Below are positions 1 through 64,000 of a DNA stretch of 64,000 nt, one piece after another (within the stretch, counting starts at the first letter, position 1; the number at the start of each line of letters is the position of its first letter). This stretch comes from Leptonema illini DSM 21528. GTDB taxonomy: Bacteria > Spirochaetota > Leptospiria > Leptospirales > Leptonemataceae. The DNA lies in the NCBI RefSeq assembly GCF_000243335.1, contig NZ_JH597773.1, positions 1,571,989-1,635,988 of the forward strand, in the 5' to 3' direction. The notes beneath the pieces were generated by a model. It saw only the letters and a program-made list of their open reading frames with translations, was not told the DNA's origin and did no database searches. The translations under genes were made by a program, and so were the position numbers.

Positions 1-1374
1 CTCGAAACGACGGCACTGGTCGACAGGCACCTTATCCATCAGACCGCGAGTTACGGCGAAGATGGCGATTACCTGATCTTCCGTGGAATACGGCTGCGAT
101 TCATCCTGCTTCAGCATCTCCATCGTTCTATAGCCACGATCCAGCTGAGCCTGGGTGATCGGATCAAGTTCCGTTCCGAGCATGGCGAAGGCTTCAAGGG
201 CCTTGAACTGCGACTGATCGGTGCGAAGACGGCCGGCAACGGATTTCATCGCCTTGGTCTGAGCGTTACCACCCACACGAGATACCGAGATACCGACGTC
301 AATAGCCGGACGCTGTCCCGAAGCGAAGAGGTTCGGCTGCAGGTAGATCTGGCCGTCCGTAATCGAGATCACGTTCGTCGGAATGTAGGCCGAAACCTCG
401 CCTTCCTGCGTTTCAATAATCGGAAGAGCCGTCAGCGATCCGCCTTTATACTTTTCGCTGAGCTTCGCTGCTCGCTCAAGCAGACGGGAGTGCAGATAGA
501 AAACGTCGCCCGGATACGCTTCACGACCCGGCGGACGACGCAGAAGAAGCGACATCTGACGGTAGGCGTTCGCCTGTTTCGTGAGGTCATCATAGATAAC
601 GAGCGTATGACGGCCATGCTCATACATGTAGTACTCGGCCATGGCACAGCCCGAATAAGGAGCGATATACTGAAGCGGCGCCGGGTCTGAAGCGGAGGCC
701 GATACGATGATGGTGTAGTCCATACATCCGGCTTCTTTCAGCTTCTCATAAACGGCTGCCACTTTAGAGGCCTTCTGACCGACGGCAACGTAAACACAGA
801 TCACGTCTCCGCCTTTCTGGTTCATGATAGCGTCGATGGCGATGGCGGTTTTACCCGTGCCACGGTCGCCAATGATCAGCTCGCGCTGTCCGCGTCCGAC
901 GGGAATCATACCGTCGATGGCCTTGATGCCTGTTTGAAGAGGAATCTTCACCGGCTCACGAGCGGCAATACCGGGAGCGATACGCTCAACGGGATAGGTT
1001 TTATTCGTATTGATGGGGCCTTTTCCGTCGATGGGCTGACCGAGCGGGTTCACGATGCGACCGAGCATCTCGTCGCCGACCGGAACTTCAAGAATACGTC
1101 CGGTGCGCTTAACCTTGAATCCTTCTTGCAGATGCTGATAGTCGCCAAGAACGACCACACCGACCGAGGATTCTTCAAGGTTGAAGGCCAGACCGATCGT
1201 ACCGTCTTCGAACTCGACCATCTCGTTCGCCATAACGTTATCGAGGCCGTAAACACGGGCGATACCGTCACCTACGGAGAGAAGCTCGCCGACCTCGGCC
1301 AGATCAAGCTTCGATTCGAAGCTCTGAATCTCTTTTTTCAGAACGCTTACGATTTCGTCCGTATTAATTTTCAT
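1..1374 (-). CDS. atpA: F-type ATP synthase F1 subunit alpha (3' end missing)
   Basis: Catalytic-hexamer alpha subunit of the F1 headpiece, which binds non-catalytic nucleotide and works with beta in ATP synthesis. The frame is open from the ATG at 1372-1374 to the left edge: 458 of the usual ~500 residues, so the C-terminus lies outside the window. The N-terminus ([16 protein letters not shown]) and the later [31 protein letters not shown] stretch are classical alpha motifs, the second seen here in parts. The P-loop reads GDRGTGKTA, with Gly where many bacteria have Gln. The start overlaps the end of atpH by 11 bp and has a GGAGAG ribosome-binding site about 8 bases upstream inside atpH, so translation is probably coupled. 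Downstream gamma, beta and epsilon genes would be expected beyond the edge. Confidence 0.97.
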
Positions 1375-1927
1375 AGTAGTTCTCTCCAAAGATTTTTTTC
1401 GTCGTCATCTGCATGCGGATGCTGCGGATCTTTTTCAGAATGCTCACATCAATCTCACGTCCCTCAGAGCGGACTACGATGCCGCCGATGAGAGAGGCAT
1501 CCACTTCGTAATACACGTGCAGCTTCGACGCAAAGTACTTCTCAAGCGATTTCTCGATAATGCCTCTTGTGGCGTCATCGAGTGCAAAGGCGGTAACGAC
1601 GGTAACCGATCGTTTGCCCAGTTTGTTATCAACAAGGTATCGATACACCTCGTAGACCTTGTTCAGTTCGGCCAGTCGATTTCGCTGTGCCATCACGCAG
1701 AGAAAGTTTACCAGCGTCGTTGACGCTTTCCCGCGCAGGCTTTTTTCAAGCACCTGCACCTTGTTCTCGGCTTTGATGAGCGGACTGTCGAAAAAACTCT
1801 GCAGTCTTCCTTCAGCCTGCATCATGGTCACAAGCTCGCCGAACTCGGCGGCCACCGCTTCAAAATCCTTTTCGGTTAAATCAAGCAGGGCCTGTGCGTA
1901 TATTCCAGGTAATGTTTCAAATATCAT
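1364..1927 (-). CDS. atpH: F-type ATP synthase subunit delta
   Basis: Peripheral-stalk subunit (OSCP homologue) that ties the b dimer to the top of F1. The 187 residues match the family length. It has the all-helical N-terminal half ([14 protein letters not shown] near residues 9-22, typical of the family start) and the conserved C-terminal beta segment ([25 protein letters not shown], given here as the recognisable region around residues 142-167). It lies between atpF (5-bp gap) and atpA (11-bp overlap) in the usual F0-F1 order. Confidence 0.95.
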
Positions 1928-1932
1928 GGCTG

Positions 1933-2457
1933 TCAGTTCCTTGAAATGGATTCAAGGGCTTCCTGCAGTTGCTTCTTATGATCCTCGGCGGTGAGATTGC
2001 GTGTGATCACACGTTTGGTAATCTCAACCGAAAGATCAACTGCCTGACGATGGATCTCTTCAAGAGCCGAATCCATAGCCAGCTGGATTTCCTTACGACT
2101 TCTCGCCCGGATTTCCTCAGCCTCTTTTCGGGCCTTTTCCAGAATGTCGTTCTTCAAACCTTCGGCGTCTTTACGAGCCTCGTTGATGATCTCCTGAGCT
2201 TCCCCTTTCAGGTCGTTCAGTTTATTCTGGTATTGTTGGAACAGGGTGTCGGCTTCGTTACGAAGCTGATTCGCCCGCTCGATATCGTTGTGAATCCTGT
2301 CAGCACGATCATCAAGCGCCTTGATGATCGGCTTCCAGGCGAATTTGTTGAGAAGGAGGAGAACCAGCAGGAATGTTACTGTGGTCCAGACTACAAGTCC
2401 GGGGTTAACATCCAGAAGTGCGATTCCTCCTTCTGACGCTGCGAGAAACTCAATCAT
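1933..2457 (-). CDS. atpF: F-type ATP synthase subunit b
   Basis: Peripheral-stalk subunit b, 174 residues. There is one N-terminal membrane helix (about residues 20-42, GLVVWTTVTFLLVLLLLNKF), followed by a conserved KPI segment and a long charged coiled coil rich in Glu, Lys, Arg and Ala (about 50-150), then a C-terminal part expected to contact delta. Only one b gene is present, so a homodimer is likely. It sits 28 bp downstream of atpE and 5 bp upstream of atpH. Confidence 0.95.
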   Translation of the reverse strand: MIEFLAASEGGIALLDVNPGLVVWTTVTFLLVLLLLNKFAWKPIIKALDDRADRIHNDIERANQLRNEADTLFQQYQNKLNDLKGEAQEIINEARKDAEGLKNDILEKARKEAEEIRARSRKEIQLAMDSALEEIHRQAVDLSVEITKRVITRNLTAEDHKKQLQEALESISRN

Positions 2458-2485
2458 GCTGATCCTCCTTCGCTTCCTCTAAACC

Positions 2486-2767
2486 TTATTGCGCCTGCTC
2501 GACGGCCGGAGCGCTCTTTGCAAACTCGGAGAGCGTTTCTTTGTTGAGCTGACCGCCCATCTGGAACGCAATCACAAGAGCGAAGAGAGCCACACCTTCG
2601 ATCAGAGCGGCAGAAATAATCATGGCAAGCTGGATGGCTCCAGAAGCCTCGGGTTGACGGCTGATGCCCTGAGCAGCAGAGTCGCCGATTCGTGCGATGC
2701 CAAGACCTGCTCCGAGTACCACGAGCCCGATTCCAAGTCCAACGCCAATAAATGCCAGGCTGATCAT
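2486..2767 (-). CDS. atpE: F-type ATP synthase subunit c
   Basis: Rotor-ring proteolipid, 93 residues, slightly longer than the usual 70-85 because of a C-terminal tail (SEFAKSAPAVEQAQ). It forms a hairpin of two glycine/alanine-rich membrane helices joined by the polar loop ISRQPEASG. The ion-binding carboxylate is the Glu in ALIEGVALFALVIAF. The residue after it is Gly, not the Ser/Thr typical of sodium-binding rings, so proton coupling is more likely; this is inferred from motif knowledge only. A good ribosome-binding site (AGGAGG) precedes the start. Confidence 0.96.
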   Translation of the reverse strand: MISLAFIGVGLGIGLVVLGAGLGIARIGDSAAQGISRQPEASGAIQLAMIISAALIEGVALFALVIAFQMGGQLNKETLSEFAKSAPAVEQAQ

Positions 2768-2830
2768 AGTCGTTGTTTCCTCCTAACCTTATAACCTTTA
2801 CTTTTTTACTTCTACGTTAAGTGAGTCACA

Positions 2831-3874
2831 TCAGTGACGGTGCATGCTCAGACCGATAAAGATCGAAGAGAGTAGCGTGAAAATGAATGCCTGAAGAAAG
2901 GCAACCATCAGTTCGAGCAGATAGATCGCACCCGCACCGAGCATCGACACAGGAACGAGGCCCCATGATCTATACTGGAAGATGAAACCGAGCAGAACCA
3001 GGATGATAACGTGTCCGGCCGTCATGTTCGCAAGAAGACGGATCATCAGAGCGAAGCCTTTAGCCAGCGGCCCGATGATGAATTCTATGGGCCACATGAT
3101 CGGGAAGAGCCACCACGGAACTCCGCCCGGAACGGCATGCCATACGTACTGCACGCCCTGATATTTGAAACCGGCGGCGTAGATCATGACAACGGTCATC
3201 GCAGCCATCGTGAACGTGACGGCGATATCGCCCGTTACGGTAATGCCTGGCCAGATCGCAAGAAGAGGCGAAGGCAGCTCGCCAGGAGCGGCATGATGAG
3301 CGATAGAATGGCCCGTTACGAGGTTCTTCGTAATGTCGATGATCTCGCCGATAGGCGGGAACAGACCGAGAATGTTCGAAAAGAGAATGAAGAAGAAGGC
3401 CGTGATTACATAAGCAAGGAAGCCCTGCGACGGATGATGCATGTTCGCCTCGGCGATATCATGCCGCACATAGTTCACGAGCACCTCGACCACGCCGGCG
3501 AAGCGACCCTGAATCTTCGAATAATCACGAGCGATCTTGCGTGCGCCTGCGATAAAGACGACAAGCATGAGGATCGAAACCACCCACATCATAGCGACGC
3601 GCTTCGTGATGTGCAGCGGCAGACCGCCCTGCCACTTATAGAGGCCCTGCTCGTCCTTAAAGACGTAGCGACGGTAGGGGTCGTTCTCGAAGGCCGGATC
3701 GCCCGGACGAACCTTCTCGCCACCGATGTTCAGCTCGAAAATCGGCGAATCCATCAGGTGGTGAACAAGGACTTCTTCAAGATTGAATTCCGAAGATGCA
3801 TGCTCGGCATGGTCTTCGGCGGCCAGATGACCGGAAAGGAAAAACAGTAAAAGAACTAAACTAATTTTTCTCAT
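2831..3874 (-). CDS. atpB: F-type ATP synthase subunit a
   Basis: Stator membrane subunit that forms the proton half-channels. The C-terminal two thirds are multi-helical and contain the essential Arg in MIRLLANMTAGHVI and the conserved LELMVAFLQAFIFTLL helix. I chose the ATG at 3874, giving 347 residues, because it overlaps the upstream stop in an ATGA arrangement; an in-frame TTG lies 24 bases further upstream. From this start the protein begins with a typical signal peptide (MRKISLVLLLFFLSGHLAAE), followed by a His/Glu-rich region of about 70 residues before the first core helix (about 91-110). That extended N-terminus is much longer than in E. coli subunit a and is seen in some spirochaetes and Bacteroidetes. 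Confidence 0.95.
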   Translation of the reverse strand: MRKISLVLLLFFLSGHLAAEDHAEHASSEFNLEEVLVHHLMDSPIFELNIGGEKVRPGDPAFENDPYRRYVFKDEQGLYKWQGGLPLHITKRVAMMWVVSILMLVVFIAGARKIARDYSKIQGRFAGVVEVLVNYVRHDIAEANMHHPSQGFLAYVITAFFFILFSNILGLFPPIGEIIDITKNLVTGHSIAHHAAPGELPSPLLAIWPGITVTGDIAVTFTMAAMTVVMIYAAGFKYQGVQYVWHAVPGGVPWWLFPIMWPIEFIIGPLAKGFALMIRLLANMTAGHVIILVLLGFIFQYRSWGLVPVSMLGAGAIYLLELMVAFLQAFIFTLLSSIFIGLSMHRH

Positions 3875-4290
3875 GGCTCTGATGCTGATTTTTTGCAACT
3901 GATCAGGGTGGCAAGCTGAAAAACGAAAAAGGATGCCATGTGCATCAAAAAAACATAAACAGGTTTATAAAGTTTCTCATCTTTCCAGTAGAAGAGCACC
4001 GCTGCCGTCGCTGCAAATCGCAGAAGCACGCCGGCATGCACGGCATTCAACGCTCTGAGTCCGACCTTCACACGTTCGTCATGCGTGCGATCGCGCCTCT
4101 GTTCTTCAATATGCTGCATCCATAAAAAGGCCCAGAGCGGAATATAACAGGCAACATACGACGGCCATTGATAGAGCAGCCAGTCCTGCCAGTCGCATAT
4201 ATTCAGAAAACGGCAGCTGATCCAACAGGAAAGCGGGACGGCCAGAAGCGGCAACAGAGAGCGAACCAGAAGATACGCAATCGGATTCAT
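3871..4290 (-). CDS. Small membrane protein at the AtpI position
   Basis: A 139-residue protein with about four hydrophobic segments (near residues 5-25, 40-58, 85-102 and 110-128) and a basic loop around residues 62-80 (HIEEQRRDRTHDERVK). Gene position, between the AtpZ-like gene and atpB with ATGA overlaps on both sides, is that of AtpI, a helper for c-ring assembly or Mg2+ handling. The sequence itself is too diverged for me to assign the family, so the ATP synthase accessory role is inferred from location, size and topology. Confidence 0.8.
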   Translation of the reverse strand: MNPIAYLLVRSLLPLLAVPLSCWISCRFLNICDWQDWLLYQWPSYVACYIPLWAFLWMQHIEEQRRDRTHDERVKVGLRALNAVHAGVLLRFAATAAVLFYWKDEKLYKPVYVFLMHMASFFVFQLATLISCKKSASEP

Positions 4291-4634
4291 CGCTTCTTCC
4301 GTTTGATCTCATCAAGCCGGTCGTTCATCTGTCGCAGCTCGTCGAGCGCCTTATGGGAATCGTCCACGGTCGGACTTCTTTTCACGGGTTCCTTATCTCG
4401 ATTCTTACTTCGCCTCTCAAGATCTTTCACCCGTTGCATGATGTGATAGATGCCGATGGCAAGGCCGGCCATCATGGCAAATAGAAACGCCAGGGCCCCC
4501 TGCTCGGGCCAGACCCAGCGCTGCAGGGCATAGCCGACCAATCCTGAGAAACCCAGCATACCGATGAACTCGAAGACGATGCCAAGATAGACGCCCATCT
4601 CTGCCACCTGACCGGATCTGTTTCGATCTGACAT
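4287..4634 (-). CDS. atpZ: AtpZ/AtpI-like F0F1 ATPase accessory protein
   Basis: First gene of the ATP synthase operon, 115 residues. It has two membrane helices (about 15-35 and 48-68) joined by a short loop and followed by a highly charged tail, the layout of the AtpZ family (putative F0F1-ATPase subunit encoded ahead of atpI/atpB). In known systems AtpZ and AtpI form a complex that aids magnesium transport or c-ring assembly. The start is firm: AAGGAGA lies 6 bases before the ATG and a TATAAT box about 30 bases before it. Overlaps the next gene by 4 bp. Confidence 0.8.
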   Translation of the reverse strand: MSDRNRSGQVAEMGVYLGIVFEFIGMLGFSGLVGYALQRWVWPEQGALAFLFAMMAGLAIGIYHIMQRVKDLERRSKNRDKEPVKRSPTVDDSHKALDELRQMNDRLDEIKRKKR

Positions 4635-4663
4635 CGTCGTTCTCCTTTTTGTCTTTCCTGCCG

Positions 4664-4669
4664 ATTATA
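4664..4669 (-). promoter_or_regulatory. -10 box of the ATP synthase operon promoter
   Basis: On the minus strand this reads TATAAT, 30 bases ahead of the first start codon of the operon. The matching -35 region is poor (around TGGTCT, 17 bases upstream), so the assignment rests on the -10 box, its position and the 214-bp gene-free gap (4635-4848) behind it. I see no other clear feature in that gap. Confidence 0.5.
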
Positions 4670-4848
4670 TAAGCGTGTGGCAGATTGAGACCATCCGCTC
4701 TTTTCAGTATTTCGTCGCCTTCTCAAAGGTGGTCGCCTGTCGCGCCGGCTCACGCAAAGAGGCCGTCGCCGGATTACAGCTCTACCTCAAGGACGGACGT
4801 CGTAGACCGGGATGTCTGGTCTTTGCGATCCAGGAACCCGGGTATTAT

Positions 4849-6009
4849 TCATTCGAGAAAGGTGCCTATCCTCTTCCAGCGCACGCTCATCCGCGGGATG
4901 CGATAGAAAAGCGTGCGGATCACATATCCTGAGATCGTCTCGCTGCCCATCGCCGCCCTGGAATCAAGGTCCGTACAGTATTTCTGCTGCTCTTCCGGAG
5001 GAAAGTCTTCGAGCGCAAAACCGCGGGGCGCTCCGGGATCCTGAAAGCTACCGAAGTTACGCATATATGCATAGCAGATCTGATCGCGCCAGTCGATCGA
5101 AAAGTATATAACGAGAGGCTTCCCGAGAATACGCTCCCGGCCGATATAACTGACCGGCGCAAAGCGAGAATCCTTGGAGTCGTCCCTGTTATCGCCCATG
5201 ACAAAATAATGATCTTCGGGGATCACACATCCTGTCGTCTCCCACGTATCGCAAAGACCGTCGGGTCGCGGCGGATCGGACCATTCCACGAAATAGTGCT
5301 CATTCTTTCCCGTCTGCGCGCGAAAGAGAACGGGCAGCTCGGCGGCTGATGGGTTTTCGTAGAGATCAGGATGAAATACCTCAGCATCGTCCGAATCGGT
5401 AAGCACCTGACGCGCCTTCACGCCATCCATCTCTGTCAGCGCAAAGGTCTGCCAGGGAGCGGCATCTCGTTCCTCTGACGTCTCAGCTGCCGGCTTGTAT
5501 TCAATGATGGCGATAACGGGGATTTTCGTATACGGCGACAGATTACAATCATAGTCGGCTTGCAAGGCCCTCTTCAGTTTCAGGTCTGAACTGCATACTG
5601 AGAGGTTACGAATGCGGATGCGATCGCCGGGCACGCCGATGACGCGCTTCACGTACTGTTTGCCCTCTTCATGAGGAGGATTGAACGTAATGATCTCCCC
5701 ACGCTGCGGGTTATCGATGCGCATGACTTCGACGTTTGTAAAGGGGATGCGCAGAGAATAGCGCATGCGATTGACAAAAAGATAATCACCGACCTTGAGC
5801 GTCGGAATCATCGAACCGCTGGGAATATTATTCGCATCAAGCACGGAATGCTTGAAAGCGAAAACGAGAAAAAAGAGGATGGCGAGAGAGATAAGGGAGC
5901 CGACCGTACTGCCCGAAGATTCTTCGTCTTCGACGATAGGAGCGGATTCGTGTTCGTTCCGCTCCTCAGGTTTCTGAGATCCCGACGATCTCGAACGTTT
6001 TTCGGTCAT
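4849..6009 (-). CDS. lepB: Signal peptidase I
   Basis: Membrane-bound Ser/Lys endopeptidase that removes Sec and Tat signal peptides from exported proteins. It has 386 residues, large for the family because of an insertion between the catalytic Lys and the C-terminal box. There is a charged cytoplasmic N-terminus (1-35), one membrane helix (about 37-53), box B with nucleophile Ser66 (NIPSGSMIPTL), box D with general base Lys121 (YVKRVIGVPGDR), a variable insert (about 135-265) and box E (FVMGDNRDDSKDSR). All catalytic residues are present. No strong ribosome-binding site is seen at the ATG. The insertion may form part of the extracytoplasmic beta domain. Confidence 0.95.
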   Translation of the reverse strand: MTEKRSRSSGSQKPEERNEHESAPIVEDEESSGSTVGSLISLAILFFLVFAFKHSVLDANNIPSGSMIPTLKVGDYLFVNRMRYSLRIPFTNVEVMRIDNPQRGEIITFNPPHEEGKQYVKRVIGVPGDRIRIRNLSVCSSDLKLKRALQADYDCNLSPYTKIPVIAIIEYKPAAETSEERDAAPWQTFALTEMDGVKARQVLTDSDDAEVFHPDLYENPSAAELPVLFRAQTGKNEHYFVEWSDPPRPDGLCDTWETTGCVIPEDHYFVMGDNRDDSKDSRFAPVSYIGRERILGKPLVIYFSIDWRDQICYAYMRNFGSFQDPGAPRGFALEDFPPEEQQKYCTDLDSRAAMGSETISGYVIRTLFYRIPRMSVRWKRIGTFLE

Positions 6010-6089
6010 AGTTCGAGGTTTTTAGCCGAATGCCTGTTCGCAAGCCATATTTAAACACAGTCGATGTAGCGAGTGCACCGACCGCTTTT

Positions 6090-8597
6090 TCACTCAGCGA
6101 ACGAGGCCTTGATAACACGATAGCGACCATCGGGTCTTTCTCCGTCGATCAGCTCTTCGAGCAGATCGTCGTCGGCCTCTTTCTCGTCGTACTGGATCCA
6201 TTCCGCTCCGGACCGTGTGAGCAGCCGGGCCAGCTCCGCCTCGCCGGCCGACGTCAGAGGGCTGATCCAGCGTGATTGCGCGGGGATGCTCACGAAACGA
6301 TCGAGATCCCAGAGGCGCGGCTCAGAGTTACAGCGAATCTGGCTCAGGTAGACCGGACTGGTCGCACTGCGTCGCTGAAAGGCTCCCAATAGAAGCACAG
6401 AACCCTTCCATTCACGAATGCCCGAAATGGTCTTTGCCTTGCGCTGTGAAAGTTCGGCCGAAGAACAGAGTCGATAGGCTCCTCCGTCAGATGCTGCGTT
6501 CACAGCGATCAGGTCGGGCGCATGCACGACGCGCCAGTCGAGCTTCTGCGGACTGGAGAGAATGCTGAACGCAGGCATGTTGCCAGCCTGAAAATAGGCC
6601 GTTTTCGACGTAGCAAGCGCATCGAGAAGCGGCTTCATTGCTTCCGGACAGGTGCCACCCTGTTCGCCGGCAAGGCAGGCAAGCGGGATGAATCCGCTTT
6701 TCATAACCACAGGCTCGCCGCTCAGATGCACAAAGAGCGCCTCTTTCTTTGAATAGATAAGAAAGACTGCTCCCTCAGTAAGTGAGGCCAGCATCTGCGC
6801 CTTGCTCTTCTCTCGCAGAGCCGTGTTCTTCTGTAAAGGAAACGATTGAGGCGAGATGCCCGACGGCTGTAGATTCCAGAGCCTCACATCGGCAAGACCT
6901 GTGAGTCCGCCCGGGTTGGCCGATGCGCCATGAACGGAGGGGCGTTCAAGAAACGCCTGCAATGCTTCGACGACGTCGTTCTTCAGCCTGCGCGCCGACA
7001 GGTTCTCAAGCAACGCCTTCTTCCAGAGAAGCGGACGATGCCTGGCCGGCATGCCGAAACGCAATAGCTGCATGGCCTCATGCTCTGCCGTTGCATCCTC
7101 CGCAGCAAGGATCTCGGCCATATAGGCCTTAAACGATCCGCCGGGGGTCAACTTCAGACCGGCAAGCATCTGCCCGAGCGCAAGGGCGCCTGTCGGCGGA
7201 TGCTTGAGATGGCTTGCCGCTATGCCGCGCGCCTTCACGAAGTTGATCCAGGCCATATAGTCCTTTCCCTGGCGTTGCAGAGCAAGGCCTTCAAGAACGG
7301 TGGCATGGTATTCAAGCAGATAAAGCGAGCTTTCCTGCGCCCTGTAGGTCAGGTCTTCGGCAATCTGTCGCGACAGATCCATGTTCTCTTCGAAAAGCAG
7401 CTGTGCCTGTAAAAGCCGCGCATAGCCGACATCGATATCAAACTTCTTGCTCTTCGTCTGCGCATCGAGAGAGAGTAACGCCTCTTTGGAATCGCCAAGC
7501 AGATAAAGCAGCACCGCCGAGCGCGTGCGCAGCAGGCTGCGACTCAGCTCAAAGCCGCTGAAGGCATCGTCGCCGATCGGACGCGCCTCGGCCAGATACT
7601 TTGAATGGATCTCAAGTGCCTTGCGGTAATCCGAGGCAAGGATCATCCAGTCCATGGCCTGAATGGCCCGACGCATATTGCGATAGATCATCGGATCAAG
7701 GGATTCCGACGTTTTCAGGGCGCCGTGAAAATCGCCGGCTCGCAGCAGATAGGCCGGCACCTTCTTTTCAAGCTCCTTGATCGGTCGCTGTCGCTGAATG
7801 GCGCGCGCCATGATGGCCGCCTCAAGCGACAGTCCGGCCGCATCAAGGCGATCGGGCAGATCGACAAGCAGGCGATCGGCAAAGGGAATATCGCCGGCAT
7901 CGGAAAGCGCCAGTTCAAGAAGAATCAGGATTCGCTGTATATCGGCGGCCGTCTTCGGGCTCTCATCAAGCATACGCCTGGCCGCATAGGCAGATTCCAG
8001 CGCCGGACCAAAGCCAGACAGACTATCGGCGGCCGGCGGAGCACTCGGCTTCTCAAGGAGCAGCAGCTGAGCCGCCGGCGACGATGCTCCCTGGCGGGCA
8101 GCAAGGGCGGCAAGGCGTGCGGCACGGGAGGCGGCATTGCCATCAAAATATAGAGCGGCCGCCTCTCGCCAGGCATCTTTATCGGGAAGGGCATTCAGAG
8201 CATCAAGAACCACAGAACGACGCGACAGATTTCCTTCGTTGCGTGAGATCATCGCAAAGGCAACGACCGATCTTTCATTGGCCGAAAGTCCGCTAAAGGC
8301 CGACGCCGACGCCGGCTCAATACGAACGTTGCGCATCCCTGTATTGACGTAGGCCTCGGCCTGCGCCGCAAGCGTGGCAGGCAGCCAGAAGGCTGGAATA
8401 AAGACGAGCGTTGCCACCAGATGGCTCAGCCGGCGTTTTCCTATTGAGCGCGAGAATAAGCGCAAAAAAGACCGGAGGAGCGCTGGCGAAAAGCCACGGC
8501 GTAATTTTGAGGTGTTTTTCAAAAGAAAAGTTGATTTACAAGAAGAGGACCCGCTATCACAATTCACTGCAAATGATCCCGCATACATTCTCTGCAT
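6090..8597 (-). CDS. Large exported helical-repeat protein of unknown function
   Basis: About 780-835 residues, not assigned to a family. A signal peptide is visible around residues 53-85 of the longest reading (GKRRLSHLVATLVFIPAF then LAAQAEA), so the mature protein should be extracytoplasmic. Residues ~90-560 are Ala/Leu/Arg-rich and helical, suggesting degenerate TPR-like repeats. The C-terminal ~270 residues look mixed alpha/beta and contain several cysteines. The start is uncertain: the ATG at 8597 gives a long N-terminus ahead of the signal peptide and overlaps the divergent gene, while a TTG at 8465 would give a more normal leader but lacks a ribosome-binding site. It follows lepB by 80 bp on the same strand only in the sense of lying upstream of it. 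Confidence 0.75.
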   Translation of the reverse strand: MQRMYAGSFAVNCDSGSSSCKSTFLLKNTSKLRRGFSPALLRSFLRLFSRSIGKRRLSHLVATLVFIPAFWLPATLAAQAEAYVNTGMRNVRIEPASASAFSGLSANERSVVAFAMISRNEGNLSRRSVVLDALNALPDKDAWREAAALYFDGNAASRAARLAALAARQGASSPAAQLLLLEKPSAPPAADSLSGFGPALESAYAARRMLDESPKTAADIQRILILLELALSDAGDIPFADRLLVDLPDRLDAAGLSLEAAIMARAIQRQRPIKELEKKVPAYLLRAGDFHGALKTSESLDPMIYRNMRRAIQAMDWMILASDYRKALEIHSKYLAEARPIGDDAFSGFELSRSLLRTRSAVLLYLLGDSKEALLSLDAQTKSKKFDIDVGYARLLQAQLLFEENMDLSRQIAEDLTYRAQESSLYLLEYHATVLEGLALQRQGKDYMAWINFVKARGIAASHLKHPPTGALALGQMLAGLKLTPGGSFKAYMAEILAAEDATAEHEAMQLLRFGMPARHRPLLWKKALLENLSARRLKNDVVEALQAFLERPSVHGASANPGGLTGLADVRLWNLQPSGISPQSFPLQKNTALREKSKAQMLASLTEGAVFLIYSKKEALFVHLSGEPVVMKSGFIPLACLAGEQGGTCPEAMKPLLDALATSKTAYFQAGNMPAFSILSSPQKLDWRVVHAPDLIAVNAASDGGAYRLCSSAELSQRKAKTISGIREWKGSVLLLGAFQRRSATSPVYLSQIRCNSEPRLWDLDRFVSIPAQSRWISPLTSAGEAELARLLTRSGAEWIQYDEKEADDDLLEELIDGERPDGRYRVIKASFAE

Positions 8598-9397
8598 TTT
8601 TCCGCTCTTTCACCCTGCGGTCCAATCCTTTTCTCGCGCATCGGGCCAGCCTGACATTTCGCGCAATGCTTGCCCTCTGCTTTTCTCTCGCCTTAGCTCC
8701 GACGGCCATGTTTGCTCAGACGGGCCGGCAATCCGATCGCAGCGACCCGGTCGATGAACCGGCACCCTCTGACTATCTCGAACGACATCATGCGTCTCGC
8801 AACATCGAGCAGCTGAAGAAGAGCGTCGAAATCGACATCCGACGACTGGGCGTGCTGGTACGCAATATGGGCAAGGATGTTGCCGGGTCAGATAAAGAAT
8901 ACGCCGACGTGGCCGCCATCTATCGCAAGGCCATAGAGAGCTATTATGGCGGTGATCCGCTTGACGCCTACCGGCATCTCGTCGCATCGCGCGCCAGGGC
9001 CCTTGATCTCTATAAGAAGTTCAGTGAGATGTATCGCACAAAGACCGTGCAGATGGCCGCCGATATCACACAGCAGATAGCGGGCATGGAAACGGACCCC
9101 GATCAGAAGGTATCGTATTTTGCGATCGCCGAGGCCCACCATCGCCTGAGCGTTGCGCGAAGCCAGATTAGACTTGGCGACGACATGATTCGCTTTCGTC
9201 GCCCCGACCGTGCCATCGATCAGTATCGCAACGCCCGACTCATGACCATTCTCACCGCCTATCATCTTGAAGAGGATGCGGCGAAGCGCAAAGAGATCCT
9301 CAAGAAATACGAGGCCGATCTGAAAGATATCGGCTATCATACCGAGAACCTTGTCGAAGAGATCGTGCCCGATCAGCAGGTTAAGCCCGGTCAGTGA
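8573..9397 (+). CDS. Exported helical protein of unknown function
   Basis: About 274 residues from the ATG at 8573. The N-terminus has a long basic region and a hydrophobic core ending in PTAMFAQ, a plausible signal peptidase I site. The mature part is charged and strongly helical (for example IEQLKKSVEIDIRRLGVLV and EEDAAKRKEILKKYEADLKD), with no cysteine motifs or catalytic signature. I recognise no family. An ATG at 8666 would leave the signal peptide without positive charges, so 8573 is preferred, although no ribosome-binding site is clear at either. It is divergent from the large exported protein, with which it may share a regulatory region. Confidence 0.7.
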   Translation: MIPHTFSAFFRSFTLRSNPFLAHRASLTFRAMLALCFSLALAPTAMFAQTGRQSDRSDPVDEPAPSDYLERHHASRNIEQLKKSVEIDIRRLGVLVRNMGKDVAGSDKEYADVAAIYRKAIESYYGGDPLDAYRHLVASRARALDLYKKFSEMYRTKTVQMAADITQQIAGMETDPDQKVSYFAIAEAHHRLSVARSQIRLGDDMIRFRRPDRAIDQYRNARLMTILTAYHLEEDAAKRKEILKKYEADLKDIGYHTENLVEEIVPDQQVKPGQ

Positions 9398-9449
9398 TCG
9401 GATGCCCATTCATAATCTACCAATGGTTGAAGTGAACGGCGGAGGTCGC

Positions 9450-11384
9450 ATGACTGAACGAAGGTTGCAGCAGGCCAGTCAATTCCTCAAAGCTTCTGGC
9501 AAGCTCACCACCCACTTACTTTTCGCTTTTCTTTTAAGCTGCAACACATTGCAATATGCGGTAGAAAGCAAAGACACCGCAGAGGTTCAACGATTAATCA
9601 AGAATGGCACCAATGTCAACACCACGGATGATTCGGGATGGACACCGTTGATGTATGCCGCTTCCAGTGGAACTCCCGAAATGGTCCAGTTACTATTAAA
9701 TGCAGGTGCAGACAGATACGCAAAGAACAGTGACGGCAAAACCGCCATCGAATTAGCCAGCGATCCACATATCATAGCCTTGCTCTGCCCACCGCTGATA
9801 GACGCAGTTCGTTCACAAAATATCGCATTGACCAAACAACTGCTGACTGATGGATCGAATGTCAATGCTGTGGATAACTTACGGCAGACGCCAATCATGT
9901 TTGCGAGTCAGAGCGATCAATTCGCCCTAGTTCAAATGTTAATTTCTCATGGTGCAGATGTCAATACTGCATCAATAGATGGTCGGACTGCTCTGATGTT
10001 CGCTGCGGAAAGAGGGCATATCGAGAACATCAAAATACTGATTAAATCCGGTGCTAATGTTAATGCTGTATCAGAAGACGGGCACAGCGCTCTCATGTTT
10101 GCCGCGGCGGCTGGCCACGCCAAAATTGTACAAATACTATCAGCCGCCGGGGCCAGCATCAATATGGTTGACAAAAGTGGCAAGACGACTCTCTTTATGG
10201 CAGTGGAGAACGGCCATAAAGACGTTGTCACAATTCTGGTTTCTGCCGGAGCCAATGTAAATGCACCATCCATGAAAAAACTGCCCTATGGTTTCTATGG
10301 TATAGAAGAAGGCCCGACCCCTCTCATGATAGCGGCGGAAAATGGGCATTCGGAAATTGTAAAGATTCTAGTATCTGCCGGTGCCAATGTAAATAAAGCA
10401 TCTGAGGATACGAAATGGACTCCACTCATGCTAGCTACGTTGAATGGACATATGGAAATTATTAAAACGCTCATAGCCGCTGGTGCAGATACAAATGCCA
10501 TTAGCAGTAAAGGCGAAACTCCCCTGATGATCGCTTCAGCCAATGGTCAAGGTGAGATAGTGAAGGTTTTGCTATCGGCTGGTGCTGAAATTAATCTGTC
10601 AACTGAGTATGGAAATTCTCTCGTGAAAGCCGCTGCGTATGGTCGAACGGACATTGTGATAGAATTACTTTCCCGAGGAGCAATAGTCGATTCAATATCT
10701 TTTTTTGGATATACTCCCTTATTGGCTGCAGTCGACGATGATCACTACGATGTTACAATCATCTTGCTCTCAGCAGGCGCTGATGTCAATACTGCTCTCA
10801 ATAACGGAGATACTTCGCTCATGCAAGCAGCCTCGAATGGTAATATTCATATTGTTTATGCGCTCATTAAAGCCGGTGCGAAAGTGAATGTTGCCAACGA
10901 GGACGGAGAAACTGCTCTCATGAAAGCAACCGCAAAGGGGCACACCGAAGTTGTAAAGACTTTAATTGCGGCCGGTGCGAAGGTGAATGTTGCCAAAGAG
11001 GACGGAGAAACTGCTCTCATGATCGCGACCGCAGAGGGGCACGCTGAAGTCGTAAAGACTTTAATTGCGGCCGGTGCAAACGTTAACGCAACAAAAAACA
11101 GTGGTTGGACGTCCCTCATGATAGCAACCGCAGAGGGGCACACCGAAGTTGTAAAGACTTTAATTGCGGCCGGTGCAAACGTTAACGCAACAAATAACGA
11201 TGGTTGGACGTCCCTCATGATAGCAGCAAAATACAGTAACCCAGGTGTTCTAAAGACGTTGATTCATGCTGGCGCGAATGTTAATGTGACAACGAGAGCC
11301 GGTTTAACGCCTCTAGAAGTCGCGGCAGCAAACCATCACGAAGAAATCATTCAGATATTGAGGGCTGCAGGTGCAAAGCAATGA
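9450..11384 (+). CDS. Ankyrin-repeat lipoprotein
   Basis: 644 residues from the ATG at 9450, which has GGAGG 5 bases upstream; earlier in-frame starts lack one. The N-terminus carries a hydrophobic stretch ending in LLSC, a relaxed spirochaetal lipobox, so it is probably lipid-anchored. The rest is about 17 ankyrin repeats of ~33 residues with the usual TPLMIAAxxGH and VNA patterns, built for protein binding. One repeat (after VNAPSMKK) has an insert, and repeat 2 is irregular. Repeats 12-15 are nearly identical at DNA level. The gene is visibly AT-richer than its neighbours, which hints at horizontal acquisition. The binding partner is unknown. Confidence 0.9.
   Translation: MTERRLQQASQFLKASGKLTTHLLFAFLLSCNTLQYAVESKDTAEVQRLIKNGTNVNTTDDSGWTPLMYAASSGTPEMVQLLLNAGADRYAKNSDGKTAIELASDPHIIALLCPPLIDAVRSQNIALTKQLLTDGSNVNAVDNLRQTPIMFASQSDQFALVQMLISHGADVNTASIDGRTALMFAAERGHIENIKILIKSGANVNAVSEDGHSALMFAAAAGHAKIVQILSAAGASINMVDKSGKTTLFMAVENGHKDVVTILVSAGANVNAPSMKKLPYGFYGIEEGPTPLMIAAENGHSEIVKILVSAGANVNKASEDTKWTPLMLATLNGHMEIIKTLIAAGADTNAISSKGETPLMIASANGQGEIVKVLLSAGAEINLSTEYGNSLVKAAAYGRTDIVIELLSRGAIVDSISFFGYTPLLAAVDDDHYDVTIILLSAGADVNTALNNGDTSLMQAASNGNIHIVYALIKAGAKVNVANEDGETALMKATAKGHTEVVKTLIAAGAKVNVAKEDGETALMIATAEGHAEVVKTLIAAGANVNATKNSGWTSLMIATAEGHTEVVKTLIAAGANVNATNNDGWTSLMIAAKYSNPGVLKTLIHAGANVNVTTRAGLTPLEVAAANHHEEIIQILRAAGAKQ
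10872..11267 (+). repeat. Four tandem 99-bp ankyrin units
   Basis: Copies begin at 10872, 10971, 11070 and 11169, each starting GCCGGTGC and separated by exactly 99 bp (33 codons). The first three share long identical stretches, including the segment encoding HTEVVKTLIAAGA. Such identity indicates recent duplication or gene conversion, and repeat number could vary between strains. Confidence 0.9.
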
Positions 11385-11489
11385 GGATAAAATACTGTCT
11401 GCACTATCGAGTTTCAATTGAACAGCAAAGTGCGACAAAGAGATAATCGATGCTGTCTTTCGAAAAACAAATGTGGCCATTAATTACCG

Positions 11490-11966
11490 ATGTCAGCTGA
11501 GCTAATCAATCGTTTCTACGAGGCCTTCTCCCGTCGCGACGGAGCGGCCATGGCACAATGCTATCATGAGAAGGCCGTCTTTTCAGATCCTGTTTTCGGC
11601 GAGCTGCGCGGACCGCGTATCGGAGCCATGTGGCAGATGCTCTGCGAACGGGCCTCCTCTGACTTTCGCATCGAGTTTTCAGATATTGCATCGGACGGCG
11701 TCACCGGGCAGGCAAAGTGGCAGGCCTGGTATTCGTTCGCAAAGACCGGACGTCCGATTCACAACCGCATCTCGGCAAGCTTCCGTTTTGAAGACGGGCT
11801 GATCGTCGAGCACAGAGATCGTTTCTCGCTGTGGCGATGGGCCGGCATGGCCCTTGGAATCTCGGGCCGCCTGCTTGGCTGGACGCCCTCCGTTCAGAAG
11901 AAGATCGGCGATGAGGCCCGCTCCGGCCTGGAACTGTACATCAAACGCAAGCGCATCAAGGTGTAG
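11490..11966 (+). CDS. NTF2-like / SnoaL-fold protein
   Basis: 158 residues with the opening pattern of the SnoaL/ketosteroid-isomerase-like superfamily: an N-terminal helix (INRFYEAFSRRDGAAMAQCY), then HEKAVFSDPVFGELRG and a curved sheet ending HNRISASFRFEDGLIVEHRDRFSLWRW, in shortened form here. Members bind small hydrophobic ligands or act as isomerases or dehydratases; no specific activity can be assigned. No signal peptide, so probably cytosolic. The preceding 105 bases (11385-11489) are AT-rich and may hold its promoter, but no clear boxes are visible. It converges on the toxin gene. Confidence 0.8.
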   Translation: MSAELINRFYEAFSRRDGAAMAQCYHEKAVFSDPVFGELRGPRIGAMWQMLCERASSDFRIEFSDIASDGVTGQAKWQAWYSFAKTGRPIHNRISASFRFEDGLIVEHRDRFSLWRWAGMALGISGRLLGWTPSVQKKIGDEARSGLELYIKRKRIKV

Positions 11967-11983
11967 GGGAATAGCAAGCGGGA

Positions 11984-12304
11984 TTACTCAGCATTATCTT
12001 CAAGACGACCTCTCCAGTAGTCCTGATGGCGGCTCTGGTGAGCGACAGAGACGATATAGAGGGTGTCATCCTTCTCGTTTAAGAGATAGAGAATGCTGTA
12101 TGGAAATCGCCCGAGAATCATCTGCCGAACTGGCAGGTCAACCGGTGCGCCCGCATGTGGAAAAGCTCGGGCAAGTTTCAGCGCCCGAGCGTAAGCGGAC
12201 ACAAAGTCTCTGGATGCCCTGTTTGATTCATGACGATAGTAGAGAATGGCCGAATAAAGCTCTTCTTCGGCTTCCGCCAGTAACCTATACTTCTTCAGTC
12301 GCAA
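11984..12304 (-). CDS. RelE/ParE-family toxin
   Basis: 106 residues. The pattern LLAEAEEELYSAILYYRHES, then FPHAGAPVDLPVRQMILGRFPYSILYLL and a final IVSVAHQSRHQDYW, is characteristic of the ParE/RelE toxin superfamily, which act on gyrase or on ribosome-bound mRNA. It probably starts at a TTG at 12304, which has AAGG about 10 bases upstream and overlaps the antitoxin gene by 20 bp; no suitable ATG is available. Overlap and order (antitoxin first) are usual for a type II module. Whether this one targets gyrase or mRNA cannot be told. Confidence 0.85.
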   Translation of the reverse strand: MRLKKYRLLAEAEEELYSAILYYRHESNRASRDFVSAYARALKLARAFPHAGAPVDLPVRQMILGRFPYSILYLLNEKDDTLYIVSVAHQSRHQDYWRGRLEDNAE

Positions 12305-12518
12305 GCGCTATTGCCTTTTGCAAGACCTTGTCGCCATCCACTGTCTTTGCTGTTCCTTTGATTACCGAATCAGCCCTTTTTCTGGCCTCTGCAACAACGG
12401 TTGCAGACAGGTAAACCTCGCGATCATACTCAACGAGGAAAGATGCAAGCTCCTGCTTTTCCTGGATCGTCAGGGTCGTCGAAGCCTCTTTCAATTCTGT
12501 CAACGTCATCTTTGACAT
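12285..12518 (-). CDS. Antitoxin of a type II toxin-antitoxin pair
   Basis: 77 residues, charged and helical, resembling the small putative addiction-module antitoxin family (LTIQEKQELASFLVEYD near residues 16-32 corresponds to the common L-P-E-E-R-x-E-L-x-E-x-L pattern). Its C-terminal half (SATVVAEARKRADSVIKG) would wrap the toxin. An AGGTGAAG ribosome-binding site precedes the ATG; MTLTEL three codons in is an alternative start. Such antitoxins normally repress their own promoter; the 174-bp upstream gap (12519-12692) shows no convincing palindrome. Confidence 0.8.
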   Translation of the reverse strand: MSKMTLTELKEASTTLTIQEKQELASFLVEYDREVYLSATVVAEARKRADSVIKGTAKTVDGDKVLQKAIALATEEV

Positions 12519-12692
12519 ACTTCTTCACCTGTTTGCTCTTTCAACATACCTGAGCTAACCACGCCCGAAATGAATTCGCCGGCACTATTCCAGGTCTTTT
12601 ACAAATTCCAGTCCGTCATCACAGTCTTTACCTGAATAAGGTCATTGCTTCTCGCCCTTCCGTCCACCCTTTTTCGCAAGAAGGCAACAGGT

Positions 12693-13400
12693 TCACTGTA
12701 CTAAGTCGGCAAAAGGATCCTTCTGCCCGGCCGGCGGAAATGCGCCGTAAAACTTCACACCCGAAAGCACGATGTCTTTGACCGCGGTTTTGCGGCGCAG
12801 GGCAACAGGAACGCCGGTTTCAGTTATGGTGTATTCCGTGAACTCAGCGACGGCCCCTTTTACGGGAAGGATCTTCACCCACATCTGCATCTTCTGCAGT
12901 CGACGGTCGGCGGCCGGCGTGAAGATATACGAATCTCCTGGAGTGACGCCGCCTTCAAAGAAGGTGACTCGCAAGCTGTCTGGCTCGATCAGATAACGGC
13001 GGGCCCCGGGCGAGCTGATATGAAAGAGCGGCTGCAGCCAGAAGGTATCGTTGATAAAGGCGCTGTTTGCCTCTTCGATCAGACTCCACACACGCTTGCC
13101 GTCTTCGATGCGCTTGCCCTTTTCGTAGGCGACGCCGCGAAAGCTATCCTTGCTGAAGCGGACGACAATATCGCCCTTGCGATACTGTACAAGGCCGCGG
13201 GCTTTATCCCACAGATGGGAGCGCATACCCGCAAACGTGAACTCAACGGCGGCCGTTTTCTGCCACTGAGGCAGTCCGGCTGCCTGAAGCATGTCGGCGG
13301 CAAGCTTTTCGGCCGCCTCGCCTTCTTTGCCAGAGGGGATGCTGCTGCACGTCAGGGCCAGCGCAGGCAACAGGATAAGGGGGATCAGTCGTCGTATCAT
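12693..13400 (-). CDS. Putative lipoprotein, LolA-like features
   Basis: 235 residues from the ATG at 13400, which is preceded by AGGAAA. The leader MIRRLIPLILLPALALTC ends in a relaxed lipobox. The mature part is beta-rich, with repeated strand patterns such as GDIVVRFSKDSFRGVAYEKGKR and RYLIEPDSLRVTFFEGG, which recall the incomplete beta-barrel of outer-membrane lipoprotein-sorting proteins, but I cannot confirm the family. It lies 66 bp downstream of the MORN lipoprotein gene on the same strand and may share its transcript. Confidence 0.8.
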   Translation of the reverse strand: MIRRLIPLILLPALALTCSSIPSGKEGEAAEKLAADMLQAAGLPQWQKTAAVEFTFAGMRSHLWDKARGLVQYRKGDIVVRFSKDSFRGVAYEKGKRIEDGKRVWSLIEEANSAFINDTFWLQPLFHISSPGARRYLIEPDSLRVTFFEGGVTPGDSYIFTPAADRRLQKMQMWVKILPVKGAVAEFTEYTITETGVPVALRRKTAVKDIVLSGVKFYGAFPPAGQKDPFADLVQ

Positions 13401-13466
13401 CGCTTTCCTCGCAGGTCGCCCGGCCATTCGGGCCTTCGCTCGCCCCTGTCAGACGTCAGCCCCGGA

Positions 13467-14075
13467 TTACTGTCGCAGCTTACCGGGATCCTTCACAGGG
13501 GTCGTAGTGCAGAACAACTTGCTATCGGTAATCTTGCACAGATAGTAGTTATCGCCTCGCTTAATAAAACCGTTCGCCTTCTGTCCGTCCTCTGCAAATT
13601 CGCCTTCAAAGACCTCGCCCGTCTCGGCAAAGGTATAAGCGCCTTTGCCTTCGCGGCCTCCGGCGTTAAAGCGACCGGCGTAGACGTCTTTATTGCGAAA
13701 GATATAGGTGCCGTTTCCCTGTCGGATGTCGGCGTGGTATTCTCCCTCGTATCGGTCGCCGTTTGCGTATTCCATCACGCCGGTGCCTTCACGCTGGCCT
13801 TTTTCAAAAGGTCCGGTGTAGCGATCGCCCGACTCATAAATAAAGGTTCCCGTTCCCGTATCGCAATTGCCGCCAATGCAACCCTGCCCTTGAATCTTGC
13901 GCGTCTGTGGCTCTTGTTGCGTTTTTTCAATACCGGGCTCGCCGGATTGATCCGTCGATCGTTCTGTGGACGTCTCAGAGCTGCCGTTTCCGTCCTGTGT
14001 CTGCGAACTCTGGCAACCAATCAAAAGCGCCGCGCTGAAAAGCGGCGCTACAAGCACATAACCTGTAATTCTCAT
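13467..14075 (-). CDS. MORN-repeat lipoprotein
   Basis: 202 residues from the ATG at 14075, with GGGAGA 6 bases upstream. The leader ends in LLIGC, a good lipobox. A low-complexity Ser/Thr/Glu linker (about 24-60) leads to at least four MORN repeats (for example YTGPFEKGQREGTGVMEY and YEGEYHADIRQGNGTYIF), then a short Cys-containing tail. MORN repeats bind lipids or proteins; a scaffold role at the envelope is inferred. A CIGGNCDTG segment just before the repeats could form a disulfide. It follows sppA by 26 bp. Confidence 0.9.
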   Translation of the reverse strand: MRITGYVLVAPLFSAALLIGCQSSQTQDGNGSSETSTERSTDQSGEPGIEKTQQEPQTRKIQGQGCIGGNCDTGTGTFIYESGDRYTGPFEKGQREGTGVMEYANGDRYEGEYHADIRQGNGTYIFRNKDVYAGRFNAGGREGKGAYTFAETGEVFEGEFAEDGQKANGFIKRGDNYYLCKITDSKLFCTTTPVKDPGKLRQ

Positions 14076-14101
14076 GTATATCTCCCGCGAGATAGGACGG
14101 A

Positions 14102-15088
14102 TCAGAGCCCGCCTTCCCAAACATAATACACGCCGCTTCGGACCAGTCGCATCAAGCGTGCTTCGGGAGAGATACCCGTCGGCAATGCGGTGTTGTAGAT
14201 GTTATAATCCTTTCTGCCTTCAGGCAGAAAGGAAAACACACGCACTCCCGAGGCGCCGATCTGTCGCGCAATGTAGTTGAGATAATCTTCGACAGGAGAG
14301 ACCGTATCAATCAGTCCAAAGTCCTTCGCCTGCTCGGCATTGTAGATATTTCCATCGGCGATGCGGCGCAAAACGGCATCGGGCAGCTTTTGTCCGCGGC
14401 CGGTACGGATAACGGAAAGGAAGGTCTCGTAGTTCTGATCGATCTGCTTCTGCAAAGAGGCCTTCTGCTCTTCGGTCATCTCGCTGAACGGAGAAAGAAT
14501 ATCCTTGTTTTTTCCCGATTTGATCGAGCGGTATTCCACTCCGACCTTTTCCATCAGCCCCTGCACGCCAAACGTGCGGATGATCACGCCAATCGAACCG
14601 ACCAGAGAGACAGGCGCCGCATTCAGATGCCCGCCCGACATGGCGATGTAATAGCCGCCCGATGCTCCCATTCCTTCGATATGCACAAAAACTGGAACGT
14701 TACGAGCCTGAGCGTAACGCCGGATCATGCGATAGATCGTATCGGATGCAGAGGCCGAACCGCCGGGGGAGCTCACTTTAACAAGAATGGCGTCAAAACG
14801 TGTGGCAGAGGCCGCTTCAAAAAGCCGCTGGATACGACCGGGATACACCGCTCCGCCGCCAGGATCCATCTCACCGAGGATCTCTCCTTCAATGGGGATC
14901 AGCAGTACGTTTTTTTGCGCGGTTCCCGGAACAGGCAGGCGGTTTGACTGCGTCTCATAAAGAGTCGTCTCGTGCAGGGTGACCATGGACTCGTTCTGCG
15001 GACCGAGGCTCAGGTTTACCCTGTTGAAACAGGAAAGCGAAAGAAGCAGGGCCGGAATACTCAGAAAGCGAAGCGATGTAAGCGACAT
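14102..15088 (-). CDS. sppA: Signal peptide peptidase SppA (S49 family)
   Basis: 328 residues; a Ser/Lys protease that degrades cleaved signal peptides in the membrane. The leader ends LSLSC (Cys20), suggesting lipid anchoring and not the usual transmembrane helix. The core shows PIEGEI (64-70), SSPGGSASAS (106-115), nucleophile Ser143 in GMGASGGYYIAM, the GSIGVI strand and the KSGKNKD motif (190-196) that supplies the general-base Lys. The length is that of the short, single-domain bacterial form. Upstream of the MORN lipoprotein in a likely envelope operon. Confidence 0.92.
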   Translation of the reverse strand: MSLTSLRFLSIPALLLSLSCFNRVNLSLGPQNESMVTLHETTLYETQSNRLPVPGTAQKNVLLIPIEGEILGEMDPGGGAVYPGRIQRLFEAASATRFDAILVKVSSPGGSASASDTIYRMIRRYAQARNVPVFVHIEGMGASGGYYIAMSGGHLNAAPVSLVGSIGVIIRTFGVQGLMEKVGVEYRSIKSGKNKDILSPFSEMTEEQKASLQKQIDQNYETFLSVIRTGRGQKLPDAVLRRIADGNIYNAEQAKDFGLIDTVSPVEDYLNYIARQIGASGVRVFSFLPEGRKDYNIYNTALPTGISPEARLMRLVRSGVYYVWEGGL

Positions 15089-15145
15089 GCTCTCAGGAGA
15101 CGGCCCCGGATCTTCGCGTCAAGCGGGATTCAAGTTCAGTCGGTC

Positions 15146-16093
15146 TCAGGTGCCCGAGTAGCTCACATACGCCTCTGACAGTTTGCCCTGTCGCAGGTCT
15201 TTCGCTCCAATGAAGATGTGAATGTTCCCTTCGCCGTATTCATCATGAAACATGAGGATGGAGCGATCTTCGGCCATACCGTCGCTTTCGTCGTCCTCTT
15301 CGTCCACTTCGGTATCGCTCTCGCACTGACTGTCGCCGTCATCGTCTCCCTCGTCCTCATCATCGAAATCTTCGTCGTCGCCATCCCCGAAACCTTCTTC
15401 GTCCTCTCCCTGCCAGAAAAGCGGACGTCCGAAAATGCGCAGGCTCGGATTCCAGTCGCTGATCTTCGCCGACAGGATGTTCTCGAGTTCTTTTACAAGA
15501 TCTGCAGGCAGAGCGGCCGTCACGGCCCTGTAATCATAGGCATCGCCGGCGACGTAGAAGATGAATCGCGGCGAAAAGCTGAGTAACGACGTGCTGTCGC
15601 GATACTCTTCGAGAAAATACTCGGGCTCGGGCAGGCTCTTTGCCGGCGGATACGGTACCGGCCGAAGCACGTCCATCGGACCGTCATAATAGAGAACGGT
15701 GAAGTCATCCGAGGCGTTATCAAAGATATAGATCATGCCGCTATCGGGAAAGACGTTCTCAATATCGTACTTCTTGAAATCAGCAATGTTCAGCTGTGCA
15801 TAGAAATAATGCTTCTTCGGCCATTCCAGCGAAGGAGGAAGATGCGGCAGGCCTTTCATTTTTGAGCGGCCGAGCGGTATCTTCTCTTCGGGAAGCTCTT
15901 GTTCGTCGATGTCTATATAATAAGAAAGGCATTCGGCCAGGAGTGTCGGCGTTACCTTTTCATCGTCACCAAAATACACCGAGGCCTTTCCGTTATAGTA
16001 GGTGCCTTCGGCCTCAAGGTTTTCGAGTTTGTTTGCAAGGTCGGGAAAAGAGCGAACAAGCTTTCGCGCCTTCTCGATCGGTGAAGAATTCAT
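15146..16093 (-). CDS. DUF1963 / YwqG-like protein with acidic insert
   Basis: 315 residues. The order LGRSKMKGLPHLPPSLEWP, then FYAQLNIADF, SGMIYIFDN, and a C-terminal SILMFHDEYGEGNIHIFIG matches the DUF1963 (YwqG) fold, whose biochemical role is unknown. Between about residues 229 and 280 there is an almost uninterrupted run of Asp and Glu that splits the last part of the domain. This insert is unlike ordinary family members and may bind cations or basic partners. No signal peptide. No good ribosome-binding site at the ATG. Confidence 0.85.
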   Translation of the reverse strand: MNSSPIEKARKLVRSFPDLANKLENLEAEGTYYNGKASVYFGDDEKVTPTLLAECLSYYIDIDEQELPEEKIPLGRSKMKGLPHLPPSLEWPKKHYFYAQLNIADFKKYDIENVFPDSGMIYIFDNASDDFTVLYYDGPMDVLRPVPYPPAKSLPEPEYFLEEYRDSTSLLSFSPRFIFYVAGDAYDYRAVTAALPADLVKELENILSAKISDWNPSLRIFGRPLFWQGEDEEGFGDGDDEDFDDEDEGDDDGDSQCESDTEVDEEDDESDGMAEDRSILMFHDEYGEGNIHIFIGAKDLRQGKLSEAYVSYSGT

Positions 16094-16236
16094 GAATCAG
16101 AAAACAGACATCGTTCGCGGGAATTTCATTTTTCAGGCGGAATACGGTTCACGGCTTATAAAGGGGGATTTTCCAACCAAAAGCTCCCATAGCGTTTTCG
16201 CTCGACGACTCAAAGCAGCGGGCCTTTATTGGCGAC

Positions 16237-17028
16237 ATGTTCCGCCTCGCCCCGCTCGTGCTTCTCTTTGTATCTATGTTGCCGCTTACAGCCGAGACCT
16301 CTCGCGAGCCCGAAGGCGTGGGGGTCGATCAGAAGCCAGGCGAAACGCTTCCGCTTGATCTCATGTTCAAGAACGAGGCCGGAGAGTCTGTGCCGCTGCG
16401 TTCTTTCTTTGCAAATGGCAAACCGGTTCTCATCGCTCCTTCGTATTTCGAATGCGTTCGCCTCTGTACTTATATCTATAACGGTATCGGTAAGGCCGTC
16501 AAGGCCACGCCGAATCTGCTGCCGGGTCGCGATTACACCATCATCTCGCTGAGCATCAATCCGGCAGATAATCCGATGATGGCGAAGATGAAGGGCGAAA
16601 ACTACCGCGAAGCCTTGAAAGAAGGGGGCGGACCCGATCTCAAGTCCGATGCCTGGACTTTTCTTACGGGAAGCGAAGAGAACATCAAGGCGATCACCGA
16701 CGCCGTCGGATTTCGGTATAAAAAGGACGGGAAGGACTTTTCGCATCCGGCGGCGCTTGTGCTTGTAACGCCCGATGGCAAGATCTCGCGGTATCTTTTC
16801 GGCATTGAGTTCGAGCCGCGCGACTACCGCCTGGCCCTGGTCGAGGCCTCGGACGGCGAGATCGGCGGCATCGTCGACGCCGTCATGCTATCGTGTTTTC
16901 GGTATGACCCCATCGAAGGCAAGTACTCGCCTTTCGCCTGGGGATTCATGCGCATCGGAGGCGTGGCCACGCTTGCCCTGATACTCGGTACTTTCTTCAT
17001 TTTAAAAAGACGCGAAAAGCGCGCCTGA
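16237..17028 (+). CDS. SCO1/SenC-like copper chaperone for cytochrome oxidase
   Basis: 263 residues. A signal sequence (1-19) precedes a thioredoxin-fold domain with the copper-binding CxxxC (Cys73, Cys77 in YFECVRLC) and the distal His170 (DFSHPAALVLV), all three ligands expected of SCO proteins that load the CuA centre of oxidase subunit II. A C-terminal membrane helix (about 241-257) followed by KRREKRA anchors it; most SCO proteins are anchored at the N-terminus, so this topology is a variation seen in some bacteria. It lies 300 bp upstream of the CuA-containing subunit gene, which fits the role. Confidence 0.9.
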   Translation: MFRLAPLVLLFVSMLPLTAETSREPEGVGVDQKPGETLPLDLMFKNEAGESVPLRSFFANGKPVLIAPSYFECVRLCTYIYNGIGKAVKATPNLLPGRDYTIISLSINPADNPMMAKMKGENYREALKEGGGPDLKSDAWTFLTGSEENIKAITDAVGFRYKKDGKDFSHPAALVLVTPDGKISRYLFGIEFEPRDYRLALVEASDGEIGGIVDAVMLSCFRYDPIEGKYSPFAWGFMRIGGVATLALILGTFFILKRREKRA

Positions 17029-17248
17029 TTGCGCCTTTCATTCTCGGGTTCGATTCGCTATCATCGACTGAAGATCGGATAGGCGCTTCTCGCGCAAAGG
17101 GCCCGTGCCGATGCGTTGATTTGTGGCGGAGCAGGCTACGAGCATGGCCGGTATTTGAGCCCTCATTCAGTTTACTGCTTCCCGTTCCGTAAGGCGCGTT
17201 TCAGATCTGCGGAAACTCCAATCTTAGAATCATCTTTTTCTTAGACCG

Positions 17249-17282
17249 GTTCTCGATTTGTTCTTGAACTGATTCTGAGAAC
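17249..17282. promoter_or_regulatory. Nested inverted repeat ahead of the oxidase operon
   Basis: Outer arms GTTCTC (17249-17254) and GAGAAC (17277-17282) surround a central GTTCTTGAAC palindrome (17260-17269). The two are nearly concentric and end 47 bases before the ctaC start. They could be an operator or an mRNA hairpin. The rest of the 300-bp gap from 17029 shows no gene. Confidence 0.45.
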
Positions 17283-17328
17283 AGAATTCATGGGGTCGGG
17301 CTCTGCCCGAATCAGTAAAGAGGAAACT

Positions 17329-18396
17329 ATGTTAGAGTGGTTCATAGACACCGCCTCCGAATTTGCGCCGAAGGTCAATTATATGATGAACCTGGTGAAT
17401 CTCGTCACCGGTCTCGCCTTCGTGCTCACAAACGGAGCACTTGTGTATTTCATCATCCGGTATAGAAGGCGTTCTGAAAACGACGAGACGTCACGAGTGA
17501 ACAACAGCCATACGGTCGAGGCCGTCTGGACGATCGTTCCCTCCATCGTCTTTGTTTTCTTCTATATAATTGGACTTAAAGACTTCCGTGAACTGCGAGC
17601 CGCTCAGGACGAGGCAACAAAGATTCGCGTAACGGCAAAACAGTGGGCGTGGGAGTTCGCTTACCCGGCATCTCTGCGCACAGACGGCAAAGACAGGGCT
17701 CTGAAATCCTACAACGTCCTGTACGTCGAAGAGAACAAACCGGTGACGCTGATAATGAAGTCATCTGACGTCATTCATAGCTTTTTCGTACCGGCCTTTC
17801 GCGTGAAAGAAGATGTCGTGGGCAATATTTATACCTACGTGCAATTCACGCCGCTGATCTCTGAGACGCAGACCAATATGAAAGAGGCCGAAAGAAAGGC
17901 CTTTTATGCGCTGACCGGCGAGCAGGAGGGTAAGATCCCTCAGGTGAAAGATCAATGCGTCGGCTATGCGCCCGGCACCTGCGCCACCTATACGATCTAT
18001 TGCACCGAATACTGCGGTAAGGATCACTCCTACATGCTTGGTAGTGTCGTTGTGCTCAAGGCTGAGCTCTATCGCAAGAAGCTGGCCGAGCTGGAAGAGG
18101 CCTCGGGAGCGATCAGTCCGGCCGAAGGCGAGAAGATCTACGGCGCATCGGGCTGTAAATCCTGTCACTCTCTCGACGGCTCGAAGCTGGTCGGTCCCTC
18201 CTGGAAAGGACTCTACGGCGTTAAGCGCAAGCTGACGACAGGTCAGGAAGTTCTCGTAGATGAAAACTACATCACCGAGGCCATCTTGAATCCGAATTCG
18301 CAGGTCCCCGAAGGCTATGCGCCGATCATGCCTCCGCAAGATCTGAGCGAAGAGCAAATCCTGTCCGTCATTGAGTATATCAAGACGTTGAAATAA
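17329..18396 (+). CDS. ctaC: caa3-type cytochrome c oxidase subunit II
   Basis: 355 residues from the ATG at 17329, preceded by AGAGGAAA. Two N-terminal membrane helices (about 18-42 and 65-82) are followed by a periplasmic cupredoxin domain with the full CuA set: His150, Cys225, Cys229, His233 and Met236. A fused cytochrome c domain follows, with CxxCH (Cys276, Cys279, His280) and a likely axial Met near 334 (APIMPP). The fusion defines a caa3 oxidase. There is an insert of roughly 35 residues before the CuA loop (about 187-222). Electrons enter via the haem c, pass CuA and reach subunit I. Confidence 0.96.
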   Translation: MLEWFIDTASEFAPKVNYMMNLVNLVTGLAFVLTNGALVYFIIRYRRRSENDETSRVNNSHTVEAVWTIVPSIVFVFFYIIGLKDFRELRAAQDEATKIRVTAKQWAWEFAYPASLRTDGKDRALKSYNVLYVEENKPVTLIMKSSDVIHSFFVPAFRVKEDVVGNIYTYVQFTPLISETQTNMKEAERKAFYALTGEQEGKIPQVKDQCVGYAPGTCATYTIYCTEYCGKDHSYMLGSVVVLKAELYRKKLAELEEASGAISPAEGEKIYGASGCKSCHSLDGSKLVGPSWKGLYGVKRKLTTGQEVLVDENYITEAILNPNSQVPEGYAPIMPPQDLSEEQILSVIEYIKTLK

Positions 18397-18414
18397 TCAG
18401 AGGTAATCGATTCT

Positions 18415-20055
18415 ATGTCTGCCCATTCACATGCACATGACGATAACCGGCCCTACCTCGAAGTAGGCCGGTCCGTCTGGGGCTGGCTCAGCACCACAGA
18501 CCATAAGAAGATCGGTGTGATGTTCACATTCGTCATCTTCTTCTATTTTGCTATTGCCGGCATCTCCGCCCTTCTCGTTCGCCTTGAGCTGCTTGCTCCT
18601 GGCTCCACCTTCTTCACGCCCGATACCTACAACGTGCTTTTCACCGTGCACGGCGCCGTGATGACCTTCCTGTTTATCGTACCGGGCATTCCGTCCACGC
18701 TGGGGAACTTCCTTGTTCCGCTTCTGATCGGCGCCAAAGACGTTGCCTTTCCGCGCATGAACCTGGCGAGCTTCTACGTGTACTTGATCGGTTCGCTGAT
18801 CGCTCTTGTGAGCCTGCTCAGCCCCGCCGATACGGGATGGACGTTCTATGCTCCTTACTCGATGAAGACAAACGGCCTCGTCGTATGGCTGACGTTTGGC
18901 GCCTTTGTGATGGGATTCTCTTCCATCATGACAGGCTTTAACTTCATCGTGACGATTCACCGTATGCGAGCGCCGGGGTTGCGCTGGGGCAACCTGCCGC
19001 TATTCATCTGGGCCATCTATGCGACGGCCGTGATCCAGCTCCTGGCGACTCCCGTCGTCGGTATGAACCTGGTGCTTTTAATCCTCGAACGGGTTCTCGA
19101 TATCGGTATCTTTAATCCGGCGAAAGGCGGCGATCCGATCCTTTTCGAGCAGTTCTTCTGGTTCTACTCGCATCCGGTCGTTTACATCATGATTCTGCCG
19201 GCTTTCGGCGTCGTGGCCGAGATCCTGCCTGTTTTCTCGAAACGGCCGATGTTCGGTTACAAGGCCGTCGCCTACTCCTCGATGGCCATCGCCCTTGTCA
19301 GCTTCATCGTCTGGGGGCACCACCTCTTCGTCTCTGGCATGTCGGATTGGGCCCGCTACGTGTTCAGCTTCCTGACCTTCTTTGTCGCCGTTCCGACGGC
19401 CATCAAGGTCTTTAACTGGATTGCGACGCTCTGGAAAGGTTCGATCGATCTGAAGGCAGCTCCGATGTATTATACGCTGGGCTTCATCTTCATGTTCACG
19501 ATCGCCGGCCTGACGGGCATCCACCTCGCCGTTCTTACGACGGACGTCTATCTGCACGATACCTACTTCGTTGTGGCTCACTTCCACTACACGATGCAGG
19601 GCGGAACGGTCTTCGCTCTTGTGGCCGGCCTTCATTACTGGTTCCCGAAACTGACAGGCCGCATGTATAACAAGCCGCTTGCCTTCTGGGCCTGGCTGAT
19701 CCTTTTCCTCGGGTTTAACGCCACCTTCCTGCCGCAGTTCATTCTCGGCTTCGAGGGCATGCCGCGCCGCTACTTCGACTACCTGCCGCATTTTCAGATC
19801 TGGCACCAGATGTCGACGGTCGGCTCATGGTTCAACGGCCTCGGTTATATCCTGGCGTTGACGAACCTGCTTGTATCGGCGTTCCGCGGTCCTAAGGCAG
19901 AGGCCAATCCGTGGGGATCTCTGTCGCTCGAGTGGCAGACATCTTCGCCGCCGCCGACATATAACTTCGTCGAGATCCCTCACTTTCCCGAAGATATCTA
20001 TGACTACGGAACAGAAGGAAAAACGCAGACGAAGAAAGAGTCTGCTGCCGGTTAA
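18415..20055 (+). CDS. ctaD: Cytochrome c oxidase subunit I, A2-type
   Basis: 546 residues with 12 membrane helices; contains haem a, haem a3 and CuB and pumps protons. Conserved ligands include TVHGAVMTF, the HHLFVSGM CuB pair and the VAHFHYTMQGG haem-ligand segment. At the proton-channel position the sequence is Tyr251-Ser-His253-Pro-Val-Val-Tyr257: the Glu of the HPEVY motif is replaced by Val, with Tyr-Ser just before the CuB His. That is the hallmark of A2-type haem-copper oxidases. Tyr257 is the expected His-linked tyrosine. 18 bp follow ctaC. Confidence 0.97.
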   Translation: MSAHSHAHDDNRPYLEVGRSVWGWLSTTDHKKIGVMFTFVIFFYFAIAGISALLVRLELLAPGSTFFTPDTYNVLFTVHGAVMTFLFIVPGIPSTLGNFLVPLLIGAKDVAFPRMNLASFYVYLIGSLIALVSLLSPADTGWTFYAPYSMKTNGLVVWLTFGAFVMGFSSIMTGFNFIVTIHRMRAPGLRWGNLPLFIWAIYATAVIQLLATPVVGMNLVLLILERVLDIGIFNPAKGGDPILFEQFFWFYSHPVVYIMILPAFGVVAEILPVFSKRPMFGYKAVAYSSMAIALVSFIVWGHHLFVSGMSDWARYVFSFLTFFVAVPTAIKVFNWIATLWKGSIDLKAAPMYYTLGFIFMFTIAGLTGIHLAVLTTDVYLHDTYFVVAHFHYTMQGGTVFALVAGLHYWFPKLTGRMYNKPLAFWAWLILFLGFNATFLPQFILGFEGMPRRYFDYLPHFQIWHQMSTVGSWFNGLGYILALTNLLVSAFRGPKAEANPWGSLSLEWQTSSPPPTYNFVEIPHFPEDIYDYGTEGKTQTKKESAAG

Positions 20056-20071
20056 TGCATTCAGCGGTAGC

Positions 20072-20102
20072 TACCCTGGAGTCCTGTCAGGATTCCAGGG
20101 TA
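20072..20102 (+). other. Strong hairpin between ctaD and ctaE
   Basis: Arms 20072-20085 and 20089-20102 pair over 14 positions with a 3-base loop; the outer nine (TACCCTGGA / TCCAGGGTA) and inner four (TCCT / AGGA) pairs are perfect and one G-T pair joins them. No T-run follows, so it is more likely an mRNA-processing or stabilising element than a terminator. It lies in the only sizeable gap (85 bp) within the operon. Confidence 0.75.
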
Positions 20103-20140
20103 TTGAATAAGGCCATCGAGCCATTGTTATAAGAGGTAGT

Positions 20141-20845
20141 ATGTCAGCACAGTCATTCAAAGATTTTGAAGAGGTGAAACACCCTGTTCACGAAGAGCTG
20201 GCCGGATACGAAGGAGCGAAGCTCGGCATGTGGCTGTTTCTTGCCACCGAACTTCTGCTTTTCGGCGTTTTATTCGCCGGATTCGGTCTGTTTCATGCAA
20301 AATTCCCGAACGAGTTCAAGCTCGCTCATATGTCGCTCGATCGCATCATGGGATCGATCAACACGGTCATTCTGATTCTCAGCTCGCTCACCGTCGCCCT
20401 TGCCATCGACGCCATCCAGCGCGGACGCAAGAAGCTGAGCATGTGGATGCTTGCCACGACGATCATCCTGGCCAGCGGCTTCCTTATCGTGAAGTACTTC
20501 GAGTATTCGGGTAAGTTCGCCCACGGTATCTTCCCGGGTAACGTCGCGCAGATCGTACTGGACCATGCAACACATGCCTACGGACCTGTTCCGGCGCAGT
20601 GGGAAGGCCAACCGATCGACAAGAACGGAATCAACCTGTTCTTCTCGTTCTATTTCATCATGACAGGCGTGCACGGCTTACACGTCATTATCGGTATGTC
20701 CGTCCTGACATGGGTTCTCATCAAGATGAAGAACGGCGAGTTCAGCCACTGGTATTATACTCCAGTGGAGAACGGCGGCCTTTACTGGCACCTGGTGGAC
20801 CTTATCTGGATCTACCTCTTCCCGCTCTTCTATCTGATTCAATAA
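20141..20845 (+). CDS. ctaE: Cytochrome c oxidase subunit III
   Basis: 234 residues, multi-helical. Recognised by the N-terminal GMWLFLATELLLFGVLFAGF helix, the HGLHVIIGM segment and the final helix ENGGLYWHLVDLIWIYLFPL, all characteristic of the family. It stabilises the proton-uptake side of subunit I. About five to seven membrane helices are expected. Its position after ctaD and before ctaF completes the caa3 core. Confidence 0.95.
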   Translation: MSAQSFKDFEEVKHPVHEELAGYEGAKLGMWLFLATELLLFGVLFAGFGLFHAKFPNEFKLAHMSLDRIMGSINTVILILSSLTVALAIDAIQRGRKKLSMWMLATTIILASGFLIVKYFEYSGKFAHGIFPGNVAQIVLDHATHAYGPVPAQWEGQPIDKNGINLFFSFYFIMTGVHGLHVIIGMSVLTWVLIKMKNGEFSHWYYTPVENGGLYWHLVDLIWIYLFPLFYLIQ

Positions 20846-20859
20846 TTCAGGAGTAAACT

Positions 20860-21180
20860 ATGCATATTCCAAGACAGGTAAGCCGGGGGCACATCTCTCC
20901 CACCAGAACCTACTTCATCGTGGGCACTGCGCTTCTGATTCTGACGGCTATCACCGTCGGCGCTTCGTATATCGACCTCGGCAGCATCTTTATCAACGTC
21001 GTCGTCGCCATGGTCATCGCCTCGGTAAAGGCGATGCTTGTTCTTCTCTATTTTATGCACATGAAATACGAGAGCAAGCTCATCTGGATGTTCGGTATCC
21101 TTTATCCGATTCTGCTTTTTGCGTTGATGACGGGAATGATCGTACTCGACATGTTCAATCGAGTAATACCGAATCCCTGA
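20860..21180 (+). CDS. ctaF: Cytochrome c oxidase subunit IV
   Basis: 106 residues with three membrane helices (about 19-37, 44-66 and 75-97). VKAMLVLLYFMHMKYESKL is typical of the prokaryotic subunit IV family found with caa3 and bo3 oxidases. It starts 14 bp after ctaE and ends the operon. Its 3' end overlaps the convergent lipoprotein gene by 26 bp, and a hairpin with a T-run lies just after its stop. Confidence 0.9.
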   Translation: MHIPRQVSRGHISPTRTYFIVGTALLILTAITVGASYIDLGSIFINVVVAMVIASVKAMLVLLYFMHMKYESKLIWMFGILYPILLFALMTGMIVLDMFNRVIPNP

Positions 21181-21676
21181 GCGAACCCGAAGGCTTCGGC
21201 CTTTTTTCCCCTTCTTTTCTTCGACCGGTGCCGAGATTACTTCGCACCGGTCTTTCTGTATCGGCATCGTCAATCGTTCCGTAGCAGCAGAGGATTCGAT
21301 CGCCTGGGTCGGCAACGCCAGAAAGCAGCCGCAGGCGCATCATGCTTTTATCGATGCCGACGATAACGGCTCTTCCCCGTTCGACCTGCGCCCAGCGACC
21401 GTGTCGTGGATTTCCGGTCAGCTGTGTTCGAACGATCCTGGCCTCCTGATGCAGGGCCTCTTTCTCGGTGAGCGTTTCGGGCAGCTTTGCGAACAATTCC
21501 GGACCGTTTCGGCCTGTAACGTTCGATTCGTGCGTGCCGCTTCTTTCGGTTAGCGTAGAGCAACCTGAAACCATTGCGCAGGCCCCCAGGGTGAGAGTCA
21601 CAACCAAAACTCTCGTGACCGAACCACGAAGGACAGTCACCGGAGCATCTTTAAGAGATCGCAAAAAGGACGGCAT
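21155..21676 (-). CDS. Small putative lipoprotein
   Basis: 173 residues. The leader (VTRVLVVTLTLGACAMVSGC) ends in the good lipobox VSGC, with an upstream LGAC as alternative. The mature domain has a short beta-rich segment (RWAQVERGRAVIVGIDKSMM, then LLSGVADPGDRILCCYG) that could be a small barrel. I recognise no family. The C-terminal ~25 residues are basic and lie over the terminator and the end of ctaF, so the protein may be shorter in relatives. Coding status is supported mainly by the lipoprotein leader and a 65-bp gap to an upstream same-strand gene. Confidence 0.65.
   Translation of the reverse strand: MPSFLRSLKDAPVTVLRGSVTRVLVVTLTLGACAMVSGCSTLTERSGTHESNVTGRNGPELFAKLPETLTEKEALHQEARIVRTQLTGNPRHGRWAQVERGRAVIVGIDKSMMRLRLLSGVADPGDRILCCYGTIDDADTERPVRSNLGTGRRKEGEKRPKPSGSLRDSVLLD
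21187..21207 (+). terminator. Rho-independent terminator of the oxidase operon
   Basis: CCGAA, a GGC loop and TTCGG are followed by CC and six T residues, starting 6 bases after the ctaF stop. The stem is short, but position and T-run are right. It lies inside the 3' part of the opposing lipoprotein gene. Confidence 0.6.
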
Positions 21677-21741
21677 GGGCCGACCGTCTTACGAACGTCT
21701 CTGCCGTCAATTCGATCCGTCAATTCGGGAAGCCAGTTCCA

Positions 21742-23532
21742 TCACTCGACCATATCGCCGCGTGCCGGATTTCCTATGCCTCTTTCGAGCGGCTCTGACG
21801 GTTCGATCGGTTGGGCCATTTCTACCATGGAGCGGCTTTTCGCTCCGGCGACCGGGACAAGTTTTAGAGAAAGCTCGGGCTGCCTGTCGCCTTCTGCAAT
21901 CTTCCCGTTATGAGCAATCAGACGATCCCCTCTATTGATGAATTCATGTCGCGGTCCGGCAAGCCTGGCGAAGACGATGTGATAGCCGTAAACGGTGCCA
22001 GCGTTCTTGCGTGGCGAGGAAAGCGGCTCTGAGATGATCCAGCCATACTCCGGCGTCCAGATCTCGGCCACCTTATGATTAAAAGACGGCGTATCGGATG
22101 TAGGCAACCAGTTCCAGGCAAGGCGGGCCGGAATACCGGCGCTGCGCAGTAAGGCGATCTGAAGATAACTGTGCTCCGTGCAGGAGCCATGTCCGTTTTT
22201 CAGAACGACAGGGGCCGCGTCAAAACGGCCATCCTGTTTGTAGACAAGGCTGCGTCGCACAAGGTTATACTGTGCATTGATATAGGATTCAACCGATGCA
22301 TGGTCTTGCAGCAGTCGATCGCGCGATTCGGTAATAACTGGGTCGGTAATACGATACTGGGGGCCGTCCGCGAGATAAGCGGCCAGCGTATCGGGAATAC
22401 TCTGATCTGTAAAAGCGGTCGAACGCGCTTCAAGGTTAAATTCCACCCTGTAACGGCTGATACGCGCCCTGTATACCGGACGATCCGTGATGCGTGTGTT
22501 CAACGACAGGGCAGCATTGCCCTCGCTGTCGCGTTTGATAACTCCGCCGTATGGCATCTCTTCTTCTTCGATTTTTTGAGAGATCGTCTTGGACGCGGGC
22601 AGAAGTACGACGCCGTTAAACTCCCGGTTAGCCGGTGAAACGTAGTATTCAAGCCAATCCTCACGCTTTGAATGCCGGCAGGCTGCCCCGTCACTCAGGC
22701 ATTCCATATCGTCGGTAACAGGCAGCCAGCTCTGCCCGAGCTGGAGATATCGGTGCAACGTCGAGACGCTCTGATCCACGTCGGCCGTCACGAGCGTCTT
22801 GCCGTCACAGGCCATCTTCCAGAACCACCGGTAATCACCGCCTGTGCGTCGCTCCGTCGCTTTGCCGATATCGGCGATGGCCGACACTCTGGATTCATTG
22901 ATCGGCTTCTCTATTGATACGATCTTTGCTCCGCCATAAGACGACCAGAGATGCAGGGCATCCCCACAGACGACGGCTCGCTGCACCTTTTCCATGGGCA
23001 GAGGCTTTGACTCACCCGCCGGAACAAGCTCGGTGCCCGATTCCGGCCAGTTATAATAGAGCAATCGATTCTGATCGACCAGGGCGAGCTTGCCCTGCCA
23101 GAATGCGATCGGCTGGCGATTCACCATCTTCGGAAGGGCGTAGCTTTTTATAGTCTCTCCCGAAGAAGGATCGATCTGCACAAGGCTGTCGCGAAGACGC
23201 AGAACGAGAGTCTCGCCCCAGGCGGCCATACCCTGGACCCGGCCAGAAGTGGCGATAAACTGCGACTTCTGATCGCCGCGCCCGACGATGCCATACTGTG
23301 TTTTGCCGTCTTCTTTGCGCTGTGCCGACCAGTAGAAGGCACCCGCATGATAGAGAACGAGGTCGCCGCGCTCCACGGTCTCGTTTTCAAGGAGCGGTTG
23401 CAGCGAAGGCATTGTGGTGTCGACCTTCTGCCAGCGAAACGGGCTTTTTGCATGAGATTGCCTCGATGAACCGAATGCCAGGAATAGAACGAAAAGAGTC
23501 ACTGCGCCTGAAAGAAGTTGCCGTTTACCCAT
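21742..23532 (-). CDS. Exported transglutaminase-like protein
   Basis: 596 residues from the ATG at 23532. The leader MGKRQLLSGAVTLFVLFLAF followed by RQSHA gives a secretion signal. The N-terminal ~330 residues look like a beta-propeller-like region (repeated short strands such as LVLYHAGAFYWSAQRK and LALVDQNRLLYYNW). The C-terminal part holds a transglutaminase-like core with Cys in NGHGSCTEHSYLQIALLRSA and His in FNHKVAEIWTPEYGW, the usual protease-like arrangement. Such proteins often act as peptidases on envelope proteins; the substrate is unknown. It is divergent from the hydrolase gene with only 62 bp between starts. Confidence 0.85.
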   Translation of the reverse strand: MGKRQLLSGAVTLFVLFLAFGSSRQSHAKSPFRWQKVDTTMPSLQPLLENETVERGDLVLYHAGAFYWSAQRKEDGKTQYGIVGRGDQKSQFIATSGRVQGMAAWGETLVLRLRDSLVQIDPSSGETIKSYALPKMVNRQPIAFWQGKLALVDQNRLLYYNWPESGTELVPAGESKPLPMEKVQRAVVCGDALHLWSSYGGAKIVSIEKPINESRVSAIADIGKATERRTGGDYRWFWKMACDGKTLVTADVDQSVSTLHRYLQLGQSWLPVTDDMECLSDGAACRHSKREDWLEYYVSPANREFNGVVLLPASKTISQKIEEEEMPYGGVIKRDSEGNAALSLNTRITDRPVYRARISRYRVEFNLEARSTAFTDQSIPDTLAAYLADGPQYRITDPVITESRDRLLQDHASVESYINAQYNLVRRSLVYKQDGRFDAAPVVLKNGHGSCTEHSYLQIALLRSAGIPARLAWNWLPTSDTPSFNHKVAEIWTPEYGWIISEPLSSPRKNAGTVYGYHIVFARLAGPRHEFINRGDRLIAHNGKIAEGDRQPELSLKLVPVAGAKSRSMVEMAQPIEPSEPLERGIGNPARGDMVE

Positions 23533-23558
23533 GCCGTATAGGACGTAAGAGACGGCCC

Positions 23559-23577
23559 TGTGTTTTCCTTGAACACA
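23559..23577. promoter_or_regulatory. Inverted repeat in a divergent start region
   Basis: TGTGTT (23559-23564) and AACACA (23572-23577), 7 bases apart, lie between the transglutaminase and hydrolase start codons. The place suits an operator serving both genes, but 6-bp arms are short. Confidence 0.35.
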
Positions 23578-23594
23578 TACGAAATGCAAAAAAA

Positions 23595-24542
23595 ATGTCG
23601 TTTCTTCTTATGCGAAAAGTGCAACAGGGTACCGTTCAAATCGACGATTTCTCATTGAACTACGCCGTCTCTGAATCCTCATCCGATATGACACTGCTTG
23701 TGATCGGTAGTGCTCTTTACTATGGGCGGCTTTTCTCAGAGAACTTGCAGCGTCGCTACCGGATGGTATTCGTCGACCATCGCGGATTTGCCCGCTGTGA
23801 TCGGTCTGACGTTACGGCAGAGGATGGCTCCCTTGATCGCATCGTCGAAGACATAGAGCACATCAGGCGTGAACTGCAAATCGAGCGAATTATCGCCGTC
23901 GGTCATTCCGGTCATGCCTTCATGGCGACGGCCTATGCAGAGGCATATCCCGAGCACGTGCAGGCCCTTGCGCTTCTGAATACGGCGCCCGATAACAGCA
24001 AGGCAAGACAGCACGGAAGCTTCGCCTTTTTCCTGGAACATGCCGGGCCAGAGCGGAAGGGTCGATTTGAGAAGGACATGGCCGACCTCGAAGCGGCCAT
24101 AGCAAATGAGCCTGGCCGTCGCTTTGCTCATCTAATGACGCGTATGCGCACGCATAGCTACTACGATTTCAATGTCGATGCGGCCGCTCATTGGGAAGGC
24201 CTGCCGACACAGATGCCCATCATCGATCATCTGTGGGGAGATGCCTTTGCTCGCATCGACTTAAAAGAAAAGATCGTCGCCCTATCACAGAAGAAGCCCG
24301 TCTTTCTCGGGTTGGGCCGGTACGACTACCTCGTCGCCCCCGTCTCTCTCTGGGATGATCTCGCTACATCGGGTAGCGTCGAATCAGGAGACCGCTTCGG
24401 AATAACGAAGCTCATCTTCGAGAAGAGCGGCCACAATCCCATGTTTGAAGAGCCTGACCTGTTTGACGACGTTTTCGGTCGCTGGATCGATGCGTGCGCG
24501 TATCCTGCATCGCAAGAGACAACCCGTCCCGACAACAGCTAA
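23595..24542 (+). CDS. Alpha/beta hydrolase
   Basis: 315 residues. It shows the alpha/beta-hydrolase order: FVDHRGFARCDRS oxyanion-side loop, nucleophile elbow GHSGHA, a cap of about 100 residues, GRYDYL acid region and FEKSGHNPMFEEP, whose His completes the triad. The nearest functional groups are proline iminopeptidases and haloalkane-type hydrolases; substrate cannot be inferred. No signal peptide. The start could also be the ATG at 23610; neither has a clear ribosome-binding site. Confidence 0.88.
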   Translation: MSFLLMRKVQQGTVQIDDFSLNYAVSESSSDMTLLVIGSALYYGRLFSENLQRRYRMVFVDHRGFARCDRSDVTAEDGSLDRIVEDIEHIRRELQIERIIAVGHSGHAFMATAYAEAYPEHVQALALLNTAPDNSKARQHGSFAFFLEHAGPERKGRFEKDMADLEAAIANEPGRRFAHLMTRMRTHSYYDFNVDAAAHWEGLPTQMPIIDHLWGDAFARIDLKEKIVALSQKKPVFLGLGRYDYLVAPVSLWDDLATSGSVESGDRFGITKLIFEKSGHNPMFEEPDLFDDVFGRWIDACAYPASQETTRPDNS

Positions 24543-24608
24543 GGCGAAAAACGTCTGCCAGTTGCCCCGCCCCCTTATATATTGAAACCAGAAGCGAACC
24601 GCGAACCT

Positions 24609-26666
24609 ATGCAAAAGACCAATCGACTGATCCACGAGAAAAGCCCCTATCTGTTGCAACATGCCCATAATCCTGTGGACTGGTATGCCTGGGGCGAAGA
24701 GGCCTTTACAAAGGCCCGCAACGAAGATAAGCTCATCCTCATCTCCATCGGCTATGCAACCTGTCACTGGTGCCATGTGATGGAACGCGAATCCTTCGAA
24801 GATCAGAGCACGGCCGATCTCTTGAACGAGCACTATGTGGCCATCAAGGTCGATCGCGAAGAGCTGCCCGACGTCGATTCTATCTACATGAAGGCGCTGC
24901 ATGCGATGGGGCAGCCGGGCGGATGGCCTCTGAATCTTTTCCTGACACCAGACCGTCGACCGATCACCGGCGGAACCTACTTTCCTCCTCAGCCGGCTCA
25001 CGGTCGCCCTTCTTTCAAGCAGATGCTCGGTACGCTGGCACAGATGTGGAAGAACGATCGCCCCCGACTGCTTGAGGCCGCTTCTTCGATTACCGAATTC
25101 TTAAACGAACAGAATGCTCTCGCTTCAGATTTGCCGGACCCATCGATCTTCGCTCGCTTCATCGGCGAGATGGAGCAGGCCTTTGACGTGCAGCGGGGCG
25201 GCTTTTACGGCAACGGCCCGAATAAATTCCCGCCGTCGATGGCCTTGATGCTGCTTCTCAGATTGCATGAACGCGACCGACAGGGATCGTCGTCCGTTCT
25301 TGTAATGGTCGAAAAGACGCTTGAGGCTATGAGTCGCGGCGGCATCTACGATCAACTCGGCGGCGGACTCTGTCGCTATTCGACGGATCCGGCCTGGCTG
25401 GTTCCGCATTTTGAAAAGATGCTCTATGATAATGCGCTTTTTCTCCAGGCTTTAACCGAAGCCTATCGCATCACGGGTAACGATTTCTATCGCCGGATGG
25501 CCTATGACGTCATCGCCTATCTGCGCCGCGATCTCATGTCGCCGGAGGGCGCCTTTTACTGCGCCGAAGATGCCGATTCAGAAGGAGTCGAAGGCAAGTT
25601 TTACGTCTGGTCGGCGGCGGAGTTTCGCGAGACGCTTCGTTCGTCGGGATTATCAGACGACGAGATCCGTCTGCTTTCTCTGTACTGGAACGTAACCGAA
25701 GCCGGTAATTTTGAGGGAAAGAATATTCTGCACCTGACCGGCTCTGATGAAGACTTCGCCTCACAGCATTCGCTTACGCTCACGTCCTTGAACGAGATGA
25801 CACAGAAGGCCAGGCAGGCCCTTTTTGCCGTTCGCGAGAGGCGCATCAGGCCGCTGCGAGACGACAAGATCCTCACTTCCTGGAACGCCCTTATGATCTC
25901 GGCATTGAGTCGAGCCTCCATCGTTTTCGGCGATGCCTCTCTCGCCGATATGGCCGTGGCCTGCGCCGACTTTGTTGAAAGCCATCTCATGCAGGACGGG
26001 CAGCTGATGCGACGCTACCGCGACGGCGAGGCGAGATTCAAGGCAACGTTAACCGATCACGCCCTTCTCGGATGCGCCCTAATCGATCTCTTTCGCGTCA
26101 CAGGAAAGTCTGTGTATATGCGCAGAGCTCTGGAGCGAGCGGAGGCCATCATGTCATCGTTCTTTGCGGACGGTCGCCTCTATGAAACGGCAGAAGATGA
26201 TTCTGATGATCTTTTCCTGCGTCCGATCGACTCCTATGACGGAGTGATGCCGTCGGGGCCTTCAGCGGCGCTTCGTCTCTTTGTGACGCTCTCCCGTTAC
26301 GGAGAGTCCGCCCGTATCTACGAAGAGACGGCAAAGGTTATACTGAGACAGTTCTCGCCCGAATGGGCACAGGCGGCAAGGGCGTATCCGGCTATGGTTT
26401 CGGCCTTCCTGACCTTCAGCGACGAAGCTCGCGAGATCGCCATCACTGGCGAGGCGGATTTTATCGGCCAGGCTCTCAAGCTGATCGGGAGTCGGCTTGA
26501 TGGCGACGCCGTCTATGCCTTCAGTGTAGATTCCGATTCGCCTGTTTCGTTGATCGCCGGCAAAGACAGGAGTCGATCAGCCATTTATCTCTGTCAGGAC
26601 TTCGCCTGCCAGACTCCTTTTTCTTCGGTACAACAGCTCGATCAGGCGCTTCAGTCAGGCCTGTGA
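24609..26666 (+). CDS. DUF255 thioredoxin-fold protein (YyaL/Spata20 family)
   Basis: 685 residues from the first ATG (24609). The family signature is clear: [21 protein letters not shown] at the start (in part), then [17 protein letters not shown] with a redox CxxC (Cys52, Cys55) and [14 protein letters not shown]. The C-terminal ~500 residues form an (alpha/alpha)6-barrel with [20 protein letters not shown] and DDKILTSWN motifs, similar to N-acylglucosamine epimerases. It is widespread but of unknown biochemical role. Length fits the family. It ends 328 bp before nirB. Confidence 0.93.
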
Positions 26667-26954
26667 GGACGCTTCGAGGGAGACATAAAGCTGCCTGCAC
26701 AAGCATCTCGGTCTCACGGGTATTAAAATAAAGCGGATTGTCTAATCTTTTTGCATAGCGGAAATCCGACCTGCCTACAAATTAAGCAATGCACAACGGT
26801 AGTATTTCCATCTTCTATTGCAAAATAAACATATATTGAGATTCAGAGGCAGAATCAGGGCGCTAATTGAGACTACCTTCAAGTTTTTCAGCGAATTCTC
26901 TATTAATTCCATAGGAATGATCGTTAAAAGGCTCTGAATTGCCTCTGTCGCAGG
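26667..26954. other. AT-rich regulatory gap upstream of nirB
   Basis: No gene is visible. The region is markedly AT-rich. A weak stem (GATT/AATC at 26736-26747) followed by five T residues might terminate the DUF255 gene. Towards nirB there are an ATTCC-ATA-GGAAT inverted repeat and a pair of inverted CAGAGGCA sites that could bind the activator needed by the sigma-54 promoter. Confidence 0.5.
26844..26947. promoter_or_regulatory. Candidate activator sites of the nirB promoter
   Basis: CAGAGGCA (26844-26851) recurs inverted as TGCCTCTG (26940-26947), 8 bases before the promoter; ATTCCATAGGAAT (26906-26918) is a separate 5-3-5 palindrome. Sigma-54 promoters need an upstream enhancer-binding protein, usually 80-150 bases away, so the first copy and the palindrome are plausible. 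None matches the enteric NtrC consensus. Confidence 0.35.
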
Positions 26955-26971
26955 TTGGCACACACATTGCA
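26955..26971 (+). promoter_or_regulatory. Sigma-54 promoter of the nitrate-assimilation operon
   Basis: The sequence TTGGCACACACATTGCA contains the -24 GG and -12 GC dinucleotides exactly 10 bases apart, and agrees with the consensus TGGCAC-N5-TTGC. Transcription would begin near 26982, leaving a leader of about 13 bases that still contains the GAGGAG ribosome-binding site. It links the operon to nitrogen-limitation control. Confidence 0.9.
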
Positions 26972-26994
26972 AATGCTCCACAGAGGAGCATTTC

Positions 26995-29451
26995 ATGGCA
27001 CAGAACATTGTAATCATCGGGAACGGCATGATTGCCCACCGTCTGCTGGAGCGATTGAGCGAGGCCGGATCAGATCTGCGTCTGACCGTTATCGGCGAAG
27101 AAGGGCGCAGCTATGATCGCGTGCATCTGACCGACTACTTCGAGAACCGCTCTGCGGAAAGCCTCTACCTCTGCGCCCCGGAGTGGTATCACGCTAACAA
27201 TATCACGCTGATTCCGGGTCGCGCCGTCGCCATCGATAGAGATGCGAAGACTGTAGCATTGCAGAACGGAGAGACCGTCTGCTATGATCGTCTTGTTCTG
27301 GCGACGGGTTCTTCTGCCTTTATTCCGCCTTTTCAGGGCAACGATCGCCCTGACGTCTTTGTCTATCGCACCATCGAAGACGTCGAACGCATCTATGAGC
27401 GATGCAGCTCCGCTCGCACCGCAGCCGTTATAGGCGGAGGCCTGCTTGGCCTTGAGGCGGCAAAGGCGGTGCACGGGCTCAAAGTCGAAACGCATGTCAT
27501 TGAATTCGCCGAGCGCCTGATGCCGCGTCAGCTTGATGCGGACGGAGCCGCTCTTCTTAAAGAGAAAATCGAAGAGCTGGGAATCAAGATCCATCTCGGA
27601 AAGCAGACCACGCACGTTACGGGTGACGTCGGCCATCTCATGCATTTTTCGGACGGAACGCAGTTAGCCGTCGACATGATCGTCATCTCGGCCGGCATCC
27701 GTCCGCGCGACGAACTGGCAAGAGCCTGCGGCCTTGACGTTGCTTCGCGCGGAGGCGTCGTCGTGAACGAATTCATGCAGACAAGCGACGCCGCTATTTA
27801 CGCTATCGGAGAGGCAGCCTCGTATAACGGAATGGTCTACGGGCTTGTCGCTCCGGGTTATGATATGGCTGAGGTCGCCGCCTCGCGTATTCTTGAGTCG
27901 GGCTCCGCCGCTTTCGCAGGGGCCGATATGTCGACAAAGCTGAAGCTTATAGGCGTCGATGTGGCCTCATTCGGCGACGCTCTCGGCGAACAGCCGCATG
28001 TGCCCATCGTCTTTCGAAATCCGCGAAAGGGTACGTACAAAAAGCTCTTAATATCAAAGGACGGACGGCTTCTGCTTGGCGGCGTTCTTGTCGGCGATAC
28101 ATCGGCCTACGGAACTCTTCTTGCCCTGTATCAGAACGCTATCGAGCTTCCGGAAGACCCGGAAAGTCTCATCGCAACTTCAAGCGGGGCAAGCGAGATC
28201 GCCCTGCCCGACACCGCTAAGATCTGTTCGTGTAACAACGTTTCGCGCGGCCAGATCAAGCAGGCGATCAACGAAGGTTGCACGACGATCGAAGGCCTGA
28301 AGAAGTCATGCAACGCAGGAACCGGATGTGGAGGATGCCTGCCTCAGGTAAACATGCTCCTGAAAGAAGAGCTGAAGCGCAACGGAACGACCGTGCGCGA
28401 CGTTCTCTGCGAGCACTTCCCTCATTCCCGTCAGGAGCTCTTTCAGATCATCAAGGTGCGCGGGCTGAAATCGTTTTCAGAGACGATCGCATCGGTCGGA
28501 CAGGGACACGGCTGTGAGATCTGCAAGCCTGCCATCGCCTCCATATTCGCCTCGCTGTATAACGAACCGATTCTCAGACACAGAGAGATCCAGGACACGA
28601 ACGATCGCTACCTGGCGACTATCCAGAAAGGCGGAAGCTATTCGGTTATTCCACGCATCCCCGGCGGCGAGATCACTCCGCGCAATCTCATCATTCTCGG
28701 TCAGATCGCCGAGAAGTACGGCCTCTATTGCAAGATCACCGGAGGCCAGCGTATCGACATGCTCGGCGCCCGCCTGGACGACCTGCCCCTTATCTGGCAG
28801 GAACTGGTCGAGGCCGGCTTTGAAAGCGGACATGCATACGGTAAGGCCCTGCGCACGGTAAAAAGCTGCGTCGGCTCGACGTGGTGCCGCTACGGTGTGC
28901 AGGATAGCACCTCATTCGCCATCCGCATCGAAGAGAGATATAAAGGCCTGCGATCACCGCATAAACTCAAGTCGGCCGTATCAGGATGCATCCGCGAATG
29001 CGCCGAGGCTCGCAGCAAGGACTTCGGCATCATCGCCACGGAGAAAGGCTGGAACCTCTATGTCGGCGGGAACGGTGGCGTCAATCCGGCGCATGCCGTG
29101 CTTCTTGCCGAGGATCTCGACGAAGAGACCGTTATCCGCTACATCGACCGCTTCCTGATGCTTTATATTCGCACGGCCGATAAGCTGACGCGAACATCCA
29201 CCTGGCTTGCCGGGCTTGAAGGCGGCATCGAATACCTCAAAAAAGTTATCATTCATGATAGCCTCGGTATCAACGCCGAGCTTGAGGCTGAGATGCAATC
29301 GCTCATCAATCTTTATCATTGCGAATGGAAAGAGGTTGTGACGAATGCAGAGCGTCGGCAGGCCTTCCGCAGCTTCGTTAATGAAAGCACTGGCGATGAT
29401 TCGCTCCGCTTTCATACGGTGCGCAACCAGAAACAGCCGGCACTCGTATAA
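26995..29451 (+). CDS. nirB: NAD(P)H-dependent assimilatory nitrite reductase, large subunit
   Basis: 818 residues; reduces nitrite to ammonium with six electrons from NAD(P)H. Domains in order: FAD/NAD(P)-binding reductase (1-~400; IVIIGNGMIAHRLLERL, AAVIGGGLLGLEAAK), BFD-type [2Fe-2S] domain with Cys411, Cys413, Cys445 and Cys448, ferredoxin-like half domains, and the [4Fe-4S]-siroheme site with Cys625, Cys631 (CVGSTWC) and Cys665, Cys669 (GCIREC). All cofactor ligands are intact and the length is normal. GAGGAG lies 6 bases before the ATG. It is the first gene behind the sigma-54 promoter and is followed by nirD and a siroheme-precursor enzyme. Confidence 0.97.
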   Translation: MAQNIVIIGNGMIAHRLLERLSEAGSDLRLTVIGEEGRSYDRVHLTDYFENRSAESLYLCAPEWYHANNITLIPGRAVAIDRDAKTVALQNGETVCYDRLVLATGSSAFIPPFQGNDRPDVFVYRTIEDVERIYERCSSARTAAVIGGGLLGLEAAKAVHGLKVETHVIEFAERLMPRQLDADGAALLKEKIEELGIKIHLGKQTTHVTGDVGHLMHFSDGTQLAVDMIVISAGIRPRDELARACGLDVASRGGVVVNEFMQTSDAAIYAIGEAASYNGMVYGLVAPGYDMAEVAASRILESGSAAFAGADMSTKLKLIGVDVASFGDALGEQPHVPIVFRNPRKGTYKKLLISKDGRLLLGGVLVGDTSAYGTLLALYQNAIELPEDPESLIATSSGASEIALPDTAKICSCNNVSRGQIKQAINEGCTTIEGLKKSCNAGTGCGGCLPQVNMLLKEELKRNGTTVRDVLCEHFPHSRQELFQIIKVRGLKSFSETIASVGQGHGCEICKPAIASIFASLYNEPILRHREIQDTNDRYLATIQKGGSYSVIPRIPGGEITPRNLIILGQIAEKYGLYCKITGGQRIDMLGARLDDLPLIWQELVEAGFESGHAYGKALRTVKSCVGSTWCRYGVQDSTSFAIRIEERYKGLRSPHKLKSAVSGCIRECAEARSKDFGIIATEKGWNLYVGGNGGVNPAHAVLLAEDLDEETVIRYIDRFLMLYIRTADKLTRTSTWLAGLEGGIEYLKKVIIHDSLGINAELEAEMQSLINLYHCEWKEVVTNAERRQAFRSFVNESTGDDSLRFHTVRNQKQPALV

Positions 29452-29494
29452 CGCCTGCAATTAAAGATTCTAAGAAAACGAAAAGGGTAGAGAC

Positions 29495-29839
29495 ATGGAA
29501 ATGACAGTAACGCTCACAAAACACAGAGTTGGAACAGTAGAGGATTTTCCCGTCGAAGGCGGTGCCTGCGTTCGCGTAGACGGGCGTCAGATCGCCGTCT
29601 TTCATTTCACGTCGCGTCAGGAATGGTACGCCTGCGAGAACGCCTGTCCTCATTCGGGCAGCATGCTACTGGCTCGCGGCCTGATCGGCGACCAGAAGGG
29701 AGAGCCCAAAGTAACATGCCCCATGCATAAGAAATCGTTCTCGCTACAGAGCGGTCAATGCCTGAACGACGACGAATACTCCGTTCGCACGTATCCGGTG
29801 ATCGTCGAAAACGGGAACGTTTATATAGAGCTCGCGTAA
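29495..29839 (+). CDS. nirD: Nitrite reductase small subunit with intact Rieske motif
   Basis: 114 residues of the Rieske fold. Ligands are complete: Cys51-Pro-His53 (NACPHSG) and Cys75-Pro-Met-His78 (CPMHKKSF). Many NirD proteins, such as that of E. coli, lack these residues and carry no cluster, so this one may hold a [2Fe-2S] centre and pass electrons to or within NirB. Located 43 bp after nirB with AGGG upstream of its start. Confidence 0.93.
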   Translation: MEMTVTLTKHRVGTVEDFPVEGGACVRVDGRQIAVFHFTSRQEWYACENACPHSGSMLLARGLIGDQKGEPKVTCPMHKKSFSLQSGQCLNDDEYSVRTYPVIVENGNVYIELA

Positions 29840-29880
29840 TGAGCAGACGCTCTTGAAGAGAACAGAGACGAACAGAAAGT

Positions 29881-30711
29881 ATGAAAAGGGTGCGAACAAT
29901 GCCGAAGGTTTACATAGTGGGTGCCGGCCCGGGCGATCCCGAGCTTCTGACGCTAAAGGCCGTGCGAGTGCTTGAAGCGGCCGATGCCGTGCTCTATGAC
30001 GATCTTGTCTCGCCTGCCGTGCTTGGCTTTGCCGTTCGCGCCGAGCGCATCCACGTCGGCAAGCGCGGATTCAGTCACAGTGAATCGCAGGAGAATATTC
30101 ACACCCTCCTCAAACACACGGCATCAATCTATGAAACCGTCGTGCGTTTGAAGGGCGGCGATCCGGCGATTTTCAGTCGAATCGGCGAAGAGATTCGATT
30201 TCTGAGAAACGAAGCAATCCCCTTTGAGGTGATTCCCGGCATTACGGCCGCCTCGGCGATGTCGGCCAGTATGCAGCTGCCGTTAACCTGCCGGGGGATT
30301 TCGCGAAGCATCCTCTATCTGACAGGGCATAGTAAAGACGGAGTCCATCTTGAACCGCTGAAGACGATTTCATTGAGAGAGAAAACCGTTATCATCTATA
30401 TGGGCCTGAATGCTTTGCCCGACATCGTGCAAACCCTTATAAACGCGGGCAATCCGCCGTCGACGCCCATCGCCGTTATTGAACAGATATCGTTACCAGG
30501 AGAGCGCAGACTCCAGGCCGATCTTACGTCGATCGAGGAACTCTGCCATCGAGAAAGAGCGACCTCGCCTGCTCTGCTCGTTATCGGCGATGTACTGCGC
30601 GAATTTCCCGAAGAGGCAGTCTCGAACTTCCAGCATTCCATTGAATATAAGACCGACAGTGAACGCCAGGCATCGGGTTTATTCTCACTGAAGGCAGCCC
30701 ATCATGCATGA
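29881..30711 (+). CDS. cobA: Uroporphyrinogen-III C-methyltransferase (SUMT)
   Basis: 276 residues; uses two S-adenosylmethionine to turn uroporphyrinogen III into precorrin-2, the precursor of siroheme. Motifs: VYIVGAGPGDPELLTLKA, VLYDDLVSP, VRLKGGDPAIFSR, GITAASAMSA and the IYMGLNAL strand. It is a stand-alone methyltransferase without the CysG dehydrogenase/ferrochelatase part, so those steps must be encoded elsewhere. The start may be the ATG at 29881 or MPKVYI at 29899. Its place after nirBD fits supply of siroheme to NirB. Confidence 0.94.
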   Translation: MKRVRTMPKVYIVGAGPGDPELLTLKAVRVLEAADAVLYDDLVSPAVLGFAVRAERIHVGKRGFSHSESQENIHTLLKHTASIYETVVRLKGGDPAIFSRIGEEIRFLRNEAIPFEVIPGITAASAMSASMQLPLTCRGISRSILYLTGHSKDGVHLEPLKTISLREKTVIIYMGLNALPDIVQTLINAGNPPSTPIAVIEQISLPGERRLQADLTSIEELCHRERATSPALLVIGDVLREFPEEAVSNFQHSIEYKTDSERQASGLFSLKAAHHA

Positions 30712-31330
30712 ATCAAACCTCCATAAATCGGACTCCGATGCGATTGCAGAGGCCCTGCGCAGATTCGATGAGATCAACGCCGCCGATACAAATCGCATCA
30801 TCATAGACGGCACAGAACATCCGACGGCGCTCTTTCACGCGAATCGATTGAGTTACTGGATCGGCAGGCTGAACCTGACTCCGTCGACGGCGTTAACACT
30901 CGCCGCCAGATGCCAGCATCTCAAGCGATATGAACATCCGCGAAGCGCTTACCCCGAAGGGCGTGAGGGTTATCTGAAGTGGCGCAAAGATCTGAGCAAG
31001 CTGCACGCCGCTCTGTCGGCTGAGATACTCACCGAATGCGGCGTAGACCCGCAGATCATCGACGAGGTAAAACGCATCAACCTCAAAGACGGCATGCGGT
31101 TTCATCCGGACGTGCAGACGATGGAAGACGCTCTCTGTCTGCTTACGCTCGAATATCAGATGGACGGGCTTATCGCCTCATCAAGCGAAGAGCAATTACT
31201 CGGTATCATCGAAAAGGTCTGGAAGAAAATGAGCGAGAGCGGGCGAACCCTCGCCGGCGAGATCAAACATAGCGCTGAAGTCAGACAGGCGCTGACGCTT
31301 CTGCTCGATAAAGACACGCAATCAAACTAA
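30704..31330 (+). CDS. DUF4202 protein
   Basis: 208 residues. The pattern LFHANRLSYWIGRL, LAARCQHLKRYEHPRSAYPEG, REGYLKWRKDL and later TMEDALCLLTLEYQMD is that of DUF4202, a soluble helical family of unknown function that I recall beside nitrate and sulfate assimilation genes. The conserved RCQH and His/Arg residues could form a metal or phosphate site, but that is conjecture. It overlaps the SUMT gene by 8 bp, so the two are probably translated together. Confidence 0.85.
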   Translation: MHESNLHKSDSDAIAEALRRFDEINAADTNRIIIDGTEHPTALFHANRLSYWIGRLNLTPSTALTLAARCQHLKRYEHPRSAYPEGREGYLKWRKDLSKLHAALSAEILTECGVDPQIIDEVKRINLKDGMRFHPDVQTMEDALCLLTLEYQMDGLIASSSEEQLLGIIEKVWKKMSESGRTLAGEIKHSAEVRQALTLLLDKDTQSN

Positions 31331-31366
31331 AGATAGTGCTCGAATAATACAGACAGGAGAAAACTC

Positions 31367-32698
31367 ATGACCATCAAGCCAGGCTCAAAAGCCACACGCA
31401 TCGATCTGTTCAGTATCAGCTCGCCTCAGATGCGGACCTTTCACTTCACATGGTTCGCTTTCTTTCTTTGTTTTTTCGGATGGTTCGGCATAGCGCCTCT
31501 TATGGTCTATGTCCGCGAAGAGCTGCATCTTACGAAAGAGCAGATCGGGAATATCATCATCGCCTCGGTAGCCATTACCGTTCTCGCTCGCCTCGTTATC
31601 GGCTGGCTCTGCGATAAGATCGGACCGCGTATCAGCTATTCCGCTCTACTGATTATCGGATCGTTACCCGTCATGGGCATCGGACTTGCGGATAGCTATA
31701 TCTCGTTTCTGATTGCACGTCTTGCCATCGGCATCATCGGCGCCTCTTTCGTCATCACCCAGTATCATACCTCGGTGATGTTCGCTCCGAACGTCGTCGG
31801 CACGGCGAACGCTACGACCGCAGGCTGGGGTAATCTCGGCGGCGGCGTGACGCAGATGGTCATGCCCATACTTTTCGGTTTTTTTGCCGCCTTTGGGTTT
31901 ACGACGGCGCTCTCCTGGAGATTCGCCATGATTGTGCCCGGCGCTGCCCTCTTTCTTATGGGCATCGCTTACTACTTCGGCACGCAGGATACTCCCGGCG
32001 GGAATTTCAGCGACATCAAAGAATCTCATCCGAAGTTCCACGGCGGAAAAAAGAACTCGCTGGCTAACTTCGCCTCGGCCATCGCCGATCCCCGCGTATG
32101 GATTCTCTTTGTCGCCTATGCTGCCTGCTTCGGTATCGAGCTTACGATTAACAACATCGCCGCCCTGTACTACGTGGATCGCTTTGAGCTGAGTCCGGCA
32201 ACGGCTGGTCTTATTGCAGGACTTTTCGGCCTGATGAATATCTTCGCCCGCACTCTGGGCGGTGTTTTCGGTGATCGCTTCGGATCACGTATGGGCCTCC
32301 AGGGACGAGTCACATGGCTGGCTATCACGCTTGCGGGCCAGGGCCTGTTCCTTGTGCTCTTCTCGCAGATGAATGTGCTTATTCTCGCCATCGCCACGAT
32401 GATCCTTTTCAGCCTCTTTGTTCAGATGGCCGAGGGAGCGACCTTTTCCGTGGTGCCGTTTGTTAACCGCCGGGCTGTCGGAGCTGTTTCGGGTGTAGTC
32501 GGTGCCGGAGGAAATGCCGGTGCTGTAGCCGCCGGTTTCCTCTTTCGCGGAGGCTACAGCTATCAGGAGGCTCTTTTGATGATCGGCATCGCCGTTGTCG
32601 CATCGGCGGCCGTAGCCCTGCTCGTTCGCTTTACTGTCGAAGAGAACTCCGCCGTTGAAGAAGAGCTCAATCTGCTGCTTCGAAACGAATCGGTTTGA
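31367..32698 (+). CDS. Nitrate/nitrite transporter, NarK/NasA family
   Basis: 443 residues, major-facilitator type with 12 membrane helices. It has both nitrate signatures: GWGNLGGGVTQMVMP in helix 5 and GVVGAGGNAGAVAAGF in helix 11, plus the MFS loop motif GWLCDKIGPR. It should import nitrate for the reductase encoded next. AGGAGA precedes the ATG. It is the single-unit form, not the NarK1-NarK2 fusion. Confidence 0.95.
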   Translation: MTIKPGSKATRIDLFSISSPQMRTFHFTWFAFFLCFFGWFGIAPLMVYVREELHLTKEQIGNIIIASVAITVLARLVIGWLCDKIGPRISYSALLIIGSLPVMGIGLADSYISFLIARLAIGIIGASFVITQYHTSVMFAPNVVGTANATTAGWGNLGGGVTQMVMPILFGFFAAFGFTTALSWRFAMIVPGAALFLMGIAYYFGTQDTPGGNFSDIKESHPKFHGGKKNSLANFASAIADPRVWILFVAYAACFGIELTINNIAALYYVDRFELSPATAGLIAGLFGLMNIFARTLGGVFGDRFGSRMGLQGRVTWLAITLAGQGLFLVLFSQMNVLILAIATMILFSLFVQMAEGATFSVVPFVNRRAVGAVSGVVGAGGNAGAVAAGFLFRGGYSYQEALLMIGIAVVASAAVALLVRFTVEENSAVEEELNLLLRNESV

Positions 32699-32703
32699 GT
32701 TGA

Positions 32704-35700
32704 ATGTCCGATATGACGCAAACGAAGCAAGTTCGCACTACATGCTCCTACTGTGGCGTAGGCTGCGGTATCGTCGTTGAGAAAAACGATACCGGGCTGA
32801 CGCTCGAAGGGGACACGAACCATCCTGTGAATCAGGGACGACTCTGTTCGAAAGGCCGCAACCTGCATCATGTGGCGATGGATCACAGCGATCGTCTGCT
32901 TTATCCTGAGATGCGTCTTTCAAGACAGAGTCCGAGGATGCGGGTCGACTGGAACACGGCCATGCGGCGCGCTGCCGCCGTGTTTCATTCGGTCATCAGG
33001 CGCTACGGCCCCGACAGCGTCGGATTCTACGTTTCAGGACAGCTGTTAACCGAGGAATATTACATCGTTAACAAGCTTGTGAAAGGATTTCTTGGCACTT
33101 CAAACATCGATACAAACTCACGCCTCTGTATGTCGACGGCTGTGGTTGCCTACAAGAAAAGCCTTGGAGAGGATTCGGTTCCCGTATCATATGAAGATAT
33201 CGATCTATGCGAGGTGTTCTTTATCGCCGGGGCGAATCCGGCATGGTGCCATCCCATCCTTTTTCAGAGGATTGAGGATCGCAAGGCAAGGCACCCTGAG
33301 ACCCGCGTTATCGTCGTCGACCCACGCCGCACCGAAAGCTGCGAGCTCGCCGATCTGCATCTGCAGATCAGGCCGGGAACCGACGTGACGCTGTACAACG
33401 CCATAGCGCGCAGGCTCATCGAAACCGGGCAGATCGACATGCGCTTTATCGAGGCGCATACGGAGGGCTTTGACGCTCTTAAAGAAAAGGTGTTCGAGCG
33501 CACCGTCGATGAGGCCGCAGCGATATGCGGCGTGCGGTCCGAACACATTGAACTGGCCGCGGGCTGGATCGGCGAGACGCGATCGTTTCTGACGCTCTGG
33601 GCGATGGGACTCAATCAGAGCTCGATTGGAGTTAACAAGAATCTCGCCCTTATCAATCTGAATCTGATCACGGGGCATATCGGCCGACCGGGCTCAGGGC
33701 CGTTCTCGCTTACAGGACAGCCTAACGCAATGGGAGGCCGGGAGGTGGGCGGCCTGGCCACGATGCTTGCCGCGCACAGAGATCTCAGTCGTCCCGATCA
33801 TCGCGCAGAGGTGGCCGCTCACTGGGGCGTGCCCGCCGAGCTTATACCGTCGAAGCCCGGACTCACCGCAGTCGAGATGTTTGAGGCCCTGCGCTCCGAT
33901 AAGCTGAAGGCCATCTGGATCGTCTGCACGAACCCCTCCGTCAGCCTGCCCGATGCGACGATGGTCGACGAGGCGCTGGAGCGTGCACGGTTCGTCGTCG
34001 TACAGGATATCTCAAGTAAATCCGACACGTTGCAATATGCCGATCTGATTCTGCCCGCCGCCGGCTGGCTTGAAAAAGAGGGCACGATGACGAATTCCGA
34101 TCGCCGCATCAGTTACCTGCCGCGCCTTCTCGATCCTCCTGGAGAGGCGTTACCCGACGCCGAGATCTTCGCACGCTTCGCTGAAGCGATGGGATACGGC
34201 GATCACTTCCCTTATTTTAGATCCGGACCATCGGCAGCATCAGAAGCAGGATCATCGGGAATACGATCAACAAATGCCGGTGCGGCTGACATCTATGACG
34301 AACACGCGATGCTCACCCGCGGCACCAATCTCGACATCTCGGGGCTGGATTATGATCGACTGAAGCACTCGACGATGCAGTGGCCCGTTCCCGATCGCGA
34401 TCATCCCGGCACCAAACGCCTCTTCGCTGATGGACGTTTTTATACCGATTCCGGGCGGGCGAAGATCTTTCCCTGCGACGACGGGAATACAAGCGAAGCG
34501 ACCGATCCCGACTATCCTCTGATACTGACGACAGGTCGGATTCGCGATCAATGGCATACGATGACGCGAACGGGTAAGGTGCGCAGGCTCAGCCAGCATA
34601 TCGGTCGACCGATGATCGAGATCAACGAGGTCGACGCCATGCGCTCCGATATACGGGAGAACGATCTCGTACAGATAGACGGCAGGCGCGGATCGCTTCG
34701 CCTGAGAGCAAAGATCTCGGATTCCGTTCCGCCCGGCGTAATTTTCGCGCCCATGCACTGGGGAAAGATCGGACGCAGCGAAAAGGCCAGAGCGAATAAC
34801 GTAACGAATCCTCTCTTTGACCCGGCGTCAAAAGAGCCCGATTTTAAATTCACGGCCGTGAACATTCGCAGGCATCGGCCGCTGCCGCGCAGAATCGTTA
34901 TCGTTGGAGCAGGCACGGCGGCGCACGCCTTTTTAGAAGCTCACAGCGGAGAGAGTAACGATGATACGATCACCGTGCTTTCGCGAGAGCCCGATCCGTT
35001 CTACAATCGTATTCTTCTGCCCGACTTTATTCACGGGAATAAAAGTTTTGAGGAGCTGCGTTATGCGACCGATTCTTTCGCCCGTGTGAACGTTCTGTCG
35101 GGCGTTTCGGCTCAATCGATCGACAGGGCGAGCCGGATCGTAAGGACGGATGCCGGCGAAATCGCCTATGACGTGCTTGTTCTTGCCACCGGTAGCAGGC
35201 CCAGGCGACATCGCCTGATGGAGCCAGATGCGAAGCGCAGCGTCTTCACGCTACGAAACCGCATCGACGCCGAAAACATAAAAAGCCAGGCCGGCAATAA
35301 TGTGCTCATTATCGGTGGCGGGCTTCTCGGTATCGAGCTTGCCGACGCCCTGATGCAGTCCGGAAGTTCGGTGACGATCGTACATCGCTCGGCGCGTCTG
35401 ATGAGCCGTCAACTCGATGCGACGGCGGCCGACATGCTCTGCTCGGGACTGCTGCGGCGCGGCATGCAGATCATGCTTAACGATGAAGTGATCGGACTTT
35501 TCAAGCGGGACGAGATCTTCACCGCATATCTCGCAAGCGGTCGTCGGCTGGATTGCAGCTCGGTCGTGTATGCCCTCGGTACTCAGCCCGATATCGAACT
35601 TGCCCGGAGCGCCGGGTTACGCACAAACTTCGGTGTCGTCGTCGACGAGTACATGCAGACGAGCGATCCGAATGTCTATGCGATCGGCGAGGCGATGGAG

Positions 35701-36264
35701 TTTAACCGTAACACATACGGAACGGCGCTGGCAGCCGCCGACCACGCAAAAGTACTTGCCGGCGTGCTGGCCGGCGATCCGACCGTTCGGTATGGCGGAT
35801 CGATCGATCTCAACATTCTCAAAGTGAAGGGACTGCCCTGCGTCAGCATGGGTCGGATTCATCCCGGTAAAGAAGACGAGGTTATCCTGCTTAACGATGA
35901 GGCGCAGGGCCTCTACAAGAAGTTCCTGATTAACAGGGACCGACTCGTCGGCTGTCTTCTATTCGGTGATACGTCCGATCTGTCGCGTATGAGAGACCTT
36001 TATGAAAGCCAGATCGAACTGGGAGAGGAACGCAAAACACTTATCGGCAACGCCGGACCGGCCCGTGAGGTGCGCGGCGCACTGGTCTGCTCCTGCAATC
36101 GAGTTGGCGCTGAGAATCTGCGCGAGGCGATCATCGAAGGCTCGATAACCGACCTCCAGGAGCTGTGCCGGATAACGGGAGCGGGAACGGGCTGCGGCAG
36201 CTGTAGATCCGAGGTGCAGCGATTGCTCAATAAGGAGATCAAAGAACCGGCGGTGGTGTCATGA
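32704..36264 (+). CDS. Assimilatory nitrate reductase fused to FAD/NAD(P)H reductase and [2Fe-2S] domain
   Basis: 1186 residues. Part 1 (1-~725) is a bis-MGD nitrate reductase of the NasA/NarB type: [4Fe-4S] ligands Cys14, Cys17, Cys21 and Cys48, Lys50 after the last Cys, Mo ligand Cys142 (SRLCMSTAV), and a C-terminal dinucleotide-binding domain. Part 2 (~729-1110) is a FAD/NAD(P) oxidoreductase like NasB/NasC or the front of NirB (RRIVIVGAGTAAHAF; VLIIGGGLLGIELADALM). Part 3 (~1125-1180) is a BFD-like [2Fe-2S] domain with Cys1129, Cys1131, Cys1164 and Cys1167. Usually reductase and electron donor are separate proteins; here one chain could carry NAD(P)H electrons to nitrate. No signal peptide, so cytoplasmic. 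Its stop overlaps the next start (ATGA). Confidence 0.95.
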   Translation: MSDMTQTKQVRTTCSYCGVGCGIVVEKNDTGLTLEGDTNHPVNQGRLCSKGRNLHHVAMDHSDRLLYPEMRLSRQSPRMRVDWNTAMRRAAAVFHSVIRRYGPDSVGFYVSGQLLTEEYYIVNKLVKGFLGTSNIDTNSRLCMSTAVVAYKKSLGEDSVPVSYEDIDLCEVFFIAGANPAWCHPILFQRIEDRKARHPETRVIVVDPRRTESCELADLHLQIRPGTDVTLYNAIARRLIETGQIDMRFIEAHTEGFDALKEKVFERTVDEAAAICGVRSEHIELAAGWIGETRSFLTLWAMGLNQSSIGVNKNLALINLNLITGHIGRPGSGPFSLTGQPNAMGGREVGGLATMLAAHRDLSRPDHRAEVAAHWGVPAELIPSKPGLTAVEMFEALRSDKLKAIWIVCTNPSVSLPDATMVDEALERARFVVVQDISSKSDTLQYADLILPAAGWLEKEGTMTNSDRRISYLPRLLDPPGEALPDAEIFARFAEAMGYGDHFPYFRSGPSAASEAGSSGIRSTNAGAADIYDEHAMLTRGTNLDISGLDYDRLKHSTMQWPVPDRDHPGTKRLFADGRFYTDSGRAKIFPCDDGNTSEATDPDYPLILTTGRIRDQWHTMTRTGKVRRLSQHIGRPMIEINEVDAMRSDIRENDLVQIDGRRGSLRLRAKISDSVPPGVIFAPMHWGKIGRSEKARANNVTNPLFDPASKEPDFKFTAVNIRRHRPLPRRIVIVGAGTAAHAFLEAHSGESNDDTITVLSREPDPFYNRILLPDFIHGNKSFEELRYATDSFARVNVLSGVSAQSIDRASRIVRTDAGEIAYDVLVLATGSRPRRHRLMEPDAKRSVFTLRNRIDAENIKSQAGNNVLIIGGGLLGIELADALMQSGSSVTIVHRSARLMSRQLDATAADMLCSGLLRRGMQIMLNDEVIGLFKRDEIFTAYLASGRRLDCSSVVYALGTQPDIELARSAGLRTNFGVVVDEYMQTSDPNVYAIGEAMEFNRNTYGTALAAADHAKVLAGVLAGDPTVRYGGSIDLNILKVKGLPCVSMGRIHPGKEDEVILLNDEAQGLYKKFLINRDRLVGCLLFGDTSDLSRMRDLYESQIELGEERKTLIGNAGPAREVRGALVCSCNRVGAENLREAIIEGSITDLQELCRITGAGTGCGSCRSEVQRLLNKEIKEPAVVS

Positions 36265-37757
36265 CGATCGAGATTCGCTTCAAAAGGCACGGTAAGTGGA
36301 TTCAGATGCAGCCGCCCGGAGGCATGCTTACGCCCGATACGCTGGGTGAGATCGCCATGATAGGCAACAGGTTTGCAGCGCGATCCGTTCATCCGGGAGC
36401 CTTTCAGGATCTATGGCTGTCCTTCGCGAAACATTCACGGGCAAAAGAAGCGGCAGCGCATCTTGAGCAAAACGAACGCTTTCGAAAATCGAACGGCGAC
36501 GACCTCTTTATCTGTTCTGCATCATCGGTCGAGTACGAGAAGACGACGCCGTGGGCCACGGAAAGCGTCTATCTTGATCTGATTGACGCATGCATACCGG
36601 TCGAACGTCGCATCTCGCTTTCCATCGGCGATCCACTTCAATCTCTGACTCCGCTCTACTCCTGCGATGTTAACCTGCTTGCCTCGCCCATACAGCATCA
36701 CTGGCATCTCATTATGCTGAATCAGGAAAAACGAACCATTCAGGCGCCGTTCTTGATTCCTACGTTTCAGATTCCGGCCATCTTAAAGCGACTGAGCGAT
36801 CACGGAACGTTCAGCGTCGACGTCTTTGAGGCCTTACAGAGAAGTTATCCGGATTCTCTTCTGTATGGAACCGAATCCAGCATTGCGGCGTCACCCGAGC
36901 GAATCGCCCCGTACGAAGGCTTCTGTGCCTCTGAAAATCCCGAAAGGCAATGCCTCGGTATATTGCGAATCGAGTCAGGCTTTCGACCGATCTTCCTCGA
37001 TGAGCTCGCCTACTTTTCACGTAAACATCATGTGGGCCGCATCTTTCTCACCTCGCTTCATTCTCTCTTTGTGAAGAATATCACGACTGAGGCCGTCGAC
37101 GACTGGAAGAATCTGCTCGGTCGTCATGGGTTAAACCTGCGCCATGACGACGTCAGCCTGAACTGGCAGGTGGAGCACGGATATGAAAGGATACGTTCGC
37201 GCATCATAAAAATGCTGCGAGCGTCTGAGGCGGCCGGAGGTCTGAGCATTGCCGTCGGCCAGACGGCGTTGTCGCAGGATCGAGCGATTGCCATAGTTCC
37301 TGCCCGTTCGTTTCTCTTTCAGAAGGCCTACAGGGTGTATCATCGTCACGACTTCCAGAGGCATCGCACCGCATGGCATGGGACCGGCGAACGTATGACG
37401 GCGACACAGGTCGGCCACTATATCAAAGATCTCTATCAGATCTACTGCAACCTGTTTACGAGGCCTTCACTCAGCACAGCGGCCATTCCAAGTGCAAGAC
37501 AGGAGCCCATCATTCTCTCTTCTGTCTCAATCGACCTCAGAGAGGCATACGCCTGCGTCGAATGCATGACCATCTACGAACCGGAGCGTGGCGATCCGCG
37601 GCAAGATATTCCGCCTCATACGGCCTTCGAACGATTACCCGAAGACTATGAATGCTCTGTGTGCGGGTCGACTCGCTTTGAGAAGATGGAAGCAGGCAAT
37701 AGCGTCACTGGCCAGGCAACACCGGAATCGCCCGCCCTCACTGCCGGCTTCGGCTGA
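36261..37757 (+). CDS. Rubredoxin fused to a nitrite/sulfite-reductase-like scaffold
   Basis: 498 residues. The C-terminus (~435-480) is a complete rubredoxin: CVEC, IYEPERGDPRQDIPPHTAFERLP in part, and CSVC, giving a Cys4 iron site. The front ~420 residues are not a known domain at first sight, but contain two segments that resemble ferredoxin-like half domains of siroheme reductases (PPGGMLTPDTLGEIAMIGN near 18-36; ILRIESGFRPIFLDELAYFS near 233-252) and an intervening RISLSIGDPLQSLTPLYSCD region like the siroheme segment. The Cys-x5-Cys and Cys-x3-Cys cluster ligands are absent, so no siroheme site is expected. It is coupled to the nitrate reductase by a 4-bp overlap; an electron-transfer or assembly role is inferred. 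Confidence 0.85.
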   Translation: MTIEIRFKRHGKWIQMQPPGGMLTPDTLGEIAMIGNRFAARSVHPGAFQDLWLSFAKHSRAKEAAAHLEQNERFRKSNGDDLFICSASSVEYEKTTPWATESVYLDLIDACIPVERRISLSIGDPLQSLTPLYSCDVNLLASPIQHHWHLIMLNQEKRTIQAPFLIPTFQIPAILKRLSDHGTFSVDVFEALQRSYPDSLLYGTESSIAASPERIAPYEGFCASENPERQCLGILRIESGFRPIFLDELAYFSRKHHVGRIFLTSLHSLFVKNITTEAVDDWKNLLGRHGLNLRHDDVSLNWQVEHGYERIRSRIIKMLRASEAAGGLSIAVGQTALSQDRAIAIVPARSFLFQKAYRVYHRHDFQRHRTAWHGTGERMTATQVGHYIKDLYQIYCNLFTRPSLSTAAIPSARQEPIILSSVSIDLREAYACVECMTIYEPERGDPRQDIPPHTAFERLPEDYECSVCGSTRFEKMEAGNSVTGQATPESPALTAGFG

Positions 37758-38823
37758 GCGAGAAGGCCGACGGAAGAGCTCCGAACTGCTCTTCAAGACG
37801 CAGACGCATATTTTCTGAGGCAAGCGGAAAGTCGGCCAGGTTCTGCAACACCTCTTTCGCACGAGAAGATGTTAACGCAGTGACGTGCATCCGATAGGAC
37901 ATATAGATGTGATTCTGGAAAATGCCGCAATGCCACGGCGACTTTTCTGAAAGCAGATGCTCGTACAGAGGTTCGAGATTCTCACGCGGCAGCTCGCAGA
38001 TCGGCGCCGTCGCCGTCAGGTAATAAGTTTCGGTTACGAAGATGCGGATCAGCGTCTCGCCGCGATAGTATTCCCAGAATTCGAAGCCGCCTCGCGTCAG
38101 GACGGGATCAACGCCCGACTCCTGAAGCGATTGTTCCACGGACGAAGCAAGAAAGGTTAACGGTACCTCTTCAAACCACGTCTTATCGAGCGCATTGCCG
38201 CAATGCGGACAGTACTCCGTCTTCTCGAATATCAGCTTACCGCAGCCTGTGCATTTGATGGCAAAACGTCGATCGGGGTTGTGCTTGAGATCCTCAAGCG
38301 TATCACGGAGCGTCTGAACGGGAATCGCGAATCCTACGTTATCGGCCTCGGTGAATTTCGCCACCGTAACGCCGACGACCTCGCCCAGCTCGTTTACGAG
38401 CGGTCCGCCGCTATTACCGGGGTTAACGGCGGCGTCCGTCTGTATCAAAAACTGCCCGTCAAGAAACTGGCGAGCCGACGAGACGATGCCTTCGGTGACC
38501 GTAAACGGCATGCCGAATGGATAACCCAGCACATAGACGACGTCATGCGCCTGCACCGCTTTGCCGTTGCTCAGTTTGGCCGACGCTCCACGCCAGCCGT
38601 TCTCGGGCGACAGAAAGGCCAGATCGGCCTGCGGATCGGTTAATATGACCTGAGCCGGGTGTCGATTGCGGTCCCTGCCCTCAAGGCAGACACGACGGCT
38701 TCCGGCCACGACATGGTGATTCGTAACGATCACGTCATGCTCAGAAAGATAAAAGCCCGATCCCGTTCCCTGCGACGTATAGATCTTGAAGACGGAATCC
38801 TCGATGGAACGCTGCAACATCAT
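37738..38823 (-). CDS. Cytoplasmic HtrA-like serine protease with zinc ribbon
   Basis: 361 residues. A trypsin-like S1C domain (1-~180) has a full triad: His37 (TNHHVV), Asp67 (PQADLAFL) and Ser138 (NPGNSGGPL). Instead of a PDZ domain it has a zinc ribbon (Cys191, Cys194, Cys205, Cys208), then ~130 residues that resemble the YbjN/secretion-chaperone fold (YYLTATAPICELPRENLEPL region). There is no signal peptide or membrane helix, so it should act in the cytoplasm, unlike DegP/HtrA. It is the last gene of a four-gene operon and overlaps the upstream gene by 4 bp; its end overlaps the convergent rubredoxin gene by 20 bp. Confidence 0.9.
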   Translation of the reverse strand: MMLQRSIEDSVFKIYTSQGTGSGFYLSEHDVIVTNHHVVAGSRRVCLEGRDRNRHPAQVILTDPQADLAFLSPENGWRGASAKLSNGKAVQAHDVVYVLGYPFGMPFTVTEGIVSSARQFLDGQFLIQTDAAVNPGNSGGPLVNELGEVVGVTVAKFTEADNVGFAIPVQTLRDTLEDLKHNPDRRFAIKCTGCGKLIFEKTEYCPHCGNALDKTWFEEVPLTFLASSVEQSLQESGVDPVLTRGGFEFWEYYRGETLIRIFVTETYYLTATAPICELPRENLEPLYEHLLSEKSPWHCGIFQNHIYMSYRMHVTALTSSRAKEVLQNLADFPLASENMRLRLEEQFGALPSAFSLSRSRQ

Positions 38824-40037
38824 TCGTTTCGAGCCTCCTGCACGGTAAGCGTTCCCGGAGGCTCGGAGCCCGAGCCGATCTCTTCAAGCTCAAGGATCTT
38901 CTGCAATTGCAGACGCAACACGGTCGCCGCCTCTTTCCAGGAAAGGCCCGACGCCTTCTCAAGGCCTTCTTCCAGAAGAGGGATGGCCGGCGCCGGAGGA
39001 TCGCTTTCATAAAGCAGATGATAAAAGACTCCGCCCTGGGCCAGAGCGGCGCCTATAAAATCGGCGTTACCCAGCGACGTTCGCGCCATCTTCTGGGTCT
39101 CTTCGAGTCGCTGCTGCAGATTGTTCAGGGTTAACAGATTTCTGTACGGAATAAAGATACCGGGCTGATAGACGCATTCGGTGAACTCTTCGACCGATAG
39201 TCCGCTTAACTGATCAAAGACGTCGCGCACGAGCCCGAGGGCGACCGACGGCAGAAGGTCTTCGTTCATACGCTCGATGGCATCTTCTATTTCGGCGCGG
39301 ATGCGACCCTGCGGCGCCACGGCATAATCGATCTTTTTCAGGAATAAGCCGGCGAACTGCATGGCGTAGCCGAACATACGCTTGCGTTCGTAAAAACGCA
39401 CGTATTGCAACGCCTCTTCGACGATGCCGTTGAAGACCTGTCGCACGCGACCGAGCTCGTCGGCCTGGGGAAAACGAGCACGCACGGGCATGATGCGCTC
39501 CGATCCGAGCCGGCGTATAAACTCGTCGTCGTAACCGTCGCCGTTAATACAGATCTCTTTCAAAACGGCATAGATCTTCGAAGGCTCACATTCTTCAAGA
39601 GAGCAGGAATAGGTGAACTCCAGCTCCTCTCCCGTCAACTGAAGCCTGGCAAGCATAAGAGTCGAGAAGTTAAGCTCAAGCGTCTGGCGCAGAGACGGAG
39701 CGCGGGCGGTTTTCGGCAGACGCACGAAAGGCGCCCTCACCTCAAAACCTTGTTCATCCCACTGGACGAAGACGGTAAGCGAGCCGTGCGGCACGATCAT
39801 GCCTTCAGGGCCTTTAAATTTTTTCAGAAGATCGGTATCGATATAATCGAAAAGAGCTTCAAGAGTTTCCGTATAACGTGCGCTATCGTATAACGCCTCG
39901 ACCTGATCCCACTGCTCGGGCGGTTTAAAGCGATTGCGCACGGCCGGATAAAACGGTCGATGATACGAAGGAAAGCGATGCGGCGAGAATTCGGCGGCAT
40001 CCGACCCGTCCGTGGCTGAACGAATATCAGAGGTCAA
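38820..40037 (-). CDS. YbjN-like protein with helical C-terminal half
   Basis: 405 residues. It starts at a TTG that shares bases with the stop of the glycosyltransferase gene (TTGA). Residues ~50-180 (SLTVFVQWDEQGFEVRAPF, LNFSTLMLARLQLTGEELEF) look like the YbjN / type III chaperone-like fold. The rest is helical, with a possible coiled coil near 315-340, and has no catalytic signature. The downstream protease carries a similar domain, which suggests that the two proteins interact. Function unknown. Confidence 0.8.
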   Translation of the reverse strand: MTSDIRSATDGSDAAEFSPHRFPSYHRPFYPAVRNRFKPPEQWDQVEALYDSARYTETLEALFDYIDTDLLKKFKGPEGMIVPHGSLTVFVQWDEQGFEVRAPFVRLPKTARAPSLRQTLELNFSTLMLARLQLTGEELEFTYSCSLEECEPSKIYAVLKEICINGDGYDDEFIRRLGSERIMPVRARFPQADELGRVRQVFNGIVEEALQYVRFYERKRMFGYAMQFAGLFLKKIDYAVAPQGRIRAEIEDAIERMNEDLLPSVALGLVRDVFDQLSGLSVEEFTECVYQPGIFIPYRNLLTLNNLQQRLEETQKMARTSLGNADFIGAALAQGGVFYHLLYESDPPAPAIPLLEEGLEKASGLSWKEAATVLRLQLQKILELEEIGSGSEPPGTLTVQEARNE

Positions 40038-41164
40038 GATTGCAGAACCTCGTTATAGATCTCAAGGTTGCGACGTCCCGTTTCGCGATAATCGAATCTT
40101 TTCACGGCCTCTCTGTTATAGGCTCCCCATTGCTTCCATTCCTCGGGATGCCTGAGCGCCCTCTCGATGTTATCGGCAAGAGCAGATGCGTTCTGCGCCG
40201 GCGAAAGAAGGCCGCCTTTTTCTGGAACGATCATTTCGGGCAGGCCTCCGCCGTCGGTTGTGATGACGGGAAGCCCTGCCGACATGGCATCAAGCACGAT
40301 CGTGCCCAGGCCCTCTTCTTTTGAAGACATCACAAAGATATTAAAGAGCGACAGGAATACGGGAACATCGTTTCGAAAACCGGTAAAGATCACCTTTTCC
40401 CGAAGACCGAGGCGATCACGCAGTGCAGTTAACTCTTCGCGCAGCTCGCCTTCACCGACGATAAACAGCAGAAAAGACGGCACGTCTCTTTCGAGAAGAA
40501 GGGATAGAGCCTGAAGCAGCGTGCGCTGATCCTTATGATCGACAAGGGCGGCGACGTTCCCCAGGATAACGGTGCCGGCGGGAATCTTGAATTCTTCGCG
40601 CAGCGGCGAGGCGTCGGGCAGATTTTTCAGGCGTTCGGTATCGATACCCGAATAGGCGACGCGAATACGGTCTTCGGCGATGCCGTCTTCGACAAGGATG
40701 CGGCGCACGTTTTCAGATATGGCGACGTAGCGGTGCACAAGAGGCGATTCGTATTTCATGCGCGACAGCATGCCCGGCCTCGCGCGAAAATCCACCCGGC
40801 GGCTGACGATGAAACGCACGCCTTCGCGCTCCAGGCCGCCCAGCTTCATCGCAAGCAGTCCGATGCTGTGCGCCTTCGCCGTATGAGCATGAACCACGCG
40901 AATACGCTCTTTACGCACCAGTGTGATAATACGAAAAACCGAGAGAAGATCGAGCTCCGAGGTCATGCCCGCACCGACGAAGGCAATGCCTTCGGCCTTG
41001 CATCGCTTCTGCATCTCGGAGTTGCGACGGCCGGCGACGATCTGACGAACGCCGGCGTCTCGAAGAAAGCGGGCGAGATACAGTACCTGCTGCTCTCCGC
41101 CTCTCCAGGTCTTCGCCGTATTGAGATGCAGTACGGATAGGTCGCTTTGAAAAGAGGCGGTCAA
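40034..41164 (-). CDS. Glycosyltransferase, GT4 family
   Basis: 376 residues, GT-B fold. N-terminal half with the acceptor-side LNTAKTWRGGEQQVLYLARF glycine-rich loop and VVHAHTAKAHSIGLLAM; C-terminal half with VGEGELREEL, FTGFRNDVPVFLSLF and the nucleotide-sugar motif EEGLGTIVLDAMSAGLPVI containing the E-x7-E-like acid pair. Substrates unknown; transfer to envelope lipids or polysaccharide is typical. The start is a TTG at 41164 with GAGAGG about 7 bases before it, inside the end of the kinase gene. Confidence 0.92.
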   Translation of the reverse strand: MTASFQSDLSVLHLNTAKTWRGGEQQVLYLARFLRDAGVRQIVAGRRNSEMQKRCKAEGIAFVGAGMTSELDLLSVFRIITLVRKERIRVVHAHTAKAHSIGLLAMKLGGLEREGVRFIVSRRVDFRARPGMLSRMKYESPLVHRYVAISENVRRILVEDGIAEDRIRVAYSGIDTERLKNLPDASPLREEFKIPAGTVILGNVAALVDHKDQRTLLQALSLLLERDVPSFLLFIVGEGELREELTALRDRLGLREKVIFTGFRNDVPVFLSLFNIFVMSSKEEGLGTIVLDAMSAGLPVITTDGGGLPEMIVPEKGGLLSPAQNASALADNIERALRHPEEWKQWGAYNREAVKRFDYRETGRRNLEIYNEVLQS

Positions 41165-41166
41165 TG

Positions 41167-42171
41167 TCAGCCTCTCAGAATCTCCATCGCTTTGCCGTTC
41201 AGGTCTTTCTCCATGCGCGCTCCTTTGACCTGCACGATCTCAGAGGCGACATAGTTGCCGAGGCGCGCAGCGGCCTGCGACGAATAACCATGCGAAAGCC
41301 CGTAGAGGACTCCGGCGGCGAAGTTATCACCGGCGCCGTTTGTATCGATGGCCTCGACCGGATAACCCGGAACGGAATAGACGTTACCGTCTTCTACGAC
41401 GTAGGCGCCGTGCTTACCGGCCGTTACAAAGAACTTCGGCTTCAGGTTTTTTAAGTAGTCCAGAGTGCGTTGCAGATCGGGAATCTCAGTGAAGGATTTC
41501 GCCTCTTCTTCGTTCATAAAGACGACGTCGCAGAGATCGCGCACCATGCCGTGCAGATCGGCTCTATACCTGTTTACAAGAAAGGGATCGCTGAAAGTAA
41601 ACGAGGCCTTTGTTCCAAGGCGGCGGGCCTCCTGCAGAGTCTTGATGCAGGCCCTGCGCGGATCTTCGGCATCCCACAGATAGCCTTCGACATAGACGAA
41701 GCGGCTGGAGGCGATGCGCTCGACGTCGATATCTCTTTCGGTCAGCTGCACCGAAACGCCAAGGTGCGTGTACATGGTGCGCTCAGCATCGGGCGTCGTC
41801 ATAACGACGCAGGTTCCCGTAGCGCCGGCCGTTTCAGGCTCCGGATGAATGTCAAAGCGGATGCCTGCCTTCAGAAGATCCATGCGATAGAATTCGCCGT
41901 TTGGGTCGCTTGCGACCTTACCCGTATAGAATCCCGTTCCACCACAGCGGGCGACACCGATCATCGTATTGGCCGCCGATCCGCCTGATTTCAGCTCCAG
42001 GCTGTGTTTGCCAAGGGCCTGAAGAATCGTCGCCTGTTTTTCGGAATCGGCCAGCGTCATCGCCGCCTTGTTGAGATTGTGCTCTCTGATAAAATCGTCC
42101 TCTACAAAGACGACGGTATCAACGAGGGCGTTTCCTACTCCGAAAACGTCATGGCTTCGACTCTGACTCAT
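41167..42171 (-). CDS. PfkB-family sugar/adenosine kinase
   Basis: 334 residues from the ATG at 42171. Ribokinase fold: GNALVDTVVFVEDDF at the start, GGSAANTMIGVARCGG (first signature) and DTNGAGDNFAAGVLYG (second signature, with the catalytic Asp and anion hole). The overall pattern is closest to adenosine kinase-like members, but sugar kinases cannot be ruled out. It is first in a four-gene minus-strand operon with 2-bp or overlapping junctions. No strong ribosome-binding site. Confidence 0.9.
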   Translation of the reverse strand: MSQSRSHDVFGVGNALVDTVVFVEDDFIREHNLNKAAMTLADSEKQATILQALGKHSLELKSGGSAANTMIGVARCGGTGFYTGKVASDPNGEFYRMDLLKAGIRFDIHPEPETAGATGTCVVMTTPDAERTMYTHLGVSVQLTERDIDVERIASSRFVYVEGYLWDAEDPRRACIKTLQEARRLGTKASFTFSDPFLVNRYRADLHGMVRDLCDVVFMNEEEAKSFTEIPDLQRTLDYLKNLKPKFFVTAGKHGAYVVEDGNVYSVPGYPVEAIDTNGAGDNFAAGVLYGLSHGYSSQAAARLGNYVASEIVQVKGARMEKDLNGKAMEILRG

Positions 42172-42250
42172 AGGGGCAGCTTCTTGAGGCAAAGGGAGAG
42201 GGCAAGAAAATTGAATTGGACCGGTCAGAGCCTCTGTCAAAATTGTTTCT

Positions 42251-44344
42251 GTGGAGCTTCTGCCCCGGCGTCCGGATCGCCTCTTTCCCGTTCTGTTGCG
42301 ATGGATGGCTATCGGAATGCTGTCTCTGCTTGCCCATCGCCTGGTCTTCCTGTTTATGTACGTATTTCAGGCGGTCCGACTTGAGCCAGAGCTCCAGGAC
42401 GGTGCCGTTGCGTCCGTGCTTAAAGCCCTTTTTGTAGGCCTGCGCTTCGACCTGGCGACGCTGACGATCTGGATCGGGCCTTTTGCTCTGCTTCTCTCGC
42501 TTACGGCGGCGCTGTATGCCCTTCCCGCCGCCAGGCTGCGATACAGGCTGCTGAACAGCCTTTTCTTTCACGCACAGTGGATCTGGCTGCTCTGGCTGCA
42601 CCTTGTCTCTGTGGCAAGCACCTATAATTTCAGTGTGAACGGCAAGCATCTCGGATGGGAGTTTGCCGCCTACTTTCGGGATCTTCCTGTGCTGCTTGCA
42701 GGCAGCTTTGTGAAAGATCCTGTTCCGACGACCATGCTGGCCCTCTTTATTCCCGTATGGGTGGGCGCCGGTTTTTTCGTCGACCGACGGCTGAGTGTAC
42801 ATGCGGGCGCAGCGGACGGCCATCCCAATCCGGGCAGAAAGGCCTTGCTAACCGCTCTTCTCAGTCCGCTGGTCGTGCTGATTGCCGCCGTCGTGCTTTT
42901 TCGGGGGGGATTACAGCAGAATCCGCTTCGCCCTGGCGATGCGATGAGCGAATCATCGCCCTTTCTCAACAATCTGAAGATCACCGGCACCTACCTGATC
43001 GTGCACGATCTGTCGGATCGCGGCGACTTCAAGACCTTTTATCCGCCCGAAGAAAACACCGCCTTTGTGCAGCGTATGCTAAATGACGGGCGACCATTTG
43101 TTGATCCCCAGTATCCGCTCTTGCGGCGCATGGAGGCGCGACGACGCATGCCGGGTCGCTTTGCTACGATAGCAGGGCCAGGCCTGCCCGGAAGGCCGGA
43201 CCGGCAGCCGAACTTTGTCGTGCTTCTCATGGAATCGTGGTCGGCAAAGTTCCTCGAATCACACGGCTATTCGGCTGAGGTTGCTCCGAATTTTAACAGA
43301 CTCGCCCATCAGGGTGTGCTTTTCGAGAACTTTTACGCCTCGGGCGGACGCAGCGCCAACGGCCTCTTTTCTATTCTGACAGGCATCCCCGATCGTGCCG
43401 GGCGCACCATCCTGCGATCGTCGCGCATCTTCAACCGCTTCGGTTCTCTGCCGCTTCTTCTAAAAAAGAAGGGCTATCAGACGCTTTTTGTGCATGGCGG
43501 CGATCTGCATTTCGATAACCTCGATACGGGATTGCCGCATCTGGGCTTCGATCACCTGGCCGGCATGAAAGAGATGGAGGATTCAGGCCTGTATTCCCGT
43601 CGCTGGACGATGGGCTTTCACGACGAAGACATGTATGATATGCTTCTTCGCAAAACCGATGAGCTCTATGCCGGCGCCCCCGAGCGCCCCTTCTTCGCCA
43701 TGGCCTTTACGTCGAACAATCATCATCCGTTTGGCCTGCCCGACCCGTCTTTTGCCATCTTTCCGGAATCTGATCCTGAAGCGGCGTTCAAGAACTCATA
43801 CCATTACTCGGATTATGCTCTCGGGAAATTGATTGACATAATAAGAACGAAGCCCTATTTTCAGAACACCATCATCTTGATAGTCGCCGATCACAGCCAT
43901 CACGCCAATCTGGACTACTTGCAGGACAGGGAGATACCGCTTCTCGTCTATGCGCCGTCCTTTTTCCAGCCCGAGCGCCGCACCGACATCGCCGGGCAGC
44001 TCGACCTGCTGCCGACACTGCTCTCGCTTTCCGGAGGCGACTCGCCCTACGCGGCGATGGGCCGCGATCTCACCGTGCCCGCAGAGAGGCCGTTTGCGTT
44101 TTTTGCAGGCGGCTCGAATACCGACATCATCGGCATGATGCGCGACGGCTTCATCTACTATCATTATCTGCGCTCTTCACAGTCCATACTGCTGAAGGGA
44201 ACGCATCCCGTCGACATGCGAGATATGCAAGCCGAGCAGCCACAGCTCGCCGTGGAGCTCGATGCGATGACAAAGCACTACTATCAGTTTGCCCGAAGCC
44301 TCGAAAAGGAGAACCGTATCTGGCCTGAATCGATCTCAGAATAA
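42251..44344 (+). CDS. LTA-synthase-like membrane phosphotransferase (sulfatase fold)
   Basis: 697 residues. About five N-terminal membrane helices (to residue ~220) precede a soluble sulfatase-fold domain (~325-640). Metal-site motifs: FVVLLMESWSAKF, the nucleophile region YASGGRSANGLFSILTG (Ser in place of the Thr seen in LtaS), FTSNNHHPF and VADHSHHANL. Related enzymes transfer phosphoglycerol or phosphoethanolamine to envelope glycolipids or glucans; in a diderm spirochaete a glucan- or lipid-modifying role is more likely than lipoteichoic acid synthesis. The GTG start at 42251 is uncertain. Divergent from the kinase gene. Confidence 0.9.
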   Translation: MELLPRRPDRLFPVLLRWMAIGMLSLLAHRLVFLFMYVFQAVRLEPELQDGAVASVLKALFVGLRFDLATLTIWIGPFALLLSLTAALYALPAARLRYRLLNSLFFHAQWIWLLWLHLVSVASTYNFSVNGKHLGWEFAAYFRDLPVLLAGSFVKDPVPTTMLALFIPVWVGAGFFVDRRLSVHAGAADGHPNPGRKALLTALLSPLVVLIAAVVLFRGGLQQNPLRPGDAMSESSPFLNNLKITGTYLIVHDLSDRGDFKTFYPPEENTAFVQRMLNDGRPFVDPQYPLLRRMEARRRMPGRFATIAGPGLPGRPDRQPNFVVLLMESWSAKFLESHGYSAEVAPNFNRLAHQGVLFENFYASGGRSANGLFSILTGIPDRAGRTILRSSRIFNRFGSLPLLLKKKGYQTLFVHGGDLHFDNLDTGLPHLGFDHLAGMKEMEDSGLYSRRWTMGFHDEDMYDMLLRKTDELYAGAPERPFFAMAFTSNNHHPFGLPDPSFAIFPESDPEAAFKNSYHYSDYALGKLIDIIRTKPYFQNTIILIVADHSHHANLDYLQDREIPLLVYAPSFFQPERRTDIAGQLDLLPTLLSLSGGDSPYAAMGRDLTVPAERPFAFFAGGSNTDIIGMMRDGFIYYHYLRSSQSILLKGTHPVDMRDMQAEQPQLAVELDAMTKHYYQFARSLEKENRIWPESISE

Positions 44345-44345
44345 G

Positions 44346-44362
44346 GCCCTTTGCGGGCTTTT
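44346..44362 (+). terminator. Weak terminator after the membrane phosphotransferase
   Basis: GCCC and GGGC separated by 5 bases, followed by four T residues, right behind the stop codon. Short stem, so efficiency is uncertain. Confidence 0.45.
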
Positions 44363-44391
44363 ATCTGCATGATGCCTTAGCTCATGCAGAT
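44363..44391. repeat. Perfect 10-bp inverted repeat
   Basis: ATCTGCATGA (44363-44372) and TCATGCAGAT (44382-44391) with a 9-base loop, immediately after the short terminator. It could be a second terminator stem or an operator for the next gene, 72 bases downstream. Confidence 0.7.
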
Positions 44392-44462
44392 TCGAGGTTT
44401 TCGGGCAGATGGAGAGAGACCGAACGGAGAACCGAGCGGATTTTGAAAAGGAAGGCAAAACG

Positions 44463-45683
44463 ATGAACGGAAAAGGCATTGCAGAGGCGTATCGCGAATT
44501 TCAGCAGGATCGCAGCCAGGAAACCGAAGAGTTCCTGACCCACGAGATCTATCGCAGTGTGATGGCCTGGCTTCAGAACGGCCATCCCGAAGAGCGCTTC
44601 CTGAACGAATTGATGGAGATCTCGGCATCGTACGAGGAACCGTCGTTTCGCGGAGGCAATCTTCTCGAATTAAGCCTGTGGGAGCTCATGGAAGTCGTGC
44701 ATGCCTTCAACGGCATTCCCGAAGATCGTGAGCACATTCAGTATTTTCTCACACAGGCCCGTCTTCCCTTGCTGGCGCGCATCGATGAAGATACCTACAG
44801 GGTGCTCAGCCAGCTTGAATTCCACGAAGTCGATTTCTTCATCTACGAGACGATCGGCGGCGAATTTCCGCATGATTCGGCGCAGGCCTTCTTGAAAAAC
44901 GGAGAGAATCCCGACATCTGGCTGTCCATACGCTATCTGGATGATCTTGAAGACGATTCCGTCGTCATCGAGATTATCGAGTCGATGATCGATCATCTGC
45001 GTATCGTTCCCGAGAAGTACATGATTCTCGCCTATCTCATCTATCGCTTTCCCGAGCGCATCGAGGCGATGATTCGCGGCGAGGATGACGGCCTGCGACT
45101 GTCCGATGATACGCCGATCGAGCTGGCTCAATCCATCTACGATACGTCGCGCGATTTCGTCGCCACAGGCATCCTCACGCTTGATTATCGCGAGAAGATG
45201 ATTCCCGGGCGTCAGGCCGAGACGATGTTCGCCCTGCTCTCGCTGTTCGAGATCACGCAATGCGAGCTCAACCCGGCCTGGATGGACGTCATGGAACAGT
45301 CGATGGCAAACCTGTGGACGTATCGTCTTCAGGGAATGCGCCGCATTCAACGCCATCAGCCCCTGCCGGAGTTTGTGGCCAGCATCCTTTCCGTTCTCAC
45401 GCCCGAAGAAGAGGAGCGCCTGCTTGTTTATTCGCGCGTGCTCGCCCTTTTCTTCGAGAATCTGCATCGTTATACGAGAAACACGTTCGAAGAGCTGCTC
45501 GACGTCCTTTCACACAGACAGGATCTCTTCTTTGACGAACTCGAGCTGCAGCTTTCGCTTGAGAATGAAGGCGATTCCATGCCGCTTCGCTCCCGTCGAC
45601 TCGCCCTCTGCGCACGCAGTCTGGGCAAGCAGATCGTCGAGCGAGACGGACGCTACTATCTCGTCGAGGGACAGAATCTCTGA
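44463..45683 (+). CDS. Helical protein of unknown function
   Basis: 406 residues from the ATG at 44463, which has AAGGAAGG upstream. Acidic and almost entirely helical, with Leu-rich segments that resemble HEAT or TPR-like repeats (LLELSLWELMEVVHAFNG; IVPEKYMILAYLIYRFPERI). No signal peptide, no membrane helix, no catalytic motif. I do not recognise the family. It is joined to the Nudix gene by a 1-bp overlap (TGATG). Confidence 0.8.
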   Translation: MNGKGIAEAYREFQQDRSQETEEFLTHEIYRSVMAWLQNGHPEERFLNELMEISASYEEPSFRGGNLLELSLWELMEVVHAFNGIPEDREHIQYFLTQARLPLLARIDEDTYRVLSQLEFHEVDFFIYETIGGEFPHDSAQAFLKNGENPDIWLSIRYLDDLEDDSVVIEIIESMIDHLRIVPEKYMILAYLIYRFPERIEAMIRGEDDGLRLSDDTPIELAQSIYDTSRDFVATGILTLDYREKMIPGRQAETMFALLSLFEITQCELNPAWMDVMEQSMANLWTYRLQGMRRIQRHQPLPEFVASILSVLTPEEEERLLVYSRVLALFFENLHRYTRNTFEELLDVLSHRQDLFFDELELQLSLENEGDSMPLRSRRLALCARSLGKQIVERDGRYYLVEGQNL

Positions 45684-46120
45684 TGGAGCCGGGCTGGTTT
45701 CAGGTAACGCTGAAGCTCTTTCTGTGGCATGAGGGCCGATATCTGGCCCTTCGTGATTCGCACAGCGGCTTCGGCGACCTGCCCGGCGGCCGTATCGGCC
45801 GTGACGAATCGGTTAACCTTCCTGCTGCACTCGAACGTGAAGTCGTCGAAGAGCTCGGCGGAGCGGTGCAGGTTGAGTTTCACCCCGAGCCGATCACGCT
45901 CTTTTCGCACTATGTTCTGAAAGATAGCGCTCCGGCCTTTGCCTTCGTTTTCGAGGGCAGATTGAAATCGGGCCAGCTGCAGCTGTCAGACGAACACACC
46001 GATCTCTTCTGGATGAAGGCAAGTGATGACCCTTCGACGCTTTTCGTCGGCACGATGCTGGACGGAGTGCAGAAGTATCTGGCCACCAATCCTCTGTCAC
46101 GAATCAATGAAAACAGGTGA
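45683..46120 (+). CDS. Nudix hydrolase
   Basis: 145 residues. The Nudix box is present at ~35-60 as GGRIGRDES...LEREVVEELGG; the spacing between the first Glu and the RE pair is two residues longer than the consensus, but the metal-binding REVVEE core is intact. Such enzymes cleave nucleoside diphosphates linked to another group. Substrate unknown. Overlaps the previous stop by one base and is followed 4 bases later by the esterase gene, so the three probably form one transcript. Confidence 0.9.
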   Translation: MEPGWFQVTLKLFLWHEGRYLALRDSHSGFGDLPGGRIGRDESVNLPAALEREVVEELGGAVQVEFHPEPITLFSHYVLKDSAPAFAFVFEGRLKSGQLQLSDEHTDLFWMKASDDPSTLFVGTMLDGVQKYLATNPLSRINENR

Positions 46121-46124
46121 AAAG

Positions 46125-47114
46125 ATGAGCGAACGACTTATAGCGCTTTCTCGATTTTTCGTGAACTACAGGCCCGCTTCTTTCTCTATTCGCAAGCTTT
46201 TCATCGCCGGATTGATGCTCGCCCTGTTCACGACCTGTCGCACGTCTGAAGAGGCGCAGGCCGCACCCGATGCCTGCTACCGACTCACGCCCGGCTGGCA
46301 GAAAGATCTGAAAATCGACGACGTCGCCGTCGATCTTTTCGTGCCGCAGGCGACCGAACAGAGCTGTCAGCGTATGCTGCTTGTGCTGCCTGGCTGGAAG
46401 TTCCCCCGACAGGACTGGATTCGCAAGTCACCGCTTGAGGCGATCGCTCAAAAAGAACAGATGATCCTTGTCCTGCCCGAGATGCATACGACGATCTATG
46501 AAACGAGTTATTATCCTGAAACCGTCATGAAATGGAACGCCGTTCCGGGCGGAGCCTTTCTCAGAGATCGCCTGATTCCCGAGATGCAGCGGCGCTTCGG
46601 ATTATTCAAGAAAGGCCATGGCAACTACCTGCTTGGCCTGTCGACGGGCGGCCGCGGCGTCGTCATGCTGCATCTGCAGAATCCAGGACTTTTTACGGCA
46701 GGAGCCGCCCTTTCAGGCGATTTCGACCAGACCTTACAGCCCAACGATAACCTGATGCGCAACGTTTACGGACCGTACGAACGATTTCGCGATCGCTGGC
46801 AGGGCGAGAATAACCCTGTAAGCGTCATCGACAGATCGCCCGAACGCTGGACGATGCCGCTCTATCTCTCGCATGGTCAGGCCGACCGCGTCGTTCCGAT
46901 AGCGCATTCAGAATGGCTGCATAAGATGATCATCAAAAAAAAGGGAAAGGACTTTCCCGTCGTATATAAGGCCGTTCCAGGCGCCGCGCACGATTATCGT
47001 TTCTGGGGCGGTGAGCTTCCCGCCGTCTTCGCCTTTTTTAAAGATCCGACGGCAAAGAACAATCCGACTTCGGCCAGGGAGCCGTTTGCGGATAACCAGC
47101 CGGCGGCTAACTGA
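46125..47114 (+). CDS. Lipoprotein esterase, esterase D-like fold
   Basis: 329 residues from the ATG at 46125 (AGGTGAAAAG upstream). The leader IRKLFIAGLMLALFTTC ends in a relaxed lipobox, so it is probably a membrane-anchored exported enzyme. The hydrolase domain has nucleophile GLSTGGRG, an acid near SHGQADRVVP and His in PGAAHDYRFW, as in the esterase D / feruloyl esterase group. Substrate unknown. Confidence 0.88.
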   Translation: MSERLIALSRFFVNYRPASFSIRKLFIAGLMLALFTTCRTSEEAQAAPDACYRLTPGWQKDLKIDDVAVDLFVPQATEQSCQRMLLVLPGWKFPRQDWIRKSPLEAIAQKEQMILVLPEMHTTIYETSYYPETVMKWNAVPGGAFLRDRLIPEMQRRFGLFKKGHGNYLLGLSTGGRGVVMLHLQNPGLFTAGAALSGDFDQTLQPNDNLMRNVYGPYERFRDRWQGENNPVSVIDRSPERWTMPLYLSHGQADRVVPIAHSEWLHKMIIKKKGKDFPVVYKAVPGAAHDYRFWGGELPAVFAFFKDPTAKNNPTSAREPFADNQPAAN

Positions 47115-47141
47115 GAGCCCGCGCATCATTCCTGTAGTTCG

Positions 47142-47789
47142 ATGAACTGTCCACTCTGTAACGGTGACGGTATTCCGGTGAACGGCCCGGATAGTCGCCG
47201 TTTTTACAGATGCCGGCGCTGTGCTCTGATCTACGTCGATTCCGCCGATTATCTTACCGAAGCTAAAGAGCGCGAGTTCTACGGAACACATCAAAACGAC
47301 ATCAACGATGAAGGCTACCGACGATTTCTGTCACAGATCGTCGCTGCCTTGAGGCCGTATCTGCGTTCGGGTATGAGAGGCCTTGATTACGGCTGTGGAC
47401 CGGTGAAGATGATCGAGACCCTGCTTGCAGAAGAGGGTTATGCATGCACGTCCTTTGATCCCTTTTTTCATCCGACCGAATTGCAGGGGCCTTACGACTT
47501 CGTAATCGCAACCGAAGTCGTGGAGCATTTCAGGAATACGGCCCTTGAATGGCAGACGATGATCGAGCTGGTCCGCCCAGGTGGACTGCTTGCCGTAATG
47601 ACGGAATTACAACCCGAAGATCGAGCATTCAGCGGATGGCGGTATGCGCGGGATCCAACGCATACTTCGTTCTATTGCAATGAGACTATTGAATTTCTTG
47701 CTGCATCCTTCGATCTCGTCATCCTTTTTAGCGACGGAAAAAGGCGCCTTGTCTTTCAAAGGCGCCTCGGATCCGTTCAACAAGTTTAG
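47142..47789 (+). CDS. SAM-dependent methyltransferase with zinc-finger N-terminus
   Basis: 215 residues. Starts with a four-Cys ribbon (CPLCNG, CRRC), followed by a class I methyltransferase with motif I GLDYGCGPVKM, acidic FDPFF, IATEVVEHF and LVRPGGLLAVMTE. The target is unknown; ribbon-bearing members often modify small molecules or nucleic acids. The last codons double as the terminator of the opposite gene. 4 bp separate it from that gene's stop. Confidence 0.9.
   Translation: MNCPLCNGDGIPVNGPDSRRFYRCRRCALIYVDSADYLTEAKEREFYGTHQNDINDEGYRRFLSQIVAALRPYLRSGMRGLDYGCGPVKMIETLLAEEGYACTSFDPFFHPTELQGPYDFVIATEVVEHFRNTALEWQTMIELVRPGGLLAVMTELQPEDRAFSGWRYARDPTHTSFYCNETIEFLAASFDLVILFSDGKRRLVFQRRLGSVQQV
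47736..47767 (-). terminator. Rho-independent terminator of the DUF1566 gene, inside the opposing gene
   Basis: On the minus strand AGGCGCCTT and AAGGCGCCT (47759-47767 and 47742-47750) form a perfect 9-bp stem with an 8-base loop, followed by TTTTTCC. It starts 27 bases beyond the DUF1566 stop and lies wholly within the 3' coding end of the methyltransferase gene. Confidence 0.8.
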
Positions 47790-47793
47790 TCGA

Positions 47794-49131
47794 TCAGTTT
47801 CCCGCTCTTACACAGCGGACTCTGTTATTCAGGCGCAGGATATCGCCCTGTGGGCCATGATAGTAAAAGAGTCCCTGCCCGAGATTCGCCGACGAGGCCC
47901 CTTCTTCGGTGGCTATGTTCGTTTTATCGTTGCTGCGCTGTGCTCCCGCTCCATGAACATCAAGCATGGAACCGGTCATATAGCCGAGTGCCCGACCGAA
48001 AGATAAATAAGTGGCATTGGTAGCGCTCTGTGCATCATTATCGTTATCCACATGCGTGGTTGATGCCCAGTAATAGCCCCAATCGGTGCAACCATTCTCA
48101 TTTGTGAACGAGGTCGCCGAAAATTTTGCATCCAGTGCAGCGCCTGACGTCGTATCGGGTGAGCGCGAATAGTCGACGATACTCTGCAGCTCCTTCACAT
48201 TCGGCAATCGCCAGTCAGTCTCCCCGGCAAGCGACAGATTCTCACAATAATCGACCGCATCCTGCCAGTTCGTCGACGAGGCGTCTGCCTGCTGCCACAC
48301 AAGTCCCGTCGCGTCATCCGTTACAGTGGCGCCACTATCCGTTACGGAAAAATTGTTTTTGCCGTAGTCGGATTCGCCGCGTACACAGCGTACATAGTAT
48401 TTGCTCTTCGTAGCCGGATATCCCTTAATACGCCCATCGACGAAGTTCACGCCAAACATCGTCTTATCGCCATTCATCGTCGTCGATACATAGATCGTGG
48501 ACGTTGCATATTGGGCATCGATGATGCGGTCACCGGCATCTTGATCTCCGAACACGCGATCGAAGGCCGTCGTATCGATAAATGGCGTCAGGCCTGATGT
48601 GTCGGTGCCGAGGTAGGTGCTCGCATCCTTTCCGCTGAACTGAATCAGCGAATAGAGCGTCTTGATATCGGGCAGGCGCCAGTCGCTATGACCGCCCAGG
48701 GTCAGATTTTCGCAGTATGTGACCGCATCGCTCTGAAATCTTTTGTCAGAGGAGTTAACGAATGTATCATTATTGATGTCCGTACTCCTGGTCCACATAA
48801 GCCCTGTTACATTGTCTGTAACCGTTCCGTTTCCGTTATTCGTATAAGACGGCTGGTTGCCGCTGTAAGAACCGTCATAACCGAGACCGCTACAGCTTAC
48901 CGTAGCGCTTGTGGTGGAATCGTAGCAGAGCGTCTGTTTAGTATCGACAACCTTATATTTACCTGTTGCGGTCGTCGTCGGTACATCCGTCGCCGAATTC
49001 GCTACGCCTGTAGAGCAGCCGGCTGAACCGCCCGTTGCAAGCAGAGCCAGAGCGGCTGAATTATCGTCGCTGCTCTTGCCGCACCCATGTAGCAGAGCCG
49101 CCAGAAGCAGGAATGAAATCGCTTTCATCAT
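47794..49131 (-). CDS. DUF1566 (Lcl-type) lipoprotein
   Basis: 445 residues. The leader MMKAISFLLLAALLHGC has a good lipobox (LHGC). Two DUF1566 units follow (about 100-250 and 260-440), each with a VTDNVTGLMWTR or VTDDATGLVWQQ opening, a YCENLxLxGxxDWRLP core and a YYVRCVRG or RVRCVRAG ending. The fold is C-type-lectin-like and surface-exposed family members are common in Leptospira. Function unknown; binding of ligands at the cell surface is inferred. AGGAGA precedes the start. Confidence 0.92.
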   Translation of the reverse strand: MMKAISFLLLAALLHGCGKSSDDNSAALALLATGGSAGCSTGVANSATDVPTTTATGKYKVVDTKQTLCYDSTTSATVSCSGLGYDGSYSGNQPSYTNNGNGTVTDNVTGLMWTRSTDINNDTFVNSSDKRFQSDAVTYCENLTLGGHSDWRLPDIKTLYSLIQFSGKDASTYLGTDTSGLTPFIDTTAFDRVFGDQDAGDRIIDAQYATSTIYVSTTMNGDKTMFGVNFVDGRIKGYPATKSKYYVRCVRGESDYGKNNFSVTDSGATVTDDATGLVWQQADASSTNWQDAVDYCENLSLAGETDWRLPNVKELQSIVDYSRSPDTTSGAALDAKFSATSFTNENGCTDWGYYWASTTHVDNDNDAQSATNATYLSFGRALGYMTGSMLDVHGAGAQRSNDKTNIATEEGASSANLGQGLFYYHGPQGDILRLNNRVRCVRAGN

Positions 49132-49195
49132 GGTTTCGTTTCTCCTGGCATCAGAATAGCCCCTGTCCTATTGCGAATCGACCGGGCCAAGCGGT

Positions 49196-49225
49196 TCGCA
49201 CCCTTTTTTCGGGGAAAAAGTGCGA
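49196..49225. promoter_or_regulatory. Hairpin between divergent genes
   Basis: TCGCAC (49196-49201) pairs with GTGCGA (49220-49225); a CC bulge separates this from an inner TTTTT/AAAAA stem with a TCGGGG loop. It lies midway between the DUF1566 lipoprotein and the AraC-type regulator, so it could be an operator or part of the regulator's leader. Confidence 0.5.
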
Positions 49226-49288
49226 GTCTCAGATTGGAATGGATGTTAAAAAGCTTGCTGCATTCTGCTCGATCTCTGATGGTCACTT

Positions 49289-50368
49289 ATGCTGATCCCG
49301 GCAATCTCAATTGGAGTAGGATTTTTCTCAATGCTGTTCGTTCTGACCGCTGGCAGAGGCACGCTTGCCGGTCGTCTGCTTGTGGCCCTCATCCTCGTGC
49401 TCACGCTGCCCCATCTCGTCCATATCATCGAACCCGTACCTCAAAGCTGGCCTCGTCTGCTGCATAGCTTTATGGGAAGCCATGCCTTTCTGCTCGGTCC
49501 GATGCTCTATCTTTTTGTGATGGAGAAGGTCGATCCGACGCGAAAGCTGCGAACCATCGACGGGGTGCATTTCCTGCCCTTTCTGCTTTCTGTCCTTTCT
49601 TTCTTCGTCTTCAAGCCAGCTCCGGGAAGTCCGCCCATCGCACTTGCTGGCATCCTCTTTCTCAGCGTCGCCGGATACACGGTTGCATCGATTTACCGTA
49701 TTTCGGATTCTCTGCCCGATCCGCTTTATAACTACGGCATAAGGGTTCCCGTGCGGGGACATATACTCCAATGGACGGTGGGGATGACAGGGTTCCTCTG
49801 GACGGCCCAGGTTATCATTCATAAGTGGCTTCCCCACAGAGAAGGGGCGTTCTTCAGAGGGCTGATCATTATTGCGTATACCGTGTGCATCTGCTACATC
49901 GCTATACTGTTTCTGCTTTCTGTACAGCGACCCGATTCGGAGCCGTCTGGCGAGTCGAGGCCGAAGGGCAGGTACGAGAGATCGGGCCTGAAAGAGGATC
50001 AGAGCGCCGACCTGATGCGAAAGATCGAACGTCTGATGCGGGAAGAAAAGCCTTTTCTTGATCCGAATTTCTCACCGGCCGACCTATCTGTGTCGTTACA
50101 GATCCCGATCTATCAGATCAGTCAGGTCATCAATCAGGAGACGGGAGCGAACTTCTATACCTTCGCAAACAGATACAGGATCGAGCATGTCGTTGAGAGG
50201 CTGAGACAGACCGAAGAATCGGTTAACCTTCTTCACCTTGCCCTGAATGCGGGATTCAATTCAAAGTCGACGTTCAACAGCGCGTTCAAAAAGGCGACGG
50301 GTATGACGCCCTCGGAATACTATCGATCTATGAAAGACGAGAAATCGCTGATGCCTGAAGGCGCCTGA
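49289..50368 (+). CDS. Membrane-bound AraC-family transcriptional regulator
   Basis: 359 residues. About seven hydrophobic helices in residues 1-215 are followed by a linker (~216-250) and an AraC/XylS double helix-turn-helix (~255-348; FSPADLSVSLQIPIYQISQVIN and LALNAGFNSKSTFNSAFKK, ending GMTPSEYYR). This layout, with a membrane sensor fused to the DNA-binding part, is common in Leptospira and Bacteroidetes. It is divergent from the DUF1566 lipoprotein, a plausible target. Signal unknown. Confidence 0.93.
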   Translation: MLIPAISIGVGFFSMLFVLTAGRGTLAGRLLVALILVLTLPHLVHIIEPVPQSWPRLLHSFMGSHAFLLGPMLYLFVMEKVDPTRKLRTIDGVHFLPFLLSVLSFFVFKPAPGSPPIALAGILFLSVAGYTVASIYRISDSLPDPLYNYGIRVPVRGHILQWTVGMTGFLWTAQVIIHKWLPHREGAFFRGLIIIAYTVCICYIAILFLLSVQRPDSEPSGESRPKGRYERSGLKEDQSADLMRKIERLMREEKPFLDPNFSPADLSVSLQIPIYQISQVINQETGANFYTFANRYRIEHVVERLRQTEESVNLLHLALNAGFNSKSTFNSAFKKATGMTPSEYYRSMKDEKSLMPEGA

Positions 50369-50383
50369 AAATTCCTGAACGAA

Positions 50384-51739
50384 TCAGATCCTCTGCCTTA
50401 TATATTCTACGATGGCTCTGTTATGTTCTTTCACGGAATCCGGAACGTCCCAGGTCCACTCGAATCCGTCCTGCACCCAGGAGCGAACGTTCATCTCTCG
50501 TTTTGAGAAGGGCGGAAACCGTTCGTTCTGGAATCCCGGAACATCGACCCAGTATCCGCTGAACATCAGGGCCGCCGTTGCAGGATCATAAAGCGGCGTC
50601 GCCTCGGGATGCGGATCGCTCTGCAAGAGGTCAAGTCGGAGCGGACGCAGATCATACGAGGCGAATTGCCCGGACTTCATACCCGGCGGCAAGATGACCT
50701 GATGTTCGTTCATATCAGATTCGCCAAGATCGGGAAAGAGCAGATTACGAAATATGTGGCCTGCGATCTCGGTGAGCACGGAGATGTGAAAGGTTCCGGC
50801 CGACGGGTAGAGCGCATGCGATCCCTCGGCCACGGCCACAACGGGATGACCGTTCACGAGAGGCGTATGCTCATGATCAAATCGTACAGTCGTTCGTCCC
50901 TGCGTCCAGCCGAGCAGCTTTTCAAGATAGAAGATGGGCTGGTTCTCAAGATGCGCTCCGAGAGTCAGCTTTACCGGCACGTCGCCTTCAAACATGACCG
51001 TAAGGCTTTCGCGATCAAAGATATGCGGACCGACATTCAGAAGCTTCGCAATGCCCGTCTTTGGATCAAAGGCATAGAACGTATGATAGTTAATGTACGA
51101 CCGCTCAGCTTCGTCCTCCATATACGAATAATAGACGACACAATCTCGATAGCTTCCCTTCTGTCTGTAAAACGAGGAGTCGGCCAGGCCAAAACCTGAC
51201 TGATCGAGCAGGTAATCGGCGTGGCCGTTTGTGCGCAGAAATAGATCAAGCTGATCAAAGGGAATGCTTCTTTTGCCAAGCACCGTTTCTACGTCGATGC
51301 CCGTGCCCTCGCCATCGGGCGGTGTGATCACAAGATCACGCAGCGAAACAGGAAAGAATTCTTCTTCAGGCGAGAACAGCAGAACGGGAGCGTATTTTTT
51401 CGCAAGTCGATCCACCTCTTCGGGACTGCGTCGCAAAGAGTGCTGTATGCAGACCAGCTGCGTCCAGAATGACGAGGCCTGTCCGTCACGCTCAGCGAAC
51501 AACGTCAGCGTGTACACGCCGCCTCTCAGTCCGGCCAGATCGAAGCTCGCCCGAAAACCAACGATGGGCTGTATCAGCTCTATTCCATTACCCGCACTGT
51601 TGCCGTCGAGTCGGGCTGTTAACACCGATGAATCGAGCGACAGCTGTCTCAGAAATTCATCCGGGAATTCGCTCGCCCACTTTAAAAAGATGGATAACGA
51701 TTTTTCGTCATGATTCACGATCAGGAATTGTTCGATCAT
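50384..51739 (-). CDS. Vps62/DUF946-like protein
   Basis: 451 residues from the ATG at 51739, with GGAG upstream. The middle and C-terminal parts (AKKYAPVLLFSPEEEFFPVSL, then VVYYSYM, NYHTFYAFD, FEGDVPVKLTLGAH and AEGSHALYPSAGTFH) resemble the Vps62-related fold of eukaryotic and bacterial proteins of unknown biochemistry. The first ~120 residues look like a separate beta domain. No signal peptide. It follows the patatin gene by 4 bp, so the two are co-transcribed. Confidence 0.75.
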   Translation of the reverse strand: MIEQFLIVNHDEKSLSIFLKWASEFPDEFLRQLSLDSSVLTARLDGNSAGNGIELIQPIVGFRASFDLAGLRGGVYTLTLFAERDGQASSFWTQLVCIQHSLRRSPEEVDRLAKKYAPVLLFSPEEEFFPVSLRDLVITPPDGEGTGIDVETVLGKRSIPFDQLDLFLRTNGHADYLLDQSGFGLADSSFYRQKGSYRDCVVYYSYMEDEAERSYINYHTFYAFDPKTGIAKLLNVGPHIFDRESLTVMFEGDVPVKLTLGAHLENQPIFYLEKLLGWTQGRTTVRFDHEHTPLVNGHPVVAVAEGSHALYPSAGTFHISVLTEIAGHIFRNLLFPDLGESDMNEHQVILPPGMKSGQFASYDLRPLRLDLLQSDPHPEATPLYDPATAALMFSGYWVDVPGFQNERFPPFSKREMNVRSWVQDGFEWTWDVPDSVKEHNRAIVEYIRQRI

Positions 51740-51743
51740 ACCT

Positions 51744-53993
51744 TTACTCCAGAAGAAGCCGCTTCCACTCGTCCATATTGTCCATCGCATGCCTGTAACC
51801 GATCTCGATAAGATCCGGAGCGGCCTTCCAGTTCAGAAGACTGAACTCGTGTACGGGAAGCGTCGTCCAGACCGTCGCCGAGGCACGGGCTACCTGATCA
51901 TGGCTCTCGCCTCCGAGCATGGCAGACCGCAACAGGATCTGTGCCAGTCCAGGGAAATAGGTGCGGCGGCTTCGCGGAAGCATGCGATTCCAGAGCATTC
52001 GAAGAACGGGCGGCGCCTCGCCCGGGCTACGCTGAAGAGCGGCCAGGACGGCATCATTCACGGTGACGTCATTCTCGCCGACATGCACGGCAAGTACACG
52101 GCCGGCGCCTCGCTCTTTCATCACATCGGCGGGCACGTTGTTCATAATGCCGCCATCGACAAGCAGATGCCCGCTGTGCAATAGAGGAGGAGCGATGCCC
52201 GGCAGTGACGAGCTTGCTCGCGTCGCCTTCCACAGACGGCCTCTATCGATTGCAAGAGCCTTTCGATCGGTGAGATCGGCGGCCATAGCAAAAAAAGGAA
52301 CGGGCAACTCTTCGATAAACTGCTCGCCAAACGCCTCACGTAACGCATTCGAATACTGTCGTCCGCGTATCATGCTCACAAAGGGAAACGTATAATCGCG
52401 CAGAGGATTTCGTTCGACGATCAATAATCCGATCATACGCACCACTTCATCGGGCGGCAGTTGCATGGCCATCAGGCCTCCGATAATCGAGCCCATGCTC
52501 GTCCCGCCGATGCTATCAAGCGGAATGCCCGCTTCAAGCAGAGCTCGATAGACGCCGGCGTGCGCAAGGCCGCGAGCGCCTCCGCCGCCTAACACTACGC
52601 CGACGGAACGGCCGGTCAGATGACGTCCAAGTCTCGCAAAATCCGGTACATGATGTCGTCGAACATGATGATGCCGCACGGAGCGCATAGAGAGAAAATT
52701 TGATGCCGGCGTCCGCGCCCCCGCTCCGTCGTGAAGAATTACAAGCTCCTGATGATCGGCAAGAGGGTCATCCGAAACGTCGGCCCGATGCAGCCTCTTG
52801 ATTTCGACCGGACTTAATGACGGACCACCCGAGGCCGAGGCCAGTAAAATGATAGAATCGGCATGGCGCAGGCAGCGACGGGTCCAGGCCGTATCTGTAT
52901 ATTCGGCGGCAAAGATCGTATAATCGTATTCCTGCTCGAGCACGGCAAGGCGGCGGCTGAACTCCACATCATCCAGCGATCCCTCGCGCTCCGCACGGGC
53001 AGGAACGTCATGGACGCTGACCAGCAGAGTTTTACCGCCTAACGCCTCTCGCAAAAGACTACCGAATTCGAGCGGATCGACGTCCTGATGGATCGGTAGA
53101 AGGCAGAAGTTCCGCGGATGCGAGCCATGCGTCGTATGACCGTTGATCCGTTGAGCGAGGATGCGCGTGATGGGAAATAAAAGCGTAGGTTCTTTTCTGA
53201 TAATTCTTTCAAAGGATTTGCCCGACAGACGTATGAGCTCGCAGTCCCGTACGGCAAAAACGGTGGCTGTGCGCGTTTCACCCGTTAATACAGAAAGCTC
53301 GCCAAAGACGTCCCCCGGATGAAAAAAGCCGCTGCGTAGAATACGCCCGTCAGCGTCACGATGGATCCATCGCAAACGTCCGTTAAGAACCACGTAGAGA
53401 CCGTCGCCGGCATCGCCCTGACGTAAGACCTCTTCATGGTCAGGGATGCTCATCCATTGCATCATAGGCTCAAGGCGGCGAAGAACGGTGGCAGGCAGGC
53501 TCGAAAACAGATCAAGCCTTTTCAAGAACTGAAGCAAATCCTTTTCGACGGGGCGGAACAGTCTTTTCTTCGACGAACGCAGCCGTCGCCCGATGACGTC
53601 GGCTACGGCTCGAAGCTGCTGTGGATAACGATGCATCAGATCTTCGAAAAGATCGCGGCTGATGCGAATGAGCTCGGAATTCGTTACCGCTCGCACCGTC
53701 GCCTGACGGCGGTCATCGGTTAACAGAGCCGCTTCGCCGAAGTATTCGCCGGCGTTGACCTCGCCGATTACCGTTCCGGCCTGTTCAGCTCGCAGGCGGC
53801 CGCTGACGACGACATACAGGTCGCTCCCGGATTCCCCTTCTTTCAATACGATTCGGCCGGGCTTGAGTTCGAGCGGCTCAGCCTGGCGCAGTAGATCTTT
53901 GATCGTCTCGACGGGCACGGCTTGAAAGAGCTCGGTATTCTGTAAGAATTGAACGAGCGAGATTCCCCGCCGCCGCAGACTTTTTAGATCCAT
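51744..53993 (-). CDS. Patatin-like phospholipase with two cyclic-nucleotide-binding domains
   Basis: 749 residues. Domains: cNMP-binding 1 (~20-140, cassette FGEAALLTDDRRQATV), cNMP-binding 2 (~160-285, FGELSVLTGETRTATV), a linker (~295-455) and a patatin domain (~463-625) with oxyanion loop GGGGARG, nucleophile Ser499 in GGTSMGS and Asp613 in DGGIMN. This is the neuropathy-target-esterase (NTE) arrangement: a lysophospholipase controlled by cyclic nucleotides. Both cassettes keep the Arg that contacts the phosphate. No signal peptide or N-terminal helix, unlike eukaryotic NTE. Confidence 0.94.
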   Translation of the reverse strand: MDLKSLRRRGISLVQFLQNTELFQAVPVETIKDLLRQAEPLELKPGRIVLKEGESGSDLYVVVSGRLRAEQAGTVIGEVNAGEYFGEAALLTDDRRQATVRAVTNSELIRISRDLFEDLMHRYPQQLRAVADVIGRRLRSSKKRLFRPVEKDLLQFLKRLDLFSSLPATVLRRLEPMMQWMSIPDHEEVLRQGDAGDGLYVVLNGRLRWIHRDADGRILRSGFFHPGDVFGELSVLTGETRTATVFAVRDCELIRLSGKSFERIIRKEPTLLFPITRILAQRINGHTTHGSHPRNFCLLPIHQDVDPLEFGSLLREALGGKTLLVSVHDVPARAEREGSLDDVEFSRRLAVLEQEYDYTIFAAEYTDTAWTRRCLRHADSIILLASASGGPSLSPVEIKRLHRADVSDDPLADHQELVILHDGAGARTPASNFLSMRSVRHHHVRRHHVPDFARLGRHLTGRSVGVVLGGGGARGLAHAGVYRALLEAGIPLDSIGGTSMGSIIGGLMAMQLPPDEVVRMIGLLIVERNPLRDYTFPFVSMIRGRQYSNALREAFGEQFIEELPVPFFAMAADLTDRKALAIDRGRLWKATRASSSLPGIAPPLLHSGHLLVDGGIMNNVPADVMKERGAGRVLAVHVGENDVTVNDAVLAALQRSPGEAPPVLRMLWNRMLPRSRRTYFPGLAQILLRSAMLGGESHDQVARASATVWTTLPVHEFSLLNWKAAPDLIEIGYRHAMDNMDEWKRLLLE

Positions 53994-54014
53994 CGTTCAC
54001 AATCCAGAACGATG
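53991..54014. promoter_or_regulatory. Inverted repeat over the patatin start codon
   Basis: CATCGTT (53991-53997) and AACGATG (54008-54014), perfect 7-bp arms with a 10-base spacer. One arm contains the start codon of the patatin gene on the minus strand; folding could mask it, or a regulator could bind here. Confidence 0.45.
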
Positions 54015-54089
54015 AGATCCGGCGTCAAGACCAGAACGCGAAAATGCGAAATCGACCGGCGAGGCTACGCCTTTAGAAGCCAGCGGCTC

Positions 54090-55193
54090 CTATCCATTTC
54101 GCAAGAGCTGAACGGCAAGGCCGCCGTTTGAGAAGCCGAGGCGCTTCTGCCAGGCCATGGCCGTCGCCCTCTGCCACCGCGGATCGCTGCTTAACCAGGC
54201 GATTGTCAGGTCGGGGCGGCTTCTGGCCAGGCCGCCAAGCGCGGCATATAGATTTCGCAGATCTTCGCCGATGCGCTGCCCGTAAGGCGGATTACACAGA
54301 ACAAACGAATCGGGCAGATACGATACATCAGAAAACGAACACTGCTGCCATTCTATAGTGAGGCCCGCACGCCGCGCGTTCTCTTGGGCGGCCTGAATCG
54401 CTCCTGCGTCGCGATCCGAGCCGAAGAATAGAGGCTGCGACTCGGCACGTATCTGCCCTTTCCAGTGTTCGCGCAGCTCTGTAACAAGCTCGACATACTT
54501 CGAAGCGTCCGGCCATGACTGAAAGGCGTAGGTTCTCTCCGTAACAAGGCCGGGCACGATGCGTTTTGCGATCAGGGCGGCCTCGATCAGAATCGTACCC
54601 GATCCGCAAAACGGATCATACAGAGGCGGACGGTTCCGCGCCCATCCGGAGGCAAGAACCATGGCAGCTGCAAGGTTTTCGCGCAGCGGCGCCTTCGCCG
54701 TCTGCAGGCGATACCCGCGACGGTGAAGATGGTCGCCCGACGTATCGATGCTGATCGTGCATCGATTCTTCACGATACGCACGTATATTCGCTGCGACGA
54801 CTCCCCCTCTTCGCCCGGTCTCACGGCGCAATCCTCGTTAAGCCAGTGCAGAAGACGCTCCTGCACGGCCTTCTCGTGATAGAGGCGAGAGCTTTCACAT
54901 GTTACCCTGACATCGATCGGAACGGAGGGCGTCAGGAAACGTCCCCACTTAATGCGACGGCATTGCTTCTCGAAGCCGTCAAATCCCGCTACAGGAAAAA
55001 GCGCGATCCTCTGTAAGATGCGCGACGCCGTGCGCAGGCAGAGGTTAGCCTGAACAACGTCGCGGTCCGTTCCTGAAAAGGCAAGGCCGCCCACCTCGGG
55101 AACGCCCTGAATGCGCAACAGTCGCAGCTCGTTCTGCGCCAGCGTTTCAAGCCCCGGATTGCAGATGCAGAAATAATGATTCAGGTCTTTCAT
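54090..55193 (-). CDS. THUMP-domain RNA methyltransferase
   Basis: 367 residues from the first ATG (55193); a TTG 84 bases upstream is less likely. The THUMP RNA-binding domain occupies about 45-165, the Rossmann methyltransferase the rest: LYDPFCGSGTILIEAALIA (motif I, in part preceded by RENLAAAMVL) and VLCNPPYGQRIGED (motif IV, NPPY). The family (RlmL N-terminal part / YpsC) makes N2-methylguanosine in 23S rRNA or tRNA. The NPPYG motif is for exocyclic-amine methylation. Exact target not determined. Confidence 0.92.
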   Translation of the reverse strand: MKDLNHYFCICNPGLETLAQNELRLLRIQGVPEVGGLAFSGTDRDVVQANLCLRTASRILQRIALFPVAGFDGFEKQCRRIKWGRFLTPSVPIDVRVTCESSRLYHEKAVQERLLHWLNEDCAVRPGEEGESSQRIYVRIVKNRCTISIDTSGDHLHRRGYRLQTAKAPLRENLAAAMVLASGWARNRPPLYDPFCGSGTILIEAALIAKRIVPGLVTERTYAFQSWPDASKYVELVTELREHWKGQIRAESQPLFFGSDRDAGAIQAAQENARRAGLTIEWQQCSFSDVSYLPDSFVLCNPPYGQRIGEDLRNLYAALGGLARSRPDLTIAWLSSDPRWQRATAMAWQKRLGFSNGGLAVQLLRNG

Positions 55194-55385
55194 CTTCTTT
55201 TTTACCGATTGTTCGGCCGCCACAGGAAGCGGATTTCCGGGCCGCAGCAGCCCGAAAAAAACTCTGGCGCCATCCAACCCTGATTGACATAAATGTCAGT
55301 TTTCGCTATATCTGGTAGCATGGCGGTCTGCTCAGAGGGCAGGCCAGACCACAAAAAGAGAAATCAGTACATATGGAAGAAGTTC

Positions 55386-57128
55386 ATGACATTAATTCAG
55401 AATGCGCGCATCTTTAACGGAAGCAAGGCGCCCTCCTTTATCGGAGACATCCGCCTTGAGAACGGTCAAATCAGCGAAATATCAAAGCAGCCTCTTCAGC
55501 CCCGTGCGTTTGAAGAGACGGTCGATGCGACGGGGCTCTGGGCCATGCCGGGCTTTATCGACTTTCACACGCACTACGACGCTGAGATCGAGATCTCGCC
55601 CGATTTGCAGGAGTCCGTGCGTCACGGCGTAACGACCATTACTCTCGGTAGCTGTTCGCTCTCTCTCGCGCTTGGAGATCCGGTCGACCTCGCCGATATG
55701 TTCAGCCGTGTGGAGGCCATTCCGCGCAAGTCCGTTCTTGAGATTCTACAGTCACGCAAAACATGGAACTCGGCCGAGCAGTATCGCAATCATCTGAATG
55801 ATCTGCCGCTCGGCCCGAACGTCACCTCTTTTGCCGGGCATTCGGCGATCCGTACGCATGTTCTCGGTCTGGAGCGAGCGCTGAGCCGCCGCGCGAAGGT
55901 CAGCCGTGAAGAACTGGGCCGCATGAACGATCATCTTGAAGAGGCTCTTGATAACGGCTTTCTTGGCATGTCGATCAACACGCTTGTGTGGGATAAGATG
56001 GACGGCAGTCGCTTTCGCTCTCGACCGCTTCCGTCGACCTTTGCTCCCTGGAGCGAATATAAATTTCTCAACCGCACGTTGAGGCGCCGCGGAAAGGTCT
56101 TTCAGGGCGTTCCGAACGTTTCGACGAAGGTGAACGTCATCATGTTTCTTCTTGAAACGATGGGCATTCTACGTCCGGCGTTGAAAACGACCGTTATCTC
56201 GCTGATGGACGTCAAATACGATCCGCATCTTTATAAAGTACTCTCTTTGATGGGACGCCTTACGAATACAATTCTAAAATCGGATTTTCGTTTGCAGGCG
56301 TTACCCGAACCCTTCGATCTTTATGCCGACGGAATGGATGTCGTCGTCTTCGAAGAATTCGCCGCCGGAGCTGCGGCCAATCATATTGAAGATGAATATG
56401 AACGGCGAAGGCTCGTGCAGAATCCGGAATACCGTAACTGGTTTCGCAAGCAATGGACGAACTGGTTTCTGCCAAGAGTGTTCCATCGAAATTTCAAAGA
56501 GACGAAGATCGTCGAAGCGCCCGATCCTACGCTTCTCGGCAAATCGATCGACGACGTGGGCAGAGAGCGCGGAGTCGATTCGGTAACGGCCTTTCTCGAT
56601 CTCGTCGCTGAATATGGAAACAGCATCCGCTGGTATACGGTAATGGCGAATCACCGTCGCGAACCGCTGGAGAAGATCGTTTCTCTGCCCGATGTGCTGA
56701 TCGGATTTTCAGATGCAGGCGCTCATCTTCGCGGCATGGCGCATTACAACTTTCCGCTGCGTATGCTGAAGCTTGTGAACGATTCGCACAGAGACGGACG
56801 CCCTTTTATGAGCCTGGAGCATGCCGTTCACAGGTTAACCGGCGAGATCGCCGACTGGTTCGGAATCGATGCCGGCTATTTAGGAGTAGGCCGTAGAGCC
56901 GATCTTGTGCTCGTCGATCCCGCTAAACTCGACGATTCGCTTGCCCGCGACGTTGAGGCGCCGATGCCGTTTCTTGACGGATTCAAACGCTGGGTGCGCC
57001 GCAACGACGATACGGTGAAGCAGGTGTATATCAACGGACGCCTTGCCGTAAAAAACGGTATTCCAGTACCCGAGCTCGGTCAGAAGAAAGGCTTCGGCCA
57101 GTTCCTCGGCTCACAGATCGGCTACTGA
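55386..57128 (+). CDS. N-acyl-D-amino-acid deacylase-like amidohydrolase
   Basis: 580 residues from the ATG at 55386, preceded by GGAAGAAG. Urease-type metal-dependent hydrolase fold: GFIDFHTHYDAE supplies His61 and His63, GSCSLSLALGD follows as in D-aminoacylases (Cys metal ligand position), and FSDAGAHLRGMAHYNFPLR carries the catalytic Asp. It closes with the small beta domain (GVGRRADLVLVDPAKLDD). Substrates are usually N-acyl-D-amino acids or related amides; substrate here unknown. Cytoplasmic. Confidence 0.9.
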   Translation: MTLIQNARIFNGSKAPSFIGDIRLENGQISEISKQPLQPRAFEETVDATGLWAMPGFIDFHTHYDAEIEISPDLQESVRHGVTTITLGSCSLSLALGDPVDLADMFSRVEAIPRKSVLEILQSRKTWNSAEQYRNHLNDLPLGPNVTSFAGHSAIRTHVLGLERALSRRAKVSREELGRMNDHLEEALDNGFLGMSINTLVWDKMDGSRFRSRPLPSTFAPWSEYKFLNRTLRRRGKVFQGVPNVSTKVNVIMFLLETMGILRPALKTTVISLMDVKYDPHLYKVLSLMGRLTNTILKSDFRLQALPEPFDLYADGMDVVVFEEFAAGAAANHIEDEYERRRLVQNPEYRNWFRKQWTNWFLPRVFHRNFKETKIVEAPDPTLLGKSIDDVGRERGVDSVTAFLDLVAEYGNSIRWYTVMANHRREPLEKIVSLPDVLIGFSDAGAHLRGMAHYNFPLRMLKLVNDSHRDGRPFMSLEHAVHRLTGEIADWFGIDAGYLGVGRRADLVLVDPAKLDDSLARDVEAPMPFLDGFKRWVRRNDDTVKQVYINGRLAVKNGIPVPELGQKKGFGQFLGSQIGY

Positions 57129-57134
57129 AAGATT

Positions 57135-57542
57135 TCAATTGCCGGCCATTTTGAGAATGAGCTTGAACTCGGCGGGCGTCACAGGCTGCACGGAAAGTCG
57201 AAAACTCGTAACAAGCGACATGCCAGAGAGAGCCTCTGTCGCTTTGATCTCTTTCAAAGAGATCGGACGCAGAAGCGGGGCCACGGGAACGATATCGACG
57301 ACCGACCAGTCGCCCTCCGTCGCCGTCGGGTCGGGATACGCCTCTTTTGCAATCTCGACGATACCGACGATGCAGGGATTCTTACCGCTGTGATAGAAAA
57401 AGGCTCGATCGCCTTTCTTCATGCTTCGCAGGTTATTTCGCGCCGTGTAGTTACGCACACCGTCCCACATCGAGCGCTTTTCGCGCAGATGATCGTCCCA
57501 GGAGAAGGTCTCGGGTTCGGACTTGAGAAGCCAGTAATTCAC
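57135..57542 (-). CDS. EVE-domain (YTH-like) protein
   Basis: 135 residues from a likely GTG start at 57542, which gives the typical family opening (M)NYWLLKSEPETFSWDD; a TTG lies two codons upstream. Further motifs: WDGVRNYTARNNLRSMKKGD, FFYHSGKNPCIVGIVEIAKEAYPD. EVE domains bind modified bases, such as 5-methylcytosine derivatives, in DNA or RNA. Small stand-alone members are widespread and not well characterised. Tail-to-tail with the amidohydrolase (6-bp gap). Confidence 0.92.
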   Translation of the reverse strand: MNYWLLKSEPETFSWDDHLREKRSMWDGVRNYTARNNLRSMKKGDRAFFYHSGKNPCIVGIVEIAKEAYPDPTATEGDWSVVDIVPVAPLLRPISLKEIKATEALSGMSLVTSFRLSVQPVTPAEFKLILKMAGN

Positions 57543-57704
57543 GGGCAAAGATTCAAGGCATGCAGAAGTCTGTAAACCGGAAAACCTAAGGACTGAATAC
57601 GAAGATGCTCGCCATCAGTCTGAGCGCAAAAACATAGAACGGCTCCGGAATCACAATAATTCTTCTTGCGTATTTTTCGCCCTGTGAGTTATGCTGCGAC
57701 TCAC

Positions 57705-58361
57705 ATGTCGTCAGCCTTCTTGAAAATCAACATTGCCCACCTTCTCTTCAACCTTGTTTTTCTTTTATTGTTGCGGGTCAAAACCGGGAGTGACGCCAAT
57801 GACTTTCTGGTCTGGAATCTCTTCCTTGCCTTTCTGCCGCTTGCCTTCGCGCTGCTCCTGACTGCGATTCGCTCAGGCAGTGCAATACTGTCTGTCGTCC
57901 TTGCCCTTCTCTGGCTGCTTTTTTATCCGAATGCCCCATACATGATTACGGATCTCATCCATATCGATGTAAACGTACCGATTGATCCGTCAACAGGAGA
58001 TGTAAAGGGGGTTCTCTGGGTTGCAGTCCTGATCTTTTCTTTTGCAATGCAGGCGCTGCTTTTCGGCTTTTATTCCATCAAGCTCATACGCACCGTGCTG
58101 CTCAGGCGATTCAGCCGCGGTCTCACAGAAATAACGATCGGCCTCAGCCTGACGCTCTCAAGCTTCGGTATCTATCTCGGTCGTATACTTCGATTGAATT
58201 CATGGGATGCGCTGACTCATCCGATCGAGACACTGCTTCTGATTCTCGAACATCTCTTTCCACCGACAAAAAACCCGGAAACGTACCTGACCATTATCGT
58301 TTTCACTACCGTTCAATATCTGCTTGTACGAAGTATTCATGCTTTAGATGAAAAGAGGTAA
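57705..58361 (+). CDS. DUF1361 membrane protein
   Basis: 218 residues from the ATG at 57705, with about six membrane helices. The family signature is clear: FLVWNLFLAFLPLAFALLL, LLFYPNAPYMITDLIHI and RILRLNSWDAL. Function of DUF1361 is unknown. It lies 5 bp before the next membrane protein gene, so both are co-transcribed. Confidence 0.88.
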   Translation: MSSAFLKINIAHLLFNLVFLLLLRVKTGSDANDFLVWNLFLAFLPLAFALLLTAIRSGSAILSVVLALLWLLFYPNAPYMITDLIHIDVNVPIDPSTGDVKGVLWVAVLIFSFAMQALLFGFYSIKLIRTVLLRRFSRGLTEITIGLSLTLSSFGIYLGRILRLNSWDALTHPIETLLLILEHLFPPTKNPETYLTIIVFTTVQYLLVRSIHALDEKR

Positions 58362-58366
58362 CACAG

Positions 58367-59542
58367 ATGACTCGAAAAACAACGCTTCTCTTCCTGCTCG
58401 GCTGCGGCGTGCTCTATTTCGCTCTGCCGTTTACGGGCATGTTGATCCGCTGGCAGGGAACCGTATTTCCGGATACGCCTCCGGGTTATGCACCAGGCTA
58501 TGGCATCTTTCCCGCTGTGGCGACCGATCCGGCTCCAGGATTTAACCTGATCGTCTTTATCGCCGGCTGTATCGTCGCCGGATTCATGGCGCTTTTCATT
58601 TTGATCCCCGCTCTGTTCGGGTTTAAAAAAACTGACGACGGATACAGGCCGTCCACGGGCACACCGTTTCCTTCCTATTTCTTGCCGTCGCTTATTGTCT
58701 TCATCGCCAGCTGGATCATCAACTGGGCAAGATGGCCCGCGCCGCTGGACATGTACATCTTTGTTCCTCTCTGGTGGAGCTTCATTCTACTGCTCGACGC
58801 AATCGTTTATAAAAGGAATTACGGTCGCTCGATTTTCTCGACCACACCGACGACCTTCAAGCTCGTCTTCGCCGTATCAAGCGTCGCCTGGTGGTCCTTC
58901 GAGTACCTCAACTATTTCTTTCTCGAGCTCTGGTATTATCCGAATGCAGATCTGTTCACGTCGTTCGGCCGTACCTTCTGGTATCTTCTCAGCTTCACCG
59001 TCGTCTGGCCCGGCATATTCGAATTCTACAGCCTTCTGCGCACATTTCCGTTCTTCAGAAACCGCTACAGCCAGGGTATGACGATTCGCTTTCCCGTGTG
59101 GCTGCAGATTGCGCTGCTTTTCGGAGGATTCGCTCTCGCCTTTCTGTCTGGCATCTTTCCGCGGCCGTTATTCTTCGCTCTCTGGCTGTATCCGATGCTG
59201 CTTGCAGCGTTAGCCATGAGTCTGTCGGGCAAATGGACGATCTTTCGTCCGATCACGCAGGGCAACTGGTCTTTCGTCGTTCTGATCGGTCTGGCCACGC
59301 TGGCCAACGGTTTCTTCTATGAGCTCTGGAATGAGGGAAGTCTGTGGTTTCATCCGACGGTGGACGACAATCCCAATTACTGGAGCTATAACGTTCCTTA
59401 TGTGAACGTCATCTTCCTCTTCTCGCAGATGCCGCTTCTCGGTTATTTCGGCTACATCGCCTTTGGAAGCATCGTCTGGTCGATCTGGCTCTATATCGCC
59501 GAGGTAATCGGGTTCTCGCCGAAATTCGATCCGACCGAGTGA
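58367..59542 (+). CDS. Polytopic membrane protein of unknown function
   Basis: 391 residues with roughly ten hydrophobic helices, rich in Trp and Phe (for example AWWSFEYLNYFFLELWYYP near 174-192). A periplasmic or luminal loop with several Pro and Tyr follows the first helix. I do not recognise the family. AGAGG precedes the ATG. It is paired with the DUF1361 gene and converges on the signalling gene, 36 bp away. Confidence 0.82.
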   Translation: MTRKTTLLFLLGCGVLYFALPFTGMLIRWQGTVFPDTPPGYAPGYGIFPAVATDPAPGFNLIVFIAGCIVAGFMALFILIPALFGFKKTDDGYRPSTGTPFPSYFLPSLIVFIASWIINWARWPAPLDMYIFVPLWWSFILLLDAIVYKRNYGRSIFSTTPTTFKLVFAVSSVAWWSFEYLNYFFLELWYYPNADLFTSFGRTFWYLLSFTVVWPGIFEFYSLLRTFPFFRNRYSQGMTIRFPVWLQIALLFGGFALAFLSGIFPRPLFFALWLYPMLLAALAMSLSGKWTIFRPITQGNWSFVVLIGLATLANGFFYELWNEGSLWFHPTVDDNPNYWSYNVPYVNVIFLFSQMPLLGYFGYIAFGSIVWSIWLYIAEVIGFSPKFDPTE

Positions 59543-59570
59543 TCGAGGCATAACCGGATAGATGCAGGAT

Positions 59571-59606
59571 CGTCTGCTTCAAAAATCAAGGCTGATGAAG
59601 CAGACG
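59571..59606. terminator. 11-bp inverted repeat between convergent genes
   Basis: CGTCTGCTTCA (59571-59581) and TGAAGCAGACG (59596-59606), perfect, 14-base loop. One arm contains the stop codon of the minus-strand signalling gene. No T-run follows on either strand, so it may act by RNA stabilisation or as a factor-dependent or bidirectional terminator. Confidence 0.5.
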
Positions 59607-62600
59607 TCGTCTTCAAAGGAAGAAGAGCCGTGAAACTGCTCAAGACGATGGCATAGATGATCACGAAACATAGTCGGCGGCATATGCAGACTATCGAGTA
59701 GAATCTTATTCAGGGCGGACTCTCCAAAAAAATCATGCCCGACTGTGGAACGAGCCTCAAGCAGCCCGTCCGTATAAAAAAGCAGACGTCCCGAAGATGG
59801 CAGCTTCAGCCTGGTATTGCTGTAGCTCCGGTTTCTCGCAATCATTTCGCCGTTTGAAAATACGGCGACAGGAATCCGGGGTTGTACAAGTATTTCAGAA
59901 ACGCCGTCGGCAGTAATCAGAAAGGGACTGTTGTGGCCTGCGCTGGAATAGACGAGGCTACGCTCTACCGGGTCGTAAATTCCATAGAAAATGGTAACGA
60001 AGTTACCCGAAGTCTGATTGAAAAGCACGTCATTCATATACTGAATGAGTGACGCCGGATCGCTCAATCGATCGCCTGCCTGGAGCAACACCGTTTTTAT
60101 CATCGAGGTAATAAAGGCTGCCGTAACGCCATGCCCCGATACGTCGCTTAAAAAGATTCCCATCTCTTCAGAGTCCGGCAGGCGAATAAAATCGAAGAAG
60201 TCGCCGCCCAGCTGTTCCATCGGCCTGTAAAACGTCGACATAGTATGAAGCGGCGGGAATGCCGGAATCAAACTGTACTGAATCTTTTTTGCAAGAGCGA
60301 TGTCGCGCTCCATAACGAGATTGCGCTTTTCCAGTTTGTTTCGTTCGATTTGAAGCTCCTGCGTACGCTCCTGTACCTTTTGATCCAGGCTGGCATACAG
60401 CTCCGCATTGTGAATCGATGCAGCCATCTGTCCTGAAAGCAGCTGCAAAAGAGCGATGCGGTCATTTGTAAAGGCGCCGCGAACATGGCTGTTTTCGAGA
60501 TACAGAATCGCAACGGGGTCACCCAGATGAACGACACCTATACACAGCAGGGACTTCGGCTGTTTCTCGACGATGAAAGGATCCTTGAAAAATCTGGCGT
60601 CCGTCGTTGCGTCATCAATGACAAGGTGCTCTCTTGTGCGGGCCACATAGCGTATCACCGATGCGGGAAAATCCCCACCGGCATCGAGATCCTGATGATC
60701 GACCATTTCCGTCGGACGATCTGCAAATCCTGTCGCGACCTGAAAAATCGATCCTCCGCGAACCAGAAACATGATGCCCCGATCGGCGCCGGCATTTTCA
60801 AGCGAAATCTGGATCAGACGACCAAGCAGTCGTTCGAGGACGATCTCGCTGGAAATCGCCATCGATGCCTTAATCAACGTCGACGATTCAAAAGCGATAC
60901 TGCCCGACCCCGATGAACGCGAAGACGGCGCCACCAGTACGGCTTTCTCGTCTTCCAGCAGAAGACCCCCATAGTACTCTTCAAGCTGACTTACCTTTCC
61001 CGTCGCTCCCCACACGCGGTAATGGTTATACGCACTGCGCAGAAGCTCACGAGCTGCATGATTCACTCCGTAGCGAAGATGAAATCTGGCCGCCAGCTCA
61101 TAGATCAGAGCGGTATGGTGAAGATTGCGATAATCGAGCGCTGATTCGATGGCGCGATTGTACAGGTTGACGGCGTCAAAGTATCGGCGGCGGAATTTAG
61201 CGAGCTCCGCCTCCATAAGTAGCTTCAGATGTAAGAAATTGTGCGGATTATGATCGGCCCATCGCTTCATACGATGAAACTCGCGCCGCATGCGCCGCAG
61301 AGCGCCCCTGCGCTCCACGACATTGCCGTCCATTAAGGTCGCATCGGTAAGAAAGCTGAAAAGACTCCACGAAACAAGGTACGGAGACCCGGCCAGGGCC
61401 TGTATCGAAGCGTCGCCATGCATGCGATGATAGCGGGCCTTTTCGAAAAGCTCATAGGTAAAGCAGATCTCCATTTTGTTCAGATGAAAGATGCCCACTC
61501 CGGATTCATATTCAATATCGACGATTCGCTGGAGGATTGCGTCCTCATCGTACTCGCCGTCGCTCAGAGATCCTCTTTCGCGCGTTAGACCGCGATAGGC
61601 CAGCCACTTCTGGTGATTCGTACGCCCCGACAGAAACCCGGTCTCGACGTTCGCGCGTTCGAGAAGCGAAAGATAATGCTCGTTCTCGGCGACAAGGCTT
61701 TTCAGGTCCAGTTCCGGATTCCAGAGATTGATAAAGCCGGCGGCAAAAGACACATACAGCCAGTCGCCAGAACTGAGACCGAGCTCCAGGGCCTTCGAAA
61801 AATGAACGCGCAACTCTCTCCAGTGCTCGTTCCATGATACGCTGAAAAGGGCGTACAGGTTCAGGATCATACTCTTCCATTCACGCCCCGTGTACTTATC
61901 ACTGATCTTGAGAGCAAGGTTCCCAAAATCGTGAGCGCCCTGAAAGTCCCCCATGCCGGCCAGCAAAACTCCGTAGCCCATATATGCGCCGGCCGTCTCA
62001 ATACTGTTCCCATGGCGAATGGCCAGGAACGTCTTGGTAAGAATCGCCGTCGCGAACAGGTTCGCGTTTCCCGACATGTATGCCGAGGGAATAAAATTTA
62101 TCAATAGCTTCAGCGCAAGCCTGACGTCTCGATCCTCTATCTCGGGCATCGCCGCCAGGTCTTCGAGCCGGCGGCCACGAAGGCGCAGCCTGACGCGCAG
62201 AAGCATATATATAACTGTGGCAGTCGATGGGCTTTCAGAAATATTTACGTTGAGGTATCTCAGTCCGTCGATGCAGGCATTGATCGAATCCTTCATTCTC
62301 CAGAGATAGTTGTAATGAACGGCCTGCATTTCTCGAACGACGGCCTTATCGTAATTTCCTCTCGCATGCCGTATAATCTGTCGGCATACGGCGTCGGCCT
62401 CAGCCGAACGACCGCACAGATACTGAAGCTTTGCCTGCATTCTGTAGATGCGATCCGTTAATTCGTAATCGGTAGCCCAGGACGTCGAGGGAAGCAAATC
62501 TTTCGCAATTGAGTTGAACTGCAAAGCCGGCGCATAAGCGTTAGACGCCCTGGCCTTCTCGGCGGCGATCAGATTATAATAACGCACTCTCTGCAATTCT

Positions 62601-64000
62601 TCAGCGTCTTTGATCAACGGCAGAGCGTAGTTCAGATGATGAACGATATCAAGCAGCTTTTCTGGTTCTTTCTCGAAATCCGTATGCTTCACGAGCAATC
62701 GCCCGATTCGCAGATGAAACGTCTGCTTATCCTCATCCGGTATCTGGTCGTAAGAAGCCTGCCTCAGTCGGTCGTGCTGAAAACGATACCGTACATCGCT
62801 GCCCGACATACTGTTGTCGTTGATGCTTTCGAGAAAATGAAAGATACGATAGTTAGCCGTAAGCGGAATGATAATGCCCTGCTCAAGCGCTTCCCACATA
62901 GCGTCGGCGGTCTGTCGCCTCGATTTTTCATGCAGCACATCCAGGGTCTGAAAATCGAACGATCCGCCGAGACAGGCGGCAAGACTGAGCAGAGTGCGTG
63001 CAGACGGGCTGAGCCTTGTGAGCCGACGTCGCAACAGTTCGACGACGTTATCACCCACGTATTCGTTGCGAAACCGCACGAGATCCCACTTCCATTCTCC
63101 CGAGGTCGGATCAAAAGCGACGATGCCGCTATCGTACATATCTTTAAGCAGCTCGCGCGTAAAGAACGGATTCCCCTGCCCGAAACGGTGCACGATGACG
63201 GTAAGATCGGCCGCTCGTTCAGGCGTGCATCGAAACGTATCACAGATCATCTGCAGCACGGCCTCAATACTCAACGGCTCGACATAGATCTCGTGAACTT
63301 CGCGTATCTTTCGGATTTCATCGATCAGAATTCGCAGCGGCTCTTCGACCTCTTCGGATCGATACAATCCGATAAAAAACATATTCGTAGCGTCACGCGC
63401 AGTCGCTATATTCTGAATCAGATGCAGGCTGGCCATATCGGCCCATTGCAAATCGTCCAGCATCAGGACAAGAGGCTGTTCCCCTGAAGCAAAAACTCTG
63501 ATAAAACTACCGATCGTAAACAGAAAACGGTTATGCGCCTCGGCCGGCCCGGGTTCGTCAAGCGCAGGCTGCGGGCCCATCACAAGGCTGAGTTCGGGAA
63601 CCAGATCGATTAAGATCTGTCCGTTGGATCGAACGGCCTTCTGTATCTCTTCCTGCCAGACCTTGAGGCGATCTTCGGGCTCGAGAAGAAGCTGAACACA
63701 GAGATCTCTGAGCATGGCGATAATACCCGAGTACGGAACATCGGTATTTAACCTCTGGTATTTCCCTCGAATAAAAAATCCGTGACCGGGCGTGATCCAT
63801 CGATGGATCTCATTCACAAGCGCCGTCTTGCCCGCCCCGGATTCCCCGAATATAGAAAGTGAAACGGATTGACGGCGGTTAACTGACTGATAGAGCGAAT
63901 GCAACCTTTCAATCAGGCGATCAAATCCATAAAGCCTTTCCGGAATACGAAACTCATCGGAGCGATCGTAAAGCCCGGCGACAAAATCGCTACGACCGCT
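59579..64000 (-). CDS. Giant AAA-ATPase/GAF/SpoIIE-phosphatase signalling protein (5' end missing)
   Basis: At least 1473 residues; the frame stays open to the right edge, so the N-terminus is outside. Upstream of the first ATPase motif it reads FRIPERLYGFDRLIERL, the usual junction in proteins that begin with a Ser/Thr kinase domain, so such a domain may precede. Order seen: ATPase with Walker A GESGAGKTA (~63822-63848) and Walker B LMLDDLQWAD; helical/TPR-like middle (~61000-63200); GAF domain (~60400-60950; EIVLERLLGRLIQISLENAG); coiled coil; PP2C/SpoIIE phosphatase (~59579-60300) with GGDFFDF, LSDVSGHGVTAAF, LLFYTDGLLEAR and FEDDVCF acidic residues. It likely dephosphorylates an anti-sigma-antagonist type partner. 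Partner unknown. Confidence 0.93.
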   Translation of the reverse strand, partial: SGRSDFVAGLYDRSDEFRIPERLYGFDRLIERLHSLYQSVNRRQSVSLSIFGESGAGKTALVNEIHRWITPGHGFFIRGKYQRLNTDVPYSGIIAMLRDLCVQLLLEPEDRLKVWQEEIQKAVRSNGQILIDLVPELSLVMGPQPALDEPGPAEAHNRFLFTIGSFIRVFASGEQPLVLMLDDLQWADMASLHLIQNIATARDATNMFFIGLYRSEEVEEPLRILIDEIRKIREVHEIYVEPLSIEAVLQMICDTFRCTPERAADLTVIVHRFGQGNPFFTRELLKDMYDSGIVAFDPTSGEWKWDLVRFRNEYVGDNVVELLRRRLTRLSPSARTLLSLAACLGGSFDFQTLDVLHEKSRRQTADAMWEALEQGIIIPLTANYRIFHFLESINDNSMSGSDVRYRFQHDRLRQASYDQIPDEDKQTFHLRIGRLLVKHTDFEKEPEKLLDIVHHLNYALPLIKDAEELQRVRYYNLIAAEKARASNAYAPALQFNSIAKDLLPSTSWATDYELTDRIYRMQAKLQYLCGRSAEADAVCRQIIRHARGNYDKAVVREMQAVHYNYLWRMKDSINACIDGLRYLNVNISESPSTATVIYMLLRVRLRLRGRRLEDLAAMPEIEDRDVRLALKLLINFIPSAYMSGNANLFATAILTKTFLAIRHGNSIETAGAYMGYGVLLAGMGDFQGAHDFGNLALKISDKYTGREWKSMILNLYALFSVSWNEHWRELRVHFSKALELGLSSGDWLYVSFAAGFINLWNPELDLKSLVAENEHYLSLLERANVETGFLSGRTNHQKWLAYRGLTRERGSLSDGEYDEDAILQRIVDIEYESGVGIFHLNKMEICFTYELFEKARYHRMHGDASIQALAGSPYLVSWSLFSFLTDATLMDGNVVERRGALRRMRREFHRMKRWADHNPHNFLHLKLLMEAELAKFRRRYFDAVNLYNRAIESALDYRNLHHTALIYELAARFHLRYGVNHAARELLRSAYNHYRVWGATGKVSQLEEYYGGLLLEDEKAVLVAPSSRSSGSGSIAFESSTLIKASMAISSEIVLERLLGRLIQISLENAGADRGIMFLVRGGSIFQVATGFADRPTEMVDHQDLDAGGDFPASVIRYVARTREHLVIDDATTDARFFKDPFIVEKQPKSLLCIGVVHLGDPVAILYLENSHVRGAFTNDRIALLQLLSGQMAASIHNAELYASLDQKVQERTQELQIERNKLEKRNLVMERDIALAKKIQYSLIPAFPPLHTMSTFYRPMEQLGGDFFDFIRLPDSEEMGIFLSDVSGHGVTAAFITSMIKTVLLQAGDRLSDPASLIQYMNDVLFNQTSGNFVTIFYGIYDPVERSLVYSSAGHNSPFLITADGVSEILVQPRIPVAVFSNGEMIARNRSYSNTRLKLPSSGRLLFYTDGLLEARSTVGHDFFGESALNKILLDSLHMPPTMFRDHLCHRLEQFHGSSSFEDDVCFISLDF

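Follow-up and report, generated by a model that had tools for sequence, protein, structure and literature searches.

A rubredoxin fused to a predicted siroheme-reductase fold without cluster ligands is linked to fused nitrate reductase and NirB in Leptonema illini and Bacteroidota

RSL and the closest described systems

Accounts of assimilatory nitrate reduction in bacteria usually name NasA, with or without a reductase, together with NirBD or NirA. In Bradyrhizobium, a separate flavoprotein donates electrons to NasC (PMC4724949), whereas at the locus described here NasA carries a fused module of this kind. The locus lies within a 64,000-nucleotide stretch of Leptonema illini DSM 21528 (the window) and ends in a gene for a protein to which we gave the working name RSL, for rubredoxin / pseudo-siroheme-reductase fusion protein (Table 1). 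RSL is predicted to share with NirA and CysI the overall fold and the order of the two ferredoxin-like half domains, but it has none of their cluster cysteines, has partly or wholly lost the Arg/Lys anion set, carries a C-terminal rubredoxin and is only ∼13% identical to them. It has its superfamily, operon, and nitrite pathway in common with NirB; however, NirB is complete and keeps the C-x5-C...C-x3-C ligands, and neither an FAD nor a BFD domain is present in RSL. The flavorubredoxin NorV, an active diiron NO reductase, likewise has a C-terminal rubredoxin on a redox scaffold, and NorW resembles the FAD modules of NasA and NirB, but no cofactor site was detected in the RSL scaffold.

RSL belongs to one kind of nitrate assimilation as an accessory protein that is widespread and conserved but functionally unstudied; it is not unique to the window. 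The NCBI annotation of the family is "rubredoxin," and the proteins of that name in Bacteroidota nitrate operons are named after their C-terminal 50 residues only. One of these, Spirosoma WP_232563077.1, is an RSL family member in the same place after NarK-NasA. For Aquirufa, a rubredoxin is listed within or alongside the genes of nitrate assimilation, with nothing further said (PMC12528234, PMC10821818); it resembles RSL in being listed for the same operon (PMC12528234). The earlier note had suggested that RSL may be an undescribed electron-transfer or assembly partner of assimilatory nitrate/nitrite reduction. "Undescribed" does not hold for the gene, given its wide distribution, its NCBI name, and the Aquirufa listing, but it does for the scaffold and the function as far as the open-licence literature goes, where we met with no account of either. 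Recognition of the scaffold would correct the name "rubredoxin," which hides four-fifths of RSL.

Table 1. Features of the RSL locus, in coordinates of the window
Feature	Coordinates	Strand	Description	Basis
NirB	26995..29451	+	FAD/Rubredoxin_C/BFD plus complete siroheme domain with C-x5-C...C-x3-C	Pfam, NCBIfam
NirD	29495..29839	+	Nitrite reductase small subunit	TIGR02378
CobA	29881..30711	+	Uroporphyrinogen-III C-methyltransferase, siroheme synthesis	TIGR01469
DUF4202 protein	30704..31330	+	8-nt overlap with cobA	Pfam PF13875, E 9e-54
NarK	31367..32698	+	Nitrate/nitrite transporter	TIGR00886, above cut-off
Fused NasA	32704..36264	+	Assimilatory nitrate reductase: Mo-bisMGD + [4Fe-4S], FAD/NAD(P)H module, Rubredoxin_C (PF18267), BFD [2Fe-2S]	Pfam, NCBIfam
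ATGA overlap	36261..36264	+	NasA TGA / RSL ATG, 4 nt
RSL	36261..37757	+	Rubredoxin / pseudo-siroheme-reductase fusion; 498 aa, ATG start, last gene of the operon	ORF, Pfam, AF2 + Foldseek
RSL scaffold	36261..37520	+	Predicted siroheme NiR/SiR fold: fd-half 1, SIR-like 1, fd-half 2, SIR-like 2; no cluster ligands
Phe48 of RSL	36402..36404	+	Arg of G-x-R-Q motif in 113/114 family members	Alignment
RSL rubredoxin domain	37548..37676	+	Residues 430-472 (Cys 432, 435, 465, 468)	Pfam PF00301, E 7.5e-14

The genes are arranged on one strand in the order nirB, nirD, cobA, DUF4202, narK, fused nasA, and RSL. The RSL reading frame is unbroken and present as a single copy in the 4.5-Mb genome, and a search of PHROG returned no match, leaving a phage origin unsupported. 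The RSL start codon lies within the NasA stop, not only in the window but also in a number of relatives from both phyla, and the ATGA overlap is likely to bring about translational coupling. The gene downstream (37738-38823) is on the opposite strand; it would encode a trypsin-like protease that has, by eye, a zinc-ribbon segment at its C terminus and is convergent with RSL, overlapping the end of its gene by 20 bases. DUF4202 genes also occur in the nitrate clusters of Hymenobacter (L022) and of the genomes G587 (L174), G003 (L178), and G015 (L179).

The reductase scaffold, its missing catalytic site, and the rubredoxin

In a Pfam search of RSL, PF03460 (NIR_SIR_ferr) was found in two stretches with a score of 28 bits, above the cut-off of 24, but PF01077, the 4Fe-4S siroheme domain, was not detected. 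A search of the PDB with the single RSL sequence gave no match. With a profile of 13 scaffolds, the search of PDB sequences recovered both half domains of Mycobacterium tuberculosis NirA in the right order, although each match was weak; NirA ranked second by E-value, after a desmoglein that we rejected as a chance match. Alignment of the RSL profile with a profile of four NirA-type proteins by hhalign gave an E-value of 4.5e-7 over fd1-SIR1-fd2. An AlphaFold2 model of the window protein, built with 47 homologues, reached a pLDDT of 74 and a pTM of 0.60, and all 31 of its Foldseek matches at E ≤ 0.001 were siroheme nitrite or sulfite reductases, with rubredoxins next. The best match was M. tuberculosis NirA (E 2.8e-12). 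The overall TM of this model was only ∼0.43 because its halves are loosely placed. A Siphonobacter homologue gave a better model (pLDDT 83, pTM 0.71), which aligned with NirA over 456 columns with a TM of 0.66/0.58 and an rmsd of 4.9 Å. Taken together, these models and profiles assign a siroheme nitrite/sulfite reductase fold to the first ∼420 residues of RSL.

The catalytic center of such enzymes is missing. The C-x5-C...C-x3-C ligands of the [4Fe-4S]/siroheme site occurred in none of 114 homologous scaffolds but were present in the controls, namely, the window NirB (at residue 625) and NirA-type proteins. The window scaffold (residues 1 to 425) has only six scattered cysteines, at positions 85, 111, 135, 222, 231, and 396. 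Global hhalign alignment through the cysteine region gives an unreliable register as to which residues replaced the cysteines. The Arg of the G-x-R-Q motif occupies the position of the TTR-motif Arg in NirA/SiR, in the register given by hhalign to a NirA-type profile, and the anion-site Lys (RKFK region) is kept in most members, at a position held by Ser119 in the window protein; the alignment did not recover the Arg/Lys anion- and siroheme-binding set in the window RSL. Since the Arg is lost in the window RSL alone, this copy lies further from the ancestor than the other members do, and no function needing that Arg can hold for it. Besides the four rubredoxin cysteines, the family has conserved His, Trp, and Gly positions. 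We rejected an active nitrite or sulfite reductase as an identity for RSL, as the cluster ligands are in no member and a complete NirB is encoded in the same operon.

The C-terminal domain scored well over the PF00301 cut-off and combines the C-x2-C...C-x2-C pattern with a rubredoxin fold (TMt of 0.8 to 0.87 against solved rubredoxins in Foldseek). Its four cysteines are kept in 113 of the 113 homologues that have the domain. Two strongly diverged homologues (L186:11483-12829 and L187:6528-7850) have four cysteines with ∼12 residues between the pairs and no full rubredoxin; this shortened four-Cys knot may be a zinc site. The earlier note had described a complete rubredoxin following two ferredoxin-like half domains from which the Cys-x5-Cys and Cys-x3-Cys ligands are gone, and all three descriptions held, the half domains through PF03460, Foldseek, and the hhalign comparison. 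Its "siroheme-type segment" stands as a matter of fold, but not as a PF01077 domain. It had also proposed fold prediction against NirB, CysI, and NirA, with an unrelated fold as the refutation; the Foldseek matches at E ≤ 0.001 were instead all siroheme reductases, ahead of rubredoxins.

Distribution and linkage to fused nasA and nirB

Our sampling in depth covered Bacteroidota, the phylum of the window, and plasmids. Homologues in Spirosoma, Hymenobacter, and Persicobacter are 22 to 28% identical to the window protein, lie directly after narK-nasA, and are called "rubredoxin" where annotated. A profile scan of 84,980 species genomes (GTDB) gave 546 coding matches, of which the best 80 were retrieved, nearly all of them from named Cytophagales; within these best 80, every locus with sufficient flank had RSL next downstream of FAD-fused nasA.

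Among 296 Bacteroidota genomes, we found a full-length RSL scaffold in 23, fused NasA in 27, and full-length NirB in 22. The 22 genomes with NirB are exactly the 22 that have both fused NasA and RSL, whose genes are adjacent each time. The 23rd RSL genome, G519, has its homologue at a contig edge and without a rubredoxin, and our searches of it detected no NirB and no fused NasA. This homologue (L163:273-1500) stops cleanly before the rubredoxin, and the contig edge lies ∼270 bases upstream. Fused NasA without RSL was seen in five genomes (G401, G443, G548, G572, and G612), all lacking NirB; at the four loci typed in detail (those of G401, G443, G548, and G612), a NirA-family reductase is accompanied by a flavodoxin-like protein and an FAD protein; those of G548 correspond to the two CysJ halves. 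In the nitrate clusters L181 to L183, in which fused NasA occurs with a NirA-family reductase, CysJ is present as two separate proteins, a flavodoxin and an FAD reductase, both of which carry an N-terminal stretch resembling PYxPExAPFTPxQRxWLNxF. RSL is also absent from five Bacteroidota genomes that have unfused NasA only.

In the phylum of the window, we surveyed 61 relatives, nine of which have fused NasA. RSL was present in eight of these nine, six of them detected by profile search and two diverged members recovered from the DNA downstream of nasA. The profile search returned mostly ordinary rubredoxins besides its six full-length matches, and the apparent exceptions, G002 and G020, proved to be misses; because two diverged members escaped it, our RSL counts are lower bounds. 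The ninth genome, G023, has fused NasA and NirB but no RSL, while G007, G026, and G059 have NirB without fused NasA and without RSL. The NasA FAD module of G003 (L178:7709-8855) is in two frames, through either a frameshift or an assembly error. On plasmids, 276 records matched NasA (E ≤ 1e-100), and the four with the Bacteroidota-type fused form are the same four that match RSL.

Co-occurrences across species are not independent trials because of shared ancestry; when RSL presence was mapped on the NasA tree, two changes sufficed, and five of the six RSL-less NasA proteins formed one clade. The earlier note had suggested looking for linkage to nasA/nirB in other genomes, and we found it conserved across two phyla. 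The check for homologues outside nitrogen clusters, which would have told against its proposal, likewise favored it, and its claim of translational coupling to the nitrate reductase agrees with the ATGA overlap.

Possible roles of RSL

RSL is probably a real helper of nitrate use. A third protein that is nearly always found with one form of NasA plus NirB, and is absent with NirA, points to an unexamined step, be it electron supply, assembly, or nitrite handover. RSL would, in addition, clearly exemplify a siroheme reductase fold that has been kept without its catalytic center.

In the window, NasA and NirB have the same NAD(P)H:FAD, Rubredoxin_C (PF18267), and BFD module, and the FAD modules of both match the NADH:flavorubredoxin reductase NorW. 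Rubredoxin_C is a domain of NADH:rubredoxin reductases, and a rubredoxin is a natural partner of such a module. That RSL occurs jointly with both enzymes suggests that it acts between them. We tentatively favor, at slightly short of an even chance, the view that RSL is an accessory subunit without catalytic activity, with a rubredoxin that docks on the FAD modules of NasA and NirB and relays electrons. RSL would be dedicated to NADH-dependent assimilation of nitrate to ammonium, and its ancestor would be a siroheme nitrite/sulfite reductase in which the [4Fe-4S]/siroheme site was lost and to which a rubredoxin was added. This one-electron carrier would dock on the NAD(P)H:FAD modules common to the two enzymes and pass electrons within or between them, while the dead scaffold would provide a protein-protein surface. 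Redox-active iron in the rubredoxin, docking on the FAD modules, and the direction of electron flow are inferences.

Several of the observations above argue for an electron relay: the RSL start within the NasA stop in both phyla, its place after FAD-fused NasA at the GTDB loci with enough flank, the exact match between NirB genomes and those with fused NasA plus RSL in Bacteroidota, its absence where NasA is unfused or is fused but accompanied by NirA and CysJ-like flavoproteins, the PF18267, BFD, and NorW-like modules of both partners, and the invariant rubredoxin cysteines. The main difficulty is that fused NasA has FAD and [2Fe-2S] domains of its own, so a further carrier should be unneeded. 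G023 manages with fused NasA and NirB but no RSL, the loop of the two diverged members is too short for a normal rubredoxin, and the G519 homologue has no rubredoxin at all.

An assembly factor, in which RSL loads or protects the cofactors of NasA or NirB (siroheme, [4Fe-4S]) and the dead reductase imitates the siroheme half of NirB, seems to us somewhat unlikely; the model for such a role is the part that small rubredoxins play in the maturation of hydrogenases. The scaffold and that half share a superfamily fold, RSL co-occurs with NirB in a cluster that includes cobA, and the rubredoxin-type protein HoxR/HupI sits in a hydrogenase maturation operon (PMC2907700). However, the three relatives with NirB but neither fused NasA nor RSL mean that RSL is not needed for NirB alone, and NirA genomes need siroheme too, yet are without RSL.

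As a dead siroheme reductase converted into a rubredoxin-bearing coupling subunit, RSL might instead hold the fused NADH nitrate reductase together with NirB in one nitrate-to-ammonium complex, sharing electrons and retaining nitrite. We regard this as unlikely; if true, nitrate assimilation in bacteria would have a third component that had not been recognised before. A scaffold that bridges NasA and NirB to hand over toxic nitrite, bound at the old anion site, is a little more doubtful still. In nearly all sampled genomes, RSL occurs only where fused NasA and NirB are both present, and most members keep the anion-site residues, the Arg almost without exception. The window copy has lost both, however, and nitrite binding therefore cannot be the general job of RSL.

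We consider it very improbable that RSL is a working siroheme or tetrapyrrole enzyme whose ligands are unusual, or a CobG-like enzyme. His295, a candidate axial ligand, is present in 112 of 114 members near the expected position of the first cluster Cys (by eye), and there is a weak CobG match (E 0.019), but the four cluster cysteines are all missing, the Arg/Lys set is incomplete, and no cobalamin genes adjoin RSL. CobG precorrin-3B synthase itself was rejected, with 13.9 bits for TIGR02435 against a cut-off of 234.8. Least probable of all is a decaying relic of a past nitrite reductase hitch-hiking in the operon, which would fit the low identity of the window protein to other members and its lost Arg but is disfavored by a reading frame that is unbroken in over 100 genomes from two phyla, by the invariant cysteines of the rubredoxin, by the conserved His, Trp, and Gly residues, and by a conserved gene order.
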